This document shows, in pieces, positions 1 to 64,000 of a DNA stretch of 64,000 bases. The notes under the pieces are model-generated. The model saw only the letters and a program-made list of their open reading frames with translations. It did not search any database and had not been told where the DNA came from. Every line of letters begins with the position of its first letter. Positions within the stretch are counted from its first letter, which is position 1. Made by a program: the position numbers and the translations under genes. Location: NCBI RefSeq assembly GCF_016234775.1, contig NZ_JACRAH010000050.1:1-64000 (forward strand), given 5' to 3'. The stretch comes from Aquabacterium sp. (GTDB lineage Bacteria; Pseudomonadota; Gammaproteobacteria; Burkholderiales; Burkholderiaceae_C).

Positions 1-2188
1 CCTCGACCTTCTTCTTGCCCATCGCGCGGCGCAGCATGTCGGCGCCGCCGAGCGAGTAGCCCCCCACCTTCTGGGCCACCTGCATCACCTGCTCCTGGTA
101 GACCATGATGCCGTAGGTCTCCTTGAGCACGGACTCCATCAGCGGGTGCGGATAGTCCACCTCTTCACGCCCGTGCTTGCGGGCACAGAACGAGGGGATC
201 AGGTCCATCGGACCTGGTCGGTACAGCGCCACCAGCGCAATGATGTCCTCGAAGACGCTGGGCTTGGCGTCTCGCAGCATGCCCTGCATCCCGCGGGATT
301 CAAGCTGGAACACGGCCACGGTCTTGCCTTCTGACAGCAGCCGGTAGGCGGCGGCGTCATCGAGCGGGATCTTGGCGAAATCGAAGTCCTTCTGATCCGG
401 GTGGCGCGCAACGATGTAGTCCTTGGCCAGCTCCAGAATGGTCAGCGTGGCCAGGCCCAGGAAGTCAAACTTCACCAGGCCGATGGCCTCGACGTCATCC
501 TTGTCGTACTGGCTCACGGCCGAGTCGCTGCCGGGCTGCATGTACAGCGGGCAGAAGTCGGTGATCTTGCCCGGCGCGATCAGCACACCCCCGGCGTGCA
601 TGCCGATGTTGCGCACCATGCCTTCCACGCGCATGGCGAGTTCGAGCAGCGAGGCCACTTCTTCTTCGGCCTTCTCGCGCTCCTCCAGCTCGGGCGCTTC
701 CTTGCGGGCGTAGATGATGCCGGGATCAGGCTCGGCCGGCACCCTGGCCAGCGTCACGCTCTTGCCCGGAGGCGCCGGGATCAGCTTGGCGATGCTGTCC
801 ACATGGCCATAGCCCATGCCCAGCACGCGACCCACGTCACGCAGCGCGGCCTTGGCGGCCATGGTGCCGAAGGTGGCGATCTGCGAGACGGCGTCGCGGC
901 CGTAACGGTCCTTCACGTAGTCAATGACGCGGTCGCGGTTGCCCTGGCAGAAGTCGATGTCGAAGTCAGGCATCGACACCCGTTCGGGGTTCAGGAAGCG
1001 CTCGAACAGCAGGTTGTACTTGAGCGGGTCCAGGTCCGTGATCTTGAGCGCGTAAGCCACCAGCGAGCCGGCACCGGAGCCCCGGCCCGGGCCCACAGGG
1101 CAGCCGTTGTTCTTGGCCCAGTTGATGAAGTCCTGCACGATCAGGAAGTAACCAGGGAAGCCCATGTTCAAGATCGTGTTGATCTCGAAGTCCAGGCGCT
1201 CGACATAGGTGGGGCGCTGCTTCTCTCGCTCGGCCTCATCAGGAAAGAGGTGAATGAGGCGCTCGTTCAAGCCTTCGTGCGACAGCTCGCGGAAGTAGTC
1301 CGCCATCGGCTGGGGCTCACCCTTGTGTGGCCCATCGGTCATGATGGGCGTAGGGAAGTTGGGCAGCTGTGGCTTGCCCAGCACCAGGGTCAGCGAGCAA
1401 CGGCGGGCAATGGCCAGCGTGTTGGTGATGGCCGAAGGGATGTCGGCAAACAAGGCGGCCATCTCGGCCGTGGTCTTGAAGTGCTGATCGCGCGTGAAGC
1501 GCTTGACACGCTTGGGGTTGCCCAGGGTCTCGCCTTCGGCGATGCAGGTGCGTGCCTCGTGCGCCTGAAAGTCATCAGGCTCCTGGAACTGGATGGGATG
1601 AGTGGCCACCACGGGCAGCTGCAGGCGCGCGGCCAGGGGCACGGCATCGCGGATGTAGGGCTCGTTGGTGCTGTGCCCGGCGCGTTGCAGTTCGATGTAG
1701 AAGCGCTTGGGGAAGGTCTCGGCCAGCTTGCGGGCCTGGGCCTCGGCCTTGGCCACATCACCCATCAACAAGGCCTGCCCCACCATGCCCATTTCGGCAC
1801 CTGACAGGCAGATCAAGCCTTCGTTGTTGGCAGCCAGGGAGGCCCAATGCACCCAGGCGTGCGAGCGCTGCCCCGGCGCCGTCCAGGCCTCGCCCAGCAG
1901 TTCACACAGGCGCAGATAGCCCTTGCGGTTCTGGATCAGCAGCAAGAGGCGGGTTGGGGCCTTGCCGGCATCATCAGGCTCCACCCACACATCGGCACCG
2001 ATGATGGGTTGAACGCCCTTCTTCTGCGCGCTTTTGTAGAGTTTGAGCGCCCCGAACAGGTTGCTCAGGTCGGTCACCGCGACCGCAGGCTGGTTATCCT
2101 TGGCCGCAGCCTTGACCAGGTCGTCGATGCGGACGGTACCGTCAACGACTGAAAATTCGGTGTGGGAGCGCAGGTGTACGAAAGGCAT
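1..2188 (-). CDS. dnaE: DNA polymerase III subunit alpha (5' part, runs off the window)
   Basis: This is the catalytic subunit of the replicative DNA polymerase III holoenzyme. The reading frame starts at the ATG complementary to 2186-2188 with MPFVHLRSHTEFSVVDGT, the typical start of the N-terminal PHP domain. It stays open for about 729 codons to the window edge, so the C-terminal third or more (rest of the polymerase domain, helix-hairpin-helix, OB fold) is missing. The metal-binding active-site motif PDFDIDFCQGNRDRV lies near residues 404-418, which matches the position of the catalytic Asp pair around residues 401-403 in E. coli. Long open frames on the opposite strand are shadows of this gene. 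The next gene on this strand, an AraC regulator, ends 31 bases upstream of the start. Confidence 0.97.
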   Translation of the reverse strand, partial: MPFVHLRSHTEFSVVDGTVRIDDLVKAAAKDNQPAVAVTDLSNLFGALKLYKSAQKKGVQPIIGADVWVEPDDAGKAPTRLLLLIQNRKGYLRLCELLGEAWTAPGQRSHAWVHWASLAANNEGLICLSGAEMGMVGQALLMGDVAKAEAQARKLAETFPKRFYIELQRAGHSTNEPYIRDAVPLAARLQLPVVATHPIQFQEPDDFQAHEARTCIAEGETLGNPKRVKRFTRDQHFKTTAEMAALFADIPSAITNTLAIARRCSLTLVLGKPQLPNFPTPIMTDGPHKGEPQPMADYFRELSHEGLNERLIHLFPDEAEREKQRPTYVERLDFEINTILNMGFPGYFLIVQDFINWAKNNGCPVGPGRGSGAGSLVAYALKITDLDPLKYNLLFERFLNPERVSMPDFDIDFCQGNRDRVIDYVKDRYGRDAVSQIATFGTMAAKAALRDVGRVLGMGYGHVDSIAKLIPAPPGKSVTLARVPAEPDPGIIYARKEAPELEEREKAEEEVASLLELAMRVEGMVRNIGMHAGGVLIAPGKITDFCPLYMQPGSDSAVSQYDKDDVEAIGLVKFDFLGLATLTILELAKDYIVARHPDQKDFDFAKIPLDDAAAYRLLSEGKTVAVFQLESRGMQGMLRDAKPSVFEDIIALVALYRPGPMDLIPSFCARKHGREEVDYPHPLMESVLKETYGIMVYQEQVMQVAQKVGGYSLGGADMLRRAMGKKKVE

Positions 2189-2219
2189 CCGGGCATTGTA
2201 AGAAGCCCCGGCCCTGGAT

Positions 2220-3266
2220 TCAGGCAGATGGCGCGTCAACGGCCTTCTGATCTACCCTGGCTTGCCGGAAATCACGCGGCGTGACGCCCAACCAACGCCT
2301 GAAGGTCCGGCTGAAGTTGGAGGTGTCCTGATATCCGAGTTTCTCCGCGACAGCCTCTACGCTCAAGCCCGTATGAACGAGCAACCAGCAGGCGAGCTCC
2401 TCCCGCACGCCATCCAGCAATCGCTGGTAGGTCATACCCTCTTCGCGCAAATGGCGAATGAGCGTGCGCACGGACACGTGCTCCATCTCTGCCATTTGCT
2501 CCAAAGATGGATAACTGCCATCACAACCGAGCAAGCGACGCTGAACGCGCGTGGTCACCGTCCCCAGTTGGATCTGACTGAGCTGGCGTTCGCAGTCACG
2601 CAGTGCCGTGCGATAAGCCTCCGGATCAGGCGCCAAGCTGGGGCAGGTGAGCAAATCGGGCGGCATCTCGATGCGAAGCTGCTCTGAACCAAACTCGCTT
2701 TGCGGACAGAAGTCCCGGTAGTGCTGCGCCCAGAGCGGCTCCGCAAAAGGCCAATGAATGGTGATGCGTCCCAGCAGGTCCTGCCCGGTGATGGTTTCCA
2801 TCAGGCGCAACAAACCTGCCGCAATGTGGCCGATCAGGTATTCACGGACCTCAGGTGCCGAGATCACCTCGGTCAAGGTGATCGCAAAGCCACCACGCGT
2901 GTCGACATCAAAACGCCCCAGACGCTGACGCACATCGGCAAAGCGCTGCAGCAGCATCATCACTTCACCCACATTGCTGGCGGCCATGCCGGCATAGCCC
3001 ACCGCCCCATGCGCGGACAACTGCGTGGTCTGACCAACCGCCAGGCCCAGCCAGGGGCATTGGGTCAACTCGATGGCCCGCACGATCAGACGGCGCGCCT
3101 GCTCGAAGCTCAGAAACAGGTTGCTGCCATGCAGCTCCGCCCAGTTCAGGCGCGTGCCTTGCAGGATCTCTTCTTCGGAGAAGCCGCGACGCCGCAGCTC
3201 CGCACAGATCAGGCGCGCGTAAACCGGATGCATGGACGGCTTGAGCCAATCTACTGGCGCATGCAT
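2220..3266 (-). CDS. AraC-family transcriptional regulator next to alkB
   Basis: A 348-residue AraC/XylS regulator. The N-terminal two thirds resemble the arabinose-binding-like domain (PF12625 type) of OruR/ArgR-like regulators. The C-terminal ~100 residues form the AraC helix-turn-helix pair, with the second-helix region SVEAVAEKLGYQDTSNFSR and the ending FRRWLGVTPRDFR. I chose the ATG at 3266 (MHAPVDWLKPSMHPVYA) because an AAAGGA ribosome site sits just before it; a longer frame to 3365 would run across the promoter region. It is divergent from alkB with a 126-base gap, so it probably controls alkB in response to a hydrocarbon or product. The inducer cannot be read from sequence. Confidence 0.9.
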   Translation of the reverse strand: MHAPVDWLKPSMHPVYARLICAELRRRGFSEEEILQGTRLNWAELHGSNLFLSFEQARRLIVRAIELTQCPWLGLAVGQTTQLSAHGAVGYAGMAASNVGEVMMLLQRFADVRQRLGRFDVDTRGGFAITLTEVISAPEVREYLIGHIAAGLLRLMETITGQDLLGRITIHWPFAEPLWAQHYRDFCPQSEFGSEQLRIEMPPDLLTCPSLAPDPEAYRTALRDCERQLSQIQLGTVTTRVQRRLLGCDGSYPSLEQMAEMEHVSVRTLIRHLREEGMTYQRLLDGVREELACWLLVHTGLSVEAVAEKLGYQDTSNFSRTFRRWLGVTPRDFRQARVDQKAVDAPSA

Positions 3267-3392
3267 GTCAGTCCTTTCGTGCCGGGTGCGCGTGTCACCA
3301 AATGACGATATTCTGCCAGCACAAGCGGTGTCGCGTCGAGGACGAAAAACGCACAGTCTCGTCATGGTTCAAGGAACTGAGGAGACACATCA
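3267..3392. promoter_or_regulatory. Divergent promoter region between the AraC regulator and alkB
   Basis: This 126-base gap must hold both promoters. A partial inverted repeat, GTCA-5 bases-TGAC, lies at 3294-3306 and is a weak operator candidate. I see no convincing -35/-10 pair for alkB. The alkB ribosome site GAGGAG is clear just before 3393. Confidence 0.4.
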
Positions 3393-4601
3393 ATGAGTAC
3401 CGTTCTGCCCTTGCATGCGCAAGACCCCGCCAGCTACCGTGACCGCAAGAAAGCCATGTGGCTGCTGTCGGTGATGGCACCTGCCGCTGTTGTGATCGGC
3501 CCCGTGGCTTATCTGCAGGGCTACACCCACCCCCTGTGGTTCTTCGCCAGCCTCATCGCGTTCTACATCGGCATCCCGCTGATGGACGCCATCATGGGCG
3601 AAGACCTGAGCAATCCGCCCGAAGCCGCCGTGCCCCGCCTGGAGGCTGATGGCTACTACCGCTGGATCAACTATGCCGTGGTGCCGGTGCTATGGTGCAG
3701 CCTGCTGTTCAACGTGGTCTTCCTGGCTACGCACGACCTGCCCTGGTACAGCTGGCTGGCCACCACCATCGTCACCGGCTCCATGCTGGGCTTTGGCCTG
3801 AACCTGAGCCACGAACTGGGCCACAAGAAGGACTGGATCGGCCGCAAGATGGGCCTGTTCAATTCGGCGCTCGGCGGCTACGGTCACTTCTCGATCGAGC
3901 ACAACCGCGGTCACCATCGCCATGTGGCCACGCCGGAAGATCCGGCATCGTCCAAGATGGGCGAGACGATCTACCGCTTCATGTTCCGTGAACTGCCAGG
4001 CGCCTTCTTCCGCGCCTGGGACCTGGAAACCGAGCGCCTCGATCGCCTTGGCAAATCCGTCTGGAGCATCGACAACGAGATCGTGCAAGCCGGCCTGGTC
4101 ACTGCCTTGCTGTATGGTGGCCTGACATGGGCCTTCGGCACGCAGATGATCCCTATCCTGGCTGTCGTGGCCTTCTGGGGCGCCTTCCAGCTGACCTCGG
4201 CCAACTACATCGAACACTATGGCCTGTCGCGTCTGAAGAAGGCCGATGGTCGATACGAGCACTGCCAGCCGCACCACTCTTGGAACAGCAACCACATCGT
4301 GTCCAACCTGGTCGTGTTTCATCTGCAGCGCCACTCGGATCACCACGCCAACCCGACCCGCAGCTACCAGTCCCTGCGCAACTTCCCTGAACTGCCCACC
4401 CTGCCCTCCGGCTACTTCGGCATGTTCCTGGCCGCCTATGTGCCACCGATCTGGTTTGCCGTGATGGACAAGCGCGTGATTGCCGCCACCGGTGGTGAGG
4501 TGGACCGCATCAACTTCCTGCCAGCCAAGCGCGCCAAGCTGATGCGCCAGTTCGGTCTGAAGGAATCAAGTGCTGGCCAGGCCGCTGCCAAGCAAGCCTG
4601 A
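3393..4601 (+). CDS. alkB: Alkane 1-monooxygenase (AlkB-type, integral membrane)
   Basis: A 402-residue membrane non-heme diiron alkane hydroxylase that oxidises the terminal carbon of n-alkanes with electrons from rubredoxin. All diagnostic motifs are present: HELGHK at 140-145, EHNRGHH at 169-175, NYIEHYG at 271-277 and LQRHSDHHA at 311-319. Hydrophobic segments occupy about residues 22-65, 90-140 and 230-270. There is no fused C-terminal rubredoxin and no rubredoxin gene nearby, so its electron donor must be encoded elsewhere. The position equivalent to Trp55 of the Pseudomonas GPo1 enzyme is Phe57 by my alignment. A GAGGAG ribosome site precedes the ATG. It is divergent from the AraC regulator and convergent with the HD hydrolase. 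Confidence 0.97.
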   Translation: MSTVLPLHAQDPASYRDRKKAMWLLSVMAPAAVVIGPVAYLQGYTHPLWFFASLIAFYIGIPLMDAIMGEDLSNPPEAAVPRLEADGYYRWINYAVVPVLWCSLLFNVVFLATHDLPWYSWLATTIVTGSMLGFGLNLSHELGHKKDWIGRKMGLFNSALGGYGHFSIEHNRGHHRHVATPEDPASSKMGETIYRFMFRELPGAFFRAWDLETERLDRLGKSVWSIDNEIVQAGLVTALLYGGLTWAFGTQMIPILAVVAFWGAFQLTSANYIEHYGLSRLKKADGRYEHCQPHHSWNSNHIVSNLVVFHLQRHSDHHANPTRSYQSLRNFPELPTLPSGYFGMFLAAYVPPIWFAVMDKRVIAATGGEVDRINFLPAKRAKLMRQFGLKESSAGQAAAKQA

Positions 4602-4637
4602 TCACCCGGGCATTCACGCCTGACGCCGCGTTGATGG

Positions 4638-5207
4638 TCAAGCCGTCAGCGTGGCGATTTCACGTTGCAGGTTGGCGCGGGCCTGGTCTTCCCACAGTGC
4701 CTGCAAGGCTGGGGTGAAATAGACCTGAGGCCGATCCACAAAGGCTTGCAGGACCTTGGCCCGCCCCGCCTTGTAAGCCTGTTCGGGCACCCAGTTGTAC
4801 TCCTGGGCAACCTGCCCGGCATAGCGGTCATACGCGTCAGGAGACGCAGCCAGGATGCCCAGATCCAGATCGAGGAACACCGCCGTGTCCGTGTCGCCAT
4901 CGGTCCACTCATGGCGATGCGTGGCGCGTACCTTGCGCTGCACCGAGTCGATCAGGGCTGGCGAAGCACCGGCTTGCGCCAGCATGTCGCCGGCCAGCAA
5001 GGCACTGCGTTCTTCGTTGTCGTGCTGGTGGGTGTCATACACCGCATCGTGGAACCAGATCGCCAGCATCACGGCCTGGTGATCCCGGATGAGATCCCGA
5101 TGCGCCAGTTGCCCTTGCAGCAAGGCCTCGATATGGGCCATGCCGTGATAGGCACGATGGGGCTCTTCGTAGCGCTGGGTCAGTTGCTGGCGGATGGCTT
5201 CAAGCAT
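4638..5207 (-). CDS. Predicted HD-superfamily metal-dependent phosphohydrolase
   Basis: A 189-residue protein with the HD pattern: YHGMAHIE near residues 20-27 and AIWFHDAVYDT near 49-59 supply the His and His-Asp metal ligands, followed by conserved NEERSA. The ending with RPQVYFTP and a run of ARANL is typical of a small uncharacterised family often annotated as N-methyl-D-aspartate receptor NMDAR2C subunit-like or HD-domain protein. The substrate is unknown. It lies between alkB and the TetR gene, 30 bases downstream of the TetR stop on the same strand, so it may be co-transcribed with TetR. No signal peptide or membrane segment is seen. Confidence 0.8.
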   Translation of the reverse strand: MLEAIRQQLTQRYEEPHRAYHGMAHIEALLQGQLAHRDLIRDHQAVMLAIWFHDAVYDTHQHDNEERSALLAGDMLAQAGASPALIDSVQRKVRATHRHEWTDGDTDTAVFLDLDLGILAASPDAYDRYAGQVAQEYNWVPEQAYKAGRAKVLQAFVDRPQVYFTPALQALWEDQARANLQREIATLTA

Positions 5208-5237
5208 GCCGCCACCATAGCAGGCCTGGCTACAGGT

Positions 5238-5906
5238 TCAAGCCCGCCTGGGCGCCGCCCCCACCAGGGACAACAAGCCTTGATACGGCAGCAGATTGGT
5301 CTTGACCACTTTGTCGATGGGTTCGGCAAAGCCGTCCTGCATCCAGCGTGAGGCCAGCAGCACGTTCAGGCCGATCATGCCGTCGGCCAGCAGATCCAGG
5401 TTGATCTCGTCGGCGCGTTCTTTGGGCACCAGCAGGTGCAGGTGCTGACGCATCATGGTGGAGTAGTCACGCGCGGTGGCCCCGCTCATGGCGGCCACTT
5501 CGTCATTCACGCCCAGTGAATCCACCAGCATCACGCGGCCACGGCGGGGGTCGTCGCGGATGAACTCCAGGAACACGCGCATGGCGGGCTCCAGCATGCC
5601 CAGCGGCGTCTGCTCGGCCTGTTTGATCGACGCGAGCGTCAAGTCCATCAACTGCGCGCGCAGTTCGGCGTAGGTGGCCAGGAAAAGCTGCGGCAAGGTC
5701 TTGAAGGATTCGTAGAAGTAGCGCTCCGTCAAGTGCGCCGCCACGCAGACCTCGCGCACGGTCGTGGCGTGAAAGCCTTTGGTCCCGAACACCTCCAGCG
5801 CGCCCTCGATGAGCTTGGCACGCCGAAGGCGCTGGCGCTCTTCGGGCAGGACGCCGCCATAGCGGCGCTTGTTCGGGGGGGAGGAGTCGGAAATGGCTGC
5901 GTCCAT
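5238..5906 (-). CDS. TetR-family regulator divergent from the BVMO operon
   Basis: A 222-residue TetR-type repressor. The N-terminal helix-turn-helix is clear: AKLIEGALEVFGTKGFHATT, then VREVCVAAHLTERYFYESF, near residues 30-70. The ligand-binding part is divergent, as usual. I chose the ATG at 5906 (MDAAISDSSPPNKRRYG); the longer frame to 5966 would cover the operators and promoter. It sits head to head with the Baeyer-Villiger monooxygenase operon, separated by 90 bases that hold perfect inverted repeats overlapping the promoter. Repression of both transcription units, relieved by a ketone or related ligand, is inferred from this layout. Confidence 0.9.
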   Translation of the reverse strand: MDAAISDSSPPNKRRYGGVLPEERQRLRRAKLIEGALEVFGTKGFHATTVREVCVAAHLTERYFYESFKTLPQLFLATYAELRAQLMDLTLASIKQAEQTPLGMLEPAMRVFLEFIRDDPRRGRVMLVDSLGVNDEVAAMSGATARDYSTMMRQHLHLLVPKERADEINLDLLADGMIGLNVLLASRWMQDGFAEPIDKVVKTNLLPYQGLLSLVGAAPRRA

Positions 5907-5919
5907 AGGAATCCCTATA

Positions 5920-5965
5920 TTGACATGGATCATTGTCAAAGATATTCTGACAAGAATCCTTGTCA
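5920..5965 (+). promoter_or_regulatory. BVMO promoter with overlapping TetR operators
   Basis: A sigma70-like promoter reads toward the BVMO gene: TTGACA at 5920-5925, 17-base spacer, TATTCT at 5943-5948. Two inverted repeats overlap it. One is TGACA-8-TGTCA at 5921-5938. The other is TGACAAG-AATC-CTTGTCA at 5948-5965, with perfect 7-base arms. Both share the half-site TGACA. Bound TetR would cover the -35, the -10 and the likely transcription start. Confidence 0.8.
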
Positions 5966-5996
5966 CAAATCAAGGTGTTTTCACTTTGATCGCCAC

Positions 5997-7511
5997 ATGA
6001 AGCCAAACGAATTCAAACCAGCGGCCACAGCCAGTCAGAACCCTGGCACGGGCATCGAACGCCACCGCATCATCGTTGTCGGAACCGGATTTTCGGGCCT
6101 GTGCATGGGCGTGAAACTCCGTGAAAACGGCGAGGACGACTTTGTGTTGCTGGAGCGCGCCAGCGACGTGGGCGGCACCTGGCGTGACAACACCTACCCC
6201 GGTTGCGCCTGCGACGTGGAGTCGCACCTGTACTCCTTCTCGTTCGAGCCCAACCCGAACTGGTCGCGCATGTACGCGCCACAGCCCGAGATCTACGCCT
6301 ACCTCAAGCACGTCGCCACCAAGTACGACCTGCTGCGCCACATCCGCTTCCACGCCAACATCACGTCCTCGCGCTATGACGAGGCCCGCAAGGTGTGGAC
6401 CGTCCAGGCCGAAGACGGCCGCGTGTTCGAAGCCGATGTGCTGGTCTCCGGTATGGGGGGCCTGAGCAACCCGGCCATCCCCGACCTCAAAGGCCTGGAC
6501 AGCTTCGAGGGCACCACCTTCCACTCCGCCACCTGGCGCCACGACTACGACCTGACCGGCAAGCGCGTAGCCGTGATTGGCAGCGGTGCCAGCGCCATCC
6601 AGTTCGTGCCGGCGATTGCGCCCAAGGTGGATCACCTCACCTATTTCCAGCGCACCCCGCCCTGGGTCGTGCCCAAGATGGACCGCCCCATCAAGCCGGA
6701 AGAAAAGGCCGACTTTGCAGCCAACCCCTGGCGCCAGAAGATCGCCCGTACCAAGCTGTACTGGACGCTGGAAGCCCGCTTCCTGGCCTTCAAGTTCAAG
6801 CCCGAGTGGATGAAGCTGGTGGCCAAGGTGGGCAAACACAAGATCGCCCAGGCCATCAAGGACCCGGCCCTGCGCGCCAAGCTCACGCCCGACTACACCC
6901 CCGGCTGCAAGCGCCTGCTGATCTCCAACAACTACTACCCCGCGCTGGCTCGGACCAATGTGGAGGTCGTGACCGATGGCATCCAGGCCATCACGCCCCG
7001 CGGCGTGCGCACCCAGGACGGCCGCGAGCACGAGGTGGACGCCATCATCTTCGGCACCGGCTTCAAGGTGCAGGACCCGATCCCGCCCAAGGCCGTGTTC
7101 GGCAAGGGTGGTGCCGACCTGGCGGATGTGTGGAAGCAAGGCGCCGAGGCCTATATGGGCATGTCCGTGGCAGGCTTCCCCAACTTCTTCATGCTGATGG
7201 GGCCCAACACCGGCCTGGGTCACAACTCCATGGTCTTCATGATCGAATCGCAGGCGCACTACATCGTCGAGGCGATCAAGACCATGAAAGAGCGCCGCAT
7301 CAAGGCGCTGGAAGTCAAGCCACAGGCCCAGCAGCGCTTTGTGGACGACGTGCAGGCCGATCTCAAGAAGACCGTGTGGAACTCCGGCTGCAAGAGCTGG
7401 TACCTCGACGACAAGGGGCGCAACACGACCCTGTGGCCCGGGTTTACATTTGCCTACCGTTTGAAGACCCGTCGTTTCAATCTCAACACCTACAACACCG
7501 AGCGAGCATGA
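5997..7511 (+). CDS. Flavin-containing Baeyer-Villiger monooxygenase
   Basis: A 504-residue FAD- and NADPH-dependent type I Baeyer-Villiger monooxygenase, which turns ketones into esters or lactones using O2. The FAD-binding motif GTGFSG lies at 29-34. The family fingerprint FxGxxxHxxxW is present as FEGTTFHSATW at 170-180. The second Rossmann motif GSGASA lies at 195-200. The start is the ATG at 5997 (MKPNEFKPAAT), downstream of the promoter and operators; an upstream open frame crosses the regulatory region. Its stop overlaps the start of the esterase gene, which fits a coupled pathway in which the esterase cleaves the ester product. The substrate, linear, cyclic or steroidal, cannot be decided here. 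Confidence 0.93.
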   Translation: MKPNEFKPAATASQNPGTGIERHRIIVVGTGFSGLCMGVKLRENGEDDFVLLERASDVGGTWRDNTYPGCACDVESHLYSFSFEPNPNWSRMYAPQPEIYAYLKHVATKYDLLRHIRFHANITSSRYDEARKVWTVQAEDGRVFEADVLVSGMGGLSNPAIPDLKGLDSFEGTTFHSATWRHDYDLTGKRVAVIGSGASAIQFVPAIAPKVDHLTYFQRTPPWVVPKMDRPIKPEEKADFAANPWRQKIARTKLYWTLEARFLAFKFKPEWMKLVAKVGKHKIAQAIKDPALRAKLTPDYTPGCKRLLISNNYYPALARTNVEVVTDGIQAITPRGVRTQDGREHEVDAIIFGTGFKVQDPIPPKAVFGKGGADLADVWKQGAEAYMGMSVAGFPNFFMLMGPNTGLGHNSMVFMIESQAHYIVEAIKTMKERRIKALEVKPQAQQRFVDDVQADLKKTVWNSGCKSWYLDDKGRNTTLWPGFTFAYRLKTRRFNLNTYNTERA

Positions 7512-8410
7512 GCATCCAATCCATCATTGCCAACATGGTTCTGCGCCATCAGTTCAAGCGCGCCGGTCGCGGCCCCTTGAACGTGCAGAAGGCGCGCCAC
7601 ATGGTCAACAAGGTGGCCAAACGCAACCCGCCGCCCCCCAAGAGCATCAAGCACACGCCGGTGGCGGCTCAACCAGCCAACTCGCTGTGCTCGGCAGAAT
7701 GGTTGAGCGTGGCTGCGCCTAAGCGCACGGTGCTGTACTTCCACGGCGGCGGCTATTTCTTCTGCGGCCTGGAAACGCACCGTCCCACCTGCGCCTACCT
7801 GGCCCGCACGGCCGAAGCCCAGGTGTTGTCGGTGGACTACCGCATGGCGCCGGAAAACGTCTTCCCCGCTGCCGTGGACGATGCTGTGGCCTGGTGGAAG
7901 GAGCTGCTCAACAAGGGCATCGACCCGAAATCCGTGGTGTTCGGTGGCGACTCCGCCGGCGGCGGCCTGGCGCTGGCCTGCATGCTGGCCTCGCGCGACC
8001 AAGGTCTGCCGCTGCCGGCTGGCGCCGTGCTGTTCTCACCCTGGAGCGACCTGACCTGCTCAGGCGACACCATGAAGTCCCTCGCCGATGTGGACGTGAT
8101 GTTCAACCCCGAATCCCTGCCGGAGGCCGCTGCGCTGTACCTGAACGGCAAGCCCGCCAACACGCCGCTGGCCTCGCCGCTGTTTGCCGATCTCAAGGGC
8201 CTGCCGCCTTTGATGATCCACGCCAGCAAGCACGAGATCCTGCTGGCCGACTCCACCCGTCTGCACGAACGCGCCCAGCAACAGGGCGTCAAGAGCGAGC
8301 TGCACCTCAAGGCCAAGATGCCCCATGTGTGGCCCACGATGGTGATGCTGCCTGAAGCACGCCAGACCCTGAAAGAATGCGGCGCCTTCATCGCCCGCGT
8401 CACCCGCTGA
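7508..8410 (+). CDS. HSL-family alpha/beta hydrolase (esterase)
   Basis: A 300-residue esterase of the hormone-sensitive-lipase family. It has the oxyanion-hole motif HGGG at 79-82, the nucleophile elbow GGDSAGG with Ser149, a likely acidic residue Glu243 in HEILLADS, and His273 in MPHVW. The ATG overlaps the BVMO stop codon (ATGA), so translation is coupled. Hydrolysis of the ester or lactone made by the BVMO is the natural role in this operon, but that is inferred from position. No signal peptide is seen, so it is probably cytoplasmic. The larger open frame starting upstream is a shadow of the BVMO gene. Confidence 0.92.
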   Translation: MSIQSIIANMVLRHQFKRAGRGPLNVQKARHMVNKVAKRNPPPPKSIKHTPVAAQPANSLCSAEWLSVAAPKRTVLYFHGGGYFFCGLETHRPTCAYLARTAEAQVLSVDYRMAPENVFPAAVDDAVAWWKELLNKGIDPKSVVFGGDSAGGGLALACMLASRDQGLPLPAGAVLFSPWSDLTCSGDTMKSLADVDVMFNPESLPEAAALYLNGKPANTPLASPLFADLKGLPPLMIHASKHEILLADSTRLHERAQQQGVKSELHLKAKMPHVWPTMVMLPEARQTLKECGAFIARVTR

Positions 8411-8421
8411 GGAGCCACCAC

Positions 8422-9288
8422 ATGAAGTCATTCAAGAACAAAGTCGCCGCCATCACGGGCGCTGCATCCGGCATGGGCCGCACGCTGGCGCTGGAACTGG
8501 CTCGCCGCGGTTGCCACCTGGCACTGAGCGACGTCAACGAGACCGAACTGGTCAAGACCGCTGAAATGGCCGGCAAGTTCGGTGTGCGCGTCACCGTGCA
8601 AAAGCTGGACGTGGCCAAGCGCGAAGCCGTCTATGACTGGGCCGAGCAAGTGGTGCGTGACCACGGCAAGGTCAACCTGATCTTCAACAACGCCGGCGTG
8701 GCGCTGACCACCACGCTGGAGCACGTCAAGATCAGCGATTTCGAGTGGATCATGGGCATCAACTTCTGGGGCGTGGTCTACGGCACCCAGGCTTTCCTGC
8801 CACACCTGAAGGCATCCGGTGATGGCCACATCATCAACACCTCCAGCCTGTTCGGCCTGATGGCCGTGCCCACGCAAGGCACCTACAACGCCACCAAGTT
8901 CGCGGTGCGCGGCTACACCGAAGCGCTGCGCATGGAGCTGGAAATGGAAGGCGCCCCTGTGAGCGCCACCTGCGTGCACCCGGGCGGCATTGCCACCAAC
9001 ATCGCGATGGCCGGCAAGGTTGATCCGATCATGGAAAAGCTCACCGGCACCACCGAAGAGCAGCAAAAGCGCCGCGCCAACAAGCTGATCAACGTCACCA
9101 CGGCCGAATCGGCCGCCCTGCAGATCCTGGCTGCCGTCGAGAAAAACGAGCGCCGCGTGCTGGTTGGCAACGACGCCAAGATGCTGGACAAGGTCGTCCG
9201 CATTTGTGGCTCGGCCTATCAAGTGCTCGTGATGCGCCAGTTGCGCAAGATGAACAAACCGCGCCAGGGCGCCAGAAGCGCGGCATGA
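8422..9288 (+). CDS. Short-chain dehydrogenase/reductase
   Basis: A 288-residue classical SDR that binds NAD(P)H through TGAASGMG at 12-19, with NNAG at 89-92 and the catalytic Ser142-Tyr155-Lys159 triad (YNATK). Asp37 in SDVNE at the end of beta-2 suggests a preference for NAD(H). It follows the esterase by 11 bases with a GAGGAG ribosome site, so it belongs to the same operon. It could oxidise an alcohol to the ketone used by the BVMO or oxidise the alcohol released by the esterase. The C-terminal extension beyond residue 250 is basic. Confidence 0.92.
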   Translation: MKSFKNKVAAITGAASGMGRTLALELARRGCHLALSDVNETELVKTAEMAGKFGVRVTVQKLDVAKREAVYDWAEQVVRDHGKVNLIFNNAGVALTTTLEHVKISDFEWIMGINFWGVVYGTQAFLPHLKASGDGHIINTSSLFGLMAVPTQGTYNATKFAVRGYTEALRMELEMEGAPVSATCVHPGGIATNIAMAGKVDPIMEKLTGTTEEQQKRRANKLINVTTAESAALQILAAVEKNERRVLVGNDAKMLDKVVRICGSAYQVLVMRQLRKMNKPRQGARSAA

Positions 9289-9295
9289 TGCGTGC

Positions 9296-10246
9296 ATGAA
9301 GTGGCTGAAACGACTTTGGTGGAGTGCCGTCCTTCTGGGCATCGGTCTGGCGATTTCCGTCTGGGCGACCTGGGAGACTGACCGGCAACTGGGCGATCTC
9401 GTGGCGCGTTGGGCGCCCGAGCCATCCAGCTTTGTAGAACTCGATGGCATGCAGGTGCACATGCGGGACACAGGCCCGCGTGACGACCCCTACCCCATCG
9501 TGTTGCTGCACGGCATGTCGTCCAGCCTGCACACTTACGAAGACTGGCAAGCAGCCTTGCAAGGCAAGCACCGCGTCATCAGCGTCGACTTGCCCGGCTT
9601 TGGCCTGACCGGCCCCAGCCCACAGGGCGACTACCGCATCGACACCTATACCCGCTTCGTGCTGCGCCTGCTCGACACCTTGAGCCTGCGCCGCGTGATC
9701 CTGGTGGGCAATGCGCTGGGTGGTGAAGTGGCCTGGCAGACGGCCGTGCTGGCGCCCGAGCGCGTGCGCAAACTGGTGCTGATCGATTCGGATGGTTACC
9801 AGCCCTCGGTGCTGTCCATGCCGATTGCCTTCCAGATTGCCAGCATGCGGGGCCTGCGCTGGGTGGCCGAGCGCATCCTGCCGCGTTCGCTGGTCGAAGC
9901 CAGCGTGCGCAGTGTGTTCGGTGATCCGGCCAAAGCCACCAAGGACAAGGTGGACCGCTACTTCGAACTCAACCTGCGCGTGGGCAACCGCCGCGCCCTG
10001 TTCCAGCGCATGGATCAGGCGCAATTTGGCAGCAACTCGCCCTTGATCCGCCGCGTGCAACAGCCCACGCTGGTCATGTGGGGCGAAAAGGACGAGATGA
10101 TTTCGCCGGATCAGGGCAATCTGTTTTGCCGCGATATCCCGCGCTGCAAACTCGTGACCTTCCCGGGTCTGGGCCATCTGCCGCAGGAAGAAAACCCCCA
10201 GGCCACGCTGAAGGTGTTTCAGGAATTTCTGGCCGCCACCAACTGA
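9296..10246 (+). CDS. Membrane-anchored alpha/beta hydrolase lacking the nucleophile serine
   Basis: A 316-residue alpha/beta-hydrolase-fold protein with an N-terminal hydrophobic segment at about residues 8-26 that probably anchors it in the membrane. The fold motifs are good: LLHGMSSS near 70-77, WGEKDEM with Asp266 and GLGHLPQEE with His294. The nucleophile elbow, however, reads VGNALGG, with Ala140 (GCG codon at 9713-9715) where family members such as meta-cleavage hydrolases have Ser. A single-base sequencing error could explain it (TCG to GCG). Otherwise the protein is probably not a serine hydrolase. It starts 7 bases after the SDR stop, so it is the last gene of the BVMO operon. Confidence 0.88.
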   Translation: MKWLKRLWWSAVLLGIGLAISVWATWETDRQLGDLVARWAPEPSSFVELDGMQVHMRDTGPRDDPYPIVLLHGMSSSLHTYEDWQAALQGKHRVISVDLPGFGLTGPSPQGDYRIDTYTRFVLRLLDTLSLRRVILVGNALGGEVAWQTAVLAPERVRKLVLIDSDGYQPSVLSMPIAFQIASMRGLRWVAERILPRSLVEASVRSVFGDPAKATKDKVDRYFELNLRVGNRRALFQRMDQAQFGSNSPLIRRVQQPTLVMWGEKDEMISPDQGNLFCRDIPRCKLVTFPGLGHLPQEENPQATLKVFQEFLAATN

Positions 10247-10257
10247 CGACCAGTTGG
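10239..10257. other. Hairpin at the end of the BVMO operon
   Basis: A perfect inverted repeat, CCAACTG-5 bases-CAGTTGG, spans the stop codon of the last operon gene, in the gap before the convergent flavin reductase gene. There is no T-run, so it is at best a weak or Rho-assisted end. Confidence 0.4.
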
Positions 10258-10258
10258 A

Positions 10259-10882
10259 TCACGCCGCGGCCAGGCGCCAGGCCGCCTGACGGATCACCGA
10301 AGCCACGACCTTGTCGAGCACCTGATCCAGTTCGGGCTTTTTCAGCACCACCTCGCCAGACAAGGCATCCAGTTGCTGATCAGCGTGAGGCAAGGCCAAT
10401 TGCTCTGGCACCACCACCATCGCAAAGTTGGTGCTGAGATAAGTGCGCACGATGGGCAAGGCACGGATGCCACCCAAGGCGCCCGGCGACGCAGCCAGCA
10501 GGCCGACCGGTTTGCCAGCGGTGGCGCCACCACCTGAGGGCAAACCATCCTGCGCCTGCACGGTCGACAACCAGTCAAAGCTGTTGATCAGCAGCGGCGT
10601 GGGCAGCGCGTTGTATTCCGGGCAAGAGAGCAGCAAGCCATCGTGCTCGGCAAACAGCGCCCGCAAGGCCACGGCGCCAGCCGGTTTCCCATTGGCAGCC
10701 GCCCAGTCATCGTCATAAACCGGCATCGCCAGCTCTCGCAAATCCACATGCGTGACCTGGGCGCCCAAGGCTTGGGCCTTGCGGGCAGCCAGATCAACCA
10801 ACTGTCGATTGAGCGATCCTTGGCGGGCACTGCCGGAGATGGCCAGCAACCGGACAGGACGGGGGGAAAGGCTTGCAGTCAT
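10259..10882 (-). CDS. NADPH-dependent FMN reductase
   Basis: A 207-residue flavodoxin-fold reductase of the NADPH-dependent FMN reductase family (SsuE/ChrR/azoreductase-like). It has the phosphate loop SGSARQGSLNR near residues 16-26 and the family motif CPEYNALP near 85-92, followed by SFDWLS. It reduces free flavin, quinones or azo dyes; which of these cannot be told. I used the ATG at 10882 (MTASLSPRPVRLLAISGSA) rather than the longer frame to 10933. It lies convergent to the BVMO operon and 90 bases downstream of the flavodoxin-like gene on the same strand, so the two may share a transcript. Confidence 0.88.
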   Translation of the reverse strand: MTASLSPRPVRLLAISGSARQGSLNRQLVDLAARKAQALGAQVTHVDLRELAMPVYDDDWAAANGKPAGAVALRALFAEHDGLLLSCPEYNALPTPLLINSFDWLSTVQAQDGLPSGGGATAGKPVGLLAASPGALGGIRALPIVRTYLSTNFAMVVVPEQLALPHADQQLDALSGEVVLKKPELDQVLDKVVASVIRQAAWRLAAA

Positions 10883-10972
10883 GGAACGCTTTCTATGTAC
10901 ACAGCTTGCATCTTGCCGCAAACCGGCGCGCACCTGAACGCGACACGGTTCACGGATACCCGATGTCCACCT

Positions 10973-11530
10973 TCAGGCCGAGAACTTCGCCGCCACGTCG
11001 GCCACACGCGCGCCAAACAGACGGGCGGTTTCCAGGTCACCTGGCAGCATCTCATCCACGCTGGCATCGGAGGGCGTCGAGGCCATGGCGCCGCTGAACG
11101 AGGCCACGTAGTTCACGTCGTTGCGCGTGGCCGCCTTGCTGTTGCTGGGCATCAGGCCGGTGCCGACCCAGATCATGCTGTGCTGCATGGCCAGGGTGAA
11201 CAGGTAATGCAGCGTGGACAGCTTGTCGCCGTTCATCGAAGCCGAGTTGGTGAAGCCCGCTGCGATCTTGTTCTTCCAGGCCTGGCTGTACCAGGGTTTG
11301 GACGACGCATCAATGAACTTCTTGAACTGCCAGGGCACGCTGCCCATGTAGGTAGGGGCGCCCATGATGATGGCGTCCGCAGCGGCCAGTTGTTCCCAGC
11401 CACCTTCGGGCAGATTGCCCTCGCCATCCACGGCCAGCAACTGGCCACCGGCGCCTTGCGCCACGGATTCGGCCATGCGTTTGGTATGGCCATAGCCGCT
11501 GAAATACACGATCACGATCTTCTTGCTCAT
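10973..11530 (-). CDS. Flavodoxin-family protein (WrbA-like NAD(P)H:quinone oxidoreductase)
   Basis: A 185-residue flavodoxin-fold protein. The FMN phosphate loop is YFSGYGHTKRMA near residues 9-20, and the second flavin loop is GAPTYMGSVPWQFKKF near 57-72. This resembles WrbA and related quinone reductases, but it lacks several WrbA-specific segments, so I give no symbol. It probably acts as a two-electron quinone or flavin reductase in the cytoplasm. The ATG at 11530 starts MSKKIVIVYFSGYGHT. It is divergent from rlmJ with about 90 bases between them. Confidence 0.88.
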   Translation of the reverse strand: MSKKIVIVYFSGYGHTKRMAESVAQGAGGQLLAVDGEGNLPEGGWEQLAAADAIIMGAPTYMGSVPWQFKKFIDASSKPWYSQAWKNKIAAGFTNSASMNGDKLSTLHYLFTLAMQHSMIWVGTGLMPSNSKAATRNDVNYVASFSGAMASTPSDASVDEMLPGDLETARLFGARVADVAAKFSA

Positions 11531-11620
11531 GGCGGGTCCTATCGGGTTAAAGAAATGGGTCGACGAAAAAAGTCACAGACCCCGTGGGGCAAAACGGCAT
11601 AAAACCGCTACCCTTGGGGG

Positions 11621-12487
11621 ATGTTCAGTTACAGACACGGCTTCCACGCGGGCAACCATGCCGATGTGCTCAAGCACATGGTTTTGGTGCAATTGCTTGA
11701 GCACATGCTCAAGAAAGACAAACCTTTCTGGGTGGTGGACACCCATGCCGGCGGCGGTCTGTATGACCTGGCCAGCAACTACGCGGTCAAGAGTGGCGAG
11801 GCCGAAGACGGCATCACCTCGCTGTGGGAGCACCGCAAGGACAAATCCACGCCCCAGGCCGTCAGAGACCTGATCGCCCAGATCGCCGTCTGCAACGACG
11901 GTGACGCGCTGCGCTGGTACCCAGGCTCGCCCCAGATCGCCGCGCAAATGCTGCGCGAGGGTGATCACCTGCGCCTGTTCGAACTGCATCCCACCGAAAT
12001 CAAGCTGCTGGAGGGGCACTTTGCCTCCGTCAAGCGCGGCGTCAGCATCCAGTGCGCGGACGGCTTTGCCAGCCTGCGAGGCTGCCTGCCGCCTCCGCCT
12101 CGCCGAGGGCTGGTCCACATCGACCCGCCTTATGAGCTCAAGGAAGACTACCGCCGCGTCCTGCAGACCGTGAAAGAAGCGCTCACCAAGTTCCCGACCG
12201 GCACCTACGCGATCTGGTATCCGGAAGTGGCCCGTCGCGAATCGCAGCAGCTGCCCGGACAGCTCAAGCGCCTGGCGGCCGAGCTGCCCAAGGTGGACTG
12301 GCTGCACGCCACGCTGCGCGTGAAGGCCGCCGAACCAGGCGGCAAGGGCCTGTTCGGCTCCGGCATGTTCATCATCAACCCGCCCTGGACGCTGTACGAC
12401 CAACTGGCCGACGCGCTGCCCTGGCTGGTCGAAACCATTGGCCAGGACGAGCACGCCGCCTACACGCTGGAAGCGCAGCAAAGCTGA
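11621..12487 (+). CDS. rlmJ: 23S rRNA (adenine-2030-N6)-methyltransferase RlmJ
   Basis: A 288-residue enzyme that methylates A2030 of 23S rRNA. The start MFSYRHGFHAGNHADVLKH is diagnostic of RlmJ (formerly YhiR, ComJ), as are the SAM-binding DTHAGGGLYDL near 41-51 and the catalytic motif IDPPYE near 167-172. The length matches the family (about 280). It stands alone, divergent from the flavodoxin gene and convergent with the pirin gene. Confidence 0.95.
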   Translation: MFSYRHGFHAGNHADVLKHMVLVQLLEHMLKKDKPFWVVDTHAGGGLYDLASNYAVKSGEAEDGITSLWEHRKDKSTPQAVRDLIAQIAVCNDGDALRWYPGSPQIAAQMLREGDHLRLFELHPTEIKLLEGHFASVKRGVSIQCADGFASLRGCLPPPPRRGLVHIDPPYELKEDYRRVLQTVKEALTKFPTGTYAIWYPEVARRESQQLPGQLKRLAAELPKVDWLHATLRVKAAEPGGKGLFGSGMFIINPPWTLYDQLADALPWLVETIGQDEHAAYTLEAQQS

Positions 12488-12518
12488 CAGCGGGCCGAGC
12501 AGCATGGTGCGATGAGCC

Positions 12519-13220
12519 TCAGGCTGCCAGGTCGAAGAACAACACCTCGGCCTGCTGGCCCTGCGCGATCGTCAGGCTGGATTCACCTTCCAGCTTGAGC
12601 GCATCACCCGCATTCAGCGCCTGACCGTTGACCACCACCTGCCCGCGCGCCACGTGCACATAGCCCTTGCGCGCCGGGTTCAAGGCCAGCTCAGCCGTCT
12701 CGGCACCATCAAACAAGCCCACCGACAAGCTGGCATCCGCGTGGATGGTGACCGAGCCTTCGCGGCCATCCGGGGAAGCCACCAGACGCAAGCGTCCGCG
12801 CTTGTCTTCGGCACTGAAGTTCTTCTGCTCGTAGCTGGGGCGCAGGCCACGCTCGTTGGGCTCGATCCAGATCTGCAGCAGATGGGTCTGCTTGTACAGA
12901 TCGTGGTTGAACTCGCTGTGCAGGATGCCCTTGCCGGCACTCATGCGTTGCACATCACCCGGCAGGATGCTGGCGCCATTGCCCAGGCTGTCCTTGTGGG
13001 CGAGATCGCCTTCCAGCACATAGGTCACGATCTCCATGTCGCGGTGGCCATGCATGCCGAAGCCGCGCCCCGGGGCGATCACATCGTCATTGATCACCCG
13101 CAGCGGGCCAAAACCCATGTGAGCCGGATCGTGGTACTCGGCAAAGGAGAAGCTGTGGAAGCTTTGCAGCCAGCCATGGTCGGCATAACCTCGTTCACCG
13201 GATCGGCGCAGTGTGAGCAT
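12519..13220 (-). CDS. Pirin family protein (YhhW/quercetinase type)
   Basis: A 233-residue bicupin. The metal ligands His57, His59, His101 and Glu103 fall at the same numbers as in E. coli YhhW, which has quercetin 2,3-dioxygenase activity in vitro; they lie in MHGHRDMEI and GILHSEFNH. I chose the ATG at 13220 (MLTLRRSGERGYADHG), which has a clear AAAGGAG site; the longer frame to 13352 covers the promoter region. It is divergent from a LysR regulator, a common arrangement for pirins, and is probably controlled by it. Physiological substrate unknown. Confidence 0.92.
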   Translation of the reverse strand: MLTLRRSGERGYADHGWLQSFHSFSFAEYHDPAHMGFGPLRVINDDVIAPGRGFGMHGHRDMEIVTYVLEGDLAHKDSLGNGASILPGDVQRMSAGKGILHSEFNHDLYKQTHLLQIWIEPNERGLRPSYEQKNFSAEDKRGRLRLVASPDGREGSVTIHADASLSVGLFDGAETAELALNPARKGYVHVARGQVVVNGQALNAGDALKLEGESSLTIAQGQQAEVLFFDLAA

Positions 13221-13394
13221 GTTGGGGCTCCTTTCCTCTTTCGTTGCTGGGGCGTTGCGGGGGCGTTGACACAAGCGTTCAGGTGTCTCGCCATGGGTTT
13301 CACTGTAGGTCGCCCACCCCGGCTCGCCGCTGCGGCACACTGATGGCATCATTCAAGGAATTTGAACAGTCGCCGGACTTTCGGCCCACGCCCC

Positions 13395-14339
13395 ATGACG
13401 GACCGCGCCCACGCTCTCTCGCCCGAAGCCCTGGAAATGGTGGTGGCCATCGCGCGCACCGGCAGCTTTGCCGCCGCGGCCCGCGAGCTGGGCAAGGTGC
13501 CTTCTGCCCTGACGTATTCGGTGCGACAGCTGGAGGACGCGCTGGACGTGCTGCTGTTCGACCGCCGCAGCCGCCAGGCGAAGATGACGGCGGCCGGCGA
13601 AGAACTGCTGCGCGAAGGCCTGTTGCTGCTTCAGCAGATGAATGCCGTGGCCAACCGCGTGCAACGCGTGGCCTCCGGCTGGGAGGCCGAGCTCACCGTG
13701 GCCGTGGACAAAGCCATTGCGCCGCACGCCGTGTTCGACCTGATGGAGGCGTTTTACGCGCTCAAGCCACCCACACGCCTGCGCATGCGCAGCGAGGTCA
13801 TGACTGGCACCTGGGAGGCATTGGCCTCCGGCCAGGCGGATCTGGCCATTGGCGTGGCCGCAGATCGTGTGTCCAGCCAGGACATCCGCTTCGAGGCCAT
13901 CGGCGAGCATCACTTCGTGTTGACCGTGGCACCGCATCACGCACTGGCGCAGGCGCCCGAACCCTTGTCTTCGGCGACCCTGGCCCAGCACCGCATCATC
14001 GCCGTGGCCGACACAGCGCGCGACCTGACGCCCATGACGGTCGGCATCCTGCCCGGCCAGGATGTCCTGACCCTGCCCTCCATGGCCGCCAAGCTGGAGG
14101 CGCAGTTGCGCGGCCTGGGTTGTGGCTTCCTGCCCGAGCCCATGGTGCGCCCCCACATCGCGGCAGGCCGCCTGGTCCGCAAGGAAGTGGACACACCGCC
14201 ACGTGTGGTGCGCACCCATTACGCCTGGCGGCAAAGCGGCGCCCAACCCGGCATGGCACTGACCTGGTGGCTGCACCAACTCGCCAGCCCCACCACGCGC
14301 TGCGCGCTGCTGGATCTGCATGAGGGCCTGATTCTGTGA
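13395..14339 (+). CDS. LysR-family transcriptional regulator
   Basis: A regulator of about 314 residues with an N-terminal winged helix-turn-helix: [20 protein letters not shown], then [19 protein letters not shown], near residues 10-50. A LysR substrate-binding domain follows. The start is uncertain: ATG at 13395 lacks a good ribosome site, while a TTG at 13362 follows AAGGA with a very short spacing. It is divergent from pirin, so control of pirin is the likely role. Its stop overlaps the GTG start of gluQ (GTGA), so the two are translationally coupled although functionally unrelated. Confidence 0.9.
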
Positions 14340-15235
14340 GCGGCTACGTCGGTCGTTTTGCCCCCTCTCCCACCGGGCCCTTGCACGCGGGCTCGCTGGT
14401 GGCGGCGCTGGCCAGTTGGCTGGATGCGCGAGCCCACGGTGGCCGATGGCTGGTTCGCATCGAGGACGTGGATCTGCCTCGATGCATCCCCGGCGCGGAT
14501 CAGATCATCCTGGCGCAACTGGCCCGCTGTGGGCTGATCCCGGATGAGACGCCGCTCTATCAAAGCCAGCGTGGCGAGGTCTACCAACAGGCCCTGGATC
14601 AGTTGATCGCGGCCCACCATGCCTACCCCTGCGGCTGCACCCGAGCCGACATCGCCCAGGCCAATGCGGCCTTGGGTCTGACCAAACAACGCCATGGTGA
14701 TCTGGTCTACCCCGGCACCTGTCGCCCAGACCAAGGCGGGCTCCATGGCAAGCCCGCGCGCGCCTGGCGTCTGCAGGTACCCGATGCACCCGATGACCTG
14801 CTCACCTGGCAGGACCGTGCCTTGGGCACGCAGCAACAGCACCTGGCCAGCGCCGTAGGCGACTTCGTGATCAAGCGTGCCGATGGCCTGTGGGCCTACC
14901 AACTCGCAGTCGTAGCAGATGACGCAGCACAAGGCGTGACCGACGTGGTGCGCGGCGCCGACCTGTGCGACAACACCCCTCGGCAGATCTTGCTTCAGCG
15001 CTGGCTGGGGCTGCCTACACCGCACTATCTGCACACGCCCTTGGTGCTGGGCGACAACGGCGAGAAACTGTCCAAGCAGAACGGCGCCCAGGCGCTGGAT
15101 CTGCGCTCACCATTGGCCGCGCTGCAGGCTGCGGGCGCCGCGCTGGGCCTGTCATCGCCAGCTTCTGCGCCAGGCGACTGGCTGGCCGAAGCCGTCGAGC
15201 AGTGGCGAGATCGTTGGCCCCCGCTGCAGGCATAA
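14336..15235 (+). CDS. gluQ: Glutamyl-Q tRNA(Asp) synthetase
   Basis: A 299-residue paralogue of the catalytic part of glutamyl-tRNA synthetase that attaches glutamate to queuosine in tRNA-Asp. The class I signature is [13 protein letters not shown] near residues 7-19. The zinc-binding cysteines appear as CGCTRADI near 99-106 with a further Cys in GTCRPD. The KMSKS-like motif is EKLSKQNGA near 242-250. The anticodon-binding domain of true GltX is absent, as expected. The start is GTG at 14336, overlapping the LysR stop. The family is also called YadB. Confidence 0.95.
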
Positions 15236-15269
15236 AATCCCGCCACAACGACAAACTCCGGGATATGCC

Positions 15270-15662
15270 ATGACCACAGACTTGTGGATGCTGACGTATA
15301 CCGCCCTGCTATGCCTGGGCATCCCCTTCCTGTATGGCTCGGGGCGTTTTCTGCAACCGGGCGGGTTCCAATGGTCTGCCGGCAACCGCGACAAGGACCT
15401 GGCCGTACCCGACTGGACCACGCGCGCCGTTCGTGCCCACTTGAACCTGCTGGAGAGCCTGGCACCGTTCGCCATCGTGGTGCTGGTGGCCCACGTGGCA
15501 GGCAAGGCCAACGCCACCACGGCGCTGGGCGCCACCATCTTCTTCTGGGGGCGTGTGGCGCACCTGATCGCCTACACGGCCGGCATCGTCTACCTGCGAA
15601 CGCTGGTCTGGTTTGCGGCCTGGTGTGGCGGCGTCATGATCATCACCCAGTTGTTCCACTGA
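15270..15662 (+). CDS. MAPEG-family membrane protein
   Basis: A 130-residue protein with about four hydrophobic segments and the MAPEG pattern: RAHLNLLESLAPFAIVV near residues 54-70, then GRVAHLIAYTAGI near 93-105. The family includes membrane glutathione transferases and uncharacterised bacterial proteins of this size; no activity can be assigned. It follows gluQ by 34 bases and may be co-transcribed with it. Confidence 0.88.
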   Translation: MTTDLWMLTYTALLCLGIPFLYGSGRFLQPGGFQWSAGNRDKDLAVPDWTTRAVRAHLNLLESLAPFAIVVLVAHVAGKANATTALGATIFFWGRVAHLIAYTAGIVYLRTLVWFAAWCGGVMIITQLFH

Positions 15663-15812
15663 GCGAGATCGCGCCAACCCCGAGGCAAAATGCGTGAAAG
15701 ATTGCCCACCAGGCGCCTGCTTTATCACCTGACGCCTTGACACCGGGAACGATCGCCCTCATTGATGATCTGAAGAGATAACGTGACCTCAACCGCTTCA
15801 ACAGGTGCATCC

Positions 15813-16421
15813 ATGAACGCAGTCCGCATTGGCACACTGGCCCTGGTGGTCCTGCTGTCGGCGTGCGCGTCCAAGAGCGTCTCCAAGACGCAATCGCGGA
15901 TGACAACGGCCGCCGTGACGCCCTTGAACGACCTCAACCTCGTTCGAGATGAGATTCCCGAGGTGCTACAAAACGCCGTCAAAGCGCCCTATCTCAAGCC
16001 CGCTGACGGTAGCTGCCCGATGGTGGTCACGGAAGTTCATCAGCTTGATGACGTACTGGGTGCCGACCTGGATGCGCCAGAGTCCGACGAACCGTCCCTG
16101 CTGGACCGCGGCACCGATGCGGCAGAGAACACGGCTGTCGGTGCACTTCAGCGCACCGCAGAGGGGTTGGTGCCATTCCGAAGTTGGGTTCGCAAGCTGT
16201 CTGGTGCCGAGCGGCATTCCAGGAAGATGGCGGCCGCCATCTCGGCAGGCTCCATTCGCCGCGCCTTCCTCAAGGGCGTCGCGGCCTCACAAGGCTGCGT
16301 GATCAAGCCACCCGTGCAACTGGCTGCTGCATCCGCACCAGCTTCCAGCGTGGCGCCAGAAAAAGTCAACCCGTGCAGTGACGCAGCCGCCACCAACTGC
16401 ACCAGGCCACCGGCCCCTTGA
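15813..16421 (+). CDS. Predicted lipoprotein of unknown function
   Basis: A 202-residue protein with a lipoprotein signal peptide: MNAVRIGTLALVVLLSAC with the lipobox LSAC and acylated Cys18. I prefer the ATG at 15813 over a GTG at 15783 because it gives a standard signal peptide and has AGGTG upstream. The mature part is Ala/Ser-rich with four more cysteines and a Pro/Ala-rich tail; I recognise no domain. It is convergent with the cupin gene, only 3 bases apart at the stops. Confidence 0.7.
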   Translation: MNAVRIGTLALVVLLSACASKSVSKTQSRMTTAAVTPLNDLNLVRDEIPEVLQNAVKAPYLKPADGSCPMVVTEVHQLDDVLGADLDAPESDEPSLLDRGTDAAENTAVGALQRTAEGLVPFRSWVRKLSGAERHSRKMAAAISAGSIRRAFLKGVAASQGCVIKPPVQLAAASAPASSVAPEKVNPCSDAAATNCTRPPAP

Positions 16422-16424
16422 GCC

Positions 16425-16796
16425 TCAAGCGGAGCGGTCCACCACCACGAAGTGCTTGCGCACCGGGCTGATCACTTCGAACGCGCCTTCAAAACCGCCA
16501 GGGATCACGGCACCCTGGCCGGCCAGCACGTCCACCGCTTGCCCGGCCTGATCGTGCAGACGCACATACCCCTCCAGCACGAAGAAATACTCCTCCTTGC
16601 TGGCAGGAAAGACGATGCGCCAGCGCCCCACCTCGCAGGCCCAGATGCCGCTCGTCATCAGGCCATCGGCTGATTCGTACAGCGTCCAGGTTTCCCGGCG
16701 TGGGTCGCCCTGCTCCAGGCGATCAGGCCTGGGGTGATCGATGCGGCCGGGTGTATCCGGTTGATCAAAGCGCGTGATCGCGGGCTGACTCGACAT
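16425..16796 (-). CDS. Small cupin protein (DUF861-like)
   Basis: A 123-residue single-domain cupin of the (S)-ureidoglycine aminohydrolase-like cupin_3 family, with GIWACEVGRWRIVFPASKEE at mid-protein, then EYFFVLEGYVRLHD and a C-terminal GAVIPGGFEGAFEV. Enzymatic role unknown. The start is either the ATG at 16796 or a GTG at 16808; the upstream AGAAGG sits awkwardly for both. It lies immediately downstream of orn on the same strand and is probably co-transcribed. Confidence 0.8.
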   Translation of the reverse strand: MSSQPAITRFDQPDTPGRIDHPRPDRLEQGDPRRETWTLYESADGLMTSGIWACEVGRWRIVFPASKEEYFFVLEGYVRLHDQAGQAVDVLAGQGAVIPGGFEGAFEVISPVRKHFVVVDRSA

Positions 16797-16814
16797 GATC
16801 TTTGCCACCCCTTC

Positions 16815-17405
16815 TCACTTGACCAGGAGGTGCTCGCGGTAATAGGCGAGCTCGTCGATCGATTCATGGATGTCCGCCAGTGCCGTGTGCTTCTGGGCTT
16901 TCTTGAAGCCCTCTGCCAGGCCAGGCTTCCAGCGTTTGGCCAGTTCCTTGAGCGTGCTCACATCCAGATTGCGGTAATGGAAGTAAGCCTCCAGCGTGGG
17001 CATGTAGCGCGCCAGAAAGCGGCGATCCTGGCAGATCGAATTGCCACACATGGGCGACTTGTTGTTGCCGATGTAGGGCTTGAGAAAGGCGATGACGGCC
17101 TTGGCGGCCTGATCCTCATCGACAGTCGAGGCCTTGACGCGATCGATCAGGCCGCTCTTGCCATGTGTGCCCTTGTTCCAGGCGTCCATGCCATTGAGCA
17201 TCTCATCGGACTGGTGGATGGCGAACACCGGGCCTTCCACGCGGATGCTCAGATGCGGATCCGTCACCACCACGGCGATCTCGATGATGCGATCGCTGTC
17301 GGGCTTCAGACCCGTCATTTCCAGGTCGATCCAGATCAGGTTCTGGTCGCTTTTGCTCAGCACGGCAGGGGCGCTGTCGGCGGCAGGAGTCGGCGCGTCG
17401 CTCAT
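16815..17405 (-). CDS. orn: Oligoribonuclease
   Basis: A 196-residue DEDDh 3'-5' exoribonuclease that degrades 2-5 nt RNA fragments and pGpG from c-di-GMP turnover. The exonuclease motifs are DLEMTGL near residues 27-33, [11 protein letters not shown] near 122-132 and [14 protein letters not shown] near the C-terminus. The start is the ATG at 17405 ([15 protein letters not shown]), 15-20 residues longer at the N-terminus than E. coli Orn. It is divergent from the M48 protease gene. Confidence 0.96.
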
Positions 17406-17544
17406 CAATGCAGGTCCTTGGGGTCGGCGCCCCGTTCTTGTCATACGAAAATCACGGACCCGCACAAGTCAAAAACTTTGTTTTTGACAGCCTATGCAGC
17501 CGAGCCCGAACGGGCAATTGTGCGGCAAACGTACACTGACGCCC

Positions 17545-18813
17545 ATGCAACCCAGTGATCTGACCCTGCTTTTCGCGGTCTTCGTGACCGCCTCCCTGCT
17601 GACCAAACTCTGGCTGGACACCCGCCAGGCCCGCTTTGTGGCCCAGCACCGTGCTGCCGTGCCAGGCGCGTTCAGCAAGGACGTGACCCTGCACAGCCAC
17701 CAACGCGCAGCCGACTACACCCAGGACAAGCTGCGCTTCGGCTTGCTCAACACCGCCATCAGTACGGCTGTGTTGCTGGGCTGGACGCTACTGGGCGGCC
17801 TCGATATCCTGAACCACGCCGTGCGCGACGCGGTGTTTCCGCGTTGGGGCGGGCTGGCCTATCAGCTCGCCTTGCTGGGTGCCTTCACCGCCATCGGTGC
17901 CGTCATCGAATGGCCCATGGACGCCTGGAACACCTTCCGCATCGAACAACGCCACGGCTTCAACCGCATGACCTGGCGCATGTGGATCGGCGACCAGATC
18001 AAGCAAGTGATCGTCGGCATCCTCATCGGTACACCGATTGCCGCGCTGATTTTGTGGCTGATGGGGGCGGCTGGTCAGGCCTGGTGGCTGTGGGCCTGGG
18101 CCGCCTGGGTGGCCTTCAGCCTGCTGCTGATGGTGATCTTCCCGATCTTCATCGCGCCGCTGTTCAACAAATTCACGCCTTTGCAGGACGACGGCCTGGC
18201 CACCCGCGTGACCGACCTGATGACACGTTGTGGCTTCAAGGCCAAGGGCTTCTTCGTGATGGACGGCAGCCGCCGCTCGGCCCATGCCAATGCCTACTTC
18301 ACCGGCCTGGGTTCATCCAAGCGCGTGGTGTTCTTCGACACCTTGCTCAACAAACTGTCGCACGGCGAGGTTGAGGCCGTGCTGGCGCACGAGCTGGGCC
18401 ACTTCAAGCACAAGCATGTGCTCAAGCGCATGATCATGATGTTCGTGATGAGCCTGGCCGGTTTTGCCTTGCTGGGCTGGCTGTCGCGCCAGTTAGGCTT
18501 CTACCTGGGCCTGGGTGTGTCGCCGAACCTGGGCGCACCGAATGATGCGCTGGCCCTCTTGCTCTTCATGCTGGCCTTGCCGTCTTTCATGTTCTTTGTG
18601 TCTCCCGTGTTCGCCTACTTCTCGCGCCGTGACGAGTACCAGGCTGACGCCTATGCCTGCCAGCAATCCAGCGGCCAGGATCTGGCCATGGCCCTGATCA
18701 AGCTGTACAAGGACAACTCGTCCACCCTGACACCTGATCCGATGTACGTGCGCTTCTACTATTCGCACCCGCCCGCCTCCGAGCGACTGGCTGCGATGGC
18801 GGCCTCAGCATGA
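17545..18813 (+). CDS. M48-family (Ste24-type) membrane zinc metalloprotease
   Basis: A 422-residue multi-pass membrane protease related to CAAX prenyl protease Ste24. The zinc site is HELGH at 282-286 with the third ligand Glu364 in DEYQADAYA. About six or seven hydrophobic segments surround it. Bacteria lack CAAX processing, so the role is probably membrane protein quality control. Start chosen at 17545 (MQPSDLTLLFAVF). The stop overlaps the rsgA start (ATGA). The pairing Ste24-rsgA is common in Burkholderiales. Confidence 0.93.
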   Translation: MQPSDLTLLFAVFVTASLLTKLWLDTRQARFVAQHRAAVPGAFSKDVTLHSHQRAADYTQDKLRFGLLNTAISTAVLLGWTLLGGLDILNHAVRDAVFPRWGGLAYQLALLGAFTAIGAVIEWPMDAWNTFRIEQRHGFNRMTWRMWIGDQIKQVIVGILIGTPIAALILWLMGAAGQAWWLWAWAAWVAFSLLLMVIFPIFIAPLFNKFTPLQDDGLATRVTDLMTRCGFKAKGFFVMDGSRRSAHANAYFTGLGSSKRVVFFDTLLNKLSHGEVEAVLAHELGHFKHKHVLKRMIMMFVMSLAGFALLGWLSRQLGFYLGLGVSPNLGAPNDALALLLFMLALPSFMFFVSPVFAYFSRRDEYQADAYACQQSSGQDLAMALIKLYKDNSSTLTPDPMYVRFYYSHPPASERLAAMAASA

Positions 18814-19778
18814 AGCGCCACGGCAAAGGCGCCCCACAAGGACGCCACGGTCGCCCCGGCAAGACAGCCGACACCAGCGGGTGCAGCAAGGGCCTGGTGG
18901 TGGCCACGCACGGCCGACACGTCGTGGTGGAAGATGAAGACGGCGAGCGCCTGATCTGCCATCCCCGCGGCAAGAAGAGCGAAGCCGTGGTGGGTGACCG
19001 CGTGCTGTGGCAACACACGCTGGACGGCGGCGACGAAGGCGTGATCGTGGCCGTGGAAGAGCGCAAGAGCCTGCTCTACCGCCAGGACGAATGGCGCAGC
19101 AAATCGTTTGCGGCCAACCTCGATCAGTTGCTGATGTGGATCGCCGTGGAGCCCGTGTTCAGCGAGTCTCAACTCACGCGCGCCCTGATTGCGGCCGAGT
19201 CCGCCGGCATCCCGCCCATCATCGTGCTCAACAAGATCGACTTGCCTGGTGCACCAGCCGCCCGGGAACGCCTCGCGCCCTACCGCGCCATGGGCTACCG
19301 CGTCGTCGAACTGTCTTTGAAGCAAGAAACAGAGGCCGCACGCGCGCAGGTCGGCCCCTTGCTGGATGGCAAGGCCACCCTGGTGCTGGGCCCCTCCGGC
19401 GCTGGCAAGAGCACCCTGATCAACACCCTGCTGCCCAACGCGCGAGCCGAAACGCAAGAGATCTCGCAAGCGCTCAACTCGGGCAAACACACCACCACCT
19501 CCAGCCTCTGGTACTGGCTGGACGACACGCGCACCACCGCCGTGATCGACTCGCCGGGCTTTCAGGAGTTCGGCATGCACCACATCCCGCCCACCGAACT
19601 GGCGCGCTGGATGCCTGACATCGCCAAGCACATGAACGACTGCCGCTTCCACAACTGCACGCATCGCCAGGAACCAGGCTGCGCCGTGCAGGCAGCAGTG
19701 GAGCGCGGTGAAGTCAGCCCCATTCGTTTGAGCCTGTACACCGCCTTGTACGAGGAACTGAGCCAGCCGCGCTGGTAA
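18810..19778 (+). CDS. rsgA: Small ribosomal subunit biogenesis GTPase RsgA
   Basis: A 322-residue circularly permuted GTPase that assists maturation of the 30S subunit. The order G4-G1-G3 is visible: NKID near 141-144, GPSGAGKST near 194-202 and DSPGF near 247-251. The C-terminal zinc site is CRFHNCTHRQEPGC near 278-291. An N-terminal OB-fold region (GLVVATHGRHVVVEDEDG) precedes them. The start overlaps the upstream protease stop. Confidence 0.96.
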   Translation: MKRHGKGAPQGRHGRPGKTADTSGCSKGLVVATHGRHVVVEDEDGERLICHPRGKKSEAVVGDRVLWQHTLDGGDEGVIVAVEERKSLLYRQDEWRSKSFAANLDQLLMWIAVEPVFSESQLTRALIAAESAGIPPIIVLNKIDLPGAPAARERLAPYRAMGYRVVELSLKQETEAARAQVGPLLDGKATLVLGPSGAGKSTLINTLLPNARAETQEISQALNSGKHTTTSSLWYWLDDTRTTAVIDSPGFQEFGMHHIPPTELARWMPDIAKHMNDCRFHNCTHRQEPGCAVQAAVERGEVSPIRLSLYTALYEELSQPRW

Positions 19779-19831
19779 GCACCGCCCGCTCGGCACCTTT
19801 TACCCGGATCAACCGCCCCTTCCTGAACACC

Positions 19832-20095
19832 ATGAGCGACCACCTCTCGACCCTGCCGGCCACGCTGGATGATTTCAAGCTCGGCTACCTGAGCCTGCAC
19901 GATCTGGCCCGCACCTGGCGCGATGCTGCCCAGTCGCATGAACCGGCGCTGCCGCAACGCTATGTGGACGTGCTGGAGCGCGTGCTCAACCAGCTGGAAA
20001 GTGCCGCGCTGTTCACGGAAGAAAGCTGCTCGTTCAGCCAGGCCGACATGGTGGCCGCGCTGGGTGACTGGTTGACCAAGGCTCGTGCCGTGTAA
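19832..20095 (+). CDS. Small hypothetical protein
   Basis: An 87-residue acidic helical protein, MSDHLSTLPATLDDFKLG onward, with no domain that I recognise, no signal peptide and no membrane segment. Composition and codon use match the neighbours and it lies 53 bases after rsgA on the same strand, so it is probably real and perhaps co-transcribed. Confidence 0.65.
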   Translation: MSDHLSTLPATLDDFKLGYLSLHDLARTWRDAAQSHEPALPQRYVDVLERVLNQLESAALFTEESCSFSQADMVAALGDWLTKARAV

Positions 20096-20120
20096 GGTTG
20101 TGCACGAGCTCAATTCCGGC

Positions 20121-21149
20121 CTATTTGGCCGAAGTCTGTTGCGTCTGACTGGCAACCTTCTTGCGTAACTGAGCCTCGATACGTTCCCTCACCCGCTCAT
20201 ATGGCGGAGGCACGACAGAACGCATATCGGTCACTAGGATGACGTGCCAGCCAAACGGGGACTTCACTGGTGCGGCAGTCATGTCATTGGGTTTGAGTCG
20301 CTTCAAAGCTTCACCGAAAGGCGGCACGTAATTGGTCGGGACCGCCCAGCCAAGATCGCCACCTTGCTCGGCTGACCCGGGATCACGTGAAACAGCTCTG
20401 GCCACTGTCGCAAACGGCTCCCCGGCTTGCACACGTTTCAAGGCTGCATCAGCCTGGTCTCGCGTTTCAACCAGAATATGGCTGGCCTTGTACTCGGTGC
20501 GGTCCAACGTAGCGATCCAGCGCTCGTATTCGGCTCTGATCTGCTCTTCGAGGATGTCGGGGCCTGTTGAATCAGAAGGTAGATCTGTATAGGCCAGACC
20601 TCGGTTCACAACAGGCAAGGCCTTCAGCTTGGGATAGCGCGACTGCATTGCAACGGTCGTCGCTTCAAAATTGTCCTTGGCATCCTTGAGGTTCCAGCGA
20701 GTACGGACGGTGGTGCCGACCATCGATGTCGTCACAGCGCCATCGAAATCACCAAGGTAATAGCTGTACCCCCCCTTCAGGGTCACATGCTTGAAGAGGT
20801 CCGGTGGAGCTGGTTTGCGCGTACGCACGGTGCCGTCACCGTCGGAATACACCACTTCTGTCCACGAGCATGTAGCTGGTCGAATCTTGACGACCATGAT
20901 CGGGTCTTCACGGTCCATGCGCAGTACATAACGTGACTTGTCATCACACTCGATAGCAAAACCCATGGTCTGATGCCCATCCAGACCCAAGAATGCCTTG
21001 GGGGCATCCATATAAAGGCGTCCATACAGGTACGCATCTCTCAATGTCGGTACTTCATTGACATCAGCGCGATGGGCATATCCGGCGCAGCCTCCCAGCA
21101 AGAGCGCCAGCGCGAACGGAATCGATCGCGCGAAAACAGTGGATTTCAT
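20121..21149 (-). CDS. Lipoprotein with parvulin-type peptidyl-prolyl isomerase domain
   Basis: A 342-residue protein with a lipoprotein signal, MKSTVFARSIPFALALLLGG then Cys21. The middle 200 residues (DAYLYGRLYMDAPKAFLGL onward) match nothing I know. The C-terminal ~90 residues are a rotamase domain: ASHILVETRDQADAALKR, GGDLGWAVP and SPFGWHVILV. A basic helix and a Gln/Ser-rich tail follow. Start at 21149; the longer frame to 21335 is unlikely. It is probably an envelope folding factor. Its base composition looks lower in GC than its neighbours, by eye, so acquisition by transfer is possible. Confidence 0.82.
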   Translation of the reverse strand: MKSTVFARSIPFALALLLGGCAGYAHRADVNEVPTLRDAYLYGRLYMDAPKAFLGLDGHQTMGFAIECDDKSRYVLRMDREDPIMVVKIRPATCSWTEVVYSDGDGTVRTRKPAPPDLFKHVTLKGGYSYYLGDFDGAVTTSMVGTTVRTRWNLKDAKDNFEATTVAMQSRYPKLKALPVVNRGLAYTDLPSDSTGPDILEEQIRAEYERWIATLDRTEYKASHILVETRDQADAALKRVQAGEPFATVARAVSRDPGSAEQGGDLGWAVPTNYVPPFGEALKRLKPNDMTAAPVKSPFGWHVILVTDMRSVVPPPYERVRERIEAQLRKKVASQTQQTSAK

Positions 21150-21247
21150 TTTTGTGAAATGGGGTCCAGCAAACAGGCTGCCATGATGAATGAATGGCAA
21201 CTCGCTGGCTACCCCGTGATCAAGTAGCAGGCATGCATGCCCTACGA

Positions 21248-22285
21248 TCAAGCCGCGCGATCTTGCAACCCTTGCTGTGTCGCACTCATCGGGCCAAATG
21301 CGGAAGCCAGATCCGCCACCACATCGGCCGCCCACATGACAGATCGAATGCGCGCCACCTCGTCACCCGCATACAAAGCCGTGCTGTCACGCATGTGGGG
21401 CGGCATGGACGCCTCCATCGCCGCCGCAGAAAACAGGGGCAGATAAGGCCGCTGCCATTGCACCAACGCAGCCTTCATGGGCGTGAAACGCCGCGTCAGA
21501 CCCGTCAACTTGTAGAGCAGGCTGATCCAGGCGGGCGCCTGGCCTTGGGAGTCACACCAACGCCGCGTGGCCTCGTTATCCAGCACACGATGGGGCGCCG
21601 CCCAGTTCATGCCAAACAGATTGGTGAGCACGGTGTGCTCGGCCCTGACCAGCGCCTTCTTGTACAGGTCGTGTGCCTGGCTTTCGTGCGTGGCCACAAA
21701 GCGTGTGCCGGTTGAAACGCCCGCGGCACCTTGATGCCGTGCAGTCAGCGCGTCTTCGGCCGTGTACATGCCACCCGCGGCAAACACAGGCACGGGCCCT
21801 GCCTGATCGACGATGGGCGCCAGAATCGACTTGAGCAGGCTGGTGCCCCGCACATGCCCACCAGCCTCCCGCCCCTGCACAATCAGCGCATCCACGTCAT
21901 CCTGAAGCGCCATGCGCGCCTCTTCCACACTGCCAACTTGCTGAAAGGTGTAGATGCCCGCCTGCTTGAGCCGCCGAATCAAGGCCGGATCGCGCCCCCA
22001 GAACAAGGTCACCATGGCCACTTGATGGGAGATGATCAGATCCACATGCCGGGGGCGTGTGAAAGGCAGCAGCAGATTGGCATTGAAGGGTTGGCTTTCA
22101 CACAAACGACGCGTCAAGGCCAGGGCCACACCCCATTCGGACGCGTCCATGATGCCCAGCGTGCCGATGCCACCTGCACGGCTGACTGCGGCAGCCAGTT
22201 TGGGCCCTGCAATGCCCGGCATACCCGCCTGCATGACCGGGTAACGAACGCCAACACGTCGCAATGCCGCCAGTTTGTCCGTCAT
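21248..22285 (-). CDS. Nitronate monooxygenase / 2-nitropropane dioxygenase-family flavoprotein
   Basis: A 345-residue FMN-dependent TIM-barrel enzyme. The N-terminal PVMQAGMPGIAGPKLAAAVS, the middle segment ALIVQGREAGGHVRG and the FMN phosphate site VFAAGGMYTAEDA with GVSTGTRFVAT are those of the NMO family. Class assignment and substrate are uncertain, as many members act on nitronates or on unknown compounds. It is divergent from the KstD-like gene with 126 bases between them. Confidence 0.88.
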   Translation of the reverse strand: MTDKLAALRRVGVRYPVMQAGMPGIAGPKLAAAVSRAGGIGTLGIMDASEWGVALALTRRLCESQPFNANLLLPFTRPRHVDLIISHQVAMVTLFWGRDPALIRRLKQAGIYTFQQVGSVEEARMALQDDVDALIVQGREAGGHVRGTSLLKSILAPIVDQAGPVPVFAAGGMYTAEDALTARHQGAAGVSTGTRFVATHESQAHDLYKKALVRAEHTVLTNLFGMNWAAPHRVLDNEATRRWCDSQGQAPAWISLLYKLTGLTRRFTPMKAALVQWQRPYLPLFSAAAMEASMPPHMRDSTALYAGDEVARIRSVMWAADVVADLASAFGPMSATQQGLQDRAA

Positions 22286-22411
22286 AGCGCCTCCAAAGGC
22301 CGCAGCCCAGGTTTACCCACCACCGACATGGGTGGCCTCCCTGTCATCCGAAGCCCCCGTATTTGAACCGAGAATGGCCCGATAACCAAACCGTATTTTT
22401 CAGGAACATAC

Positions 22412-24166
22412 ATGGCCGCAACTCCCAATCGTCGACAGATTCTTCAGGGCGCCGCGTCCGCTGCACTGGTCTCCAGCGTGGTGAGTGGCATGACCTCCAG
22501 AGCACACGCAGCAGAAGTCGAGTTCGACGTGGTGGTGATTGGTTCAGGCGCGGCGGGCATGACAGCAGCACTGGCAGCGGCCAAGCGGGGCCTGCGGGCT
22601 GTCGTGATCGAAAAAGCCCCCAAGTTTGGTGGCTCCACCGCCCGCTCTGGCGCCGGCATCTGGATCCGCAACAACGAGGTGCTGCAAAAGGCGGGTGTGC
22701 CGGATACCCCTGAAAAGGCGGCCACCTACCTGGACGCGGTGGTGGGCCCCATCGTGCCCGCAGACCGCAAGGCGGCCTACCTGCACTACGGCCCCGAGAT
22801 GATCTCTTTCATCCTGCGCAATACGCCGATGCGCTTCCGCTGGATGACAGGCTATTCCGATTACTACCCCGAACTGCCCGGCGGCATGCCCAACGGCGCG
22901 TCCATCGAGCCCGATCAGTTCAACGGCAAGTTGCTGGGCAAGGAACTGGCCAACCTGAACCCACCCTACCTGGCCACGCCACCCGGCATCGTGATCTTTG
23001 GCGGCGAGTACAAGTGGCTCAACCTGGCAGCTGTGTCAGCCAAGGGGGCGGCGGTCGCTGCCAACTGTGTGGCGCGTTACCTTGAAGCCATCCTCAAAGG
23101 CGAAACACCGCTGACCATGGGCCAAGCTCTGGCGGCTGGGTTGCGCGCCGGACTGCTCAATGCCAACGTGCCCGTGTGGCTCAACGCCCCCTTGATCGAC
23201 CTGCAACAGGACGGCAGTGGCCGCGTCACCGGCGCGCTGGTCAACAAGGAAGGCACGCCCACGCTGGTGAAAGCTCGCCTGGGCGTGGTCATGGCCACCG
23301 GTGGTTTCGAGCACAACCTGGAAATGCGCCTGGCCTACCAGCAGCACCCCATCACCGCGGACTGGACGGTGGGCACCAAGACCAACACCGGTGACGGCCA
23401 TCTGGCAGGTCAGCGTGCCGGCGGTGCTTTCGACCTGATGGACGACGCCTGGTGGGGCCCCATCATCCCGCTGCCCGAAGGCCCTTACTTCCTGCTGGCC
23501 GAGCGCACCTTGCCCGGCAGCATCATGGTCAACGGCCAAGGCAAGCGCTTCCTCAACGAGGCATCACCCTATACCGACTTCGTGCACACCATGTACCAGC
23601 AGGTCACCGAGGGCAAGGACATCACCACGTGGATGGTGGTCGACCAGCGCTTCCGCAACCGCTACCTGTTCAAGGAGACCCTGCCCTTCCTGCCTCTGCC
23701 CAAAGCATGGTTCGATTCAGGCGCGGTGGTCAAGGACCTGACGCTGGAAGGCCTGGCCACCAAGATGGGCGTGCCGCCAGCCGCCCTGCGCAACACCGTG
23801 CAGCGCTTCAACGGCTTTGCCGAGGCGGGCAAGGATCTGGACTTCCATCGCGGCGACAGTGTGTACGACCACTACTACACCGACCCCGCCGTGCGCCCCA
23901 GCTCCAGTCTGGCCGCGCTGCGCTATGCGCCGTTCTACGCCTTCAAGGTCAAGCCCGGCGATCTGGGCACCAAGGGCGGCCTGCGCACCGATGCCCGAGC
24001 CCGCGTGCTGCGCACCGACGGCAGCGTGATCCAGGGCCTGTATGCTGCCGGCAACGTGAGTGCATCGGTGATGGGCCGCACCTATCCCGGGGCCGGCTCC
24101 ACCATCGGCCCGGCCATGACCTTCGGCTACATCGCCGCCAACGACTTGGCCGATAACCAGGCATGA
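22412..24166 (+). CDS. Tat-exported FAD dehydrogenase, 3-ketosteroid-delta1-dehydrogenase-like
   Basis: A 584-residue flavoprotein of the FAD_binding_2 (fumarate reductase/KstD) family. The N-terminus NRRQILQGAASAALVSSVV ending in AHA at residue 33 looks like a Tat signal peptide, so a folded, FAD-loaded periplasmic protein is predicted. The FAD-binding GSGAAG lies near 44-49. The C-terminal GRTYPGAGSTIGPAMTFGY closely matches the KstD signature that carries the catalytic Tyr and Gly. True KstD enzymes are usually cytoplasmic, so the natural substrate and electron acceptor are open. CAGGAAC provides a ribosome site before the ATG. Confidence 0.87.
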   Translation: MAATPNRRQILQGAASAALVSSVVSGMTSRAHAAEVEFDVVVIGSGAAGMTAALAAAKRGLRAVVIEKAPKFGGSTARSGAGIWIRNNEVLQKAGVPDTPEKAATYLDAVVGPIVPADRKAAYLHYGPEMISFILRNTPMRFRWMTGYSDYYPELPGGMPNGASIEPDQFNGKLLGKELANLNPPYLATPPGIVIFGGEYKWLNLAAVSAKGAAVAANCVARYLEAILKGETPLTMGQALAAGLRAGLLNANVPVWLNAPLIDLQQDGSGRVTGALVNKEGTPTLVKARLGVVMATGGFEHNLEMRLAYQQHPITADWTVGTKTNTGDGHLAGQRAGGAFDLMDDAWWGPIIPLPEGPYFLLAERTLPGSIMVNGQGKRFLNEASPYTDFVHTMYQQVTEGKDITTWMVVDQRFRNRYLFKETLPFLPLPKAWFDSGAVVKDLTLEGLATKMGVPPAALRNTVQRFNGFAEAGKDLDFHRGDSVYDHYYTDPAVRPSSSLAALRYAPFYAFKVKPGDLGTKGGLRTDARARVLRTDGSVIQGLYAAGNVSASVMGRTYPGAGSTIGPAMTFGYIAANDLADNQA

Positions 24167-24213
24167 GAACCCAGGCTTGAGGCACCAGGCCTGATCAGAA
24201 AAGCCCAGCAGGG

Positions 24214-24900
24214 TCAATCGCAAGCCGCCACGCTCAGCCAGGCGGCTTGCGCCAACCTCTCGCGTTGCTGTGCCGGCGTGGCCTTGACCCGCCCGGACAG
24301 CCACGCGCGACTGTAGTTCTCGGCTGCACCGATGATCAGGGACGGCAGCAGCTCCATCGGCCAGTCCTTGATGCGCCCGGCACGCCCCGGCTCGCCAAAC
24401 CAGCTCATCACCAGCTTGGCACGTTGTCGATTGCGTTGCTGCAACTCGGACCCATGCGGCCCTTTGGACACCGCCGAGCGCGCCTGGAACATCAAGCGTG
24501 CCAGCTCGGGCTGCGCACTGATCCAGTCCACATAGCTGTAGACCAGCGCTGCCACGCCTTCGCGCATTGTCTGCGCCTTGGCCAACTCGGCATCAATCAG
24601 ATCGCCTTGATCCTGCAAGGCACAGAAGAACAGTGCCGCCACCAGCCCTTCCTTGCTACCGAAGTGGTGGTACAGGTTGCCCACGCTGGCTTCACAACGC
24701 GCCAAGATCATCTCGATGGTCGTGGGCTCGATACCGTGTTCATTGAAGCAGGCGAGCGCCCCCGCGAGCATGCGCCGCTTGAGCTGGGCCCTGGCACCTG
24801 GGTAGGCACGCTCCAGCACGGCCTTGGGGCCGGCACCGGCAGGGGTTGAATTGGCTTTGTGTGAGGCGGACTGGCTGGGTGCGTCCATGGCGGCTTTCAT
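24214..24900 (-). CDS. TetR-family regulator divergent from two thioesterases
   Basis: A 228-residue TetR repressor with the helix-turn-helix RMLAGALACFNEHGIEPTT, then IEMILARCEASVGNLYHHF, near residues 43-80. The ligand domain contains YVDWISAQPELARLMFQAR, as in FadR-like and fatty-acid-linked TetR proteins. The start is ATG 24900 or the in-frame ATG at 24888. It is divergent from the thioesterase pair; a double palindromic operator and a promoter lie between them. Control by an acyl-CoA or fatty acid is a guess from the neighbours. Confidence 0.9.
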   Translation of the reverse strand: MKAAMDAPSQSASHKANSTPAGAGPKAVLERAYPGARAQLKRRMLAGALACFNEHGIEPTTIEMILARCEASVGNLYHHFGSKEGLVAALFFCALQDQGDLIDAELAKAQTMREGVAALVYSYVDWISAQPELARLMFQARSAVSKGPHGSELQQRNRQRAKLVMSWFGEPGRAGRIKDWPMELLPSLIIGAAENYSRAWLSGRVKATPAQQRERLAQAAWLSVAACD

Positions 24901-24910
24901 GAACCTGTAT

Positions 24911-24942
24911 TTGACACCGAATATTATTCCAGAATATTATTC
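24911..24942 (+). promoter_or_regulatory. Thioesterase promoter with tandem TetR operator
   Basis: TTGACA at 24911-24916, an 18-base spacer and TATTAT at 24935-24940 make a good promoter toward the thioesterases. Two exact copies of the odd palindrome GAATA-T-TATTC lie at 24919-24929 and 24932-24942, two bases apart, filling the spacer and the -10. This is an unusually clean repressor site. Confidence 0.78.
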
Positions 24943-24986
24943 TGCTTGTCATCAACAAGTCCGAGACAGGACACCGAGGAGCCCCC

Positions 24987-25427
24987 ATGAGCCAAGTTCT
25001 CAACATGTTCAACAGCGTTGGCGCCGAACAGTTCACCAACATGATCTGCCAGATCGCGCCCTACTTCAGCACCATCCAGCCCAGCATGACCACCCTGCGC
25101 CCAGGCTATGCCGAAGCCACCGTGCCGCTGCGCCGCGAGGTCACCAACCACCTGGGCACCATGCACGCCATCGCGCTGTGCAACGCCGCCGAGTTGGTGG
25201 CCGGCACCATGACCGATGCGTCCATCCCCGAGGGCTATCGCTGGATCCCCAAGGGCATGAGCGTGGAGTACCTGGCCAAGGTCAAGACCGACATCCGCGC
25301 CGTGGCAGATGGCAGCAGCATCGACTGGACGCAAGCGGGTGACCAGGTCGTGCCGGTGGACGTGTTCGATACCGAAGGCAAGAAGGTCTTCGCCGCACGC
25401 ATCACCATGAACGTGAAGGCCGCCTGA
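24987..25427 (+). CDS. Hotdog-fold protein (DUF4442)
   Basis: A 146-residue protein of the DUF4442 branch of the hotdog thioesterase superfamily. It shows the helix region NHLGTMHAIALCNAAELVAG near 53-72 and the following GYRWIPKGMSVEYLAKVKT strand pattern. An acyl-CoA thioesterase role is likely but not shown. A GAGGAG ribosome site precedes the ATG. The next thioesterase gene starts 2 bases after its stop, so they form an operon under the TetR operator. Confidence 0.88.
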   Translation: MSQVLNMFNSVGAEQFTNMICQIAPYFSTIQPSMTTLRPGYAEATVPLRREVTNHLGTMHAIALCNAAELVAGTMTDASIPEGYRWIPKGMSVEYLAKVKTDIRAVADGSSIDWTQAGDQVVPVDVFDTEGKKVFAARITMNVKAA

Positions 25428-25429
25428 CC

Positions 25430-25840
25430 GTGATCGACATGCTCGCCATGGGCCAGCAGGTATTGGCCTCGCAACCCTTCAGCGTCTTCCTGGGCACGCA
25501 ACTCATCGCCTTCAACGATGAACAGGTCGAGTTGCACCTGCCCCTGCGGGATGAGTTGAAGCAGCAAAACGGCTTTGCCCATGGCGGCGTGTTGAGCTAT
25601 CTGGCTGACAACGCGCTGACCTTTGCCGGCGGCGCCAAGCTCGGCCCTGCGGTGCTGACGGCCGAATACAAGATCAACTACCTGCGCCCTGCCGTGGGTC
25701 GCCAGTTGATCGCGCGCGCCAGCGTCATCTATGCAGGCAAGACCACGGCCACCTGCCGGTGCGATGTGTTCTGCGTGAACGAGGCTGGCGTCGAGAAGAT
25801 GTGCGCCACGGCGCAAGGCACGATCGCCAAGGTTGGTTGA
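25430..25840 (+). CDS. PaaI-family acyl-CoA thioesterase
   Basis: A 136-residue hotdog thioesterase of the PaaI/YbgC-like group. The motif QQNGFAHGGVLSYLADNA near residues 44-61 carries the HGG oxyanion-side motif and the catalytic acid. It starts with GTG at 25430, two bases after the DUF4442 stop. Together the two enzymes may release acyl chains from CoA in an inducible lipid or steroid side-chain pathway; this is inferred from position. Confidence 0.9.
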   Translation: MIDMLAMGQQVLASQPFSVFLGTQLIAFNDEQVELHLPLRDELKQQNGFAHGGVLSYLADNALTFAGGAKLGPAVLTAEYKINYLRPAVGRQLIARASVIYAGKTTATCRCDVFCVNEAGVEKMCATAQGTIAKVG

Positions 25841-25863
25841 AGCCCGGCGACCGGTGAATTGAC

Positions 25864-26859
25864 TCAGCCGATGAGGTTGGCCAGTGACAGCAAGGCCAGC
25901 AGCAGCATCCACAACACGACCGAGCGCCAGATCAGGCCCACCACGCTGCGCAGATGGGCCATCTGGGGCAAGGCACCGGTGGTGCTGCCTTGCGCCTCGA
26001 TCACGTCGGGCGCATCGCCTTGCGTCAAGGTGCGGCTGACGTCCTTGCCATCGTCGGATGAAGGTGCAACCTGGCCACCTAGTCGCACACCCAGGGCACC
26101 CGAAGCCGCCGACAGGATCGTGCCTTCATTGGGGCGCACCCACAGCACCGCGTGACGGCGCCAGGCATCCACCGCATCCTCGAAGTTGCCGACCACGGCA
26201 AAGCCGAATGCCGTCAGCCGGGCTGGGACATGGTCCACCAGCGAGAACAGGGTCTGCGACAGGCCCATCAGGCGATCATGGGTCGACACGCCTGTGACCT
26301 GGCTGCGGTACGACCAATAACGGCTGGCAAACTCGGCCATGCGGTACAGCACGGCACCCGCAGGCCCCAGCCCCAGTGACGAAAGCGCCACAAACCAGAA
26401 GAACACGCCAAACACATGGCGGTGCGCGGCCAGCAACGAGTACTCCAGCACATGGCGCAGGATCTCGGTGCGCGGCAACTCGCTGGCATCCAGGTTCTGC
26501 CAATGGGCCAGTAACTCGCGGGCGCGGTCTTCACGGCCAGCTTCCAGCGCATCGCGGATGCCTGTGAAATGGTGGCTGAACTGCCTGAACCCCAGGGTCA
26601 GGTACAGGATAGCGACATCCATGCCCAAAGCCATCACCGTGCTGTAGCGATTGGTGAGCACATAGAGGCCGGCGATCATCGCCGCTGGCGCCACCACCGT
26701 GACCGCCCAGACGATGCGGGCGTGCATGTCTTCACCTGCATCAAAATTGCGCCCGACCCAACGCACCCAGCCAGTCAGACCATGATGGATGGGATTGAGG
26801 TTCGACAGAGGCTTGAGCTGCTCCGCCAGCAAGGCGAAGAGCACGGCAAAAAAGCTCAT
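25864..26859 (-). CDS. CobD/CbiB-family integral membrane protein
   Basis: A 331-residue membrane protein, starting MSFFAVLFALLAEQLKPL, with about four hydrophobic regions and the CbiB/AmpE-like segment FGVFFWFVALSSLGLGPAG, then AVLYRMAEFASRYWSYR. In Burkholderiales this gene is regularly found beside the CoA pyrophosphatase and rplS without other cobalamin genes, so an adenosylcobinamide-phosphate synthase role is doubtful. An AmpE-like role is an alternative. I used the ATG at 26859; the upstream part of the open frame has no homology and overlaps the next gene. Confidence 0.85.
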   Translation of the reverse strand: MSFFAVLFALLAEQLKPLSNLNPIHHGLTGWVRWVGRNFDAGEDMHARIVWAVTVVAPAAMIAGLYVLTNRYSTVMALGMDVAILYLTLGFRQFSHHFTGIRDALEAGREDRARELLAHWQNLDASELPRTEILRHVLEYSLLAAHRHVFGVFFWFVALSSLGLGPAGAVLYRMAEFASRYWSYRSQVTGVSTHDRLMGLSQTLFSLVDHVPARLTAFGFAVVGNFEDAVDAWRRHAVLWVRPNEGTILSAASGALGVRLGGQVAPSSDDGKDVSRTLTQGDAPDVIEAQGSTTGALPQMAHLRSVVGLIWRSVVLWMLLLALLSLANLIG

Positions 26860-26914
26860 GGACAGATCATAGCCCCCGCCCTGCCCTGCAAAGGCCGGTA
26901 AAGGTGGCCAAGTT

Positions 26915-27607
26915 TCAGGCAGACAGGAAGCGGTATAAATTTCGCAACATCGCGGCGGTGGCACCCCAGATGAAGTACTCCTTGTCGTTGGCGTGCGACG
27001 TCCAGGGCATGGAGAAGAACTCCAGGCGCGTGCCGGACACATCGAAGGCGCGTCGCTCGTGATAGCGAGGGTCCATCAGGAAGTGCAAGGGCACCTCGAA
27101 GATCTCGTCCACCTCGCTCGGATCGGCTTGCAAGATCAGGCGATCGCCCTCGCTGGCTTGCGGCACGATCAAACCCACCACGGGGGTGACCACGAAGCCC
27201 GTGCCCGTGGTGTAGGTGGGCAAGGTGCCCAGCACATCCACGCGCCCCGGGTCGAGCCCCACTTCTTCCTGCGCCTCGCGCAAGGCAGTGGAAACGGCAT
27301 CCGGATCGGTGGGCTCGCTGCGACCACCGGGAAAACTGATCTGCCCGGCGTGTTTCTTGAGATGCGAGGTGCGCTGCGTCAGCAATACGCTGGGCTCATC
27401 GCGCATGACCAAGGGCACCAGCACGGAGGCGGCCACCGGGTTCGGCGATCGGTACCACTTCTCCACTTCGACATCGGGTTGCCAGATGGGCGGCTGCTGA
27501 AAGCGCTGTGCCAGCGAGGCCCGCGTGAAACGTTGCGGATCAACGGCCGGCAGGTGGGCGTCGTGGCCCAGGAGCTCGGCCACACGGGGATCGATCGTGA
27601 ATGCCAT
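26915..27607 (-). CDS. NUDIX hydrolase, CoA pyrophosphatase type
   Basis: A 230-residue NUDIX enzyme that probably splits CoA into 3',5'-ADP and 4'-phosphopantetheine. The UPF0035 signature VLLTQRTSHLKKHAGQISFP, immediately followed by GG, leads into the Nudix box ending ALREAQEEVGL. The start is the ATG at 27607 (MAFTIDPRVAELLGHD), which lies only 16 bases after the terminator of the rplS operon, so it either has its own promoter or depends on readthrough. Confidence 0.9.
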   Translation of the reverse strand: MAFTIDPRVAELLGHDAHLPAVDPQRFTRASLAQRFQQPPIWQPDVEVEKWYRSPNPVAASVLVPLVMRDEPSVLLTQRTSHLKKHAGQISFPGGRSEPTDPDAVSTALREAQEEVGLDPGRVDVLGTLPTYTTGTGFVVTPVVGLIVPQASEGDRLILQADPSEVDEIFEVPLHFLMDPRYHERRAFDVSGTRLEFFSMPWTSHANDKEYFIWGATAAMLRNLYRFLSA

Positions 27608-27622
27608 GGCGACACCATAACA

Positions 27623-27655
27623 AAAGCCGCCGGAGCTTGCGCAACGGGCGGCTTT
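27623..27655 (-). terminator. Terminator of the rpsP-rimM-trmD-rplS operon
   Basis: The inverted repeat AAAGCCGCC (27623-27631) and GGCGGCTTT (27647-27655) forms a 9-base stem with a 15-base loop. Read on the minus strand it ends in CTTTTGTT, so it is an intrinsic terminator after rplS, about 140 bases past the stop codon. Confidence 0.75.
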
Positions 27656-27746
27656 GGGTTGAGCGTCCTGAGGGGACGTCTGTGCTGAGAGAGGCTTTGG
27701 CAGCAGGCCAGCTTTTGACTCGCCTGTGGCTCGTCGAAACCTCGCT

Positions 27747-27799
27747 TGTACTGCTTCGCAGTACACCGTGGCTTGCCGCCACGGCTGAGCTACGCTCAG
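27747..27799. other. Three tandem hairpins just after rplS
   Basis: Three perfect inverted repeats lie end to end: TGTACTGC-TTC-GCAGTACA (27747-27765), CCGTGGC-TTGCC-GCCACGG (27766-27784) and CTGAGC-TAC-GCTCAG (27785-27799). The last overlaps the rplS stop codon. There is no T-run, so they are not terminators and may stabilise the 3' end of the operon mRNA. Confidence 0.7.
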
Positions 27800-28152
27800 G
27801 CGAGCTTTTCTTTGATACGTGCCGACTTGCCGGAACGCTGACGCAGGTAGTACAGCTTGGCGCGACGCACATCACCGCGACGCTTGACTTCGATGCCAGC
27901 GATCAGGGGGCTGTACAGCTGGAACGTACGTTCCACGCCTTCGCCGCTCGAGATCTTGCGCACGATGAAGCTGGAGTTCAGGCCGCGGTTACGCTTGGCG
28001 ATCACCACACCTTCGTAGGCCTGGACGCGCTTGCGGGTACCTTCCACCACGTTGACGGACACGATCACGGTGTCGCCAGGGGCGAAAGAAGGAATGGTCT
28101 TGTTCAGACGAGCAATTTCTTCTTGCTCGAGCTGTTGAATGATGTTGGACAT
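27796..28152 (-). CDS. rplS: Large ribosomal subunit protein bL19
   Basis: A 118-residue bL19, at the interface of the 30S and 50S subunits. The sequence [38 protein letters not shown] and [17 protein letters not shown] is typical. The ATG at 28152 has GGAG upstream; a TTG directly before it is not needed. It is the last gene of the rpsP-rimM-trmD-rplS operon, 120 bases after trmD, with a possible own promoter in that gap. Confidence 0.97.
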
Positions 28153-28274
28153 CAAAGGCTCCTAAATGATCTTGCCCGCGCCAGAAAAATTGATCGCCGT
28201 GCGCACTGAACTAAACCAGCTTGCTCGGCACCCCAAAAGGGGCATAGGCCGGGTAGAGGATCGGAAAACCGCAG

Positions 28275-28280
28275 ATTATA
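28275..28280 (-). promoter_or_regulatory. Possible internal promoter for rplS (-10)
   Basis: A consensus TATAAT reads on the minus strand at the end of trmD, in the context CTATAATCTGCGG. The -35 region is poor. It would give rplS a leader of about 115 bases. Confidence 0.4.
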
Positions 28281-29064
28281 GCGCGAGTTGGGACAAAAAG
28301 TGTTCGTCTTGTTTGGACAATTCACCTCGCGCCCTGGCCGCCTCGATCAATTCGGGGCGACGACGCGCCGTGATGGCCAGTTGCTGCTCCCGGCGCCAGC
28401 GGGCAATGTGGGCGTGATGGCCCGACATCAGCACAGGCGGCACGGCCGCTTCCACGCTGGCCAGATCACCCTGCTCGGGCAGGCTCAGCACCTCGGGGCG
28501 GCTGTAGTGCGGGCAGTCCAGCAAGCCGTCGGAAAAACTATCCTGCTCGTGGGAAGCCGCATCGTGCAACACACCGGGTTGCAGACGGGTAACCGCATCG
28601 ATCAAAGTCAGCGCCGGCAGCTCGCCACCGGAGAGGACGTAATCGCCCATGGAAATTTCCTCATCCACGTGGGCATCGATGAAGCGCTGGTCGATGCCTT
28701 CGTAGCGGCCGCACAGCAGCACCGCCCCCGCCCCCTGGGCCAGTTGCTGCACGCGCTGTTGCGTCAAGGGCTTGCCGGCCGGGCTGAACAGCACCACCGG
28801 CAGGCGTTCGCCACCAGCAGCCTGTTGATCAGACCGAATCGCCGACAAACAGCGCACCAGCGGCTCCACCAGCATCACCATGCCGGGGCCACCACCAAAG
28901 GGACGGTCGTCCACCCGGCGGTAAACGCCCTCGGCGTGATCGCGCAGCGGCCACAGGCGCACGTCAACCAGGCCGGTTTCGAACGCGCGGCGCGTCACAC
29001 CCACGTTCTGAAACGGGGCGAACAACTCGGGAAACAGGGTGATGACGTCGAAGCGAACGGCCAT
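28276..29064 (-). CDS. trmD: tRNA (guanine-37-N1)-methyltransferase
   Basis: A 262-residue SPOUT methyltransferase making m1G37 in tRNAs that read CNN codons, which prevents +1 frameshifting. The start MAVRFDVITLFPELFAPF, the motif DDRPFGGGPGMVM near 52-64, the knot region YEGIDQRFIDAHVDEEISMG and DYVLSGGELPAL are diagnostic. It follows rimM by 30 bases. Confidence 0.97.
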   Translation of the reverse strand: MAVRFDVITLFPELFAPFQNVGVTRRAFETGLVDVRLWPLRDHAEGVYRRVDDRPFGGGPGMVMLVEPLVRCLSAIRSDQQAAGGERLPVVLFSPAGKPLTQQRVQQLAQGAGAVLLCGRYEGIDQRFIDAHVDEEISMGDYVLSGGELPALTLIDAVTRLQPGVLHDAASHEQDSFSDGLLDCPHYSRPEVLSLPEQGDLASVEAAVPPVLMSGHHAHIARWRREQQLAITARRRPELIEAARARGELSKQDEHFLSQLAL

Positions 29065-29094
29065 CTCGGCCCTCCGTTCAAGGTAGGTGGAGAA

Positions 29095-29775
29095 TCAGTA
29101 GTCCAGGCCCCAATCGGCCACGATGCGCCGATCAGCCAGGCTGACACTGACAATGAAGGCCGACACGAAGGGGATCAGGCGCTCGACGGGCTTGCCATCT
29201 TCGCCGGCTTCGCCTTCGCAGCGCAGCACGCTGTTGGGGCCGGTGTCGAGCAGATCGACCACCTTGCCCAGGGCTTCGCCCTCTTTGTTGACCACGTCCA
29301 GGCCGATCAGGTCGACCCAGTAGAACTCGTCTTCGTCGGGCGTCGGGAAGGCCGAGCGCGACACGTAAACCCGGGCACCCTTGAGCGCCTCGGCGGCATT
29401 GCGGTCATCCAGCCCTTCGGCTGTGGCCACCACCACGTCGCCCTGATCACGCGCCTGCTTGACCTGCAGGAAACGCGGCTTGGCCAGGCGCGCCACACCC
29501 TTGGGGGCGGCAGCAGGCTTGGCAGCCGGCGCGGCAGCATTGGCTGCACTTTTGGCGGCGGACGGACGCGGCAAAGCACCCGAAGGCGTATCGCCCGGGC
29601 GCAAAAACCATTTCTTGGTACAAAAGAGCGCCTGAGGATCGGAGGAGAAAGGCTGGACCTTGATCCCGCCCTTCACACCCCAGGCGTCAACGATGCGCCC
29701 GACCTCTACCGCGTCTGCAGGCCAGACGACACCGTCGTCCAGAACAGGGGCGTAGGTCTCGGCGCGATCGTTCAT
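29095..29775 (-). CDS. rimM: Ribosome maturation factor RimM with an Ala-rich insertion
   Basis: A 226-residue RimM, which binds uS19 and helps 30S head maturation. The N-terminal barrel (VEVGRIVDAWGVKGGIKVQP at 24-43) and the C-terminal PRC barrel (FYWVDLIGLDVVNKEGEALG, ending VADWGLDY) are clear. An Ala/Pro/Lys-rich low-complexity stretch at about 66-93 interrupts the N-terminal domain and makes the protein longer than the usual 170-180. It lies 13 bases after rpsP. Confidence 0.95.
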   Translation of the reverse strand: MNDRAETYAPVLDDGVVWPADAVEVGRIVDAWGVKGGIKVQPFSSDPQALFCTKKWFLRPGDTPSGALPRPSAAKSAANAAAPAAKPAAAPKGVARLAKPRFLQVKQARDQGDVVVATAEGLDDRNAAEALKGARVYVSRSAFPTPDEDEFYWVDLIGLDVVNKEGEALGKVVDLLDTGPNSVLRCEGEAGEDGKPVERLIPFVSAFIVSVSLADRRIVADWGLDY

Positions 29776-29788
29776 GCAGTCGTCAAGC

Positions 29789-30049
29789 TCAGGCAGCAGG
29801 GGCGGCCTTGGCCTTGGCGTCGCGAACCAGACGGGTCACGGCTTCGGAAGGCTGAGCACCGTTGCTGACCCAGTGGTTCAGACGGTCCAGCGACAGGCGC
29901 AGGGTTTCGGCATTGCCGGAAGCCAGGGGGTTGTAGAAACCCACGCGCTCCAGGAAACGGCCGTCACGGCGGTTCTTTTGCTCAGCCACAACGATGTTGT
30001 AGAAAGGGCGCTTCTTGGAGCCACCGCGAGAGAGTCGAATCACGACCAT
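29789..30049 (-). CDS. rpsP: Small ribosomal subunit protein bS16
   Basis: An 86-residue bS16: [20 protein letters not shown], then [20 protein letters not shown]. It is first in the rpsP-rimM-trmD-rplS operon. The ATG at 30049 is the natural start; the frame extends upstream to 30130 without homology. Confidence 0.97.
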
Positions 30050-30252
30050 GATGTGTCCTTCAATTGGTTGGGCGGCTGCCTTTCCCGGGAGACACTCGGG
30101 GGCCGGCGGCCATTGGTCGGTCAGACGCAAAAAAAGACTGTCCGACCAGGTAAATGTTTTTTCGTGAACCGTTTAGATACGCGCCAGATGCGCCCTAGGC
30201 TGCCAGTCAAAACCGCCGCCTGGGTAACACCCAACTCGAGCCACGAAACCGC

Positions 30253-30258
30253 GCATTA
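30253..30258 (-). promoter_or_regulatory. Likely rpsP operon promoter (-10)
   Basis: A consensus TATAAT on the minus strand in the context GACTATAATGCGCGG, about 200 bases before rpsP. A TTCACA lies 19 bases upstream as a possible -35. The rest of the gap 30050-30294 holds an A-run near 30130 and no gene that I can see. Confidence 0.5.
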
Positions 30259-30294
30259 TAGTCTGGTTCAACGCCACTGTGTGAAAACCTATCC

Positions 30295-30765
30295 ATGACA
30301 TCCACCACCACTGGCTACAAGTCCAAAACCCTGGCCACCTGGGTAGCCCTGCTGACAGGCCCGGTCGGCGGGCACCGCTTCTACCTCTACGGCCTGGGCG
30401 ACCTCTGGGGCTGGCTGCACGCTGTGCCAACGTTGGTGGGCGCCTGGGGTCTCAACCGGGTCTTCGAGTTCGGGCAGGACGACCAACTTTCGTGGCTGCT
30501 GATCCCCGTGCTGGGCTTCATGGTGGCCTACACGATGCTGCAAGCCATCCTCTACGGCCTGACGCCCGACGAGAAATGGCATGCGCGCTTCAATCCGCAA
30601 CTGGCTACATCCACCGGGTCTGCGCCAGCCAGTGGCTGGTTTGCCGTGATCGGCGCGGCCCTGGCGTTGATGCTGGGCGCCACGGTGCTGATGTCCACGA
30701 TCGCGTTTTCCGGCCAACGCTATTTCGAATACCAGATCGAAGAGGCGCGCAAGATCAGCCAATGA
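30295..30765 (+). CDS. TM2-domain-like small membrane protein
   Basis: A 156-residue protein with three or four hydrophobic segments. The start contains the TM2-like pattern LLTGPVGGHRFYLYGLGDLWGW near residues 19-40, in which a G-x-H-RFYLG-like turn links two helices. Function unknown. It stands alone between the divergent rpsP operon and the convergent DMT gene. Confidence 0.8.
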   Translation: MTSTTTGYKSKTLATWVALLTGPVGGHRFYLYGLGDLWGWLHAVPTLVGAWGLNRVFEFGQDDQLSWLLIPVLGFMVAYTMLQAILYGLTPDEKWHARFNPQLATSTGSAPASGWFAVIGAALALMLGATVLMSTIAFSGQRYFEYQIEEARKISQ

Positions 30766-30807
30766 AGCCAGCCAACCCCGCGCCTTTCGCCTGATGAAAG
30801 CCGAGAC

Positions 30808-31170
30808 TCAGGCGCGGAACATGAAATACGCTGCCCCGACCAGGCACAGCGCCGCCCAGATGTAGTCCAGCTTGAAGGGTTGCCCCAGGTAGAACACGGC
30901 AAAAGGCACGAACACGCTCAGGGAGATCACCTCCTGCATCACCTTGAGCTGGCCCACCGTCATCTGCTGGGCGCCAATCCGGTTGGCCGGCACCTGCAGC
31001 AGGTATTCGAACAGGGCAATGCCCCAACTCACGATCGCCGCGAAGAACCAGGGCTTGCTGGCCATGTTCTTGAGGTGCCCATACCAGGCAAAGGTCATGA
31101 ACACATTGGACATGACCAGCAGCAGCGCGGACTGCAGCGGCACCGGAATGGACTGGATGAAGCTGTTCAT
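30808..31170 (-). CDS. DMT-family protein (DUF486)
   Basis: A 120-residue membrane protein with four helices. The sequence VMSNVFMTFAWYGHLKNM, the middle WGIALFEYLLQVPANRIG and the ending VPFAVFYLGQPFKLDYIW are typical of the DUF486 family, related to small multidrug-type transporters. Transport substrate unknown. The start is the ATG at 31170. A very long open frame on this strand that extends to 33243 is a shadow of the purM-like and hydrolase genes. Confidence 0.88.
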   Translation of the reverse strand: MNSFIQSIPVPLQSALLLVMSNVFMTFAWYGHLKNMASKPWFFAAIVSWGIALFEYLLQVPANRIGAQQMTVGQLKVMQEVISLSVFVPFAVFYLGQPFKLDYIWAALCLVGAAYFMFRA

Positions 31171-31257
31171 GCCCCGCAGTCTATGCAAATTGACCCACAG
31201 GCCGCTCGGGTACGGGATAATCGCGGTTTTCCCGAACACACAGCTCTTTGCCCGCCC

Positions 31258-32391
31258 ATGACCACGCCCACCAGCTCCAACAACGGCACGAACGCACCCC
31301 TCACCTACGACCAGGCCGGTGTCAACTATGACCTGATCGACCCGTTGAAGGTCGCGGCGCAACGTGCCGCCGCTGAAACCGGCGCCAACCTGGCCAGCCA
31401 TGGTTTCTCGGAAGTGCTGGCTTCGCGTGGCGAATCCGCCTACGTGGTGGACGTGGGCCCGATGTACCTGGCCTCCATCGTGGAATGCCTGGGCACCAAG
31501 ACGCTCGTGGCCGATGAAATGGCCACGCTGACCGGCAAGAGCTACTACGACAGCATCGCGCAAGACACCATCGCCATGGCCGTCAACGACCTGATCACCG
31601 TAGGCGCCACGCCCCTGGTTGTGCAGGCCTACTGGGCCGCAGGTGGCTCCGACTGGTTCGGCGACAAGATCCGCGCCAACGCCCTGGTGGCCGGCTGGAA
31701 AAAGGCCTGCGAGGTCTGCAATGTGGCCTGGGGTGGCGGCGAAACGCCCGCCCTGGCCGGCATCGTGGCCGATGGCCGCGTGGACCTGGCTGCCTCGTGC
31801 ACCGGCATCATCAGCCCCAAGACCCGCCTGTCCGTGGGCGACAACATGGAAGCCGGTGATGCCATCGTGCTGCTGGCATCGAGCGGCATCCACGCCAATG
31901 GCCTGTCGCTGGCACGCAAGCTGGCCGAGCGCCTGCCCAAGGGCTACCTGACCGATATCGGCAATGGCCAGACTTATGGCGAAGCCCTGCTGGCCCCGAC
32001 CACGCTGTACTCGCCCGTGACCGAAGCCCTGGCGGCCGCCGGCATCAACCCGCATTACTGCGCCAATGTGACCGGCCACGGCTGGCGCAAGCTGCTGCGT
32101 CACCCCAAGGCCCTGACCTACCGCATCACTGCCCTGCCCGACAAAACGCCTGTGCTGGCCTTCATGCAGAAGGAGTGCGGCCTGGATGACCACGAGGCCT
32201 ACGGCACGCTGAACATGGGTGCCGGCTTTGCCCTGTACGTGGCCGCCGGCGACGCGCAGCGCGTGGTCGAGATCGCACAAGGTCTGGGCATTCCCGCCCT
32301 GGTTGCCGGCCGTGTGGAAGCCGGCCCCAAGCAGGTCGTGATCGAGCCCTTGAACGTGGTCTACGGCGCCGACGAACTGCAACTGCGCTGA
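31258..32391 (+). CDS. PurM-family (AIR synthase-related) protein
   Basis: A 377-residue protein with the PurM/AIR synthase fold. Conserved blocks include YDQAGVNYDLIDPLK, AQDTIAMAVNDLITVGATPL, VAWGGGETPAL and SSGIHANGLSLARKL, and LLAPTTLYSPVTEAL with NVTGHGWRKLLRHP. The nucleotide-binding block is DEMATLTGKSYYDS instead of the TDGVGTK type in standard PurM. It could be a second, divergent form of phosphoribosylformylglycinamidine cyclo-ligase or an enzyme with a different substrate. No other purine gene is nearby. I give no symbol for that reason. Confidence 0.8.
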   Translation: MTTPTSSNNGTNAPLTYDQAGVNYDLIDPLKVAAQRAAAETGANLASHGFSEVLASRGESAYVVDVGPMYLASIVECLGTKTLVADEMATLTGKSYYDSIAQDTIAMAVNDLITVGATPLVVQAYWAAGGSDWFGDKIRANALVAGWKKACEVCNVAWGGGETPALAGIVADGRVDLAASCTGIISPKTRLSVGDNMEAGDAIVLLASSGIHANGLSLARKLAERLPKGYLTDIGNGQTYGEALLAPTTLYSPVTEALAAAGINPHYCANVTGHGWRKLLRHPKALTYRITALPDKTPVLAFMQKECGLDDHEAYGTLNMGAGFALYVAAGDAQRVVEIAQGLGIPALVAGRVEAGPKQVVIEPLNVVYGADELQLR

Positions 32392-32424
32392 GCCTGACGC
32401 AACGCAACCAGGCCAGGAGCCGGC

Positions 32425-33093
32425 ATGGGCCAGATGATCACCTTCCAGCGCCCCGACGGCGGCCAGACACGAGGGTATCTGGCCGACGCTGGCCCGAACC
32501 GCCCCAGCGTGATCCTCATCCAGGAGTGGTGGGGCCTCAATGACCACATCCGCTCTCTGGTGGATCGCATGGCCGCCGACGGGATCACGGCCCTGGCACC
32601 AGATTTGTACCGAGGCCGCCTGGCCAGCACCGCAGACGAAGCCAGCCACATGATGAGCGGCCTGGACTTTGCCGACGCCACCCACCAGGACTTGCGTGGT
32701 GCCGCGCAGTACTTGGCGCAGCGCGGCAGCAATGTCGGCGTGATGGGCTTCTGCATGGGCGGCGCGCTCACCGTGGCCAGTGCGGTACATGTGCCGGGCC
32801 TGTCGGCTGCGGTGTGCTTCTACGGCATCCCGCCCGCTCGATTTGCCGATCCGGCGCAGATCCGCATCCCGCTTCAGGGGCACTTTGCCAGTGAAGATGA
32901 CTGGTGCACGCCGGCTGCAGTCGACAAGCTGGAGGCTGCCATGACAGAAGCCGGCCAGCACCCTGACCTCCACCGCTACAAGGCCCAACACGCCTTCGTC
33001 AATCAGACTCGCCCCGAGGTCTATGACGCAGTTCGCGCCCAGCAAGCCTGGGATCGCTCCGTCACGTTTCTGAAGCAGCACTTGCTGACCTGA
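32425..33093 (+). CDS. Dienelactone hydrolase family protein
   Basis: A 222-residue alpha/beta hydrolase with a cysteine nucleophile: GFCMGG near residues 108-113, Asp in SEDDWCTP and His in KAQHAFVNQ. The early motif IQEWWGLNDHIR near 32-43 is typical of carboxymethylenebutenolidase. There are no other catechol-pathway genes here, so the substrate may be a different lactone or ester. It follows the PurM-like gene by 33 bases. Confidence 0.9.
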   Translation: MGQMITFQRPDGGQTRGYLADAGPNRPSVILIQEWWGLNDHIRSLVDRMAADGITALAPDLYRGRLASTADEASHMMSGLDFADATHQDLRGAAQYLAQRGSNVGVMGFCMGGALTVASAVHVPGLSAAVCFYGIPPARFADPAQIRIPLQGHFASEDDWCTPAAVDKLEAAMTEAGQHPDLHRYKAQHAFVNQTRPEVYDAVRAQQAWDRSVTFLKQHLLT

Positions 33094-33277
33094 AGCTGCA
33101 CGTGAAATCAGCGTGAAATAGTTCCAACCTCGCTGAGAAGTGGGGGCAGGCCGCGCATTTTCAACCTCAATTTTTCCAAGGGCCTGTCGATCTCCTCCTC
33201 GGGGATCAGGCGCCCCGGGCTGCCAGTTTTGCATCAGCCGCAATCAGTGAGTCGCCTGGCACATCAAGGGACGAACA

Positions 33278-34420
33278 ATGGCTCAGGCTCGCGTACTGAT
33301 CACGGACGACGATGACATGACCCTGGAGATGCTCGAAGCGGCATTACAGGATCGTTACCAGGTCACCCTGGCGCACAGTGGCAGAGAAGCCATCGACAAA
33401 GCGCACAAGGAGGCTTTCGATCTGATCGTGCTCGACGTCGACATGCCCGAGATGGATGGCTATGCCACTTGCACGGCACTCAAGTCGGACAGTGGTACGG
33501 CAGACATCCCTGTGTTGTTTCTGTCGGCCCGCGTCAACATCGAAGAACGCTTGCGTGGCTACCGAGTAGGGGGCACCGACTACCTGACCAAACCCTTCGA
33601 TGTCATCGAACTGACGACCAAGATCGATCTCGCCGTAGAGCAACGGGTTCGCAACCAGTACCTCAACAGCCAGTTCGAAGAGGCCATGAACACGGTACTG
33701 ACCACCGCCAACATGTATGGCGAAGTGGGTGTCGTGCTTGACCTTCAACGGCAACTGAGCAACTGCTACAACTACACCGACGTTGCCAACGCCTTCTTTG
33801 GCGCATTGAGCAAAATGGGCTTTGAGGGCTCGCTGCGACTGATGGGCCGCCAGGGCGTGGCCTCCCGCTCCGGCCAAGGCGAATGCACGGCTCTGGGCAA
33901 CTCCATACTCGACCACATTGAAAAGAGCAGCGGCCCGAAGATCCAGGCCGTGGGCGACAACACCAGCTTCAACTACGGCAACGTGCTGATGCTGGTGCGC
34001 AACCTGCCCATGAATCCGCAAACCGGCCAATACCCTCAAGATGAACTCGATCGTCTGGCACGGGTGCGCGACAACGTGGCCTTGATGGCTGAGGGAATCG
34101 TCTCGCGCATGCGCGCACTGGATGTGGAACTGGAGAAGTCCAGTTTCGAACACACACAGAAGCTTGTGGCGGTCACGCGTGAGGCCCTGGTGGACATCTC
34201 GGCCCAGCAACATGCCAACCGCATGCACATGGGCCAGGTGTTCCAGCGCATGCATACAGAAGTAGAGCACTCGTTCATCCACCTCGGCCTGTCAGAGTCG
34301 CAGGAGGAGCACCTGTCCAACACGCTCAAGCGCTACATCAGCGAAGCCATGGGCGTCTTCGATCACAGCAACCAGATCGAAGCCCACCTCAACAAGTTGA
34401 TTGAACGCCTCAATGGCTGA
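33278..34420 (+). CDS. Response regulator with a long uncharacterised output region
   Basis: A 380-residue protein. Residues 4-125 are a receiver domain: acidic pocket DDDD at 10-13, phospho-acceptor Asp53 in LDVDMPEMDG, Ser in VLFLSAR and Lys in YLTKPFD. The remaining 250 residues are helical, with no helix-turn-helix, GGDEF, EAL or HD-GYP that I can see; they end in a helical segment (THKRYISEAM-like) after residue 330. Its stop overlaps the start of the hybrid kinase gene, so the two work as a pair. Confidence 0.87.
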   Translation: MAQARVLITDDDDMTLEMLEAALQDRYQVTLAHSGREAIDKAHKEAFDLIVLDVDMPEMDGYATCTALKSDSGTADIPVLFLSARVNIEERLRGYRVGGTDYLTKPFDVIELTTKIDLAVEQRVRNQYLNSQFEEAMNTVLTTANMYGEVGVVLDLQRQLSNCYNYTDVANAFFGALSKMGFEGSLRLMGRQGVASRSGQGECTALGNSILDHIEKSSGPKIQAVGDNTSFNYGNVLMLVRNLPMNPQTGQYPQDELDRLARVRDNVALMAEGIVSRMRALDVELEKSSFEHTQKLVAVTREALVDISAQQHANRMHMGQVFQRMHTEVEHSFIHLGLSESQEEHLSNTLKRYISEAMGVFDHSNQIEAHLNKLIERLNG

Positions 34421-37400
34421 GCAAGCCAGATTGAAAGCAGTCAAAGGGACCGATGAGCCCCTGACGCTGGAGACCGTTCGCCAGCAGATTGACCAGTCCA
34501 TCCTGCGCAACGTCAACATGACGATGCGCATCGGCGCGGCTGGCGGTGTGATGCTGGCGATCGGCCTGAGCCTGATGCCCAATCAGGAGCCACACATCCG
34601 TCATTTGCGGATGGCCAGTGGCGCTCTGTTTGCGGTCCTGGCCATCGCGGCCATGCTGATCAACCAGCGCTGGGGCCCCAGGGTCGCCGCCACCGCTTTC
34701 GCGATCTTCACCATGATCGTGAATTACGGGCTGGCTCTGGCATTGGGCACGGGCATCTCGTCTTCGGCTGGGGCTGTACCCGCTGCGCTCATCGTGGTGA
34801 TGGGCTACGTGCACGGCCCCAAAGTGGGTGTTCTGGTAACACGGCTCTCCGTTGGCTGCGTGCTGGCCTTGCTCGCCGCGCAATGGTATGGCTTTATCCC
34901 CGGCATAGGCCCCACCAACACCCCGCCCGTGGCATCGTATGCCGTTGTGCTGATCATCGTCTTCATGGTGATCGACTCGACCATCACGCATTTCAGCCGC
35001 CTGTTCTGGAACGCCATGGCCACGATCGACAAGGCCCGCCAGGACCTGCAGGACAAGGTCGAGATGCAGGAGAAGACGCAGCGAGAGCTGGTCGACAGCA
35101 AGCAGCGCCTGGCCACCTTGCTGGACCACGCGCCCATGGCCGTGCTGATCTTCGACAAGGACACGGGGCGACTTCACTATGTGAACCATCACGCCCTGCA
35201 GGCCCATGGCGCCAAACGCACCAAGGACATTGGACGCCATCACCTGTTCACTGAAGACCCTTACACCCAGACCACATTTCTGGAGTACATCCACGCCACG
35301 CGAGACCACGGCGCACTGGAATTGCAATGGCGTACCGTCAAAAAAGATGGCGAATTCATCTGGTGGTCCGTCAAGCTCGACACCATCACGATTGACGACC
35401 AATCCTACGTCGTGGCGTTTGGGCATGACATCACCAAACGCCTGGAAGCCGAACAAGCGCTGATTGATCACCGTGCACACCTGGAAGAACAGGTCAAGGC
35501 CCGCACCGCAGAAGTGCTGGTCCAGCAACATCGACTGGAAACCGTGATCGAGGCCTTGCCTGTGAGCCTGACGATCAAGGACCGACAAGGCCGTTACCAG
35601 CTCAGCAACAAGGTCTTCGAGGAAGCCTCTGGTCTGAGCAAGGAGCTGCTGCTGGGCAACACGGCTGACGAGCTCTTCCCGCCCGCCATGGCCGAGCAGA
35701 TCCGCGAGCACGATCACAATCTGCTCAATGGCACGGACATGGTCCGCTACGAGAACTCCCGCATGCGCCGCGACGGCAGTCGCCGCGATCATCTCGTGAC
35801 CAAAGTACCCTTGCTCGATGCCTTTGGGCAGCCCGAGGCCATCCTCACCCTGGCCGTGGACATCACCGATCAGAAGACCATGCAGCGCGAGCTGGTCGAC
35901 GCCAAGACAGAGGCCGAGCGACTGGCAAGGGTCAAGACCGAGTTCCTCGCCAACATGAGCCATGAAATCCGCACCCCGCTGCATGGCGTGCTGGGCCTGG
36001 CCCAGGTCGGCCAGAAATGCCCGCCTGGTGATCCTCAGGTTCAACAGATTCTGGAGCGCATCACCCGATCGGGGCGCCACCTGCTGGGCGTGATCAATGA
36101 CATCCTCGATTTCTCCAAGATCGATGCGGGCAAGCTCACCATCGAAAAGTGCGCACTGGATCCGCGTCAACTGGCCGAGGATGCCGTGGCCATGGTGGAA
36201 GAACGCGCATCGACCAAGAGCCTGAGTCTCGATTTCCAGTGCGAAGGCGTGCCACCCGCCGTGATCGGCGACCCGCTGCGCATTCGTCAGATCCTGATCA
36301 ACCTGCTGAGCAATGGCGTCAAATTCACCGAAAAAGGTGGCGTGACGCTCACCCTGTCGGCCAGCCACGGCAAGCTGTACTTCGCCATCAAGGACTCCGG
36401 CATCGGCATGCACCACGAGGCGCAGGAGCGGGTGTTCTCACCTTTCGAGCAGGCAGATGGTTCCACATCGCGCCGCTTTGGTGGCACCGGCCTGGGCCTG
36501 AGCATCAGCCGAAAGCTCGCCTTGTTGATGGGTGGCGACATCACACTCAACAGCGCCCTGGGAGAGGGCTCGACCTTCACCCTCGTGCTGCCGCTGGAAG
36601 AAGCCGATGCGACCAGCCTGCCTCATCCCGATGAGGGCCTGACCTCGCCGGCCAGCGCCGACATCGATACGCCTCGCCTGTCCGGCTTGCGCATCCTCGC
36701 CGCCGATGATGTGGACATCAACCGCGAGATACTGCTGGGCCTGCTGACCCAGCAGGAGGCAGAAGTTCATTGCGCTGAGAACGGCAAGCAGGCCCTGCAG
36801 ATCCACAAGGAACAAGGTGCAGGCTATTTCGACATTGTGCTGATGGACGTGCAGATGCCCGTGATGAACGGCTTGCAGGCCACCGAACTGCTGCTGATGC
36901 GCGAGCCTGAATTGCCCATCGTGGCCTTGACGGCCCACGCCATGGCCGAAGAACGACAACGCTGCACGGACGCGGGCATGGTCGGCCACCTGGCCAAGCC
37001 CTTTGACGCCGACGACATGATCCGCCTGATCCTGCGACACAGCCGCAGCACACCCAAAGCGCCTGTTGCGGAGCCGCCACCCGTACCGCCCGTGCAACGG
37101 GAAGAAGCCTCCAGCAGCGCACAAGTAACACGCCAGGCTGATATGCCACCCGAAGCGGACCCCGGAGAGGCCGCGCTAGACATGGCCGGCGCCCTGAAGC
37201 GTTGCGGTGGTAAAGACGCGCTGCTGCGCAAGCTGATCACGCGATTCAGTGAAGAACAAGCGGATTTTGTGAGCCGTTGCCAGCAATTGCTCTCTGAAGA
37301 CCCCGATCAGGCCAGGCGCGTGGCCCACATGCTCAAGGGCACTTCGGCCAACCTGGGACTGGAAGTGCTGTCGCGCCATGCCGGCGACCTGGAAAACGCC

Positions 37401-37514
37401 CTCATTGCGCAAGACACGCCCCTGGTCAGCCGCACGCTGATGACGCTCAACACAGCCCTGCAACAGCACATCACCCTGCTGAAACGGTGGCTGGCCGAAC
37501 AGGTCCCGGCCTGA
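34413..37514 (+). CDS. Hybrid sensor histidine kinase (TM-PAS-PAS-HisKA-HATPase-REC-HPt)
   Basis: A 1033-residue membrane sensor kinase. In order: about six hydrophobic segments (residues 40-200), a coiled linker, two PAS domains (starting LLDHAPMAVLIFDKDTG and VIEALPVSLTIKDRQGRY), HisKA with His517 in NMSHEIRTP, HATPase_c (NLLSNGVKFT, DSGIGM, GTGLGLSI), a receiver domain with Asp812 in MDVQMPVMNG, and a C-terminal HPt domain with His972 in AHMLKGTSANLG. All phosphorelay residues are present. The ATG at 34413 overlaps the response regulator gene by 8 bases. The signal sensed is unknown. Confidence 0.94.
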   Translation: MAEQARLKAVKGTDEPLTLETVRQQIDQSILRNVNMTMRIGAAGGVMLAIGLSLMPNQEPHIRHLRMASGALFAVLAIAAMLINQRWGPRVAATAFAIFTMIVNYGLALALGTGISSSAGAVPAALIVVMGYVHGPKVGVLVTRLSVGCVLALLAAQWYGFIPGIGPTNTPPVASYAVVLIIVFMVIDSTITHFSRLFWNAMATIDKARQDLQDKVEMQEKTQRELVDSKQRLATLLDHAPMAVLIFDKDTGRLHYVNHHALQAHGAKRTKDIGRHHLFTEDPYTQTTFLEYIHATRDHGALELQWRTVKKDGEFIWWSVKLDTITIDDQSYVVAFGHDITKRLEAEQALIDHRAHLEEQVKARTAEVLVQQHRLETVIEALPVSLTIKDRQGRYQLSNKVFEEASGLSKELLLGNTADELFPPAMAEQIREHDHNLLNGTDMVRYENSRMRRDGSRRDHLVTKVPLLDAFGQPEAILTLAVDITDQKTMQRELVDAKTEAERLARVKTEFLANMSHEIRTPLHGVLGLAQVGQKCPPGDPQVQQILERITRSGRHLLGVINDILDFSKIDAGKLTIEKCALDPRQLAEDAVAMVEERASTKSLSLDFQCEGVPPAVIGDPLRIRQILINLLSNGVKFTEKGGVTLTLSASHGKLYFAIKDSGIGMHHEAQERVFSPFEQADGSTSRRFGGTGLGLSISRKLALLMGGDITLNSALGEGSTFTLVLPLEEADATSLPHPDEGLTSPASADIDTPRLSGLRILAADDVDINREILLGLLTQQEAEVHCAENGKQALQIHKEQGAGYFDIVLMDVQMPVMNGLQATELLLMREPELPIVALTAHAMAEERQRCTDAGMVGHLAKPFDADDMIRLILRHSRSTPKAPVAEPPPVPPVQREEASSSAQVTRQADMPPEADPGEAALDMAGALKRCGGKDALLRKLITRFSEEQADFVSRCQQLLSEDPDQARRVAHMLKGTSANLGLEVLSRHAGDLENALIAQDTPLVSRTLMTLNTALQQHITLLKRWLAEQVPA

Positions 37515-37542
37515 AGCTGCACGACATCGCATACAATCGCAA

Positions 37543-37642
37543 GTGACGGGCCTCCCCGCATGGGGGTGCGGCCAACCGGGTCAGGTCGGGAACGAAGCAG
37601 CCCTAACCGATTACCTTCAGTGCCGGGGTTCAGGCTCGTCAC
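37543..37642 (+). ncRNA. ffs: 4.5S signal recognition particle RNA
   Basis: The hallmark apical domain is present at 37580-37602: GGTCAGGTCG, then GGAA, then CGAAGCAGCC, i.e. the symmetric and asymmetric loops that bind Ffh. The ends pair: GTGACG-GGCCT at 37543 with AGGCT-CGTCAC ending at 37642, making a ~100-base hairpin. A TACAAT -10 lies at 37532-37537, placing the start at about 37543. The base pair closing the GGAA tetraloop is G-C instead of the E. coli C-G, a compensatory change. Confidence 0.93.
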
Positions 37643-37743
37643 CCCAATTCCTGTTTTGATGCCCCCTGCGTCGCGGCCGGGACCGAACTTCCGCGAAGTT
37701 CGGGGCGCGTTCATCGCTCCACTCTCGCCCGCAACCCTGGCTC

Positions 37744-38865
37744 ATGGCATCGACTCCGCTCCCTCCCGCATCCGCTCCCACCTCCGGTAATACCCAAGTC
37801 AGCATCGACCTGGGCGACCGCAGTTACGACATCCTGATCGGCGGCGGCCTGCTGGTGGCCGACACCTTTGCCGGCCTGCCCAAGTCGTCCAAGGCGCTGA
37901 TCGTCACCAACACCACGGTGGGCCCGCTGTACACGGCCAAGCTTCGTGCCGCATTGGTGCCGCATCACAAGACCGTGCTGGACGTGGAACTGCCCGATGG
38001 CGAGCAGTACAAGGACTGGCCGGCCCTCAACCAGATCTTCACCAGGCTCCTGGAAGAAGCCGCCGACCGCAAGACCGTGCTGTACGCCTTGGGCGGCGGC
38101 GTGGTGGGCGACATGACCGGCTTTGCCGCCGCCTGCTACATGCGCGGCGTGCCCTTCGTGCAGGTGCCCACCACCTTGCTGGCCCAGGTCGATTCCAGCG
38201 TGGGCGGCAAAACGGCCATCAACCACCCGGCCGGCAAGAACATGATCGGGGCTTTCTACCAGCCCCAACGCGTGATCTGCGACCTCGACACGCTGGACAC
38301 CCTGCCCCAGCGTGAACTGCTCGCCGGCCTGGCCGAAGTCATCAAGTACGGGCCTATCGCTGACGCCGAGTTCCTGAGCTGGCTCGAAGCGAACATGGAC
38401 AAACTGCTGGCCCGCGACCGCGCCTCACTGATGCATGCCGTCAAGCGCTCGTGCGAGATCAAGGCCTGGGTTGTCGGTCAGGACGAAAAGGAATCCGGCC
38501 TGCGCGCCATCCTGAACTATGGCCACACCTTCGGTCACGCGATCGAAGCCGGCATGGGCTATGGCGCCTGGCTGCACGGCGAGGCCGTGGGTTGCGGCAT
38601 GGTCATGGCCACGGATCTGTCAGCCCGACTGGGCCTGATCGATAAGGCCACCGCCCAACGCATCCGCACGCTGATCGAACGCACCGGGCTGCCCGTCAAG
38701 GGGCCGGACCTGGGGCCCGACCGCTACATCGAGCTGATGCAGGTCGACAAGAAGGCCGAAGGTGGCGAGATCAAGTTCGTGGTCGTGGGGCCGCTCGGCC
38801 AGGCCACCACACGGTCGGCACCAGACGCCCTGGTCCGCGACGTGATTGCCGCGCATACCCGCTGA
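37744..38865 (+). CDS. aroB: 3-dehydroquinate synthase
   Basis: A 373-residue NAD- and zinc-dependent enzyme converting DAHP to 3-dehydroquinate in the shikimate pathway. Clear motifs: [23 protein letters not shown] near 114-128, [20 protein letters not shown] near 141-160 and [12 protein letters not shown] near 258-269 with a zinc-binding His. The N-terminus has a short Pro/Ser-rich extension of about 15 residues. The usual shikimate kinase partner (aroK) is not upstream; the SRP RNA is there instead. dgt follows by 24 bases. Confidence 0.97.
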
Positions 38866-38889
38866 TCTACTTCTGAACAGAACAAACCG

Positions 38890-40017
38890 ATGTGGTTAGC
38901 CCCTTACGCCAGTCAGCCTGAGCAAACAAGGGGGCGCCGCTTCCCCGAACCGCCCGCCCCCACGCGCAGCGACTTCCAGCGTGACCGCGACCGCATCGTG
39001 CACAGCACAGCGTTCCGGCGCCTGGTCTACAAGACCCAGGTCTTCCTCAACCACGAGGGCGATCTGTTTCGCACCCGCCTGACGCACTCGCTGGAGGTGG
39101 CGCAATTGGGGCGGTCCATCTCCCGCTCGCTGGGTTTCAACGAGGATGTGGTGGAAGCCATTGCGCTGGCCCATGATCTGGGCCACACCCCCTTTGGCCA
39201 CGCGGGCCAGGACGCGCTCAACGAGTGCATGAAGGGGCACGGCGGCTTCGAGCACAACCTGCAATCGCTGCGCGTGGTGGACAAGCTCGAAGAGCGCTAC
39301 CCCGGCTTCGACGGGCTCAACCTCAGTTTTGAAACCCGCGAAGGCATCCTCAAGCACTGTTCCAAAGTCCATGCCGAACTGCTGGAAACGCAAGAGCCCA
39401 ACGGCGTGGGCCGCCGCTTTCTGGATGGCACCCAGCCCAGCCTGGAAGCCCAGTTGTGCAACCTCGCCGACGAGATTGCCTACAACGCCCACGACATCGA
39501 CGATGGCGTGCGCTCCGGCCTGATCACCATCGAGCAACTGGAAGCCGTGCCCTTGTTCGTGCGCTTTCGCGACGAGACGCTCTCGGAGCACCCGCACGTC
39601 ACGGGCAAACGCCTGCTGTTCGACACCATCCGCCGCATGCTGTCGCAACAGGTGTACGACGTGATCGACGCCACGCGCGCCAGGTTGGCCGAGCACATGC
39701 CGCTCACCGCCGATGAGGCCCGCAACTGCCCGCCGCTGGTGCGTTTCAGCCAGCCGATGCGAGAAGCCAGCACGCAACTCAAGCGCTTCCTGTTCAAGGA
39801 ACTGTATCGTCACCCGCAGGTCAATGAGACCACCGCGAGGGCCAAGCTGGTGCTGATCGAACTTTTCAACGCCTACGTGGATCAACCTGAGTCGATGCCT
39901 GCGGATTTTGCGCGCCGCGACGACCTGCACCGCTCGGTCGCGGATTACATCGCCGGCATGACGGATCGTTTCGCAGTGCGGGAACACGAGCGCCTGACCG
40001 GGCGCAAGCTGTTCTGA
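38890..40017 (+). CDS. dgt: Deoxyguanosinetriphosphate triphosphohydrolase-like protein
   Basis: A 375-residue HD-domain dNTP triphosphohydrolase (dGTPase-like family). It carries RDRDRIVHSTAFRRLVYKTQ, LTHSLEVAQLGRSI and the HD motif ALAHDLGHTPFGHAG near 92-106. The aroB-dgt order is standard in betaproteobacteria and the two are likely co-transcribed. Substrate preference among dNTPs is not decidable from sequence. Confidence 0.95.
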   Translation: MWLAPYASQPEQTRGRRFPEPPAPTRSDFQRDRDRIVHSTAFRRLVYKTQVFLNHEGDLFRTRLTHSLEVAQLGRSISRSLGFNEDVVEAIALAHDLGHTPFGHAGQDALNECMKGHGGFEHNLQSLRVVDKLEERYPGFDGLNLSFETREGILKHCSKVHAELLETQEPNGVGRRFLDGTQPSLEAQLCNLADEIAYNAHDIDDGVRSGLITIEQLEAVPLFVRFRDETLSEHPHVTGKRLLFDTIRRMLSQQVYDVIDATRARLAEHMPLTADEARNCPPLVRFSQPMREASTQLKRFLFKELYRHPQVNETTARAKLVLIELFNAYVDQPESMPADFARRDDLHRSVADYIAGMTDRFAVREHERLTGRKLF

Positions 40018-40092
40018 ACCCCGGACAAACCATGATGATCCCTACAATCAGCTGAATCGCGTCCGATACAAAGATCAGTTTCAGAGAGCACC

Positions 40093-40671
40093 ATGGCGTT
40101 CACGTTCCCCTATCCGCATGCAAGCCGACTGGCCCTGGCTGCCGGTCTGGCCGTCTGTGCCCCGCTGGCACAGGCCGCCGTGCTGGATTTTGAAGACAAA
40201 GTTTGCGCCAGGAGCCAACCCATCTGCAACCTGGGTGATGTTTATCGCGCCAAAGGCTATGTCCTGAGCTATGCACCGGCGCCGGATGACGAACACCCCA
40301 TCGGGTTTCATGTGGTGGGTCGCCAGTGGGCGCCCAATGTGGGTGGCAGCATCGCCATGCTGGCAAACAGTTGCAACGCCACCACCACGTTGGCCTCACA
40401 AGCCGGCAAGCCGTTTTCCGTGCTGACCATGGATCTGGCCGAAGCCAATGCAGACAGCCCTGCCCGCGTGACCTTCACCGGGCTCAAGACGGACGGCACG
40501 ACCGTGCGGCTGGCTGTCAATCTGGACGGCAAGCCCGGATGGCAGCGCATCGTGCTGCCCGGAACGTTCTACAACCTGATTTCACTGCAGTGGGTCCAGG
40601 GCGACTGCGTCGACAACAAGTCGCACATGTTCGACAACATCCTGGTCATGCCAGGCATCTCGACGCGCTGA
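40093..40671 (+). CDS. Exported protein of unknown function
   Basis: A 192-residue protein with a cleavable signal peptide: RLALAAGLAVCAPLAQAAV, cut after AQA near residue 28. The mature part starts VLDFEDKVCARSQPICNL, a common opening of secreted beta-sandwich proteins (PEP-CTERM-like), and ends HMFDNILVMPGISTR, but there is no PEP-CTERM tail. Four cysteines could form disulfides. A TACAAT -10-like sequence lies at 40043-40048. Confidence 0.7.
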   Translation: MAFTFPYPHASRLALAAGLAVCAPLAQAAVLDFEDKVCARSQPICNLGDVYRAKGYVLSYAPAPDDEHPIGFHVVGRQWAPNVGGSIAMLANSCNATTTLASQAGKPFSVLTMDLAEANADSPARVTFTGLKTDGTTVRLAVNLDGKPGWQRIVLPGTFYNLISLQWVQGDCVDNKSHMFDNILVMPGISTR

Positions 40672-40680
40672 ACTCGTTTC

Positions 40681-41052
40681 TCAGAACGTCAGCTCATAGC
40701 GCATGGTCACGCCATCGCGCTTGAAGCCCAGACGGTAGTTGTCGTAGCAGATTTCCGCACGGCGATTGAGGCGCAAGGCCCCTTGTTGCTGCATGGCCAG
40801 GCCCTGCACCTGACCGGAATCGGGCTCCCACTCGACGCGCAAATCCTTGAGTTGCTCGGACAGCAACTTGCCTACCAACCGCGCCAGCGTCGGCACAGCG
40901 GCTGCGCGAGGGCTGGAAGGAGGCTCCATGGCCTTGAGATGCGCCTGTACCGTACTGACCTGCTGTACCACTTCGGTGTCCGCATCTTCCGCGCGCGCAG
41001 TCACCATCATCGACATCAGTATCGACAACACCAGAATCAGTCGCACACGCAT
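40681..41052 (-). CDS. Small exported protein of unknown function
   Basis: A 123-residue protein with a signal peptide MRVRLILVLSILMSMMVTAR ending at ARA. The mature part is charged, with VQAHLKAMEPPSSPRAA and a C-terminal AEICYDNYRLGFKRDGV. I recognise no family. GGAGAG precedes the ATG at 41052. It is convergent with the exported protein before it, 9 bases apart at the stops. The gap 41053-41243 that follows carries a sigma28-like site. Confidence 0.65.
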   Translation of the reverse strand: MRVRLILVLSILMSMMVTARAEDADTEVVQQVSTVQAHLKAMEPPSSPRAAAVPTLARLVGKLLSEQLKDLRVEWEPDSGQVQGLAMQQQGALRLNRRAEICYDNYRLGFKRDGVTMRYELTF

Positions 41053-41195
41053 GGGGCTCTCCTGCATCGACTCGGTTTGAGCTTAGTACCTGAGATTGAT
41101 TCTGCAATGGTGTGATCATGGGGTAAGCCTTCAGTAGCGCCTCGCCGGTGTCTCTATTTAGGTGTTGTCCCAGGCCCTGTTTCGGGGTTTGGCCC

Positions 41196-41222
41196 TCAAG
41201 TTCGACGCCACAATGCCGAGCA
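41196..41222 (+). promoter_or_regulatory. Sigma28-like promoter before the glycosylation operon
   Basis: TCAAGTTC at 41196-41203, an 11-base spacer, and GCCGAGCA at 41215-41222. This resembles the enteric FliA consensus TAAAGTTT-N11-GCCGATAA and the other candidate sites in this window. The start would fall near 41229, only about 15 bases before the ATG at 41244. Confidence 0.5.
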
Positions 41223-41243
41223 CCTCTCCCACTCGGACTGCTC

Positions 41244-42260
41244 ATGCCTCGCATTGCCCTGGTGATGATTGCACGCGACGAAGCGCGCTGCATCGTGCGC
41301 TGTCTGCGCAGTGTGCGTCCCTGGGTCGATGACATGATCGTGCTGGACACGGGTTCTACCGACCAGACCATTGCGCTGGCCCAGGCCGAAGGCGCTCAGG
41401 TTCACCACTTCACCTGGATCAACGATTTTGCGGCAGCGCGCAATGCCGCCCTGGCCTGCAGCGATGCAGACTGGAACCTGATCCTGGATGCCGACGAAAC
41501 GCTGGACGAAGGCGGCCCTCTCATTGCCGCATTGCGCAGTCAGCAGCCTGACTTCATCGGCCGGATCGACGTACGCAGCAGCTACACCACGGATAGCCAG
41601 CAGCCCGCCCAGGCCGCATCCAGCTGGTTGCCCCGCGTGCTGCCCAAGGGCGTTCGTTATGAGGGACGTGTGCATGAGCAACCCGTGTCCACCCTGCCGC
41701 GCCAGGATCTGGCTGTGACCGTTGGGCACGACGGCTACATGCCCGCGCAGATGCTGTCCAAAGGCAGCCGCAACCAGTCCCTGCTCAAGCTGGCGGTGGC
41801 GGAGCGACCGCAGGATGCCTACCTGCACTATCAACTTGGCAAAGATGAAGAAGTGCACGACCGCTTCGACACGGCCTGGCAGGCCTACGCGCGTAGCCTG
41901 CAATTGCTGGGGCCACAAGCCAGGCGAGATCCCCCCTGGCGACATGACCTGATCCTGCGCAGCCTGTTCACATTGAAGGCCAAAGGGCAACTGGATGAAG
42001 CCATTCACCTGGCTGAAACCGAGATGCCAAACTGGCCTGATTCGCCAGATTTTTATTTCGTGCTCGGCGACGTGCTGCTGGACCTGGCCATGGCCCAGCC
42101 CGACCAGGCTGGCGACATCCTGCCCATGGTGGAAAACGCCTGGCGCCAGTGCCTGAGCATCGGCGAGAACCCCGCGCTGGAGGGCGCCGTGCATGGCCGA
42201 GGCAGCCACCTGGCTCGCCACAATCTGGACCTGCTGCTCGGCACCATGGCCGCGATCTGA
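41244..42260 (+). CDS. Family 2 glycosyltransferase with TPR-like C-terminus
   Basis: A 338-residue protein. The first ~220 residues are a GT-A glycosyltransferase: IALVMIARDEARCIVRCL at the N-terminus, VLDTGSTDQT near 34-43 and the metal-binding LILDADETLDEGG near 78-90. The second part has helical repeat character (AYLHYQLGKDEEVHDRFDTA, DFYFVLGDVLLDLA), as in many glycosyltransferases that modify bacterial surface proteins. It is the first gene of a five-gene operon. The start at 41244 gives a natural N-terminus; the frame to 41148 is not supported. Confidence 0.88.
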   Translation: MPRIALVMIARDEARCIVRCLRSVRPWVDDMIVLDTGSTDQTIALAQAEGAQVHHFTWINDFAAARNAALACSDADWNLILDADETLDEGGPLIAALRSQQPDFIGRIDVRSSYTTDSQQPAQAASSWLPRVLPKGVRYEGRVHEQPVSTLPRQDLAVTVGHDGYMPAQMLSKGSRNQSLLKLAVAERPQDAYLHYQLGKDEEVHDRFDTAWQAYARSLQLLGPQARRDPPWRHDLILRSLFTLKAKGQLDEAIHLAETEMPNWPDSPDFYFVLGDVLLDLAMAQPDQAGDILPMVENAWRQCLSIGENPALEGAVHGRGSHLARHNLDLLLGTMAAI

Positions 42261-42350
42261 AGGGGTCCAGCCTGCTCAGGCCGGGATTAATGCACTCTTC
42301 GCGCACCTGATTGGCGGATCGGCCCTGGGCGAAAAGCCCATCATGGCAGT

Positions 42351-43814
42351 ATGAATGCACCTGCCACTTTCAATGCGCCCCCACCTGCCCTGATCGTGAT
42401 CAGCGGTGGTGCGCCGGCCTCCACCAGCCACGAGCGCGCGGCCCGTGCGGCAGCACCCGCCCTGCAAAAGCTGCTGGCTGCCCTGCAACCCGCCGACCGC
42501 GTGCTGGAGCTGGGCTGTGGCCTCGGCGAACTCGCCCAGGCCTACAAGGCGCGCCATGGCGAATGCCACTGGGTAGGCGTCAGCAGCCATCCGGTGCAGC
42601 CTGGCCAGATGCATGCATCCGTCAACCAGACGCTGAGCGTGGACCTCCACGCCAACAGCATCCTGCACATTGGCGCCAGCTTCGACCTGATCATCGTCAA
42701 CCGGCTGGAGCACCTGCCCAACGCCGCCCGCACGCTGGCCGAACTGGGCGAATTGCTGACGCCCGGCGGCAAACTGTTCGTGCTGGCCGAAAACCATGCC
42801 TGCCTGTCCGCCATGGCGCACCTCATCGAGGCTGACCCCTCCACCGGCATCGCCGCCCTGCCCGACGATCCGCTGGGCATGGACAAGGCTCACCCTCGCT
42901 TCCAGTCCCACTCCACCATCTTCAAACTGCTCCTGGACGCAGGTTGGACGCCATCGCTGGCGGACCACGTGCCCGAGCAAGGCGTGGACGACAAACTGGC
43001 CGCAGCCGTGCGCTACATGGGCGATGCACTGGGTGTCCCGCCCGGCTGCGCCGACCGCGTCCACCGCATGAAGCATTTCATCATCGGCTGTCAACGCCAG
43101 TTCGATGACGCCGTTGCGCCCTCTTCGCGTGCGTTGTTCGATGTGGTGGTGCCCACCACCAAGGAACAGCAACTGCGCGTCAACGTCGAACAATCGCCTG
43201 GCCTGCAAGAAGTACAAGCACGCATCATTTCCTACCGCCATGCGGCCACGCCAGCCGAAGCGCTCACCCAATCGCTGCAGCACGTTGGCAGCGACTGGGT
43301 GTTGCTGTGCCATCAGGACGTGTACTTTCCCAAGGGGTTTGGCCAGCGCCTCAACGCCCTGCTGTCCACCATCTCGGCCGAAGACCGCCCCAAGACACTG
43401 CTGGGCTTCATCGGCATGGGCGTCAACCGCCAGACCGAGCAGCCTGAAGCGGCCGGCTTTGTGATCGACCGCGTGAACTGTGCCGACCACGCTGAATCAG
43501 ATGCCGTTGTGTCCATCGACGAGCTGGCCCTGGTCATTGCCAAAGACTCGCTGCATCAGATCGACCCCCACATCGGCTGGCACTTGTGGGCCACCGATCT
43601 GTGCCTGACCTCGATCTGCACCCACCGCGTGTTTCCGCGCATCGTGCGCATGCCCCTGTTCCACAACACGCAAAGTGGATGGCAGCTGCCCGAATCCTTC
43701 TACGACTCGGCGGAATACATCCTGCAAAAGCATTCGTCCTTCAGCACCATCCATTCGCTGTGTGGCGTCATCGATCAGGGCTTCGTGGCCCGACACCGGA
43801 GCACCAAGCCATGA
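42351..43814 (+). CDS. Methyltransferase-glycosyltransferase fusion
   Basis: A 487-residue two-domain protein. Residues ~30-245 are a class I SAM methyltransferase with motif I VLELGCGLGELA near 50-61 and LTPGGKLFVLAENH near 135-148. Residues ~260-480 resemble the StrF-like family 2 glycosyltransferase domain: FDVVVPTTKEQQLRVNVEQS, SDWVLLCHQDVYFP near 309-322 and HIGWHLWATDLCLTS. The stop overlaps the next glycosyltransferase start (ATGA). The fused enzymes may make and methylate the same sugar; this is an inference. Confidence 0.82.
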   Translation: MNAPATFNAPPPALIVISGGAPASTSHERAARAAAPALQKLLAALQPADRVLELGCGLGELAQAYKARHGECHWVGVSSHPVQPGQMHASVNQTLSVDLHANSILHIGASFDLIIVNRLEHLPNAARTLAELGELLTPGGKLFVLAENHACLSAMAHLIEADPSTGIAALPDDPLGMDKAHPRFQSHSTIFKLLLDAGWTPSLADHVPEQGVDDKLAAAVRYMGDALGVPPGCADRVHRMKHFIIGCQRQFDDAVAPSSRALFDVVVPTTKEQQLRVNVEQSPGLQEVQARIISYRHAATPAEALTQSLQHVGSDWVLLCHQDVYFPKGFGQRLNALLSTISAEDRPKTLLGFIGMGVNRQTEQPEAAGFVIDRVNCADHAESDAVVSIDELALVIAKDSLHQIDPHIGWHLWATDLCLTSICTHRVFPRIVRMPLFHNTQSGWQLPESFYDSAEYILQKHSSFSTIHSLCGVIDQGFVARHRSTKP

Positions 43815-44848
43815 CCCAGATCACCACCCTCATCCCGGCCTACAAGAAGGAATTCCTGGGACCGCTGTTTCTGGCCCTGCGCCGCCAGAGCTTCAAGGAC
43901 TTCAAGGTCATCATCTCGGACGACAGCCCGGGCGGCGTGATCACCGACATGATCCGCAACCGCCACTGGGGTGACCTGACCGCCGAGCTGAACATCACCG
44001 TGGTCCGTGGCCCGCAGAACGCGCGCCGCAACCACGAACAGTTGCTGGACCTGTGGGCAGGCCAGACCCCGCTGGTGCACTTCAACCTGGATGACGACCT
44101 CATCTACCCGGAGTTCTACCGCACCCACGTGGCCGCGCACATGGCGGCGCCCTGCTGTGCCTCCGTCAGCCAGCGATGGCTGAGCCATGACGACGGCGTG
44201 CCCGCCTGGACCCTGCCCCTGCCGGACTTCGTGCACGAGTGCAACGGCCACGTGCTGCAACCCACCACATCCGAGCTGTTCGACAGCACCGTGGGCACCT
44301 GCCAGAACTGGCTGGGCGAGTTGAGCAACATGGTGTTCTCGGCCGAGGGCGCGGCGATGTACCCACGCCCACCCACCAATGACCTGAGCTACTACGGTCT
44401 GCTGGATGTGGGCGCCTTGCTCAACGCCAGCCAGCACCTGCCCGTGACCTTCATCCGCGAGTACCTCGGCGTGTTCCGCCAGAACGATCAGCAAACCACC
44501 ACAATCGGCACCCACAGCCACGGTGGCCGTGTGGGTTTCCTGGCCTGGGTGACCTATGCCCTGGCAGCATGGCGAGATGGCCACATCAGCCCCGAAACGG
44601 CCATTGGCGCCATCGGCAAGGCCACACAACGCATCGTGCACCACTTCCATGACGACACGGTCATGGCGGAATACTTCCACATGCTGGATACCCAGGCGGG
44701 CTCGCTGGACCAGCTCTACCTGGCCTACCGGACCTTCTGGCTGAAGCTGCTGGCCAGCAACCCAGGCACCAGCGCCGCCATGCCTGCACCCGCTGCCGCG
44801 GCTGGCAGCCGCAGCCCCCAAAGCGAGCTCGCCGACGCCACGATCTGA
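43811..44848 (+). CDS. Glycosyltransferase family 2 protein
   Basis: A 345-residue GT-A glycosyltransferase. MTQITTLIPAYKKEFLGPL at the N-terminus, VIISDDSPGG near 34-43 and the DXD-type metal site HFNLDDDLIYPEF near 90-102 are clear. A Pro/Ala-rich tail ends the protein. The ATG overlaps the upstream stop, so the operon is tightly coupled. The sugar donor is unknown. Confidence 0.9.
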   Translation: MTQITTLIPAYKKEFLGPLFLALRRQSFKDFKVIISDDSPGGVITDMIRNRHWGDLTAELNITVVRGPQNARRNHEQLLDLWAGQTPLVHFNLDDDLIYPEFYRTHVAAHMAAPCCASVSQRWLSHDDGVPAWTLPLPDFVHECNGHVLQPTTSELFDSTVGTCQNWLGELSNMVFSAEGAAMYPRPPTNDLSYYGLLDVGALLNASQHLPVTFIREYLGVFRQNDQQTTTIGTHSHGGRVGFLAWVTYALAAWRDGHISPETAIGAIGKATQRIVHHFHDDTVMAEYFHMLDTQAGSLDQLYLAYRTFWLKLLASNPGTSAAMPAPAAAAGSRSPQSELADATI

Positions 44849-44863
44849 GCAGGACCCACGCGC

Positions 44864-46042
44864 ATGAACACCAAGCCCCCCATCTATGTGACCCAGCCGG
44901 ACTTGCCGCCGCTGGAGGAGTTCATGCCCTATCTCCAGCAGATCTGGGACAGCAAGATCCTCACCAATGGCGGGCCCTTCCACAAACAACTGGAAACCGA
45001 ACTCGCCGAGTACCTGGGCGTCAACTACATCTCGCTGTTCACGAATGCCACGATCGCGCTTGTCACCGCCCTGCAATCGCTGCGCATCAGCGGCGAGGTC
45101 ATCACGACGCCGTATTCGTTTGTGGCCACGGCCCATTCGCTGCTGTGGAACGGCATCAAACCCGTGTTCGCCGACATCGACCCGAACACCATGAACCTGG
45201 ATCCGGCCAGCATCGAGGCTGCCATCACACCGCAGACCACGGCCATCATGCCGGTGCACTGCTATGGCCGCCCGTGCGACGTGGAAGCCATCCAGCGCAT
45301 TGCCGACGACTACAACCTCAAGGTCATCTACGACGCAGCGCATGCCTTCGGCGTGAAGCAGCACGGCCAGAGCATCCTGCAACATGGCGACCTGTCCATA
45401 CTGAGCTTCCACGCGACCAAGGCCTTCAACACATTCGAAGGCGGCGCGATCATCAGCCCGGATGCCCGTACCAAGCAACACATCGATCACCTCAAGAACT
45501 TCGGCTTCGTCAACGAAACGACCGTGGTGGCTACCGGCATCAACGGCAAGATGAGCGAGCTCAATGCCGCACTCGGCCTGCTGCAACTCAAGCACGTGGG
45601 CAAGGCCATTGCGCGCCGGCGGGAAATCGATGCGCTGTATCGCCAGTTGCTGACGGGCGTCAAAGGCATTCGCGTGCTGGAGCCGGCCGCCGACACGCAA
45701 GCCAATTACTCCTACTTCCCCATTCTGGTCGAGCCGGACTATCCGCTCAGCCGCGACGTGATCTACCAGCAGATGAAGGATGCCGGCATCTATGGCCGAC
45801 GCTACTTCTACCCGCTGATCTCGGATTTCCCGATGTACCGCGGTCTGCCCTCGGCCCACGCCAGCAACCTGCCAGTGGCAAAAGCCACCTCGTCGAAAGT
45901 CATCTGCCTGCCTATCTACCCCGCGCTCAGCGACGAGGAGGTGGCCAGCGTAGCGGCCCTCATTCGCCATCCTCAACTGCCTCAGATCGCGCCTGCACCT
46001 GCACCAAGCCTGGACGCGCATCACGCAGGCACACCAGTCTGA
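44864..46042 (+). CDS. DegT/DnrJ/EryC1-family sugar aminotransferase
   Basis: A 392-residue PLP-dependent aminotransferase that makes amino sugars from nucleotide-linked keto sugars. The PLP lysine is Lys186 in SFHATKAFNTFEGG; Asp157 in IYDAAHAFG contacts the pyridine nitrogen. ILTNGGPFHKQLETELAEYL at 32-51 is typical. It follows the glycosyltransferase by 15 bases. The product is probably an amino-deoxy sugar for surface or flagellar glycan. No 4,6-dehydratase or epimerase gene is in the window, so the precursor comes from elsewhere. Confidence 0.93.
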   Translation: MNTKPPIYVTQPDLPPLEEFMPYLQQIWDSKILTNGGPFHKQLETELAEYLGVNYISLFTNATIALVTALQSLRISGEVITTPYSFVATAHSLLWNGIKPVFADIDPNTMNLDPASIEAAITPQTTAIMPVHCYGRPCDVEAIQRIADDYNLKVIYDAAHAFGVKQHGQSILQHGDLSILSFHATKAFNTFEGGAIISPDARTKQHIDHLKNFGFVNETTVVATGINGKMSELNAALGLLQLKHVGKAIARRREIDALYRQLLTGVKGIRVLEPAADTQANYSYFPILVEPDYPLSRDVIYQQMKDAGIYGRRYFYPLISDFPMYRGLPSAHASNLPVAKATSSKVICLPIYPALSDEEVASVAALIRHPQLPQIAPAPAPSLDAHHAGTPV

Positions 46043-46066
46043 ACATCGGCCGAACAGGAACACACC

Positions 46067-46846
46067 ATGCCGTATTGCTGCGTATGCGACCAGACCGTCT
46101 CCGCCTGGCTGCCATTCCCCCATGCCCACAACCGCAGCCCGCTGATGCAGGTACTCGACACGGTGGGTTCAGACCCCGATGTGTTCATGTGCCCGACATG
46201 TGGCTGCCATGACCGTGACCGCCATCTGTGGTTGTACATGCGGGCTTCGGGCGTCAAGAGCCAGCTGAAAGGCGCCAGCATCCTGCACATGGCGCCGGAA
46301 CCTCATCTGGAGGTCCTGATCGAGGCGGCGCAACCAGCCAACTACATCCGTGGCGATCTTTATCCACAGCGCCCCCATTTGCAGCGCGTGGATCTGGAAG
46401 ATCTTCCCTTTGAGGACAACAGCCTGGACCTCATCATCTGCAACCACATCCTTGAGCATGTGCACCATCCCGATGTCGCGCTCTCGGAGATCCATCGCGT
46501 ACTCAAACCCGGCGGCATCGTGATCGCCCAAACGCCCTATGCGCCCAACCTCAAGCACACGCTGGAGATGAAGACCGTGCCGGATTCGCAAACGGCCCAT
46601 CTGCTGTACGGACAAGCCGATCATGTACGTCTCTTCGGCGACGACATCAGGGACTACTTCCACGCAGCCGGACTGCAAGGAGACCTGCTGGCTCACCAGG
46701 CCTTGTTGCCAGGGGTGACCAAGACTGAGTTCGGTTGCAACGAGCGCGAGCCCTTCTTTGTGTTCTGGAAGGCCCGGCAGACGGTGGCAAACGATGGGGC
46801 TGACGTGCGCGATGAAGCGGCGTCATCACTGGCGGAAGCGGTATAG
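46067..46846 (+). CDS. Class I methyltransferase with N-terminal cysteine-pair motif
   Basis: A 259-residue SAM-dependent methyltransferase. The N-terminus has PYCCVCDQ and, 37 residues on, FMCPTCGCHDRDRHLW, which looks like a small zinc ribbon. The Rossmann part has GASILHMAPEPHLEVLI, NYIRGDLYPQ, LPFEDNSLDLIICNHILEHV near 110-129 and VLKPGGIVIAQTPY. Last gene of the plus-strand glycosylation operon; a strong terminator follows. Confidence 0.88.
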   Translation: MPYCCVCDQTVSAWLPFPHAHNRSPLMQVLDTVGSDPDVFMCPTCGCHDRDRHLWLYMRASGVKSQLKGASILHMAPEPHLEVLIEAAQPANYIRGDLYPQRPHLQRVDLEDLPFEDNSLDLIICNHILEHVHHPDVALSEIHRVLKPGGIVIAQTPYAPNLKHTLEMKTVPDSQTAHLLYGQADHVRLFGDDIRDYFHAAGLQGDLLAHQALLPGVTKTEFGCNEREPFFVFWKARQTVANDGADVRDEAASSLAEAV

Positions 46847-46879
46847 CGCCACCGATTGCAATCAATCCGACTCATGAGC

Positions 46880-46905
46880 AAGGCCCGCACGCAGCGGGCC
46901 TTTTC
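46880..46905 (+). terminator. Intrinsic terminator between the two glycosylation operons
   Basis: AAGGCCCGC, ACGCA loop, GCGGGCCTT, then TTTC: a 9-base perfect stem and T-run on the plus strand. On the opposite strand the stem is preceded by a T-run mirror (TTG), so it may serve both convergent operons. Confidence 0.85.
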
Positions 46906-46926
46906 AATGGTGCATGCCTGTCGGCA

Positions 46927-47688
46927 TCACACCAGAACGCGGCTGCGCATCTTGAACAAGGGACGGTTCATGAACTCCCCGACCTGGTTGTTGCGCGGCA
47001 GGTTGTCCTCACTGATGGGCTCGTAGACACGGCTGACGGGATTGGGCACGGTGACTTCTTCGATGACCCAGCTGTCACCAACACCCTGCGCCACGAAGTC
47101 GATCAACGCTGCCTTCTCGCCGCCGTCGAACAAGGGGCACCGCACATCGCCCTTCCAGTTGAAGCCCAGTTGCAGCACGAGCACGCGCGTGAGGCCAGCC
47201 ATGTGGCGCAAACTTTTTATCATCTGCTCGCGGGCTGCATCCACGCTCAGGCTCTGATCACCGAAGTCATCACCCAGGTGGTGCAGCACGTTGAGGCAGT
47301 AGGTCACGTCGAAGGTCTCGGAGATCGGCGCCAGGAAATCAAAATAGCAAGCGTTCATGCGCAGGCGATCAGCCAGGCCGGCCTGCTCGGCGCAATGGGC
47401 CACAAATGCCGCATGCTCCTGGTTGCCCTCGTAGCAGGTCACATGCTGCGCACCGCTGTCGAGCGCGCCAAAGCTGAAATAGCCTGTGTTGGCGCCAATG
47501 TCCAGCACGCGCGCACCCAGCAGCGGCAGCGCCCGGTCGAAATAGGTCTGGCGCGCCACCTCCAGCTTGCCGGCAGGCAGATCACTGGTATCGCCCAGCA
47601 GCTTCGCGACCAGCGGATGCACCAGTTGGTAATTCGCATGCTTGCTGCGTTGCAGGTAGAGATCCTTGAGGGAAGGCGTCGAGGGCAT
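46927..47688 (-). CDS. Class I SAM methyltransferase
   Basis: A 253-residue methyltransferase of the small-molecule or sugar O-methyltransferase kind. Motif I is VLDIGANTGYFSFGAL near 61-76, followed by CYEGNQEHAAFVAHC and CLNVLHHLGDDFGD near 130-143. It ends the minus-strand glycosylation operon, 26 bases after the ATP-grasp gene, so it probably methylates a sugar or an amide made in that operon. Substrate unknown. Confidence 0.88.
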   Translation of the reverse strand: MPSTPSLKDLYLQRSKHANYQLVHPLVAKLLGDTSDLPAGKLEVARQTYFDRALPLLGARVLDIGANTGYFSFGALDSGAQHVTCYEGNQEHAAFVAHCAEQAGLADRLRMNACYFDFLAPISETFDVTYCLNVLHHLGDDFGDQSLSVDAAREQMIKSLRHMAGLTRVLVLQLGFNWKGDVRCPLFDGGEKAALIDFVAQGVGDSWVIEEVTVPNPVSRVYEPISEDNLPRNNQVGEFMNRPLFKMRSRVLV

Positions 47689-47714
47689 GGTGGTCTCGTC
47701 CGTTCAATGGTTGT

Positions 47715-48794
47715 TCAGTGGCAGGCTTGCAGTGCCCAAGTGTCGTCACGCGCGTAAACGTCATGAACCGACAACAGCCGCTCACGCTCTTGCAGACTGA
47801 TGGCCTGCCCTGCAGGATGCACGACACCACCGGGCTGGTGAGCGCCATAAGCCCAGGCATAACAGGCGTTTTCCGGCCGCTGTGCGGTGATCGTCGGCGT
47901 ATCGAAACCCTGGTCGCGAGCAAACAATCGCAGGATGTCAGGGCATACATCGAGGGCGAGTTGCAGCGGCCCCCAGAAACGTGGATTCACTTCGATGTAG
48001 TACAGCCGGCCCCGAGATGCAATCACTTCCAGCATGAAGGCACCGTGGTAGCCCCTGGCGCGCAGGCCCTGGAACAGATTCAACTCATCCAGACCAGGAT
48101 TGGCGCAAGGCCGGGCCAGCACGATGGACTTGCCACCGCCTTGCTGCATCAGGTTGACTTGCCAGAAGGATGCAAATTCGCCATCACGGGCGAGATATCC
48201 ACACAGATAGTGGCTTTGCCCAGTGACGAAGTCCTGCGCGAAATAGGCGGCGCGATCCAGCCCGTGGAGCGCCTGTTGCAGATCATCATCCGTGCGGCAC
48301 AGCAAGGGGTAGAGCACTCGCCCCTGGCTCACATTCTCATGCGGCTTGAGCACACAAGGCGCTTGCCAATGGCCTTCAGGCTGCGTGCCCGGCAGATACA
48401 GATCGGCGCACAGGCTGGTCATCAGGGCCTGGCTGCTGTGCTTGCCGGTCAGTTGCTCGTAGATGGCAGGCTCTGGCAAGCCAATGTACAGACTACTACC
48501 GGCCAGCTCGGCCCGATGGCTCAGAACAAAGTGATTGATGAACTCGGTGGTAGGGCAATAGACCAGCTCACCACCCAGGCTGCCCGCCAGTTGGCGCAGC
48601 CAGGGTACGGTCACCAGCTGATCCAGGCGATTGAACACCACCCGCTCGGCCCAACGTGTGCGGTGGATGGCGTCAGCTGCACCGGCTGCCACGATGACAA
48701 AGGGCAAACGCGCCTGCTCGAAGAACCGACACAGCGCCACCACGGCACGATCGTTGTGGCCGGAAAAAAGCAGGAAGCGGCGCTCATCAGCCAT
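47715..48794 (-). CDS. ATP-grasp family protein
   Basis: A 359-residue ATP-grasp ligase-like enzyme. The N-terminal Rossmann-like part starts RRFLLFSGHNDRAVVALCRF. ATP-binding lysine in APCVLKPHENVSQGRV near 145-160, and the metal-binding end GAFMLEVIASRGRLYYIEVN leading to PRFWG near 248-272. This resembles carbamoyl-phosphate-synthase-like and D-Asp/peptide ligases. It lies 8 bases after the CgeB-like gene. In a glycosylation locus it might attach an amino acid or acyl group to an amino sugar through an amide bond; this is speculative. Confidence 0.85.
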   Translation of the reverse strand: MADERRFLLFSGHNDRAVVALCRFFEQARLPFVIVAAGAADAIHRTRWAERVVFNRLDQLVTVPWLRQLAGSLGGELVYCPTTEFINHFVLSHRAELAGSSLYIGLPEPAIYEQLTGKHSSQALMTSLCADLYLPGTQPEGHWQAPCVLKPHENVSQGRVLYPLLCRTDDDLQQALHGLDRAAYFAQDFVTGQSHYLCGYLARDGEFASFWQVNLMQQGGGKSIVLARPCANPGLDELNLFQGLRARGYHGAFMLEVIASRGRLYYIEVNPRFWGPLQLALDVCPDILRLFARDQGFDTPTITAQRPENACYAWAYGAHQPGGVVHPAGQAISLQERERLLSVHDVYARDDTWALQACH

Positions 48795-48802
48795 CAGGCA
48801 CC

Positions 48803-50350
48803 TCAGGCAACCAGTCTGGCTGATGGCTCGGGTGCCAGTTGAGGCAAGTCATCCGGCACCGAGAAGTCCGCCTGCATGGTGCGCGCCAGCGTGCGTTCGT
48901 GCGCCGAGGTTTCCACCTTGATCAGCAGCACGTTCATGGTGGCGGCCTGCTCGCGCTCACACACCTCGTTGCGCTCGTTCATGTACTCGAAGCGGTCCAC
49001 GTGGAAGCGATGCTCGAACCATCCGACCTGCCAGAACATCTCGCTGAAGTACAGCCAGGTCTTTTCGTTGAAAGCACGGCGATGGGTCGGATCCTGCCAG
49101 GCACGCATGGCCTGCTCATGTGATACCTGAACAATCAGCTTGCCGTGGGTCTTGAGCATGGCCAGACAGTTGCCCATCAACATGGGCAAGTCAGTGGCCT
49201 GCTCCAGGGCCGTGCTGGCGTAGATCAGGTCCACGCTGGCCGGCTGTACATCGATGGGGCCGGTCTGGGGTGTTTCACCTACGAAGGGCAAACCGATGGG
49301 CTGCGACAGATCGCCGATCACATCGGGCTGAACCAACTCGTCAACATCCACATTCAACCAGCCTGGCAGATAGTCGTTGCCGGAGCCGACGTGCACCCGC
49401 TTGGGGCTCCAGGGCGCCGACGGGCGTCGCGCCTGATGCTCACGGCCAAAGCCTGCAGCGAAAGCCAGCAGATCGGCATAGGCTTCAATCGGGTCCGCAG
49501 CTTCGAAGGCCTTGACCGCAGCGCGGGCCTCCTCGAAGAACGCGGGGGTTGCGAAATGCTCGCTGAAATATGCCTCCAGCTGATCCTCGCTCAGCCACAG
49601 CACGCTGTGCTCGAAGGCGGCGTGTGGGCGCGTCTGCTGGCGTCGCTCCGAGATGACGGGCGTCCCCAGTGACAGGCAGTGCGAGGCACGAGCCTGCTCA
49701 AACCGGCTGGTCTCGTAAAAATGTGCGTTGAACACAGCCTTGGCCTGCACGATATAGGCGTCGCGCTCAGGGCCATACAAAGCACCGTCGAACATGCTGA
49801 CCTGCACACCCGTTGATTCGATGCGCTGGATCATCGCGCGGCGACGCTCGTTCATGCTGCCGATGAACAGCAAGTCGATGGGTCTATCCTCCAGCGGGAT
49901 AGGTTCAGCCTGCTGCAGATAGGGTGCATGCAGGAAGGGCACCACCATCACTTCATCGGGGTGACGGGAATAGGCCTGGATGTTGTCATGGTCATAGTCC
50001 ACCACGGCAGATGTCTGCAGGAGCGCCAGATAGTCGCGCGACACCGCCGCACCGCCCAGCCCCAGTTGCTCCAGGTTGACAAACACGCAGCTGTAACGCT
50101 CACGCAATTCAGCCTCGAAGCCCAGATGGGCCCCGAAAATGAAGTTGACGGCGTCATGGCGCAGACGGTTCTTGCCCATGGAGACTTCTGCCCCCATGCG
50201 CCGGAACTGGTGCCGGAAGTAGCGGGCCTGGTCCAGGAAGCCCAACGAGTGCACGTAGCCCTTGGGTTGAACGATGCTCAAGTGGATGCGGGGCAGTTCA
50301 TTCATGACGGCGCTCCGGTTTCCGCTGGAGGAGACAAGTGAGGGAATCAT
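48803..50350 (-). CDS. CgeB-like glycosyltransferase fused to a methyltransferase-like domain
   Basis: A 515-residue protein. The first ~320 residues resemble CgeB/GT4-type glycosyltransferases: IHLSIVQPKGYVHSLGFLDQ, RPIDLLFIGSMNERRRAMI near 158-176 and QARASHCLSLGTPVISERR. The C-terminal ~180 residues look like a class I methyltransferase (KRVHVGSGNDYLPGWLNVDV, then VDLIYASTALEQ and MLKTHGKLIVQVSHEQA), with a G-S-G instead of a G-x-G-rich loop. The start at 50350 has AAGGAG 8 bases upstream; an internal ATG at 50305 is also possible. Confidence 0.82.
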   Translation of the reverse strand: MIPSLVSSSGNRSAVMNELPRIHLSIVQPKGYVHSLGFLDQARYFRHQFRRMGAEVSMGKNRLRHDAVNFIFGAHLGFEAELRERYSCVFVNLEQLGLGGAAVSRDYLALLQTSAVVDYDHDNIQAYSRHPDEVMVVPFLHAPYLQQAEPIPLEDRPIDLLFIGSMNERRRAMIQRIESTGVQVSMFDGALYGPERDAYIVQAKAVFNAHFYETSRFEQARASHCLSLGTPVISERRQQTRPHAAFEHSVLWLSEDQLEAYFSEHFATPAFFEEARAAVKAFEAADPIEAYADLLAFAAGFGREHQARRPSAPWSPKRVHVGSGNDYLPGWLNVDVDELVQPDVIGDLSQPIGLPFVGETPQTGPIDVQPASVDLIYASTALEQATDLPMLMGNCLAMLKTHGKLIVQVSHEQAMRAWQDPTHRRAFNEKTWLYFSEMFWQVGWFEHRFHVDRFEYMNERNEVCEREQAATMNVLLIKVETSAHERTLARTMQADFSVPDDLPQLAPEPSARLVA

Positions 50351-50362
50351 GTTGTTTCTCCT

Positions 50363-52315
50363 TCAGCTCAAATGATCGGGGGACAGACCCTGGGCCTGGC
50401 GATCAGCCATGCGCCACAGCAGTTCACCAAAATCGCGGGCATAGGCATCACTGTCAAACAGAGGCGCCTCGTCGCGGGCGCGGTGCAGGCTGGCCCTGAT
50501 GGCGTCACGCTGGGGTTGGTCTGCGGCCAACGCCTGTACTTTGGCCATGTAGCCATCCGCATCGTGGCTGATTAGATCAGGCAGCCCGACGTTGTGCAAC
50601 AGGCTGGCGGCCACACGTTGCGCGAAGCTGTGACCTGCATAGGTCACCACCGGCACGCCGGCCCACAAGGCATCGCTGACGGTCGTGTGACCATTGCAGG
50701 GCCAGGCGTCCAGATAGATATCTGCCAGCGCAAAACGGCTGATGTGTTCGCTGATATGGACCTTGGGGGCGAACACCAGGCGTTGCGGATCGATCCCTCG
50801 CTTGGAAGCCTCCTGGCGCAAAACGTCCTCGGCCGAGCCCAGCCAGTTCAACAGCCACAACACGGCGTTGGGAATTCGATGCAGGAGTTCGCACCAGACG
50901 TCGAACACCTCGGGTGAAATCTTGAAGGGCTGATTGAACCCGCACAACACGATCGCATCGTCGGGCAAGCCGTGCGCCGATCGGCTATCTGGCTGAGGCA
51001 GAGGGCGCTTGCGATCGTTGGGCTGGTAGCAATGCGGCATCAAGGCCAGCTTCTCGGTGTAATGCGGTGCTTCGCTCAAAGGGCTGACCAGGGCATCGCC
51101 GATCATGTAGTCGATATACGTGGCGCCACTGGTGCCGGGGAAGCCCAGATAGGTGACCTGCACCGGTGCCGGCCGATAGGCAAAGATGCCCAGGCGACCA
51201 TTGACCGTGTGGCCCTTGAGGTCGACCAGCACATCGATCTGATCGGCCCTGATCTGCTCGGCTACTTGCCGATCGCTCCAGTCGCCCACCTCCACGAACT
51301 GTGTGGACACCGCCTTGATACGCCGACGCATAGGGCTGTCTTCATCAGGGCCATGCGAATAGAGGTGCAACTCGAAGCGACCGGGATCCAGTTTCTCCAG
51401 GACCTCGGCCAGCAAGATGGTGGTGGCGTGATGGTGAAAGTCGCAAGAGACCATGCCCACGCGCAACCGATCCGGCATGGCACGCAGCGGCTGGGGTGCC
51501 AGCGGCTGGACGCCATGCGCATAGTAATTGGCACAGGCCTGAGCGGCCTTCAGCTGCCGGCCTACGTCACCGTTGAGGGTCACGGCGGCAAACACGGAAG
51601 ACCAGCAGATCGAATCGGGCTTCAAGTCATCCAGCAATCGGTTGACCTCGCCCATCTCGCGCTCGGCATCGTCCCACTGGCACAGCTCACGGCGGATGAA
51701 CAACATCAGGCTGCGTGCGGCCAGATCACCACCGGCCAGGTCCATGGCCAGCGCGGTGGTCAGGCATTCGATGGCCTCGGCCTTCATCCCCACGGCGTTG
51801 AAGCACAAACCCAGTCGGTAGTGGCTCATCGCGTGTGTCACATCCAGGGACAACGCTTCGAACAGCACGTTGATGCCTTCTTTATAGCGTTGTGCACTGA
51901 AGAGTGTGTTGCCCAGTATCTGCAGGTACTCGGCACTGGGGCGCAAGCCTTCCGGCATCTCCATCATGAAGGAGGCTGCCTCGCTGTGGCGACCGACTTG
52001 CGTCAGACACTCTCCCATGAACTGACGTGCCAGCAGATTGGCAGGCTCCTGCTCCAGGATGCGGCGCGTGTGCTCGATGGCGCGATCGGCTTGTTGAGAC
52101 CTCAACAAGGCACGGGCCAGATTCAGCCGAAACAAGGTGTCAGAGGGTGCCGCCTTGCAGGCCTTGTCGAACTCCTTGACCGCCCCCTGCCACTCCCCCT
52201 TCTTGCTGAAAGCCAGGCCGTGCTCCCAATGTTGGTGAGCCTGCTTCAGAAGTCGTGCCTGCTGGCCGAAAACAGCTTGTGTCGAGGTTTGCATGGCGGA
52301 TGACACCCATTTCAT
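50363..52315 (-). CDS. SPINDLY/OGT-type O-linked N-acetylglucosaminyltransferase with TPRs
   Basis: A 650-residue protein. The N-terminal ~210 residues are TPR repeats (e.g. HWEHGLAFSKKGEWQGAVKE and MSHYRLGLCFNAVGMKAEAI). The rest is a GT41 catalytic domain: RLRVGMVSCDFHHHATTILL near 279-298, VLVDLKGHTVNGRLGIFAYR, PVQVTYLGFPGTSGATYIDY, VLCGFNQPFKISPEVFDVW and DAWPCNGHTTVSDALWAGVP. Bacterial members glycosylate Ser/Thr of surface proteins, including flagellins. It is the first gene of the minus-strand operon and lies next to the flagellins. The start at 52315 or 52294 is unclear, as neither has a good ribosome site. Confidence 0.92.
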   Translation of the reverse strand: MKWVSSAMQTSTQAVFGQQARLLKQAHQHWEHGLAFSKKGEWQGAVKEFDKACKAAPSDTLFRLNLARALLRSQQADRAIEHTRRILEQEPANLLARQFMGECLTQVGRHSEAASFMMEMPEGLRPSAEYLQILGNTLFSAQRYKEGINVLFEALSLDVTHAMSHYRLGLCFNAVGMKAEAIECLTTALAMDLAGGDLAARSLMLFIRRELCQWDDAEREMGEVNRLLDDLKPDSICWSSVFAAVTLNGDVGRQLKAAQACANYYAHGVQPLAPQPLRAMPDRLRVGMVSCDFHHHATTILLAEVLEKLDPGRFELHLYSHGPDEDSPMRRRIKAVSTQFVEVGDWSDRQVAEQIRADQIDVLVDLKGHTVNGRLGIFAYRPAPVQVTYLGFPGTSGATYIDYMIGDALVSPLSEAPHYTEKLALMPHCYQPNDRKRPLPQPDSRSAHGLPDDAIVLCGFNQPFKISPEVFDVWCELLHRIPNAVLWLLNWLGSAEDVLRQEASKRGIDPQRLVFAPKVHISEHISRFALADIYLDAWPCNGHTTVSDALWAGVPVVTYAGHSFAQRVAASLLHNVGLPDLISHDADGYMAKVQALAADQPQRDAIRASLHRARDEAPLFDSDAYARDFGELLWRMADRQAQGLSPDHLS

Positions 52316-52640
52316 AAGGAAGAGGTGCCGTCAGTCTAGACATCAGCGGTTCCCATGGGGATCGGAGATGAACAGCAAAGCAATGTCATTTCTCTCGACA
52401 CTATTTCACGAAAGCTGGTTTTGCAAATCACTCAAGTCCACACAAAGGGGCGCCGATATGCAAAGCAACGGTCTTCAAGAATGGGTCCGTGGTCCGGTTA
52501 GCCGGCCGATGTTTCTGGTGGCAAGACGCCACTTCGGGCAATGCGGTTGACTAGCGACGGTCTGGCAGTGCGGTAGCTGTATCACCGCGTTTACATGCCG
52601 GCGCTATCTGCCGGGAGTTTTGCAACCATAGGAGAGCACC
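52316..52640. other. Gap between the OGT gene and flagellin 1
   Basis: This 325-base gap holds the divergent promoters. The plus strand carries the sigma28-like site at 52432-52459 and the AGGAGAG ribosome site at 52630-52636. CCGG-TTAG-CCGG near 52495 is a short palindrome. A 61-codon frame from 52368 is probably not a gene. I find no sigma28-like site facing the OGT gene. Confidence 0.6.
52432..52459 (+). promoter_or_regulatory. Sigma28-like promoter of flagellin 1
   Basis: TCAAGTCC at 52432-52439, a 12-base spacer, then GCCGATAT at 52452-52459. The -10 differs from the FliA consensus GCCGATAA by one base. The leader before the ATG would be about 175 bases. Confidence 0.7.
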
Positions 52641-53486
52641 ATGCCTTCAGTTATCAATACCAACCTGCTGTCGATGAACGCACAGCGCAACACCAGCGTT
52701 TCGCAAGCTTCGCTGACCACTTCCATGCAACGCCTGTCCTCCGGCTTGCGCGTCAACTCCGCCAAGGACGACGCCGCCGGTCTGGCGATTGCAGAACGCA
52801 TGAATGCACAGGTTCGCGGCATGAACGTGGCCATGCGCAATGCCAACGACGGCATCTCGCTGGCGCAAACCGCAGAAGGTGCACTGGCCAAGGTCGGCGA
52901 CGCCCTGCAACGTATGCGTGAACTGGCTGTCCAGGCTCGTAACGCATCCAACAGCTCCAGCGACAAGGACTCCCTGAACAAGGAATTCCAGCAACTGTCG
53001 TCTGAAATCAAGCGTGTGATCGGTGGCACCACCTTCAACGGTCAGACCATCATCGGCTCCAACGCCGGTGGCAAGGACTTCCAGATCGGTGCCAATACGA
53101 CCAGCAATGACACCATCACGGTCACCACCGCCAACATGAACAACGATGCCAGCATCACGGCTGTGACTGGCGCGGCATCGAAGATCGACAGCCAGCAAAA
53201 TGCGACGGCCATCAAGACGGTGATCGACAACATTGACGGCGCCATCGACAAGGTCAACTCCGAACGCGCCATGTACGGCGCCACGCAGAGCCGCTTTGAC
53301 TCGGTGATCTCGAACCTGCAGGTGTCGGTCGAGAACCAATCCGCCGCTCGCAGCCGCATCATGGATGCCGACTTCGCGACAGAAACGGCCAACCTGTCAC
53401 GAGCCCAGATCCTGCAACAGGCTGGCAACGCGATGATTGCGCAGGCCAACCAGCTGCCACAGCAGGTTCTGTCTCTGCTGCGCTGA
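52641..53486 (+). CDS. fliC: Flagellin 1
   Basis: A 281-residue filament protein. The conserved N-terminal D0/D1 block (INTNLLSMNAQRN, SMQRLSSGLRVNSAKDDAAG, LAIAERMNAQVRGMNVAMRN) and the C-terminal block (SRIMDADFATETANLSRAQI, LQQAGNAMIAQANQLPQQVL) are complete. The centre (about 130-195) is short and Ser/Thr/Asn-rich, so the D2/D3 outer domains are missing. This exposed region is a likely site for O-glycosylation by the neighbouring OGT. The AGGAGAG site gives strong translation. Confidence 0.97.
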   Translation: MPSVINTNLLSMNAQRNTSVSQASLTTSMQRLSSGLRVNSAKDDAAGLAIAERMNAQVRGMNVAMRNANDGISLAQTAEGALAKVGDALQRMRELAVQARNASNSSSDKDSLNKEFQQLSSEIKRVIGGTTFNGQTIIGSNAGGKDFQIGANTTSNDTITVTTANMNNDASITAVTGAASKIDSQQNATAIKTVIDNIDGAIDKVNSERAMYGATQSRFDSVISNLQVSVENQSAARSRIMDADFATETANLSRAQILQQAGNAMIAQANQLPQQVLSLLR

Positions 53487-53500
53487 TATATCAGTGCGTA

Positions 53501-53520
53501 TCGCCGAAAAAACTCGGCGA
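53501..53520 (+). other. Hairpin after flagellin 1
   Basis: TCGCCGA, an A-rich 6-base loop, and TCGGCGA: a perfect 7-base stem 14 bases after the stop codon and just before the terminator. It may protect the 3' end. Confidence 0.5.
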
Positions 53521-53541
53521 TCTCCTCTGTCAACGCACTTC

Positions 53542-53567
53542 AAGCCGCCTTCGGGCGGCTTTTCCTT
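53542..53567 (+). terminator. Flagellin 1 terminator 1
   Basis: AAGCCGCC-TTCG-GGCGGCTT with TTCC following: an 8-base GC-rich stem closed by a stable UUCG tetraloop and a short T-run. Confidence 0.88.
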
Positions 53568-53581
53568 TTCCAGTTTGGAAT

Positions 53582-53603
53582 AGGCCCCTGATAGGGCCTT
53601 TAT
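53582..53603 (+). terminator. Flagellin 1 terminator 2
   Basis: AGGCCC-CTGATA-GGGCCT followed by TTATT, a second, smaller terminator 15 bases after the first, as a backup. Confidence 0.65.
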
Positions 53604-53651
53604 TCGCACTTTTGGTTCTCGAAAAAACTCCGAACATCCATACCACTGGCT

Positions 53652-53691
53652 GAAGGAATTTTTTTGGACTCCTTCGGCGACAAGCTGAAGG
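53652..53691 (+). other. Mutually exclusive hairpins before flagellin 2
   Basis: TCCTTC at 53670-53675 can pair either with GAAGGA at 53652-53657 or, as CCTTC, with GAAGG at 53687-53691. A T-run sits in the first loop. This lies about 45 bases before the flagellin 2 start. I see no matching sigma28 site here. Confidence 0.35.
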
Positions 53692-53735
53692 TCGGCGACA
53701 TCGCCGGAAGTCTGACGAATTTTTAGGAGTGCGTT

Positions 53736-54584
53736 ATGCCTCAGACGATCAATACGAACTTGAACTCGCTGAACGCTCAGCGCAACCTCAACACGTCGCA
53801 GATGTCACTGTCCGTATCGATGCAACGGCTGTCATCGGGTCTGCGAGTCAACTCCGCCAAGGATGACGCTGCCGGCCTGGCTATCGCCGAACGGATGAAT
53901 GCGCAAGTCAAGGGCATGAACGTCGCGGCACGCAATGCCAACGACGGCATCTCCCTGGCGCAAACTGCTGAAGGCGCCCTGGGCAAGGTCTCCGACGCCC
54001 TGCAGCGTATGCGGGAGCTGACGGTTCAGTCCCGCAACGCCTCGAACAGCTCCAGCGACAAAGATTCCCTCAACAAGGAATTCAAGCAGCTGTCGATGGA
54101 AATCGTTCGGGTGCTGGGTGCCACGACCTTCAACGGCAAGGACATCCTGGCCTCCGGCGCCGGCGCCCTGGACTTCCAGATCGGCGCGAACACCACAACG
54201 AACGACCTGATCACGATCTCGACGGCCAACATGCTGACCAACGCCAGCATCACGGCGGTCACCGGCAACACTGTCTCGATCGGCAGCGACGCCAACACCA
54301 CCGCGCTCAAGAATGTGATCGACTCGATCGATGGTGCGCTCGACAAGATCAACTCCGAACGCGCGGTCTACGGTGCCACGCAGAGCCGCTTCGACGCCAT
54401 CATCTCCAACCTGCAGGTGGCGGCTGAAAACCAGACCGCTGCACGCAGCCGGATCATGGATGCCGACTTCGCTGTAGAAACCGCCAACCTGTCGCGGGCT
54501 CAGATCCTGCAACAGGCCGGCAACGCGATGGTGGCGCAGGCCAACCAGTTGCCACAGAACGTGCTGAAGCTGCTGGGCGGTTGA
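53736..54584 (+). CDS. fliC: Flagellin 2
   Basis: A 282-residue flagellin closely similar to flagellin 1; the two are nearly the same over the first 125 and last 75 residues and differ mainly in the Ser/Thr-rich centre (e.g. LGATTFNGKDILASGAGALD against IGGTTFNGQTIIGSNAGGKD). It too lacks outer domains. An AGGAG site precedes the ATG. Unlike flagellin 1 it has no recognisable sigma28-like promoter directly upstream, and two terminators separate the genes, so its transcription needs another signal. Confidence 0.97.
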   Translation: MPQTINTNLNSLNAQRNLNTSQMSLSVSMQRLSSGLRVNSAKDDAAGLAIAERMNAQVKGMNVAARNANDGISLAQTAEGALGKVSDALQRMRELTVQSRNASNSSSDKDSLNKEFKQLSMEIVRVLGATTFNGKDILASGAGALDFQIGANTTTNDLITISTANMLTNASITAVTGNTVSIGSDANTTALKNVIDSIDGALDKINSERAVYGATQSRFDAIISNLQVAAENQTAARSRIMDADFAVETANLSRAQILQQAGNAMVAQANQLPQNVLKLLGG

Positions 54585-54620
54585 TCCCCCTCATGAACGC
54601 AGGGACAACAAGCCGGTTGC

Positions 54621-54647
54621 TCAAGTCCTGACGTTTCATGCCGAATT
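54621..54647 (+). promoter_or_regulatory. Sigma28-like promoter of fliD
   Basis: TCAAGTCC at 54621-54628, an 11-base spacer, then GCCGAATT at 54640-54647. The expected start near 54653 gives a leader of about 70 bases that contains two hairpins. Confidence 0.72.
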
Positions 54648-54650
54648 ACA

Positions 54651-54700
54651 CGATGTCCGGCCCTGACCGGACATCGGCATTTCATGCCCGATCCGGCATG
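54651..54700 (+). promoter_or_regulatory. Two strong hairpins in the fliD leader
   Basis: CGATGTCCGG-CCCTGA-CCGGACATCG (54651-54676) is a perfect 10-base stem at the very 5' end of the predicted fliD transcript. CATGCC-CGATCC-GGCATG (54683-54700) follows. Neither has a T-run, so they are not typical terminators. They may protect the 5' end or act on translation. Confidence 0.55.
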
Positions 54701-54723
54701 AGCGGCGCAAAAGGAAGATCAAC

Positions 54724-56202
54724 ATGACCACCACTTCGGGATCCGCCTCCATCACCTCCCTGGGTGTGGGCAGCGGTCTGCAGGCAGAGTCCATCGTGAC
54801 CAAGCTGGTTGCGCTGGAGCGTCAACCCATCTCCCTTCTGCAGAACGCCGCAGACAAGATTCAGTCGAAGATCTCCGCATTCGGCCAGGTGCAGTCGGCC
54901 ATGTCCACGATGAAGGATGCGGTGCAAAGACTCGCCAACCCCGACATCTGGGGCAGCACCACCTCGTCTTCGTCAGACACCAGTGTCGTGAACTTCACAA
55001 CCTCGTCCGGTGCGGCCACTGGCAGCTACGCCGTGTCGGTCTCGGCGCTGGCCTCCGGGCAGTCGGTCGTGACCAACACGGCGCTCAGTGCCGGTACGTC
55101 CACGCTGGGCAGTGGCACGCTCACCATCGACCTGGGCTCGCTGAGTGGCACCACACTCACGCCCAGCAAGACCACCACGGTGAGCATTGGCGCCACGGAC
55201 ACGCTCGAGACCATTCGCGACAAGATCAACGACGCCAGTGCAGGCGTGAGCGCCACCATCGTGAAAGACGCCAGTGGTGCGCGCCTGGCCATCAGTTCCA
55301 GTGCCACAGGCGCCGCCAATGCCTTTCGCATCTCGGTGGCCGACACGGGCGATGGCGACGACACCAACAATGCTGGCTTGTCCGCACTGGCTTACGACCC
55401 CGCGGCTTCAATGCCAGGTACGACCAAGACGCAAACTGCCAAAGATGCGTCAGCATCGATCAACGGGGTCGATGTCACTTCCAGCACGAACAGCTTTTCT
55501 GACGTGTTGACCGGCATCAGTTTCACCGTGGGCAAGGTCACCAAGACCAGTACCACCGATGTGCCCCCCGTGGTCACCGACAACCCGGCCACCGTCACGG
55601 TCAAGCAGGACAACGACACCATCACGAAGGCTGTCAACGAATTTGCGACGTCGTATTCATCGCTCATCACCTTGCTGCGTAACAACACGAAGTACGACGA
55701 CGCCACCAAGACAGCCGGCACCTTGCAGGGCGACGGCACTGCCGTAGGCATCCTCAATCAGTTGCGCGCCATGGTCGGCGGCACAGCTGGCAACTCCAGC
55801 ATCTTCACGACCCTGTCGTCGATCGGGGTGGAAGTGCAAAGCGGCGGCACCTTGACGGTCAACAGCACCAAGTTGACCAATGCGTTGGGCAAACTGACCG
55901 AAGTGAAAAAGCTGTTCGCCAACGCCAATCTGACCGACAGCAGCCAGGACGGCGTCGCCACCAAGCTGCGTACACTGGCCAGCAACATGCTGGGTTTTGA
56001 CGGCGCACTGACAAGCCGAACCGCAGGCCTGAACAAATCCATCCAGAACAATCAAAAGCGCCAGGACGAACTGGACTCTCGTGCAGCACTGTATGAAAAA
56101 CGCCTGCGTGCGCAATACACAGCCCTGGACCAGAACATGGCCGGCCTGACCAGCACCAGCAACTACGTGACACAGATGATCACAAACTGGAACAAGAGTT
56201 AG
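54724..56202 (+). CDS. fliD: Flagellar filament capping protein FliD
   Basis: A 492-residue hook-associated protein 2, which caps the growing filament and folds incoming flagellin. The N-terminal SITSLGVGSGLQAESIVTKL motif, the middle GSYAVSVSALASG, ETIRDKINDASAGVSATIV, and the C-terminal KRLRAQYTALDQNMAGLTST ending YVTQMI are all intact. It follows the flagellins under its own sigma28-like site. Confidence 0.95.
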   Translation: MTTTSGSASITSLGVGSGLQAESIVTKLVALERQPISLLQNAADKIQSKISAFGQVQSAMSTMKDAVQRLANPDIWGSTTSSSSDTSVVNFTTSSGAATGSYAVSVSALASGQSVVTNTALSAGTSTLGSGTLTIDLGSLSGTTLTPSKTTTVSIGATDTLETIRDKINDASAGVSATIVKDASGARLAISSSATGAANAFRISVADTGDGDDTNNAGLSALAYDPAASMPGTTKTQTAKDASASINGVDVTSSTNSFSDVLTGISFTVGKVTKTSTTDVPPVVTDNPATVTVKQDNDTITKAVNEFATSYSSLITLLRNNTKYDDATKTAGTLQGDGTAVGILNQLRAMVGGTAGNSSIFTTLSSIGVEVQSGGTLTVNSTKLTNALGKLTEVKKLFANANLTDSSQDGVATKLRTLASNMLGFDGALTSRTAGLNKSIQNNQKRQDELDSRAALYEKRLRAQYTALDQNMAGLTSTSNYVTQMITNWNKS

Positions 56203-56224
56203 TGACATTTTCCCGCTAGAGCCC

Positions 56225-56251
56225 TCAAGAAGGCGCTGATCCAGCCGAAAC
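56225..56251 (+). promoter_or_regulatory. Sigma28-like promoter of the fliD paralogue
   Basis: TCAAGAAG at 56225-56232, an 11-base spacer, then GCCGAAAC at 56244-56251. The -35 and the GCCGA core match the other sites in the locus. Confidence 0.6.
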
Positions 56252-56334
56252 CCAAGACAAGCGGTGTGCCGCGAATGGCAAGGGGCCATTCCCAACCGCA
56301 TGTGACAGGTGAGATGAGGCGATAGGACAGCACC

Positions 56335-57705
56335 ATGGCTACCGTAGGCTCAGCATCAAGAGTTGACGGCGTTGACCTTCAGTTGATGGTCAACGCTTCG
56401 GCCTTTGCGCGCCCGCAAGCAGGTACAGCCACAGCTCGGACCACCGATGCCGAGCCCGACACCCGCATTTCGTCTGCCGGCAAGTTGCGCAGCGCCACAT
56501 CAGCCGTGCTGGACGCTGCTGCCCAGCTCAACAAGAGCCAGACCTGGCAGGCGACCAAGGCCACCTCGAACAACGAGGCCCTGGTTCAAGCTGTAAGCGA
56601 CAAAGCCGCACCAGGCGACTACGCCATCAGCGTGGACGCCCTCGCCACCGCGCAAACCACCACGTCGGCCAGCTTTTCATCGCTGTCCACGGTGGTGGGC
56701 ATAGGGACGCTCGACTTGCAACTGGGCACTTGGAACAGCTCTACCAGCACCTTTGCCACCAATCCGAACTGGCCCAAAGCCAGTGTCACCTTTGGTCCCA
56801 AGGACACCTCACTTGAGCACATCCGAGACAAGATCAATGCGGCCGGCGTCGGCGTGATTGCCACCGTGGTCAGTGATGCGACCGGATCCAGACTGGTTCT
56901 GCGCTCCACCTCAACGGGCTCAGGCAACGGTTTCAAGGTAGAAGCCGAACCCACCAACAAAGGCGACGACAAGGCCGCCCAAACCCTGGCCGCCATGGGA
57001 TTCAACCCGGCACAGGTCAGTGGCGGTGCGGCCTTGACACAACCCGGCCAGGACGCCAGGATCAAAATCGACGGACGAGAGGTTCAGTCTGGTCAAAACC
57101 TGATTGAAGACGAACCAACTGGCCTGACCTTGCGGCTCAATGGCCAAGAGGGCGGCTCTGCGACGATCCATGTCGAAACCGACACACAGGCCATGGCCAA
57201 GGACATCCAGTCTTTCGCGCACGCGTACAACAACATGGTGTCGCAACTGGCCCAATCCGATCAGTCGCCCGATGACAGCAGCGTGCTGGATGCCCGTGCC
57301 ATCCAGCAAAGCATGCAGGAAGCGTTCAGTTCAAAGGGCAAAACGCTCACGCCGTCAGGCTCACAGTTCAAGGACATCGGAATGCAATTGGCCCCCGATG
57401 GACTGCTTTCCATCGACACAGCCAGATTGAACCAGTCGCTTGAACAAGATCCTGGCAAGGTTGAACAACTCTTCGACGCTGCCGGTGGAAAAGAACAAGC
57501 CTCTGGCATCGCCGCGCGGCTGCTGGCCCTGTCAGGCAGGCAGGCCGAATCCAGCGAGCAGACCAGCGCGAACGGACCAGGCGCTCAGCAGCGTAGCGAA
57601 ACCGCGTCAACCGCCGGAACGCTCTACAGACAGCGCCTGCTTGAACAGTACGCCGCGTCGTCCACGCACGAGGACGAAAACGCGATGTCGGCAAACGAGG
57701 CCTGA
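56335..57705 (+). CDS. Divergent, shortened FliD-like protein
   Basis: A 456-residue paralogue of FliD. The middle is clearly related: GDYAISVDALATAQTTTSA and LEHIRDKINAAGVGVIATVV, then SDATGSRLVL, and FAHAYNNMVSQLAQ. The N-terminal VGSGLxxxxIVxxLV motif is degraded (SRVDGVDLQLMVNASAF) and the C-terminal coiled-coil is shortened to a charged tail (YRQRLLEQYAASSTHEDENA). Those parts are the ones buried in the filament tip in true caps, so this may not cap filaments and could be an adhesin-like or regulatory partner. It is in the flagellar regulon by position and promoter. Confidence 0.82.
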   Translation: MATVGSASRVDGVDLQLMVNASAFARPQAGTATARTTDAEPDTRISSAGKLRSATSAVLDAAAQLNKSQTWQATKATSNNEALVQAVSDKAAPGDYAISVDALATAQTTTSASFSSLSTVVGIGTLDLQLGTWNSSTSTFATNPNWPKASVTFGPKDTSLEHIRDKINAAGVGVIATVVSDATGSRLVLRSTSTGSGNGFKVEAEPTNKGDDKAAQTLAAMGFNPAQVSGGAALTQPGQDARIKIDGREVQSGQNLIEDEPTGLTLRLNGQEGGSATIHVETDTQAMAKDIQSFAHAYNNMVSQLAQSDQSPDDSSVLDARAIQQSMQEAFSSKGKTLTPSGSQFKDIGMQLAPDGLLSIDTARLNQSLEQDPGKVEQLFDAAGGKEQASGIAARLLALSGRQAESSEQTSANGPGAQQRSETASTAGTLYRQRLLEQYAASSTHEDENAMSANEA

Positions 57706-57744
57706 AAGCCGCCTATTTCCTGGGATCACATCACGCCCAGGAGT

Positions 57745-57771
57745 TCAAGCTGCCGGGGGTGATGCCGATAA
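57745..57771 (+). promoter_or_regulatory. Sigma28-like promoter of fliS
   Basis: TCAAGCTG at 57745-57752, an 11-base spacer, then GCCGATAA at 57764-57771, a perfect match to the FliA -10 consensus. It is the strongest of the five candidate sites. Confidence 0.78.
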
Positions 57772-57811
57772 AGCTCATAACGCTGAATTCAGCATTACCC
57801 AAGAGTTCCAG

Positions 57812-58273
57812 ATGTACGCCACTGCTACAGGTTCTTCTGCCAGTATGTTCAGTTCCAAACAAATGAGCAGCGTGTATCGCCAAATTGACATCGAGACCGG
57901 TGTCAGTGGCGCCTCGTCTCATCAGCTGATCACCCTGCTTTTCAATGGTGCACTCGACAGCATCGCCCAGGCCAAGGGCGCCATGCAGGCTCGCAGCATC
58001 GAAGCCAAATGCTCGGCCATCTCCAAGACCGTGCGCATCGTCGATGAAGGCCTCAAGGCCGGACTGGACATGCGCGCCGGCGGCGAACTGGCCCAGCACC
58101 TCAATGACCTGTACGGCTACATCGTCATGCGCCTGACGCAAGCCAACCTGCGCAATGACATCAATGCGCTGGATGAATGCGCCAGGCTGCTGACCCCGAT
58201 CCGAGATGCGTGGGTGACCATTGCCCCCGCCGATGCCACTGTTGTCCGCGCAGCCATGGAGGTGCATGCATGA
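57812..58273 (+). CDS. fliS: Flagellin export chaperone FliS
   Basis: A 153-residue chaperone that holds flagellin in an unpolymerised state in the cytosol until export. Typical sequences: YRQIDIETGVSGASSHQLIT near 29-48, LLFNGALDSIAQAKGAM, and LNDLYGYIVMRLTQANLRND. Start chosen at the ATG at 57812, which has AAGAG upstream. Its stop overlaps the fliT start (ATGA). Confidence 0.95.
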   Translation: MYATATGSSASMFSSKQMSSVYRQIDIETGVSGASSHQLITLLFNGALDSIAQAKGAMQARSIEAKCSAISKTVRIVDEGLKAGLDMRAGGELAQHLNDLYGYIVMRLTQANLRNDINALDECARLLTPIRDAWVTIAPADATVVRAAMEVHA

Positions 58274-58617
58274 ACGCCCCTGAATTGATCACTGCGCCCG
58301 ACGAAGACCTGATGAACGGGAACCTGTTGAGCTACTACGAAGCCATCGAACACGCCAGCCTGGACATGCTCAACGCCGCCCGCGCCGGCGACTGGGACAC
58401 CGTCGTCAAGCTGGAAGGCGCTTGCGCCGTGCTGATCGCCCAACTCAAGCACGCCTCCGACGAGCTCCCATTGGGCCCCGATGAGGTCGCCCTCAAGAGC
58501 CGCATCATGCAACGCATCCTGGTCAACGACGCCGAGATCCGCAATCTGGCGGAGCCCTGGATCAATGATCTGAGCCGCATGATGGGCAATGCCACTGATC
58601 CCACCAAGATGCACTGA
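58270..58617 (+). CDS. fliT: FliT-like flagellar chaperone
   Basis: A 115-residue helical protein: LLSYYEAIEHASLDMLNAAR near 18-37, the middle WDTVVKLEGACAVLIAQLKH, and AEIRNLAEPWINDLSRMM. FliT proteins are chaperones of FliD and, in enterics, also bind FlhDC. Identity rests on size, helical pattern and position right after fliS with overlapping stop and start, so it is less certain than fliS. Confidence 0.85.
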   Translation: MNAPELITAPDEDLMNGNLLSYYEAIEHASLDMLNAARAGDWDTVVKLEGACAVLIAQLKHASDELPLGPDEVALKSRIMQRILVNDAEIRNLAEPWINDLSRMMGNATDPTKMH

Positions 58618-58633
58618 GCATTGAAGGGACACC

Positions 58634-59374
58634 ATGCCGGGTTCACGCGCCGAAGCCGCAGCACTGGACGACTACCGCATCACGTCGGAAGTCGAAGTGC
58701 AAGCCTATCTTCAGCAACTGCTGGATGCACGTGCGCTGGTGACCCTCAGTGGGCCCAACGGTGACAGCTACACGACCTTGATGTGGTCAGCCGACAATGG
58801 TCGAGACACCTTGTGCTTCAGTGCCGAAGATGGCGACGCACGCCTGGATGCGCTGCTGGAGTCTGGCGAGATCGTGGCAGTAGCCTACCTGGACAACATC
58901 AAACTCCAGTTCGATCTGGAAGGCGTGGTGCATGTCAAAGGCGGGCATCACGCTGCACTGAACGCACGCTACCCACGCGTGCTGTTTCGCTTTCAACGAC
59001 GATCGGCATTTCGCGTGCAGCCACTGGCCGTCAAGAGCCCTGTCGCGCGTTTTCGCCACCCGGCCATGCCCGACATGCAGCTCGCCTTGCGCGTACTGGA
59101 TGTCAGTCTCAGCGGGGTTGCACTGTTTCTACCGGACAACGTGCCAATGATCGCCGCAGGCGTCAAGATCGGCCAATGCCACCTGGATCTGGACGATGAC
59201 ACCAATATGGAAGTCTCGCTGTTGATCCACCACGTCACCGCCATACACCCGGAATCCAAAGGCGCACGCCTGGGCTGCGAACTGGTCGGCATGGACTGGA
59301 GCGACCGGCGCCTGCAGCACTACATCAACCAGACGCAAAAACGCCGTCTGGCACTGCTGGCTGACAAGCGTTAA
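58634..59374 (+). CDS. YcgR-type PilZ-domain flagellar brake
   Basis: A 246-residue c-di-GMP receptor. An N-terminal YcgR domain is followed by PilZ. The PilZ ligand motifs are FQRRSAFRVQP near 115-125 (RxxxR) and LDVSLSGVALF near 155-165 (D/NxSxxG). YcgR binds the motor and slows rotation when c-di-GMP is high. It follows fliT by 16 bases with an AAGGGA site, so it belongs to the fliS-fliT operon. Confidence 0.9.
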   Translation: MPGSRAEAAALDDYRITSEVEVQAYLQQLLDARALVTLSGPNGDSYTTLMWSADNGRDTLCFSAEDGDARLDALLESGEIVAVAYLDNIKLQFDLEGVVHVKGGHHAALNARYPRVLFRFQRRSAFRVQPLAVKSPVARFRHPAMPDMQLALRVLDVSLSGVALFLPDNVPMIAAGVKIGQCHLDLDDDTNMEVSLLIHHVTAIHPESKGARLGCELVGMDWSDRRLQHYINQTQKRRLALLADKR

Positions 59375-59408
59375 GGAAAGCAGGCGCCCGGGCTGATAGC
59401 ATCGGCCC

Positions 59409-60353
59409 ATGACCGCGACTGTTTCTACCCCCTCGTCTCCTTGGGTGATCGCCACCCGTGAAAGCCGCCTGGCCCTGTGGCAGGCCGAGCACGTCCGTGA
59501 CCTGCTGCAAAGCCGCTTCGGCCGCCAGGTGGACCTGCTGGGCATGACCACCAAGGGTGACCAGATTCTTGACCGCGCCTTGTCCAAAGTGGGTGGCAAG
59601 GGCCTGTTCGTCAAGGAACTGGAAGTCGCGCTGGAAGAAGGCCGCGCCGATCTGGCCGTGCATTCGCTCAAGGACGTGCCCATGGAGATGCCCGAAGGCT
59701 TCATCCTGGCAGCCGTGATGGAGCGCGAAGACCCGCGCGACGCCCTGGTGTCGAACAAGTACGCCCGCCTGGCCGATCTGCCGCAAAGCGCCGTTGTGGG
59801 CACGTCCAGCCTGCGCCGCCTGGTGCAGTTACGCGCTCGCCGCCCGGATCTGCGCATCGAAGCCCTGCGCGGCAACCTCGACACCCGTCTGCGCAAGCTC
59901 GATGAAGGCCAGTACGACGCCATCGTGCTGGCGGCCGCCGGCCTCAAACGCCTGGGCCTGGCTGATCGCATCCGCGAAGTGATCGACACCAACGACATGC
60001 TGCCCGCTGCCGGTCAGGGCGCCCTGGGCCTGGAAATCCGGACGGACCATGCTGACCTGGGCCCCGCACTGCTCAAGCTGGCGCACGAGCCCACCTGGCT
60101 GGCCACCCTGGCCGAGCGCGCCGTGTCCCGCGCCATGGGCGGCAGTTGCTCCATGCCATTGGCTGCCTTCGCCGAATGGCGTGGCGACACCCTGGTGCTG
60201 CGCAGCCTGCTGGGCCACCCCGAGCACGCCACACTGGTGCAAGCGCAGACCGAGGGTCAGCCGCGCAGCCACGCCGAGGCAGAAGCGCTGGGCCAGGCCG
60301 TGGCCGCCCAGCTCAAGGCGCAGGCCGGCCCGCAATGGCTGGCGGCACTTTGA
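59409..60353 (+). CDS. hemC: Porphobilinogen deaminase (hydroxymethylbilane synthase)
   Basis: A 314-residue enzyme joining four porphobilinogens. [20 protein letters not shown] near the N-terminus, [20 protein letters not shown] near 62-81, [15 protein letters not shown] and the cofactor-binding Cys247 in [11 protein letters not shown] are all as expected. It opens the hemCDXY operon and lies 34 bases after the YcgR gene. Confidence 0.97.
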
Positions 60354-61174
60354 CATCCACACCCGCCCAAGGCCTGCAGGTTCTGGTCACACGGCCAGAA
60401 CCGCAAGCCAGCATCTGGGCAGCCGACCTGCAATCCAACGGGCTGGACGCTCACGCCCTGCCGCTGATCGCCATAGGCGGGCCAGCCGACCCAACGCCGG
60501 TCGCGCAACTCTGGCAGAACCTGGCCTCTCAACGCCTGTTCATGTTCGTGAGCCCGGCAGCGGTGCACTGGTTCTTTCAGATGCGCCCGCATGACGCACG
60601 ATGGCCGGCCGGCACGCTGGCGGCCACGCCAGGCCCCGGCACAGCAGCCAGCCTCATGGGCGCAGGCGCCGAGACCGGCCTCACGCAAGCGCAGATCATC
60701 TGCCCGGACGCCTCGGCCGAACAGTTTGATTCCGAAACGCTGTGGCCTTTGCTGGCCACGATGAACTGGCAAGGCCAACAGGTGGTCATCATCAGCGGCG
60801 GCGATCAGCAAGAAGCCAAAGGCCGCAACTGGCTCAGCGATCAATGGCGTGCAAAAGGTGCCAGCGTTCAATCCGTGCTGACCTACCAGCGCGCCCCTGG
60901 TGATTGGTCGCCCGCCCAACAGGCCCTGGCCGCCCAAGCACTGCAACACCCCGAGGACCACACCTGGCTGTTCAGCAGCTCCCAGGCCATTGACCACCTC
61001 GTTCAACACCACCTACCCGCGCACGGCCTGGCGATGCCAGACTGGTCTGCCGCGCGGGCGGTGGTCACGCATCCGAAAATCGCCGAGCGTTGCCAGCAAC
61101 TGGGCATCCGGCGCATCACCTCGACCCGACCCACCCTGTCTGCAGTGGTGGAAGCACTACGATCTCCCGAGTAA
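60335..61174 (+). CDS. hemD: Uroporphyrinogen-III synthase
   Basis: A protein of about 279 residues that closes and rearranges hydroxymethylbilane to uroporphyrinogen III. The family is weakly conserved, but [20 protein letters not shown] near the N-terminus, [11 protein letters not shown] and [17 protein letters not shown], and the operon position support it. The start is the ATG at 60335, overlapping hemC by 19 bases, or a TTG at 60350. Confidence 0.88.
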
Positions 61175-61236
61175 GCGGGCTTGCATACACTGTCTTCTCG
61201 GGTGAAATCCAGGCACGTCGATACAATGATTTCACT

Positions 61237-62406
61237 GTGACCGACACCAGCGCCCCCACCAACCTCCCCACGCCCATCGAGGTAGAGCCCTTGCCGCTCG
61301 ACCCGCAGGGCGATTCCGACGTTCCCGCCGGCTGGGTACGCTGGGCCGTTGTCATCCTGAGCGTGGCCACGGCCGGCGCCGGGTGGGTCGCCTGGAACAC
61401 GCAGAAAAAAGTGCAGTCACTCGAACAGGAACTGGTGCGCCGGCAAATCGACAGCCAGGGGCAGGCCACCGAGGCCCGGGTGCTGGCTCGCCAGGCCCAG
61501 GAGGCCGCACGCGAAGCCACCGCCCGCTCGACCCTGCTGGAGACGCGGATCACGGAAGTGGCCCTGCAGCGCAGCCAGGTTGAAGATCTGATCAAGACAC
61601 TGAGCCTGTCGCGGGATGAAAACCTCGTGGCCGACATCGAAGCCGGCCTGCGCGTGGCCAGCCAGCAAGCCAACCTGACCGGCAGTGCCGAGCCCCTGAT
61701 CACCGCCATGCAGTCCGCCGATGATCGCCTGGCTCGCGCCCGCCAGCCGCGCCTGGACAACATCCGCCGCGCCCTGGCCAAGGATCTGGACCGCGTCCGT
61801 GCCACCCGCGTGGCCGACACCAGCTCCCTGACCATCCGACTGGATGAGGCCGCCCGTCTGGTGGACGAAGTTCCCCTTCTCAATCAGCCGGAAGCCACGA
61901 TGCCGCCCTTGCCCAAGGCGGAAGCGGCACCCAAGCCTGTGCCCGCTGGCAAGGCCGGTGGCAAGAACAAGAACGCCGCGCAGGCTGCAGCCTCCGCCTC
62001 AGCACCTGACGCCGCTACCGACACCTGGGGCAGCCATGTGCTCGACTGGACCAAAGGCGCCGCTCAGACTTTCTGGAACGAGACCCGTGGCCTGATACGC
62101 CTGACGCGCATCAACCGCCCCGAAGGCATGCTGATCTCCCCCGATCAGGGCTTCTTCCTGCGAGAAAACATCAAGCTGCGCCTGCTGAACGCACGTCTGG
62201 CCCTGCTGAGCCGCCAGAACACCGTGGCGCTGGCTGATTTGCAGAACATCCAGGCGACCGTGCCGCGCTACTTCGACCTGCAGTCGCGCAAGACGCAATT
62301 GCTGCAATCGATGCTGACGGACGTGGCCGCCCAGAGCCAGCAGATCACCGTGCCCCGCCCCGACGACACCCTGGCCGCACTGGCCACGGTATCGGGCGGC
62401 CGCTGA
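61237..62406 (+). CDS. hemX: HemX-like membrane protein (uroporphyrinogen-III C-methyltransferase-like)
   Basis: A 389-residue protein with a single membrane helix at about residues 30-50 (WVRWAVVILSVATAGAGWVA) and a coiled-coil after it rich in Gln, Glu and Arg (QEAAREATARSTLLETRITE). An Ala/Lys-rich low-complexity stretch lies near 225-255. The annotation as a methyltransferase is historic; no SAM site is seen and the role is probably structural or regulatory in heme synthesis. Start is GTG at 61237, as no in-frame ATG fits. It precedes hemY by 22 bases. Confidence 0.85.
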   Translation: MTDTSAPTNLPTPIEVEPLPLDPQGDSDVPAGWVRWAVVILSVATAGAGWVAWNTQKKVQSLEQELVRRQIDSQGQATEARVLARQAQEAAREATARSTLLETRITEVALQRSQVEDLIKTLSLSRDENLVADIEAGLRVASQQANLTGSAEPLITAMQSADDRLARARQPRLDNIRRALAKDLDRVRATRVADTSSLTIRLDEAARLVDEVPLLNQPEATMPPLPKAEAAPKPVPAGKAGGKNKNAAQAAASASAPDAATDTWGSHVLDWTKGAAQTFWNETRGLIRLTRINRPEGMLISPDQGFFLRENIKLRLLNARLALLSRQNTVALADLQNIQATVPRYFDLQSRKTQLLQSMLTDVAAQSQQITVPRPDDTLAALATVSGGR

Positions 62407-62428
62407 GCCGCAGCGAGGACGCCCCGAC

Positions 62429-63682
62429 ATGCGCTCCATCGTCTGGTTCCTGGTCCTGGCTGTGGCCGCCGTGGTGGGCGCCACAGCCCTGGGCGCCAAT
62501 GACGGCCTGGTTACCATCTACTGGCTGGGCTGGCGCGCCGACATCTCGCTCAACCTCTTCCTGCTGGGCCTGGTGCTGATCTTCCTGGCCATCTATTCGC
62601 TGGTGCGCGGCCTCGACGGCCTGCTGGCCCTGCCCGAACGTGCCAAGCGCTGGCGCGTTTCCCAACGTGACAAGTTGGCCCAGGCCGCCCTGCGCGAAGG
62701 CCTGGCCTTGTACATGGCCGGCCGCTACACCCGCGCCCACAAGGCCTGCCAAAAGGCTGTGGCCATCCAGGCAGACACACCCGAACTCACGCTGGACGCT
62801 GAATTCACGGCGCTGGCCCACCTGCTGTCGGCGGGCAGCCTGCACCGCCTGCAGGACCGCAAGCGTCGCGACGAACACCTGCAACGCGCACTCGATCTGT
62901 CGCGCCTGACCCGCAAGCCTCGCGCCACGGAAGAAGGCGCCCGCCTGCTCGCCGCCGAATGTGCCCTGGACGACCGCGACGCCCGCCGCGCCCTGCATGA
63001 TCTGGCCGAACTGCCTCCTGGTGTGGCCCGCCGCACGCAGGCCCTGCGCCTGAAGCTGCAAGCCACCCGCCTGGCACGTCAGCCGGTTGAAGCCCTGAAA
63101 ACAGCCCGCCTGCTGGCCAAGCACCAGGGCTTCACCAGCTCCGCCGCGGAAGGTCTGCTGCGCACACTGGCTGTGGAAACGCTGGATTCGGCGCGTGACG
63201 CCGATCAGTTGCGCGCCTTGTGGCAAAACCTCGACACCAACGACCGCAAGGACCCGATGGTGGTGGCCCACGCGGCACGCCGCATGGCCGATCTGGGTGC
63301 GCAGATCGAAGCCCGTCAATGGTTGGCGCCCTTGTGGGACCGCATCGGTCAACAGACACCCGAAGCCGTCGACGCCCTGTCCAATGCCCTGGCCCACAGC
63401 CTGCTGGGGCTGGAGGCCGACTGGCTGCCCCGCCTGGATGCCACCACACAATCGGCCCTGCGCAACCCCAGCCTGGCATTGACGCTGGGCCTGGCCCTGT
63501 CGGAGCGCCAGTTGTGGGGCAAGGCGCGCGGCATGCTGCTGTCTGCCGCCAACGACCTGCAACTGGATCTGGAACGCCGCCGCATGGCCTGGGCCAAGCT
63601 GGGGCAACTGGCCGAACGCGAACACCGCGCAGAAGAAGCCGCACGCTTCTACCGCCTTGCCGCCCTGCCGGAACAACCCTGA
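62429..63682 (+). CDS. hemY: HemY protein (TPR membrane protein of heme biosynthesis)
   Basis: A 417-residue inner-membrane protein. Two helices at residues 4-60 (SIVWFLVLAVAAVVGATALG; LNLFLLGLVLIFLAIYSLVR) are followed by TPR-like repeats (ALREGLALYMAGRYTRAHKA) that probably face the periplasm or the membrane surface. It works with HemX as part of the heme operon; its biochemical role is still not clear in the family. It ends the operon; a weak hairpin follows the stop. Confidence 0.92.
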   Translation: MRSIVWFLVLAVAAVVGATALGANDGLVTIYWLGWRADISLNLFLLGLVLIFLAIYSLVRGLDGLLALPERAKRWRVSQRDKLAQAALREGLALYMAGRYTRAHKACQKAVAIQADTPELTLDAEFTALAHLLSAGSLHRLQDRKRRDEHLQRALDLSRLTRKPRATEEGARLLAAECALDDRDARRALHDLAELPPGVARRTQALRLKLQATRLARQPVEALKTARLLAKHQGFTSSAAEGLLRTLAVETLDSARDADQLRALWQNLDTNDRKDPMVVAHAARRMADLGAQIEARQWLAPLWDRIGQQTPEAVDALSNALAHSLLGLEADWLPRLDATTQSALRNPSLALTLGLALSERQLWGKARGMLLSAANDLQLDLERRRMAWAKLGQLAEREHRAEEAARFYRLAALPEQP

Positions 63683-63716
63683 ACAGGGTCGTTCACACGC
63701 AAAAAATGACGAGCTG

Positions 63717-63746
63717 TTTACACATGCTCGTAAACCATGCTATAGT
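63717..63746 (+). promoter_or_regulatory. Promoter of the tRNA-Arg pair
   Basis: TTTACA at 63717-63722, an 18-base spacer and TATAGT at 63741-63746, which places the start about 5 bases before the first tRNA. The sequence TCTCA lies between the -10 and the gene. Confidence 0.65.
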
Positions 63747-63757
63747 CTCACTTCTCG

Positions 63758-63834
63758 GCGGCTGTAGCTCAGTTGGATAGAGTACTTGGCTACGAACCAA
63801 GGGGTCGTGGGTTCGAATCCTGCCAGCCGCACCA
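63758..63834 (+). tRNA. tRNA-Arg (anticodon ACG), copy 1
   Basis: 77 bases including an encoded CCA. The acceptor stem GCGGCTG pairs with CAGCCGC, the anticodon stem CTTGG/CCAAG holds the loop CTACGAA with anticodon ACG (read as ICG after A34 editing), and the T-loop GTTCGAATC is normal. Decodes CGU, CGC and CGA. Confidence 0.98.
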
Positions 63835-63877
63835 GTTATCACTCATCGTGAAGAACCGGTAGCCGAGAACATTTTTA

Positions 63878-63954
63878 GCGGCTGTAGCTCAGTTGGATAG
63901 AGTACTTGGCTACGAACCAAGGGGTCGTGGGTTCGAATCCTGCCAGCCGCACCA
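63878..63954 (+). tRNA. tRNA-Arg (anticodon ACG), copy 2
   Basis: Identical in sequence to copy 1 over all 77 bases, separated from it by 43 bases that contain no promoter I can see, so the two are likely cut from one transcript. Confidence 0.98.
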
Positions 63955-63976
63955 GAACATACGTTCTAGACGAACA

Positions 63977-64000
63977 GCCTGAAGGCCAACGCTTTCAGGC
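63977..64000 (+). terminator. Probable terminator stem after the tRNA pair (cut by window end)
   Basis: GCCTGAA at 63977-63983 and TTCAGGC at 63994-64000 form a perfect 7-base stem ending exactly at the window edge. The expected T-run would lie outside, so this is a candidate only. Confidence 0.5.

What the first reader, a model, noticed from the sequence alone, without database searches (positions are those of the whole stretch)
41244..54584. Flagellin glycosylation island of nine genes next to two flagellins
Two convergent operons (five plus-strand genes, four minus-strand genes) hold three or four glycosyltransferases, up to four methyltransferase domains, a DegT aminotransferase, an ATP-grasp enzyme and an OGT. 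The OGT and its operon abut flagellin 1. Both flagellins are short with Ser/Thr-rich centres. A methylated amino-sugar glycan on flagellin is the simplest reading. The combination, with ATP-grasp and fusion enzymes, is one I do not recognise as described.
Basis: inference. Interest (0 to 1): 0.7.

Follow-up and report, generated by a model that had tools for sequence, protein, structure and literature searches.

The report
Flagellin glycosylation island, swappable acyl cassette
This bacterium carries a block of genes beside its flagellin genes that most likely makes an unusual amino sugar and attaches it to the flagellum; the genes thought to cap that sugar differ between close species, in one case including genes predicted to make a sulfonated acid.

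The parts
41244..42260 (+). GT2-family glycosyltransferase (GT2a)
   Evidence: PF00535 E 9.4e-13; weak TPR_11 match; SunS-like match far below cut-off; relatives beside OGT/flagellin in other genera
42351..43814 (+). methyltransferase domain fused to a possible GT-A-like domain (MT-GT)
   Evidence: PF13489 E 4.6e-12; C-terminal profile match to 2qgi, E 0.0012
43811..44848 (+). GT2-like glycosyltransferase (GT2b); start codon overlaps the MT-GT stop
   Evidence: PF00535 E 3e-4, below cut-off; sequence at the overlap
44864..46042 (+). DegT/DesI-like sugar aminotransferase, predicted to make a dTDP-4-amino-4,6-dideoxyhexose
   Evidence: PF01041 E 3e-104; best NCBIfam DesI E 3e-94, 316 bits, cut-off 650 not reached; nearest PDB sequence 2po3
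46067..46846 (+). methyltransferase (MT2)
   Evidence: PF08241 E 2.4e-16
46927..47688 (-). methyltransferase (MT3), second gene of the exchangeable cassette
   Evidence: PF08242 E 9.1e-7; relatives beside the ATP-grasp gene in 11 of 11 loci
47715..48794 (-). ATP-grasp ligase, predicted to join a carboxylic acid to the sugar amine; first gene of the exchangeable cassette
48803..50350 (-). possible GT-B-like domain fused to a methyltransferase domain (CgeB-MT; the CgeB name is recalled)
   Evidence: Methyltransf_23 in 17 of 20 homologues, Glyco_trans_1_2 in 4 of 20; structure model failed, pLDDT 34
50363..52315 (-). TPR + GT41 (OGT-like) protein glycosyltransferase, predicted to start the glycan on flagellin Ser/Thr
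   Evidence: PF13844 E 5.9e-95 plus TPR families; XcOGT and human OGT among PDB sequences matched
52641..53486 (+). flagellin 1, presumed acceptor
   Evidence: PF00669 and PF00700 over cut-off
53736..54584 (+). flagellin 2, presumed acceptor
   Evidence: 79% identical to flagellin 1

Best explanation
A flagellin glycosylation island. The TPR-GT41 protein (50363-52315) starts an O-glycan on flagellin Ser/Thr in the cytoplasm; the GT2 and GT-like domains extend it. RmlA/RmlB elsewhere in the genome supply dTDP-4-keto-6-deoxyglucose (RmlB found, RmlA assumed); DegT converts it to a 4-amino-4,6-dideoxy sugar. The ATP-grasp enzyme (47715-48794) then amide-links a still unknown carboxylic acid to that amine, and MT3 methylates the acid or the sugar. 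ATP-grasp + MT3 sit in a slot where the two operons converge; related species carry other acylation genes there or nearby, so the cap on a conserved glycan scaffold changes between species. Shown by sequence or model: gene content, neighbourhood, ATP-grasp fold, in-place exchange in one species pair. Inferred: every reaction, the 4-position, the order, and that flagellin is the acceptor.
For: Gene families; OGT/CgeB-MT beside flagellin in other genera; DegT + ATP-grasp + MT3 together in 11 of 11 loci, 2 of them within 5-8 kb of type IV pilin genes, which fits a sugar-making module better than a flagellin-acting one; ATP-grasp fold; in nine Aquabacterium islands the ATP-grasp/MT3 pair (5 of 9) gives way to other acylation genes: NeuD/PglB/VioB-family acetyltransferase over its cut-off (G433, 173.2 vs 160.8 bits), hexapeptide acyltransferase pair (G430), other ATP-grasp (G417), ATP-grasp + ComAB (G159); replacement in place between 87% and 91% identical flanks (G415 vs G159); G159 groups with ATP-grasp/MT3-bearing G415 and G414 (UFBoot 100 on the concatenation); RmlB over cut-off in the genome.
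Against: No experimental evidence. DegT reaches no curated NCBIfam cut-off, so a 4- versus 3-amino product is open. The acid and the methylation site are unknown; MT3's profile matches are diverse (PRMT6, CmoB, WbdD). G417's slot is empty and its ATP-grasp sits at the other end of the island; G433 keeps only DegT and OGT of the frame. Three of the five ATP-grasp/MT3 islands (G409, G414, G408) lie on contigs that end before any flagellin. In the Acidobacteria MAG L068 the triplet has no glycosyltransferase in view. The donor of no glycosyltransferase can be assigned by sequence. The genome is a draft, 94.68% complete, 68 contigs.
Confidence: 0.7

Rival explanations
1. Plain methylated amino-sugar glycan: the ATP-grasp gene builds something else, and the sugar amine stays free or is acetylated by an enzyme encoded elsewhere.
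For: 16 partial hexapeptide-acetyltransferase matches exist in the genome, none over the NeuD cut-off.
Against: ATP-grasp, DegT and MT3 lie together in 11 of 11 loci from (by name) three phyla, and sister species have recognised acyltransferase genes in place of the pair.
Confidence: 0.15
2. The island glycosylates another surface structure (pilin, LPS or exopolysaccharide), and its place beside flagellin is incidental.
For: The DegT-ATP-grasp-MT3 triplet lies within 5-8 kb of pilin genes in two other bacteria, so this module is not tied to flagellin.
Against: None of the nine proteins matched a polymerase, flippase or lipid-linked sugar transferase family; TPR-GT41 architecture; the OGT gene starts 325 bases from flagellin 1 and its relatives adjoin flagellin in other genera.
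Confidence: 0.08
3. A sub-variant of the best explanation: the ATP-grasp enzyme adds an amino acid or short peptide (compare the taurine-Ala-Gly cap on Fuc3N of C. difficile type B flagellin) rather than a hydroxy acid, and MT3 N-methylates it.
Against: Fold similarity does not fix the acid; the sister cassette in G159 is predicted to use a hydroxy acid, sulfolactate, though with an ATP-grasp not detectably related by BLAST.
Confidence: 0.35

Closest known systems
Viosamine island of Pseudomonas syringae pv. tabaci (vioA, vioM, vioT, vioS, vioB, vioR, acp); passages of PMC3927599 read
   Same: Sugar aminotransferase, methyltransferase, glycosyltransferase and an N-acylation step for a 4-amino sugar on flagellin.
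   Different: There N-acylation goes through VioB with VioS, VioR and an acyl carrier protein; the window island has no match to these and has an ATP-grasp protein instead. A TPR-GT41 starter is not part of that description.
Clostridioides difficile type B flagellin locus (GT1-GT3 and CDR20291_0244-0247) with sulfonated peptidylamido-glycan; passages of PMC5207246 and PMC5207245 read
   Same: ATP-grasp gene and sugar aminotransferase gene in a flagellin locus; the ATP-grasp mutant lacks the capped amino sugar; the cap is sulfonated.
   Different: Cap is taurine-Ala-Gly on Fuc3N; different transferases. The window has no sulfonate gene; only its relative G159 has ComAB.
Caulobacter crescentus FlmG; passages of PMC7591256 read
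   Same: N-terminal TPR flagellin-binding part and C-terminal GT-B transferase acting on flagellins in the cytoplasm, like the layout of 50363-52315.
   Different: FlmG uses pseudaminic acid; the window enzyme's donor is unknown, and sequence kinship with FlmG was not tested.
Shewanella oneidensis sfmABCDE; passages of PMC3765264 read
   Same: ATP-grasp_4 protein and methyltransferase in one flagellin-modification operon; an O-methylated 236-264 Da substituent.
   Different: Substituent sits on a putative nonulosonic acid; different gene set.
Enterobacteriaceae flagellin glycosylation islands; passages of PMC4875605 read
   Same: Highly variable islands with aminotransferases, methyltransferases and acyl modifications.
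   Different: The terms ATP-grasp, carbamoyl and sulfolact do not occur in that text.

Membership tests
flagellin glycosylation island | glycosyltransferase and sugar-synthesis genes beside flagellin, conserved as neighbours | tested here: met
   flagellin within the fetched 20 kb in 12 of 17 loci chosen by the CgeB-MT protein alone
flagellin glycosylation island | flagellin carries the glycan and loses it in mutants | not testable with these tools
   needs mass spectrometry and mutants
GT41 (OGT-like) | GT41 domain with TPRs | tested here: met
   PF13844 319 bits vs cut-off 25, several TPR families over cut-off
FlmG class | TPR part binds flagellin; sequence kinship with FlmG | not tested
   only the domain layout was compared, from passages
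ATP-grasp superfamily | ATP-grasp fold | tested here: met
ATP-grasp superfamily | curated Pfam ATP-grasp model over cut-off | tested here: not met
   window protein: no family; 3 of 12 relatives match ATP-grasp_3 and 2 of 12 ATPgrasp_Ter, weakly
ATP-grasp superfamily | acidic/Asn metal-binding motif E...ExNxR (motif recalled) | tested here: met
   E256, E268, N270, R272 invariant in 12 of 12
VioA/DesI 4-aminotransferases | curated equivalog cut-off | tested here: not met
   DesI 316 of 650 bits, PseC 239 of 423.5 bits; DesI is only the best match
viosamine island | VioB-type acyltransferase with ACP/KAS III/reductase genes | tested here: not met
   no such match among the nine gene products
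phosphosulfolactate pathway (relative G159, not the window) | ComA equivalog | tested here: met
   TIGR03849 289 vs 280 bits, PF02679 E 2e-85
phosphosulfolactate pathway (relative G159, not the window) | ComB | tested here: inconclusive
   PF04029 152.8 vs 26.4 bits met; TIGR00298 120.3 vs 175.05 bits not met
phosphosulfolactate pathway (relative G701, not the window) | ComA and ComB curated cut-offs | tested here: not met
   TIGR03849 255.8 vs 280 bits with an ORF start that I may have set too late; TIGR00298 107.9 vs 175.05 bits

The most novel reading that the evidence does not exclude
ATP-grasp ligases are a general, exchangeable replacement for the N-acetyltransferase step (VioB/PglD/PseH) in flagellar amino-sugar pathways, letting bacteria cap the same glycan with very different acids. 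In one Aquabacterium species (G159) and, independently, in a distant pseudaminic-acid flagellar cluster (G701) the acid is 3-sulfolactate made on site by a ComA-ComB fusion, giving a flagellum capped with a sulfolactyl amide and so negatively charged. My literature searches found no such glycan.
Probability: 0.45. Interest if true: 0.75.

Novelty: new variant of a known kind. Interest (0 to 1): 0.57.

Why it matters
Flagellin glycans bear on filament assembly, immune recognition, phage attachment and antigenic variation. If right, this names a gene slot in which the terminal chemistry of a flagellar glycan is exchanged while most of the rest is conserved: G415 and G159, whose frame proteins are mostly 92-96% identical (GT2b 85%), are a natural experiment. 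It offers a role for orphan ATP-grasp genes in flagellar clusters, and it predicts a new use of sulfolactate, which I know (recalled) from coenzyme M, Bacillus spores and sulfosugar breakdown.

Tried and rejected
Window ATP-grasp against PDB sequences: the single protein gave only chance-level matches to NohD (best E 0.081); the 12-sequence profile gave only weak matches to ATP-grasp enzymes, best E 0.013. The CgeB-MT profile (20 sequences) matched no PDB chain at E 0.01 and its AF2 model failed (pLDDT 34, three sequences), so its N-terminal half stays weakly assigned. MT3 gave no specific function; a carboxy-SAM (CmoB-type) role was considered from sub-cut-off matches but not tested. A sigma-28-type pattern gave 0 matches in the window; no promoter or terminator pattern was found in 46700-47000.

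ComA elsewhere: of 399 family genomes 10 have ComA. G159's lies in the flagellin island; the 9 other places, fetched (some cut by contig ends), showed no match to my island or flagellin queries beyond ComA/ComB. So sulfolactate genes in flagellar islands are rare in this family. Of 369 class genomes 20 matched the ComAB query; I fetched places in 6 of these 20: one flagellar (L157), two in polysaccharide-like clusters (L160, L162), three in other or uninformative contexts (L158, L159, L161).

Literature: flagellin + sulfolactate + glycosylation: 0 papers; flagellin + phosphosulfolactate synthase: 0; (2 of 3 terms, 46 papers, 15 listed; sulfolactyl, sulfolactoyl, sulfolactic or sulpholactic acid; 5 papers): none on sulfolactate in glycans by title and start of abstract; (22,902 papers, 20 listed) showed one paper that mentions phosphosulfolactate, not opened. 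The library lacks most subscription journals. The Burkholderia cenocepacia flagellin sugar and Xanthomonas gig genes are recalled only; one search's listing showed no gig paper.

Dropped rows: of 21 strong CgeB-MT places outside the window, 4 (G067, G078, G102, G118; match at a contig end or on a short contig) were not fetched widely. L044's ORF extraction failed, and L044, L053, L055 and L128-L130 are not in alignment A3. L017 carries one stop inside its match. Island-type DegT was cut at 71% identity; G419 and G241 (45% and 43%) were looked at and set aside as surface-polysaccharide clusters.
Full report
What is there. The nine genes and two flagellins are intact and at the stated places. 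Downstream lie FliD, a second FliD-like gene, FliS, FliT and a YcgR-like PilZ protein; upstream are a 3-dehydroquinate synthase gene and a dGTPase-like gene (name by recall). The window is contig 33 of a 4.27 Mb draft genome. The closest relatives of the ATP-grasp protein in named genomes are in three Aquabacterium MAGs at 75-80% identity, so I call the source Aquabacterium-like.

Neighbourhood in other genera. The CgeB-MT protein matched in 34 of 200 family genomes. Of 17 places fetched with wide flanks because of this protein alone (same-genus G159 included), 12 hold a flagellin within the fetched 20 kb, in 11 of these 12 with a GT41 relative too. Three more hold FlhDC and/or MotAB-CheY genes (L046, L051, L059); two show neither (L044, L052). 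The OGT/CgeB-MT core is therefore a feature of flagellar loci, while the sugar genes around it differ (for example FdtA beside DegT in L045; GHMP kinase and E1-type dehydrogenase genes in L042).

The triplet. A scan of one genome for each of 84,980 species with the ATP-grasp alignment confirmed 11 loci. All 11 hold DegT, ATP-grasp and MT3 together: Aquabacterium x3, Ideonella, Desulfopila, Comamonas x2, Variovorax, Pseudorhodoferax, an Acidobacteria MAG and Fulvimonas. Flagellin is in the locus in 5 of 11 (L062, L065, L066, L067, L069); FlhDC-MotAB in 1 (L063); 2 lie on short contigs without flagellin (L060, L061). In Fulvimonas and Desulfopila type IV pilin genes lie 5-8 kb away (L070, L064); in the Acidobacteria MAG I saw neither. 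A module that works beside different acceptors most simply makes a sugar donor. The family search itself found 7 of 200 genomes with any match to the ATP-grasp protein, 3 of them strong.

The exchangeable slot. All 42 genomes of the genus match DegT somewhere, but the island type (71% identity or more) is in 9 of 42. I looked at all nine islands; three (G409, G414, G408) are cut by contig ends. ATP-grasp+MT3: 5 of 9 (G000, G415, G409, G414, G408). G159: ATP-grasp_3-like protein (below the Pfam cut-off), ComA-ComB fusion and a TylF-type methyltransferase. G417: an ATP-grasp_4 protein with a Gfo/Idh oxidoreductase, placed at the other end of the island, the slot itself being empty. G430: two hexapeptide acyltransferases after MT2. 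G433, whose island keeps only DegT and OGT of the frame: a NeuD/PglB/VioB-family sugar acetyltransferase over its cut-off (173.2 vs 160.8 bits) beside DegT. That recognised amino-sugar acyltransferases stand where the pair is absent is the strongest pointer to what the pair does.

In-place exchange. G415 and G159 share 87% and 91% identical DNA up to within 25 bases of the end of MT2 and 57 bases of the end of CgeB-MT (G159 coordinates); between them 2.0 kb (MT3, ATP-grasp) in one stands for 3.6 kb (ATP-grasp_3, ComAB, TylF) in the other. Their OGT, MT-GT and FliD proteins are 95-96% identical, CgeB-MT and DegT 92%, GT2b 85%. Trees group G159 with G415 and G414, which carry ATP-grasp+MT3 (UFBoot 100 on seven genes, 96 and 99 on parts of the two operons, 75 on aroB+dGTPase, where G159 has only 78 residues). 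The exchange also moved the cassette from the OGT strand to the DegT strand.

Sulfolactate. The G159 fusion scores above the ComA equivalog cut-off and strongly for the ComB Pfam family, but below the ComB NCBIfam cut-off. A second full-length fusion (45% identity) is in G701, a genome of another family of the class; it scores below both curated cut-offs (I may have set its start too late). It lies 14 bases from an ATP-grasp gene, in a cluster with PseB, PseC and PseI over their cut-offs, PseF just below and PseG below cut-off, an MptE-like protein and a methyltransferase, about 11 kb from a flagellin (53% identity) with FliD- and FliS-like genes between. PseH, the enzyme that acetylates the amine made by PseC (recalled), has no match at E <= 0.001 in that single-contig genome, although the same search rings weakly in 13 of 14 control genomes. 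The ATP-grasp proteins of the window, G159 and G701 do not match one another by BLAST at E 0.01, while G701's resembles G417's (E 2e-7), so several ATP-grasp lineages seem to have been recruited. That sulfolactate ends up on the sugar is inference.

How it probably works. RmlB is present in the genome (RmlA not checked). DegT would give a dTDP-4-amino-4,6-dideoxyhexose; ATP-grasp would amide-link an acid to the amine; MT3 would methylate. The TPR-GT41 enzyme would start the chain on flagellin, with GT2a, GT2b, MT-GT and CgeB-MT extending and methylating it. The acid is unknown; a hydroxy acid and an amino acid are both open.

Against known systems. The layout resembles the viosamine island of P. 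syringae, the type B locus of C. difficile, FlmG of Caulobacter and sfm of Shewanella, all read in passages only. They show that acyl-capped amino sugars and ATP-grasp genes in flagellin modification are known in kind. I found no paper on sulfolactate in flagellin or surface glycans in the held library (listings only). Hence: new variant of a known kind.

Noticed in passing
window 56335-57705: A second FliD-like gene (FliD_N and FliD_C over cut-off) directly after FliD and before FliS; also present in the G159 and G415 loci L040 and L062.
   Followed up: partly
L064 541-11894 and L070 3281-11827: The DegT-ATP-grasp-MT3 triplet lies 5-8 kb from type IV pilin genes in Desulfopila and Fulvimonas, with large membrane-protein-like ORFs between (PMT-type in L064), suggesting pilin decorated with a similar sugar.
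   Followed up: partly
L160 1677-9986 and L162 8451-9783: ComA genes in surface-polysaccharide-like clusters; L160 with a PAPS-reductase-domain protein (possible sulfite source), a histidine phosphatase, two ATP-grasp proteins and asparagine synthase; L162 with a histidine phosphatase.
   Followed up: partly
L136 9446-11778 (G241) and L135 9388-10488 (G419): A 42-44% DegT relative in what looks like a surface-polysaccharide cluster; in G241 it is beside an ATP-grasp protein 36% identical to that of G417's flagellin island.
   Followed up: no
L068 8804-12024: Stand-alone DegT-ATP-grasp-MT3 triplet in an Acidobacteria MAG, after an ORF that looks prephenate-dehydratase-like (recalled), with no glycosyltransferase seen nearby.
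   Followed up: no
window 63758-63954: Two tRNA-Arg(acg) genes in tandem.
   Followed up: no
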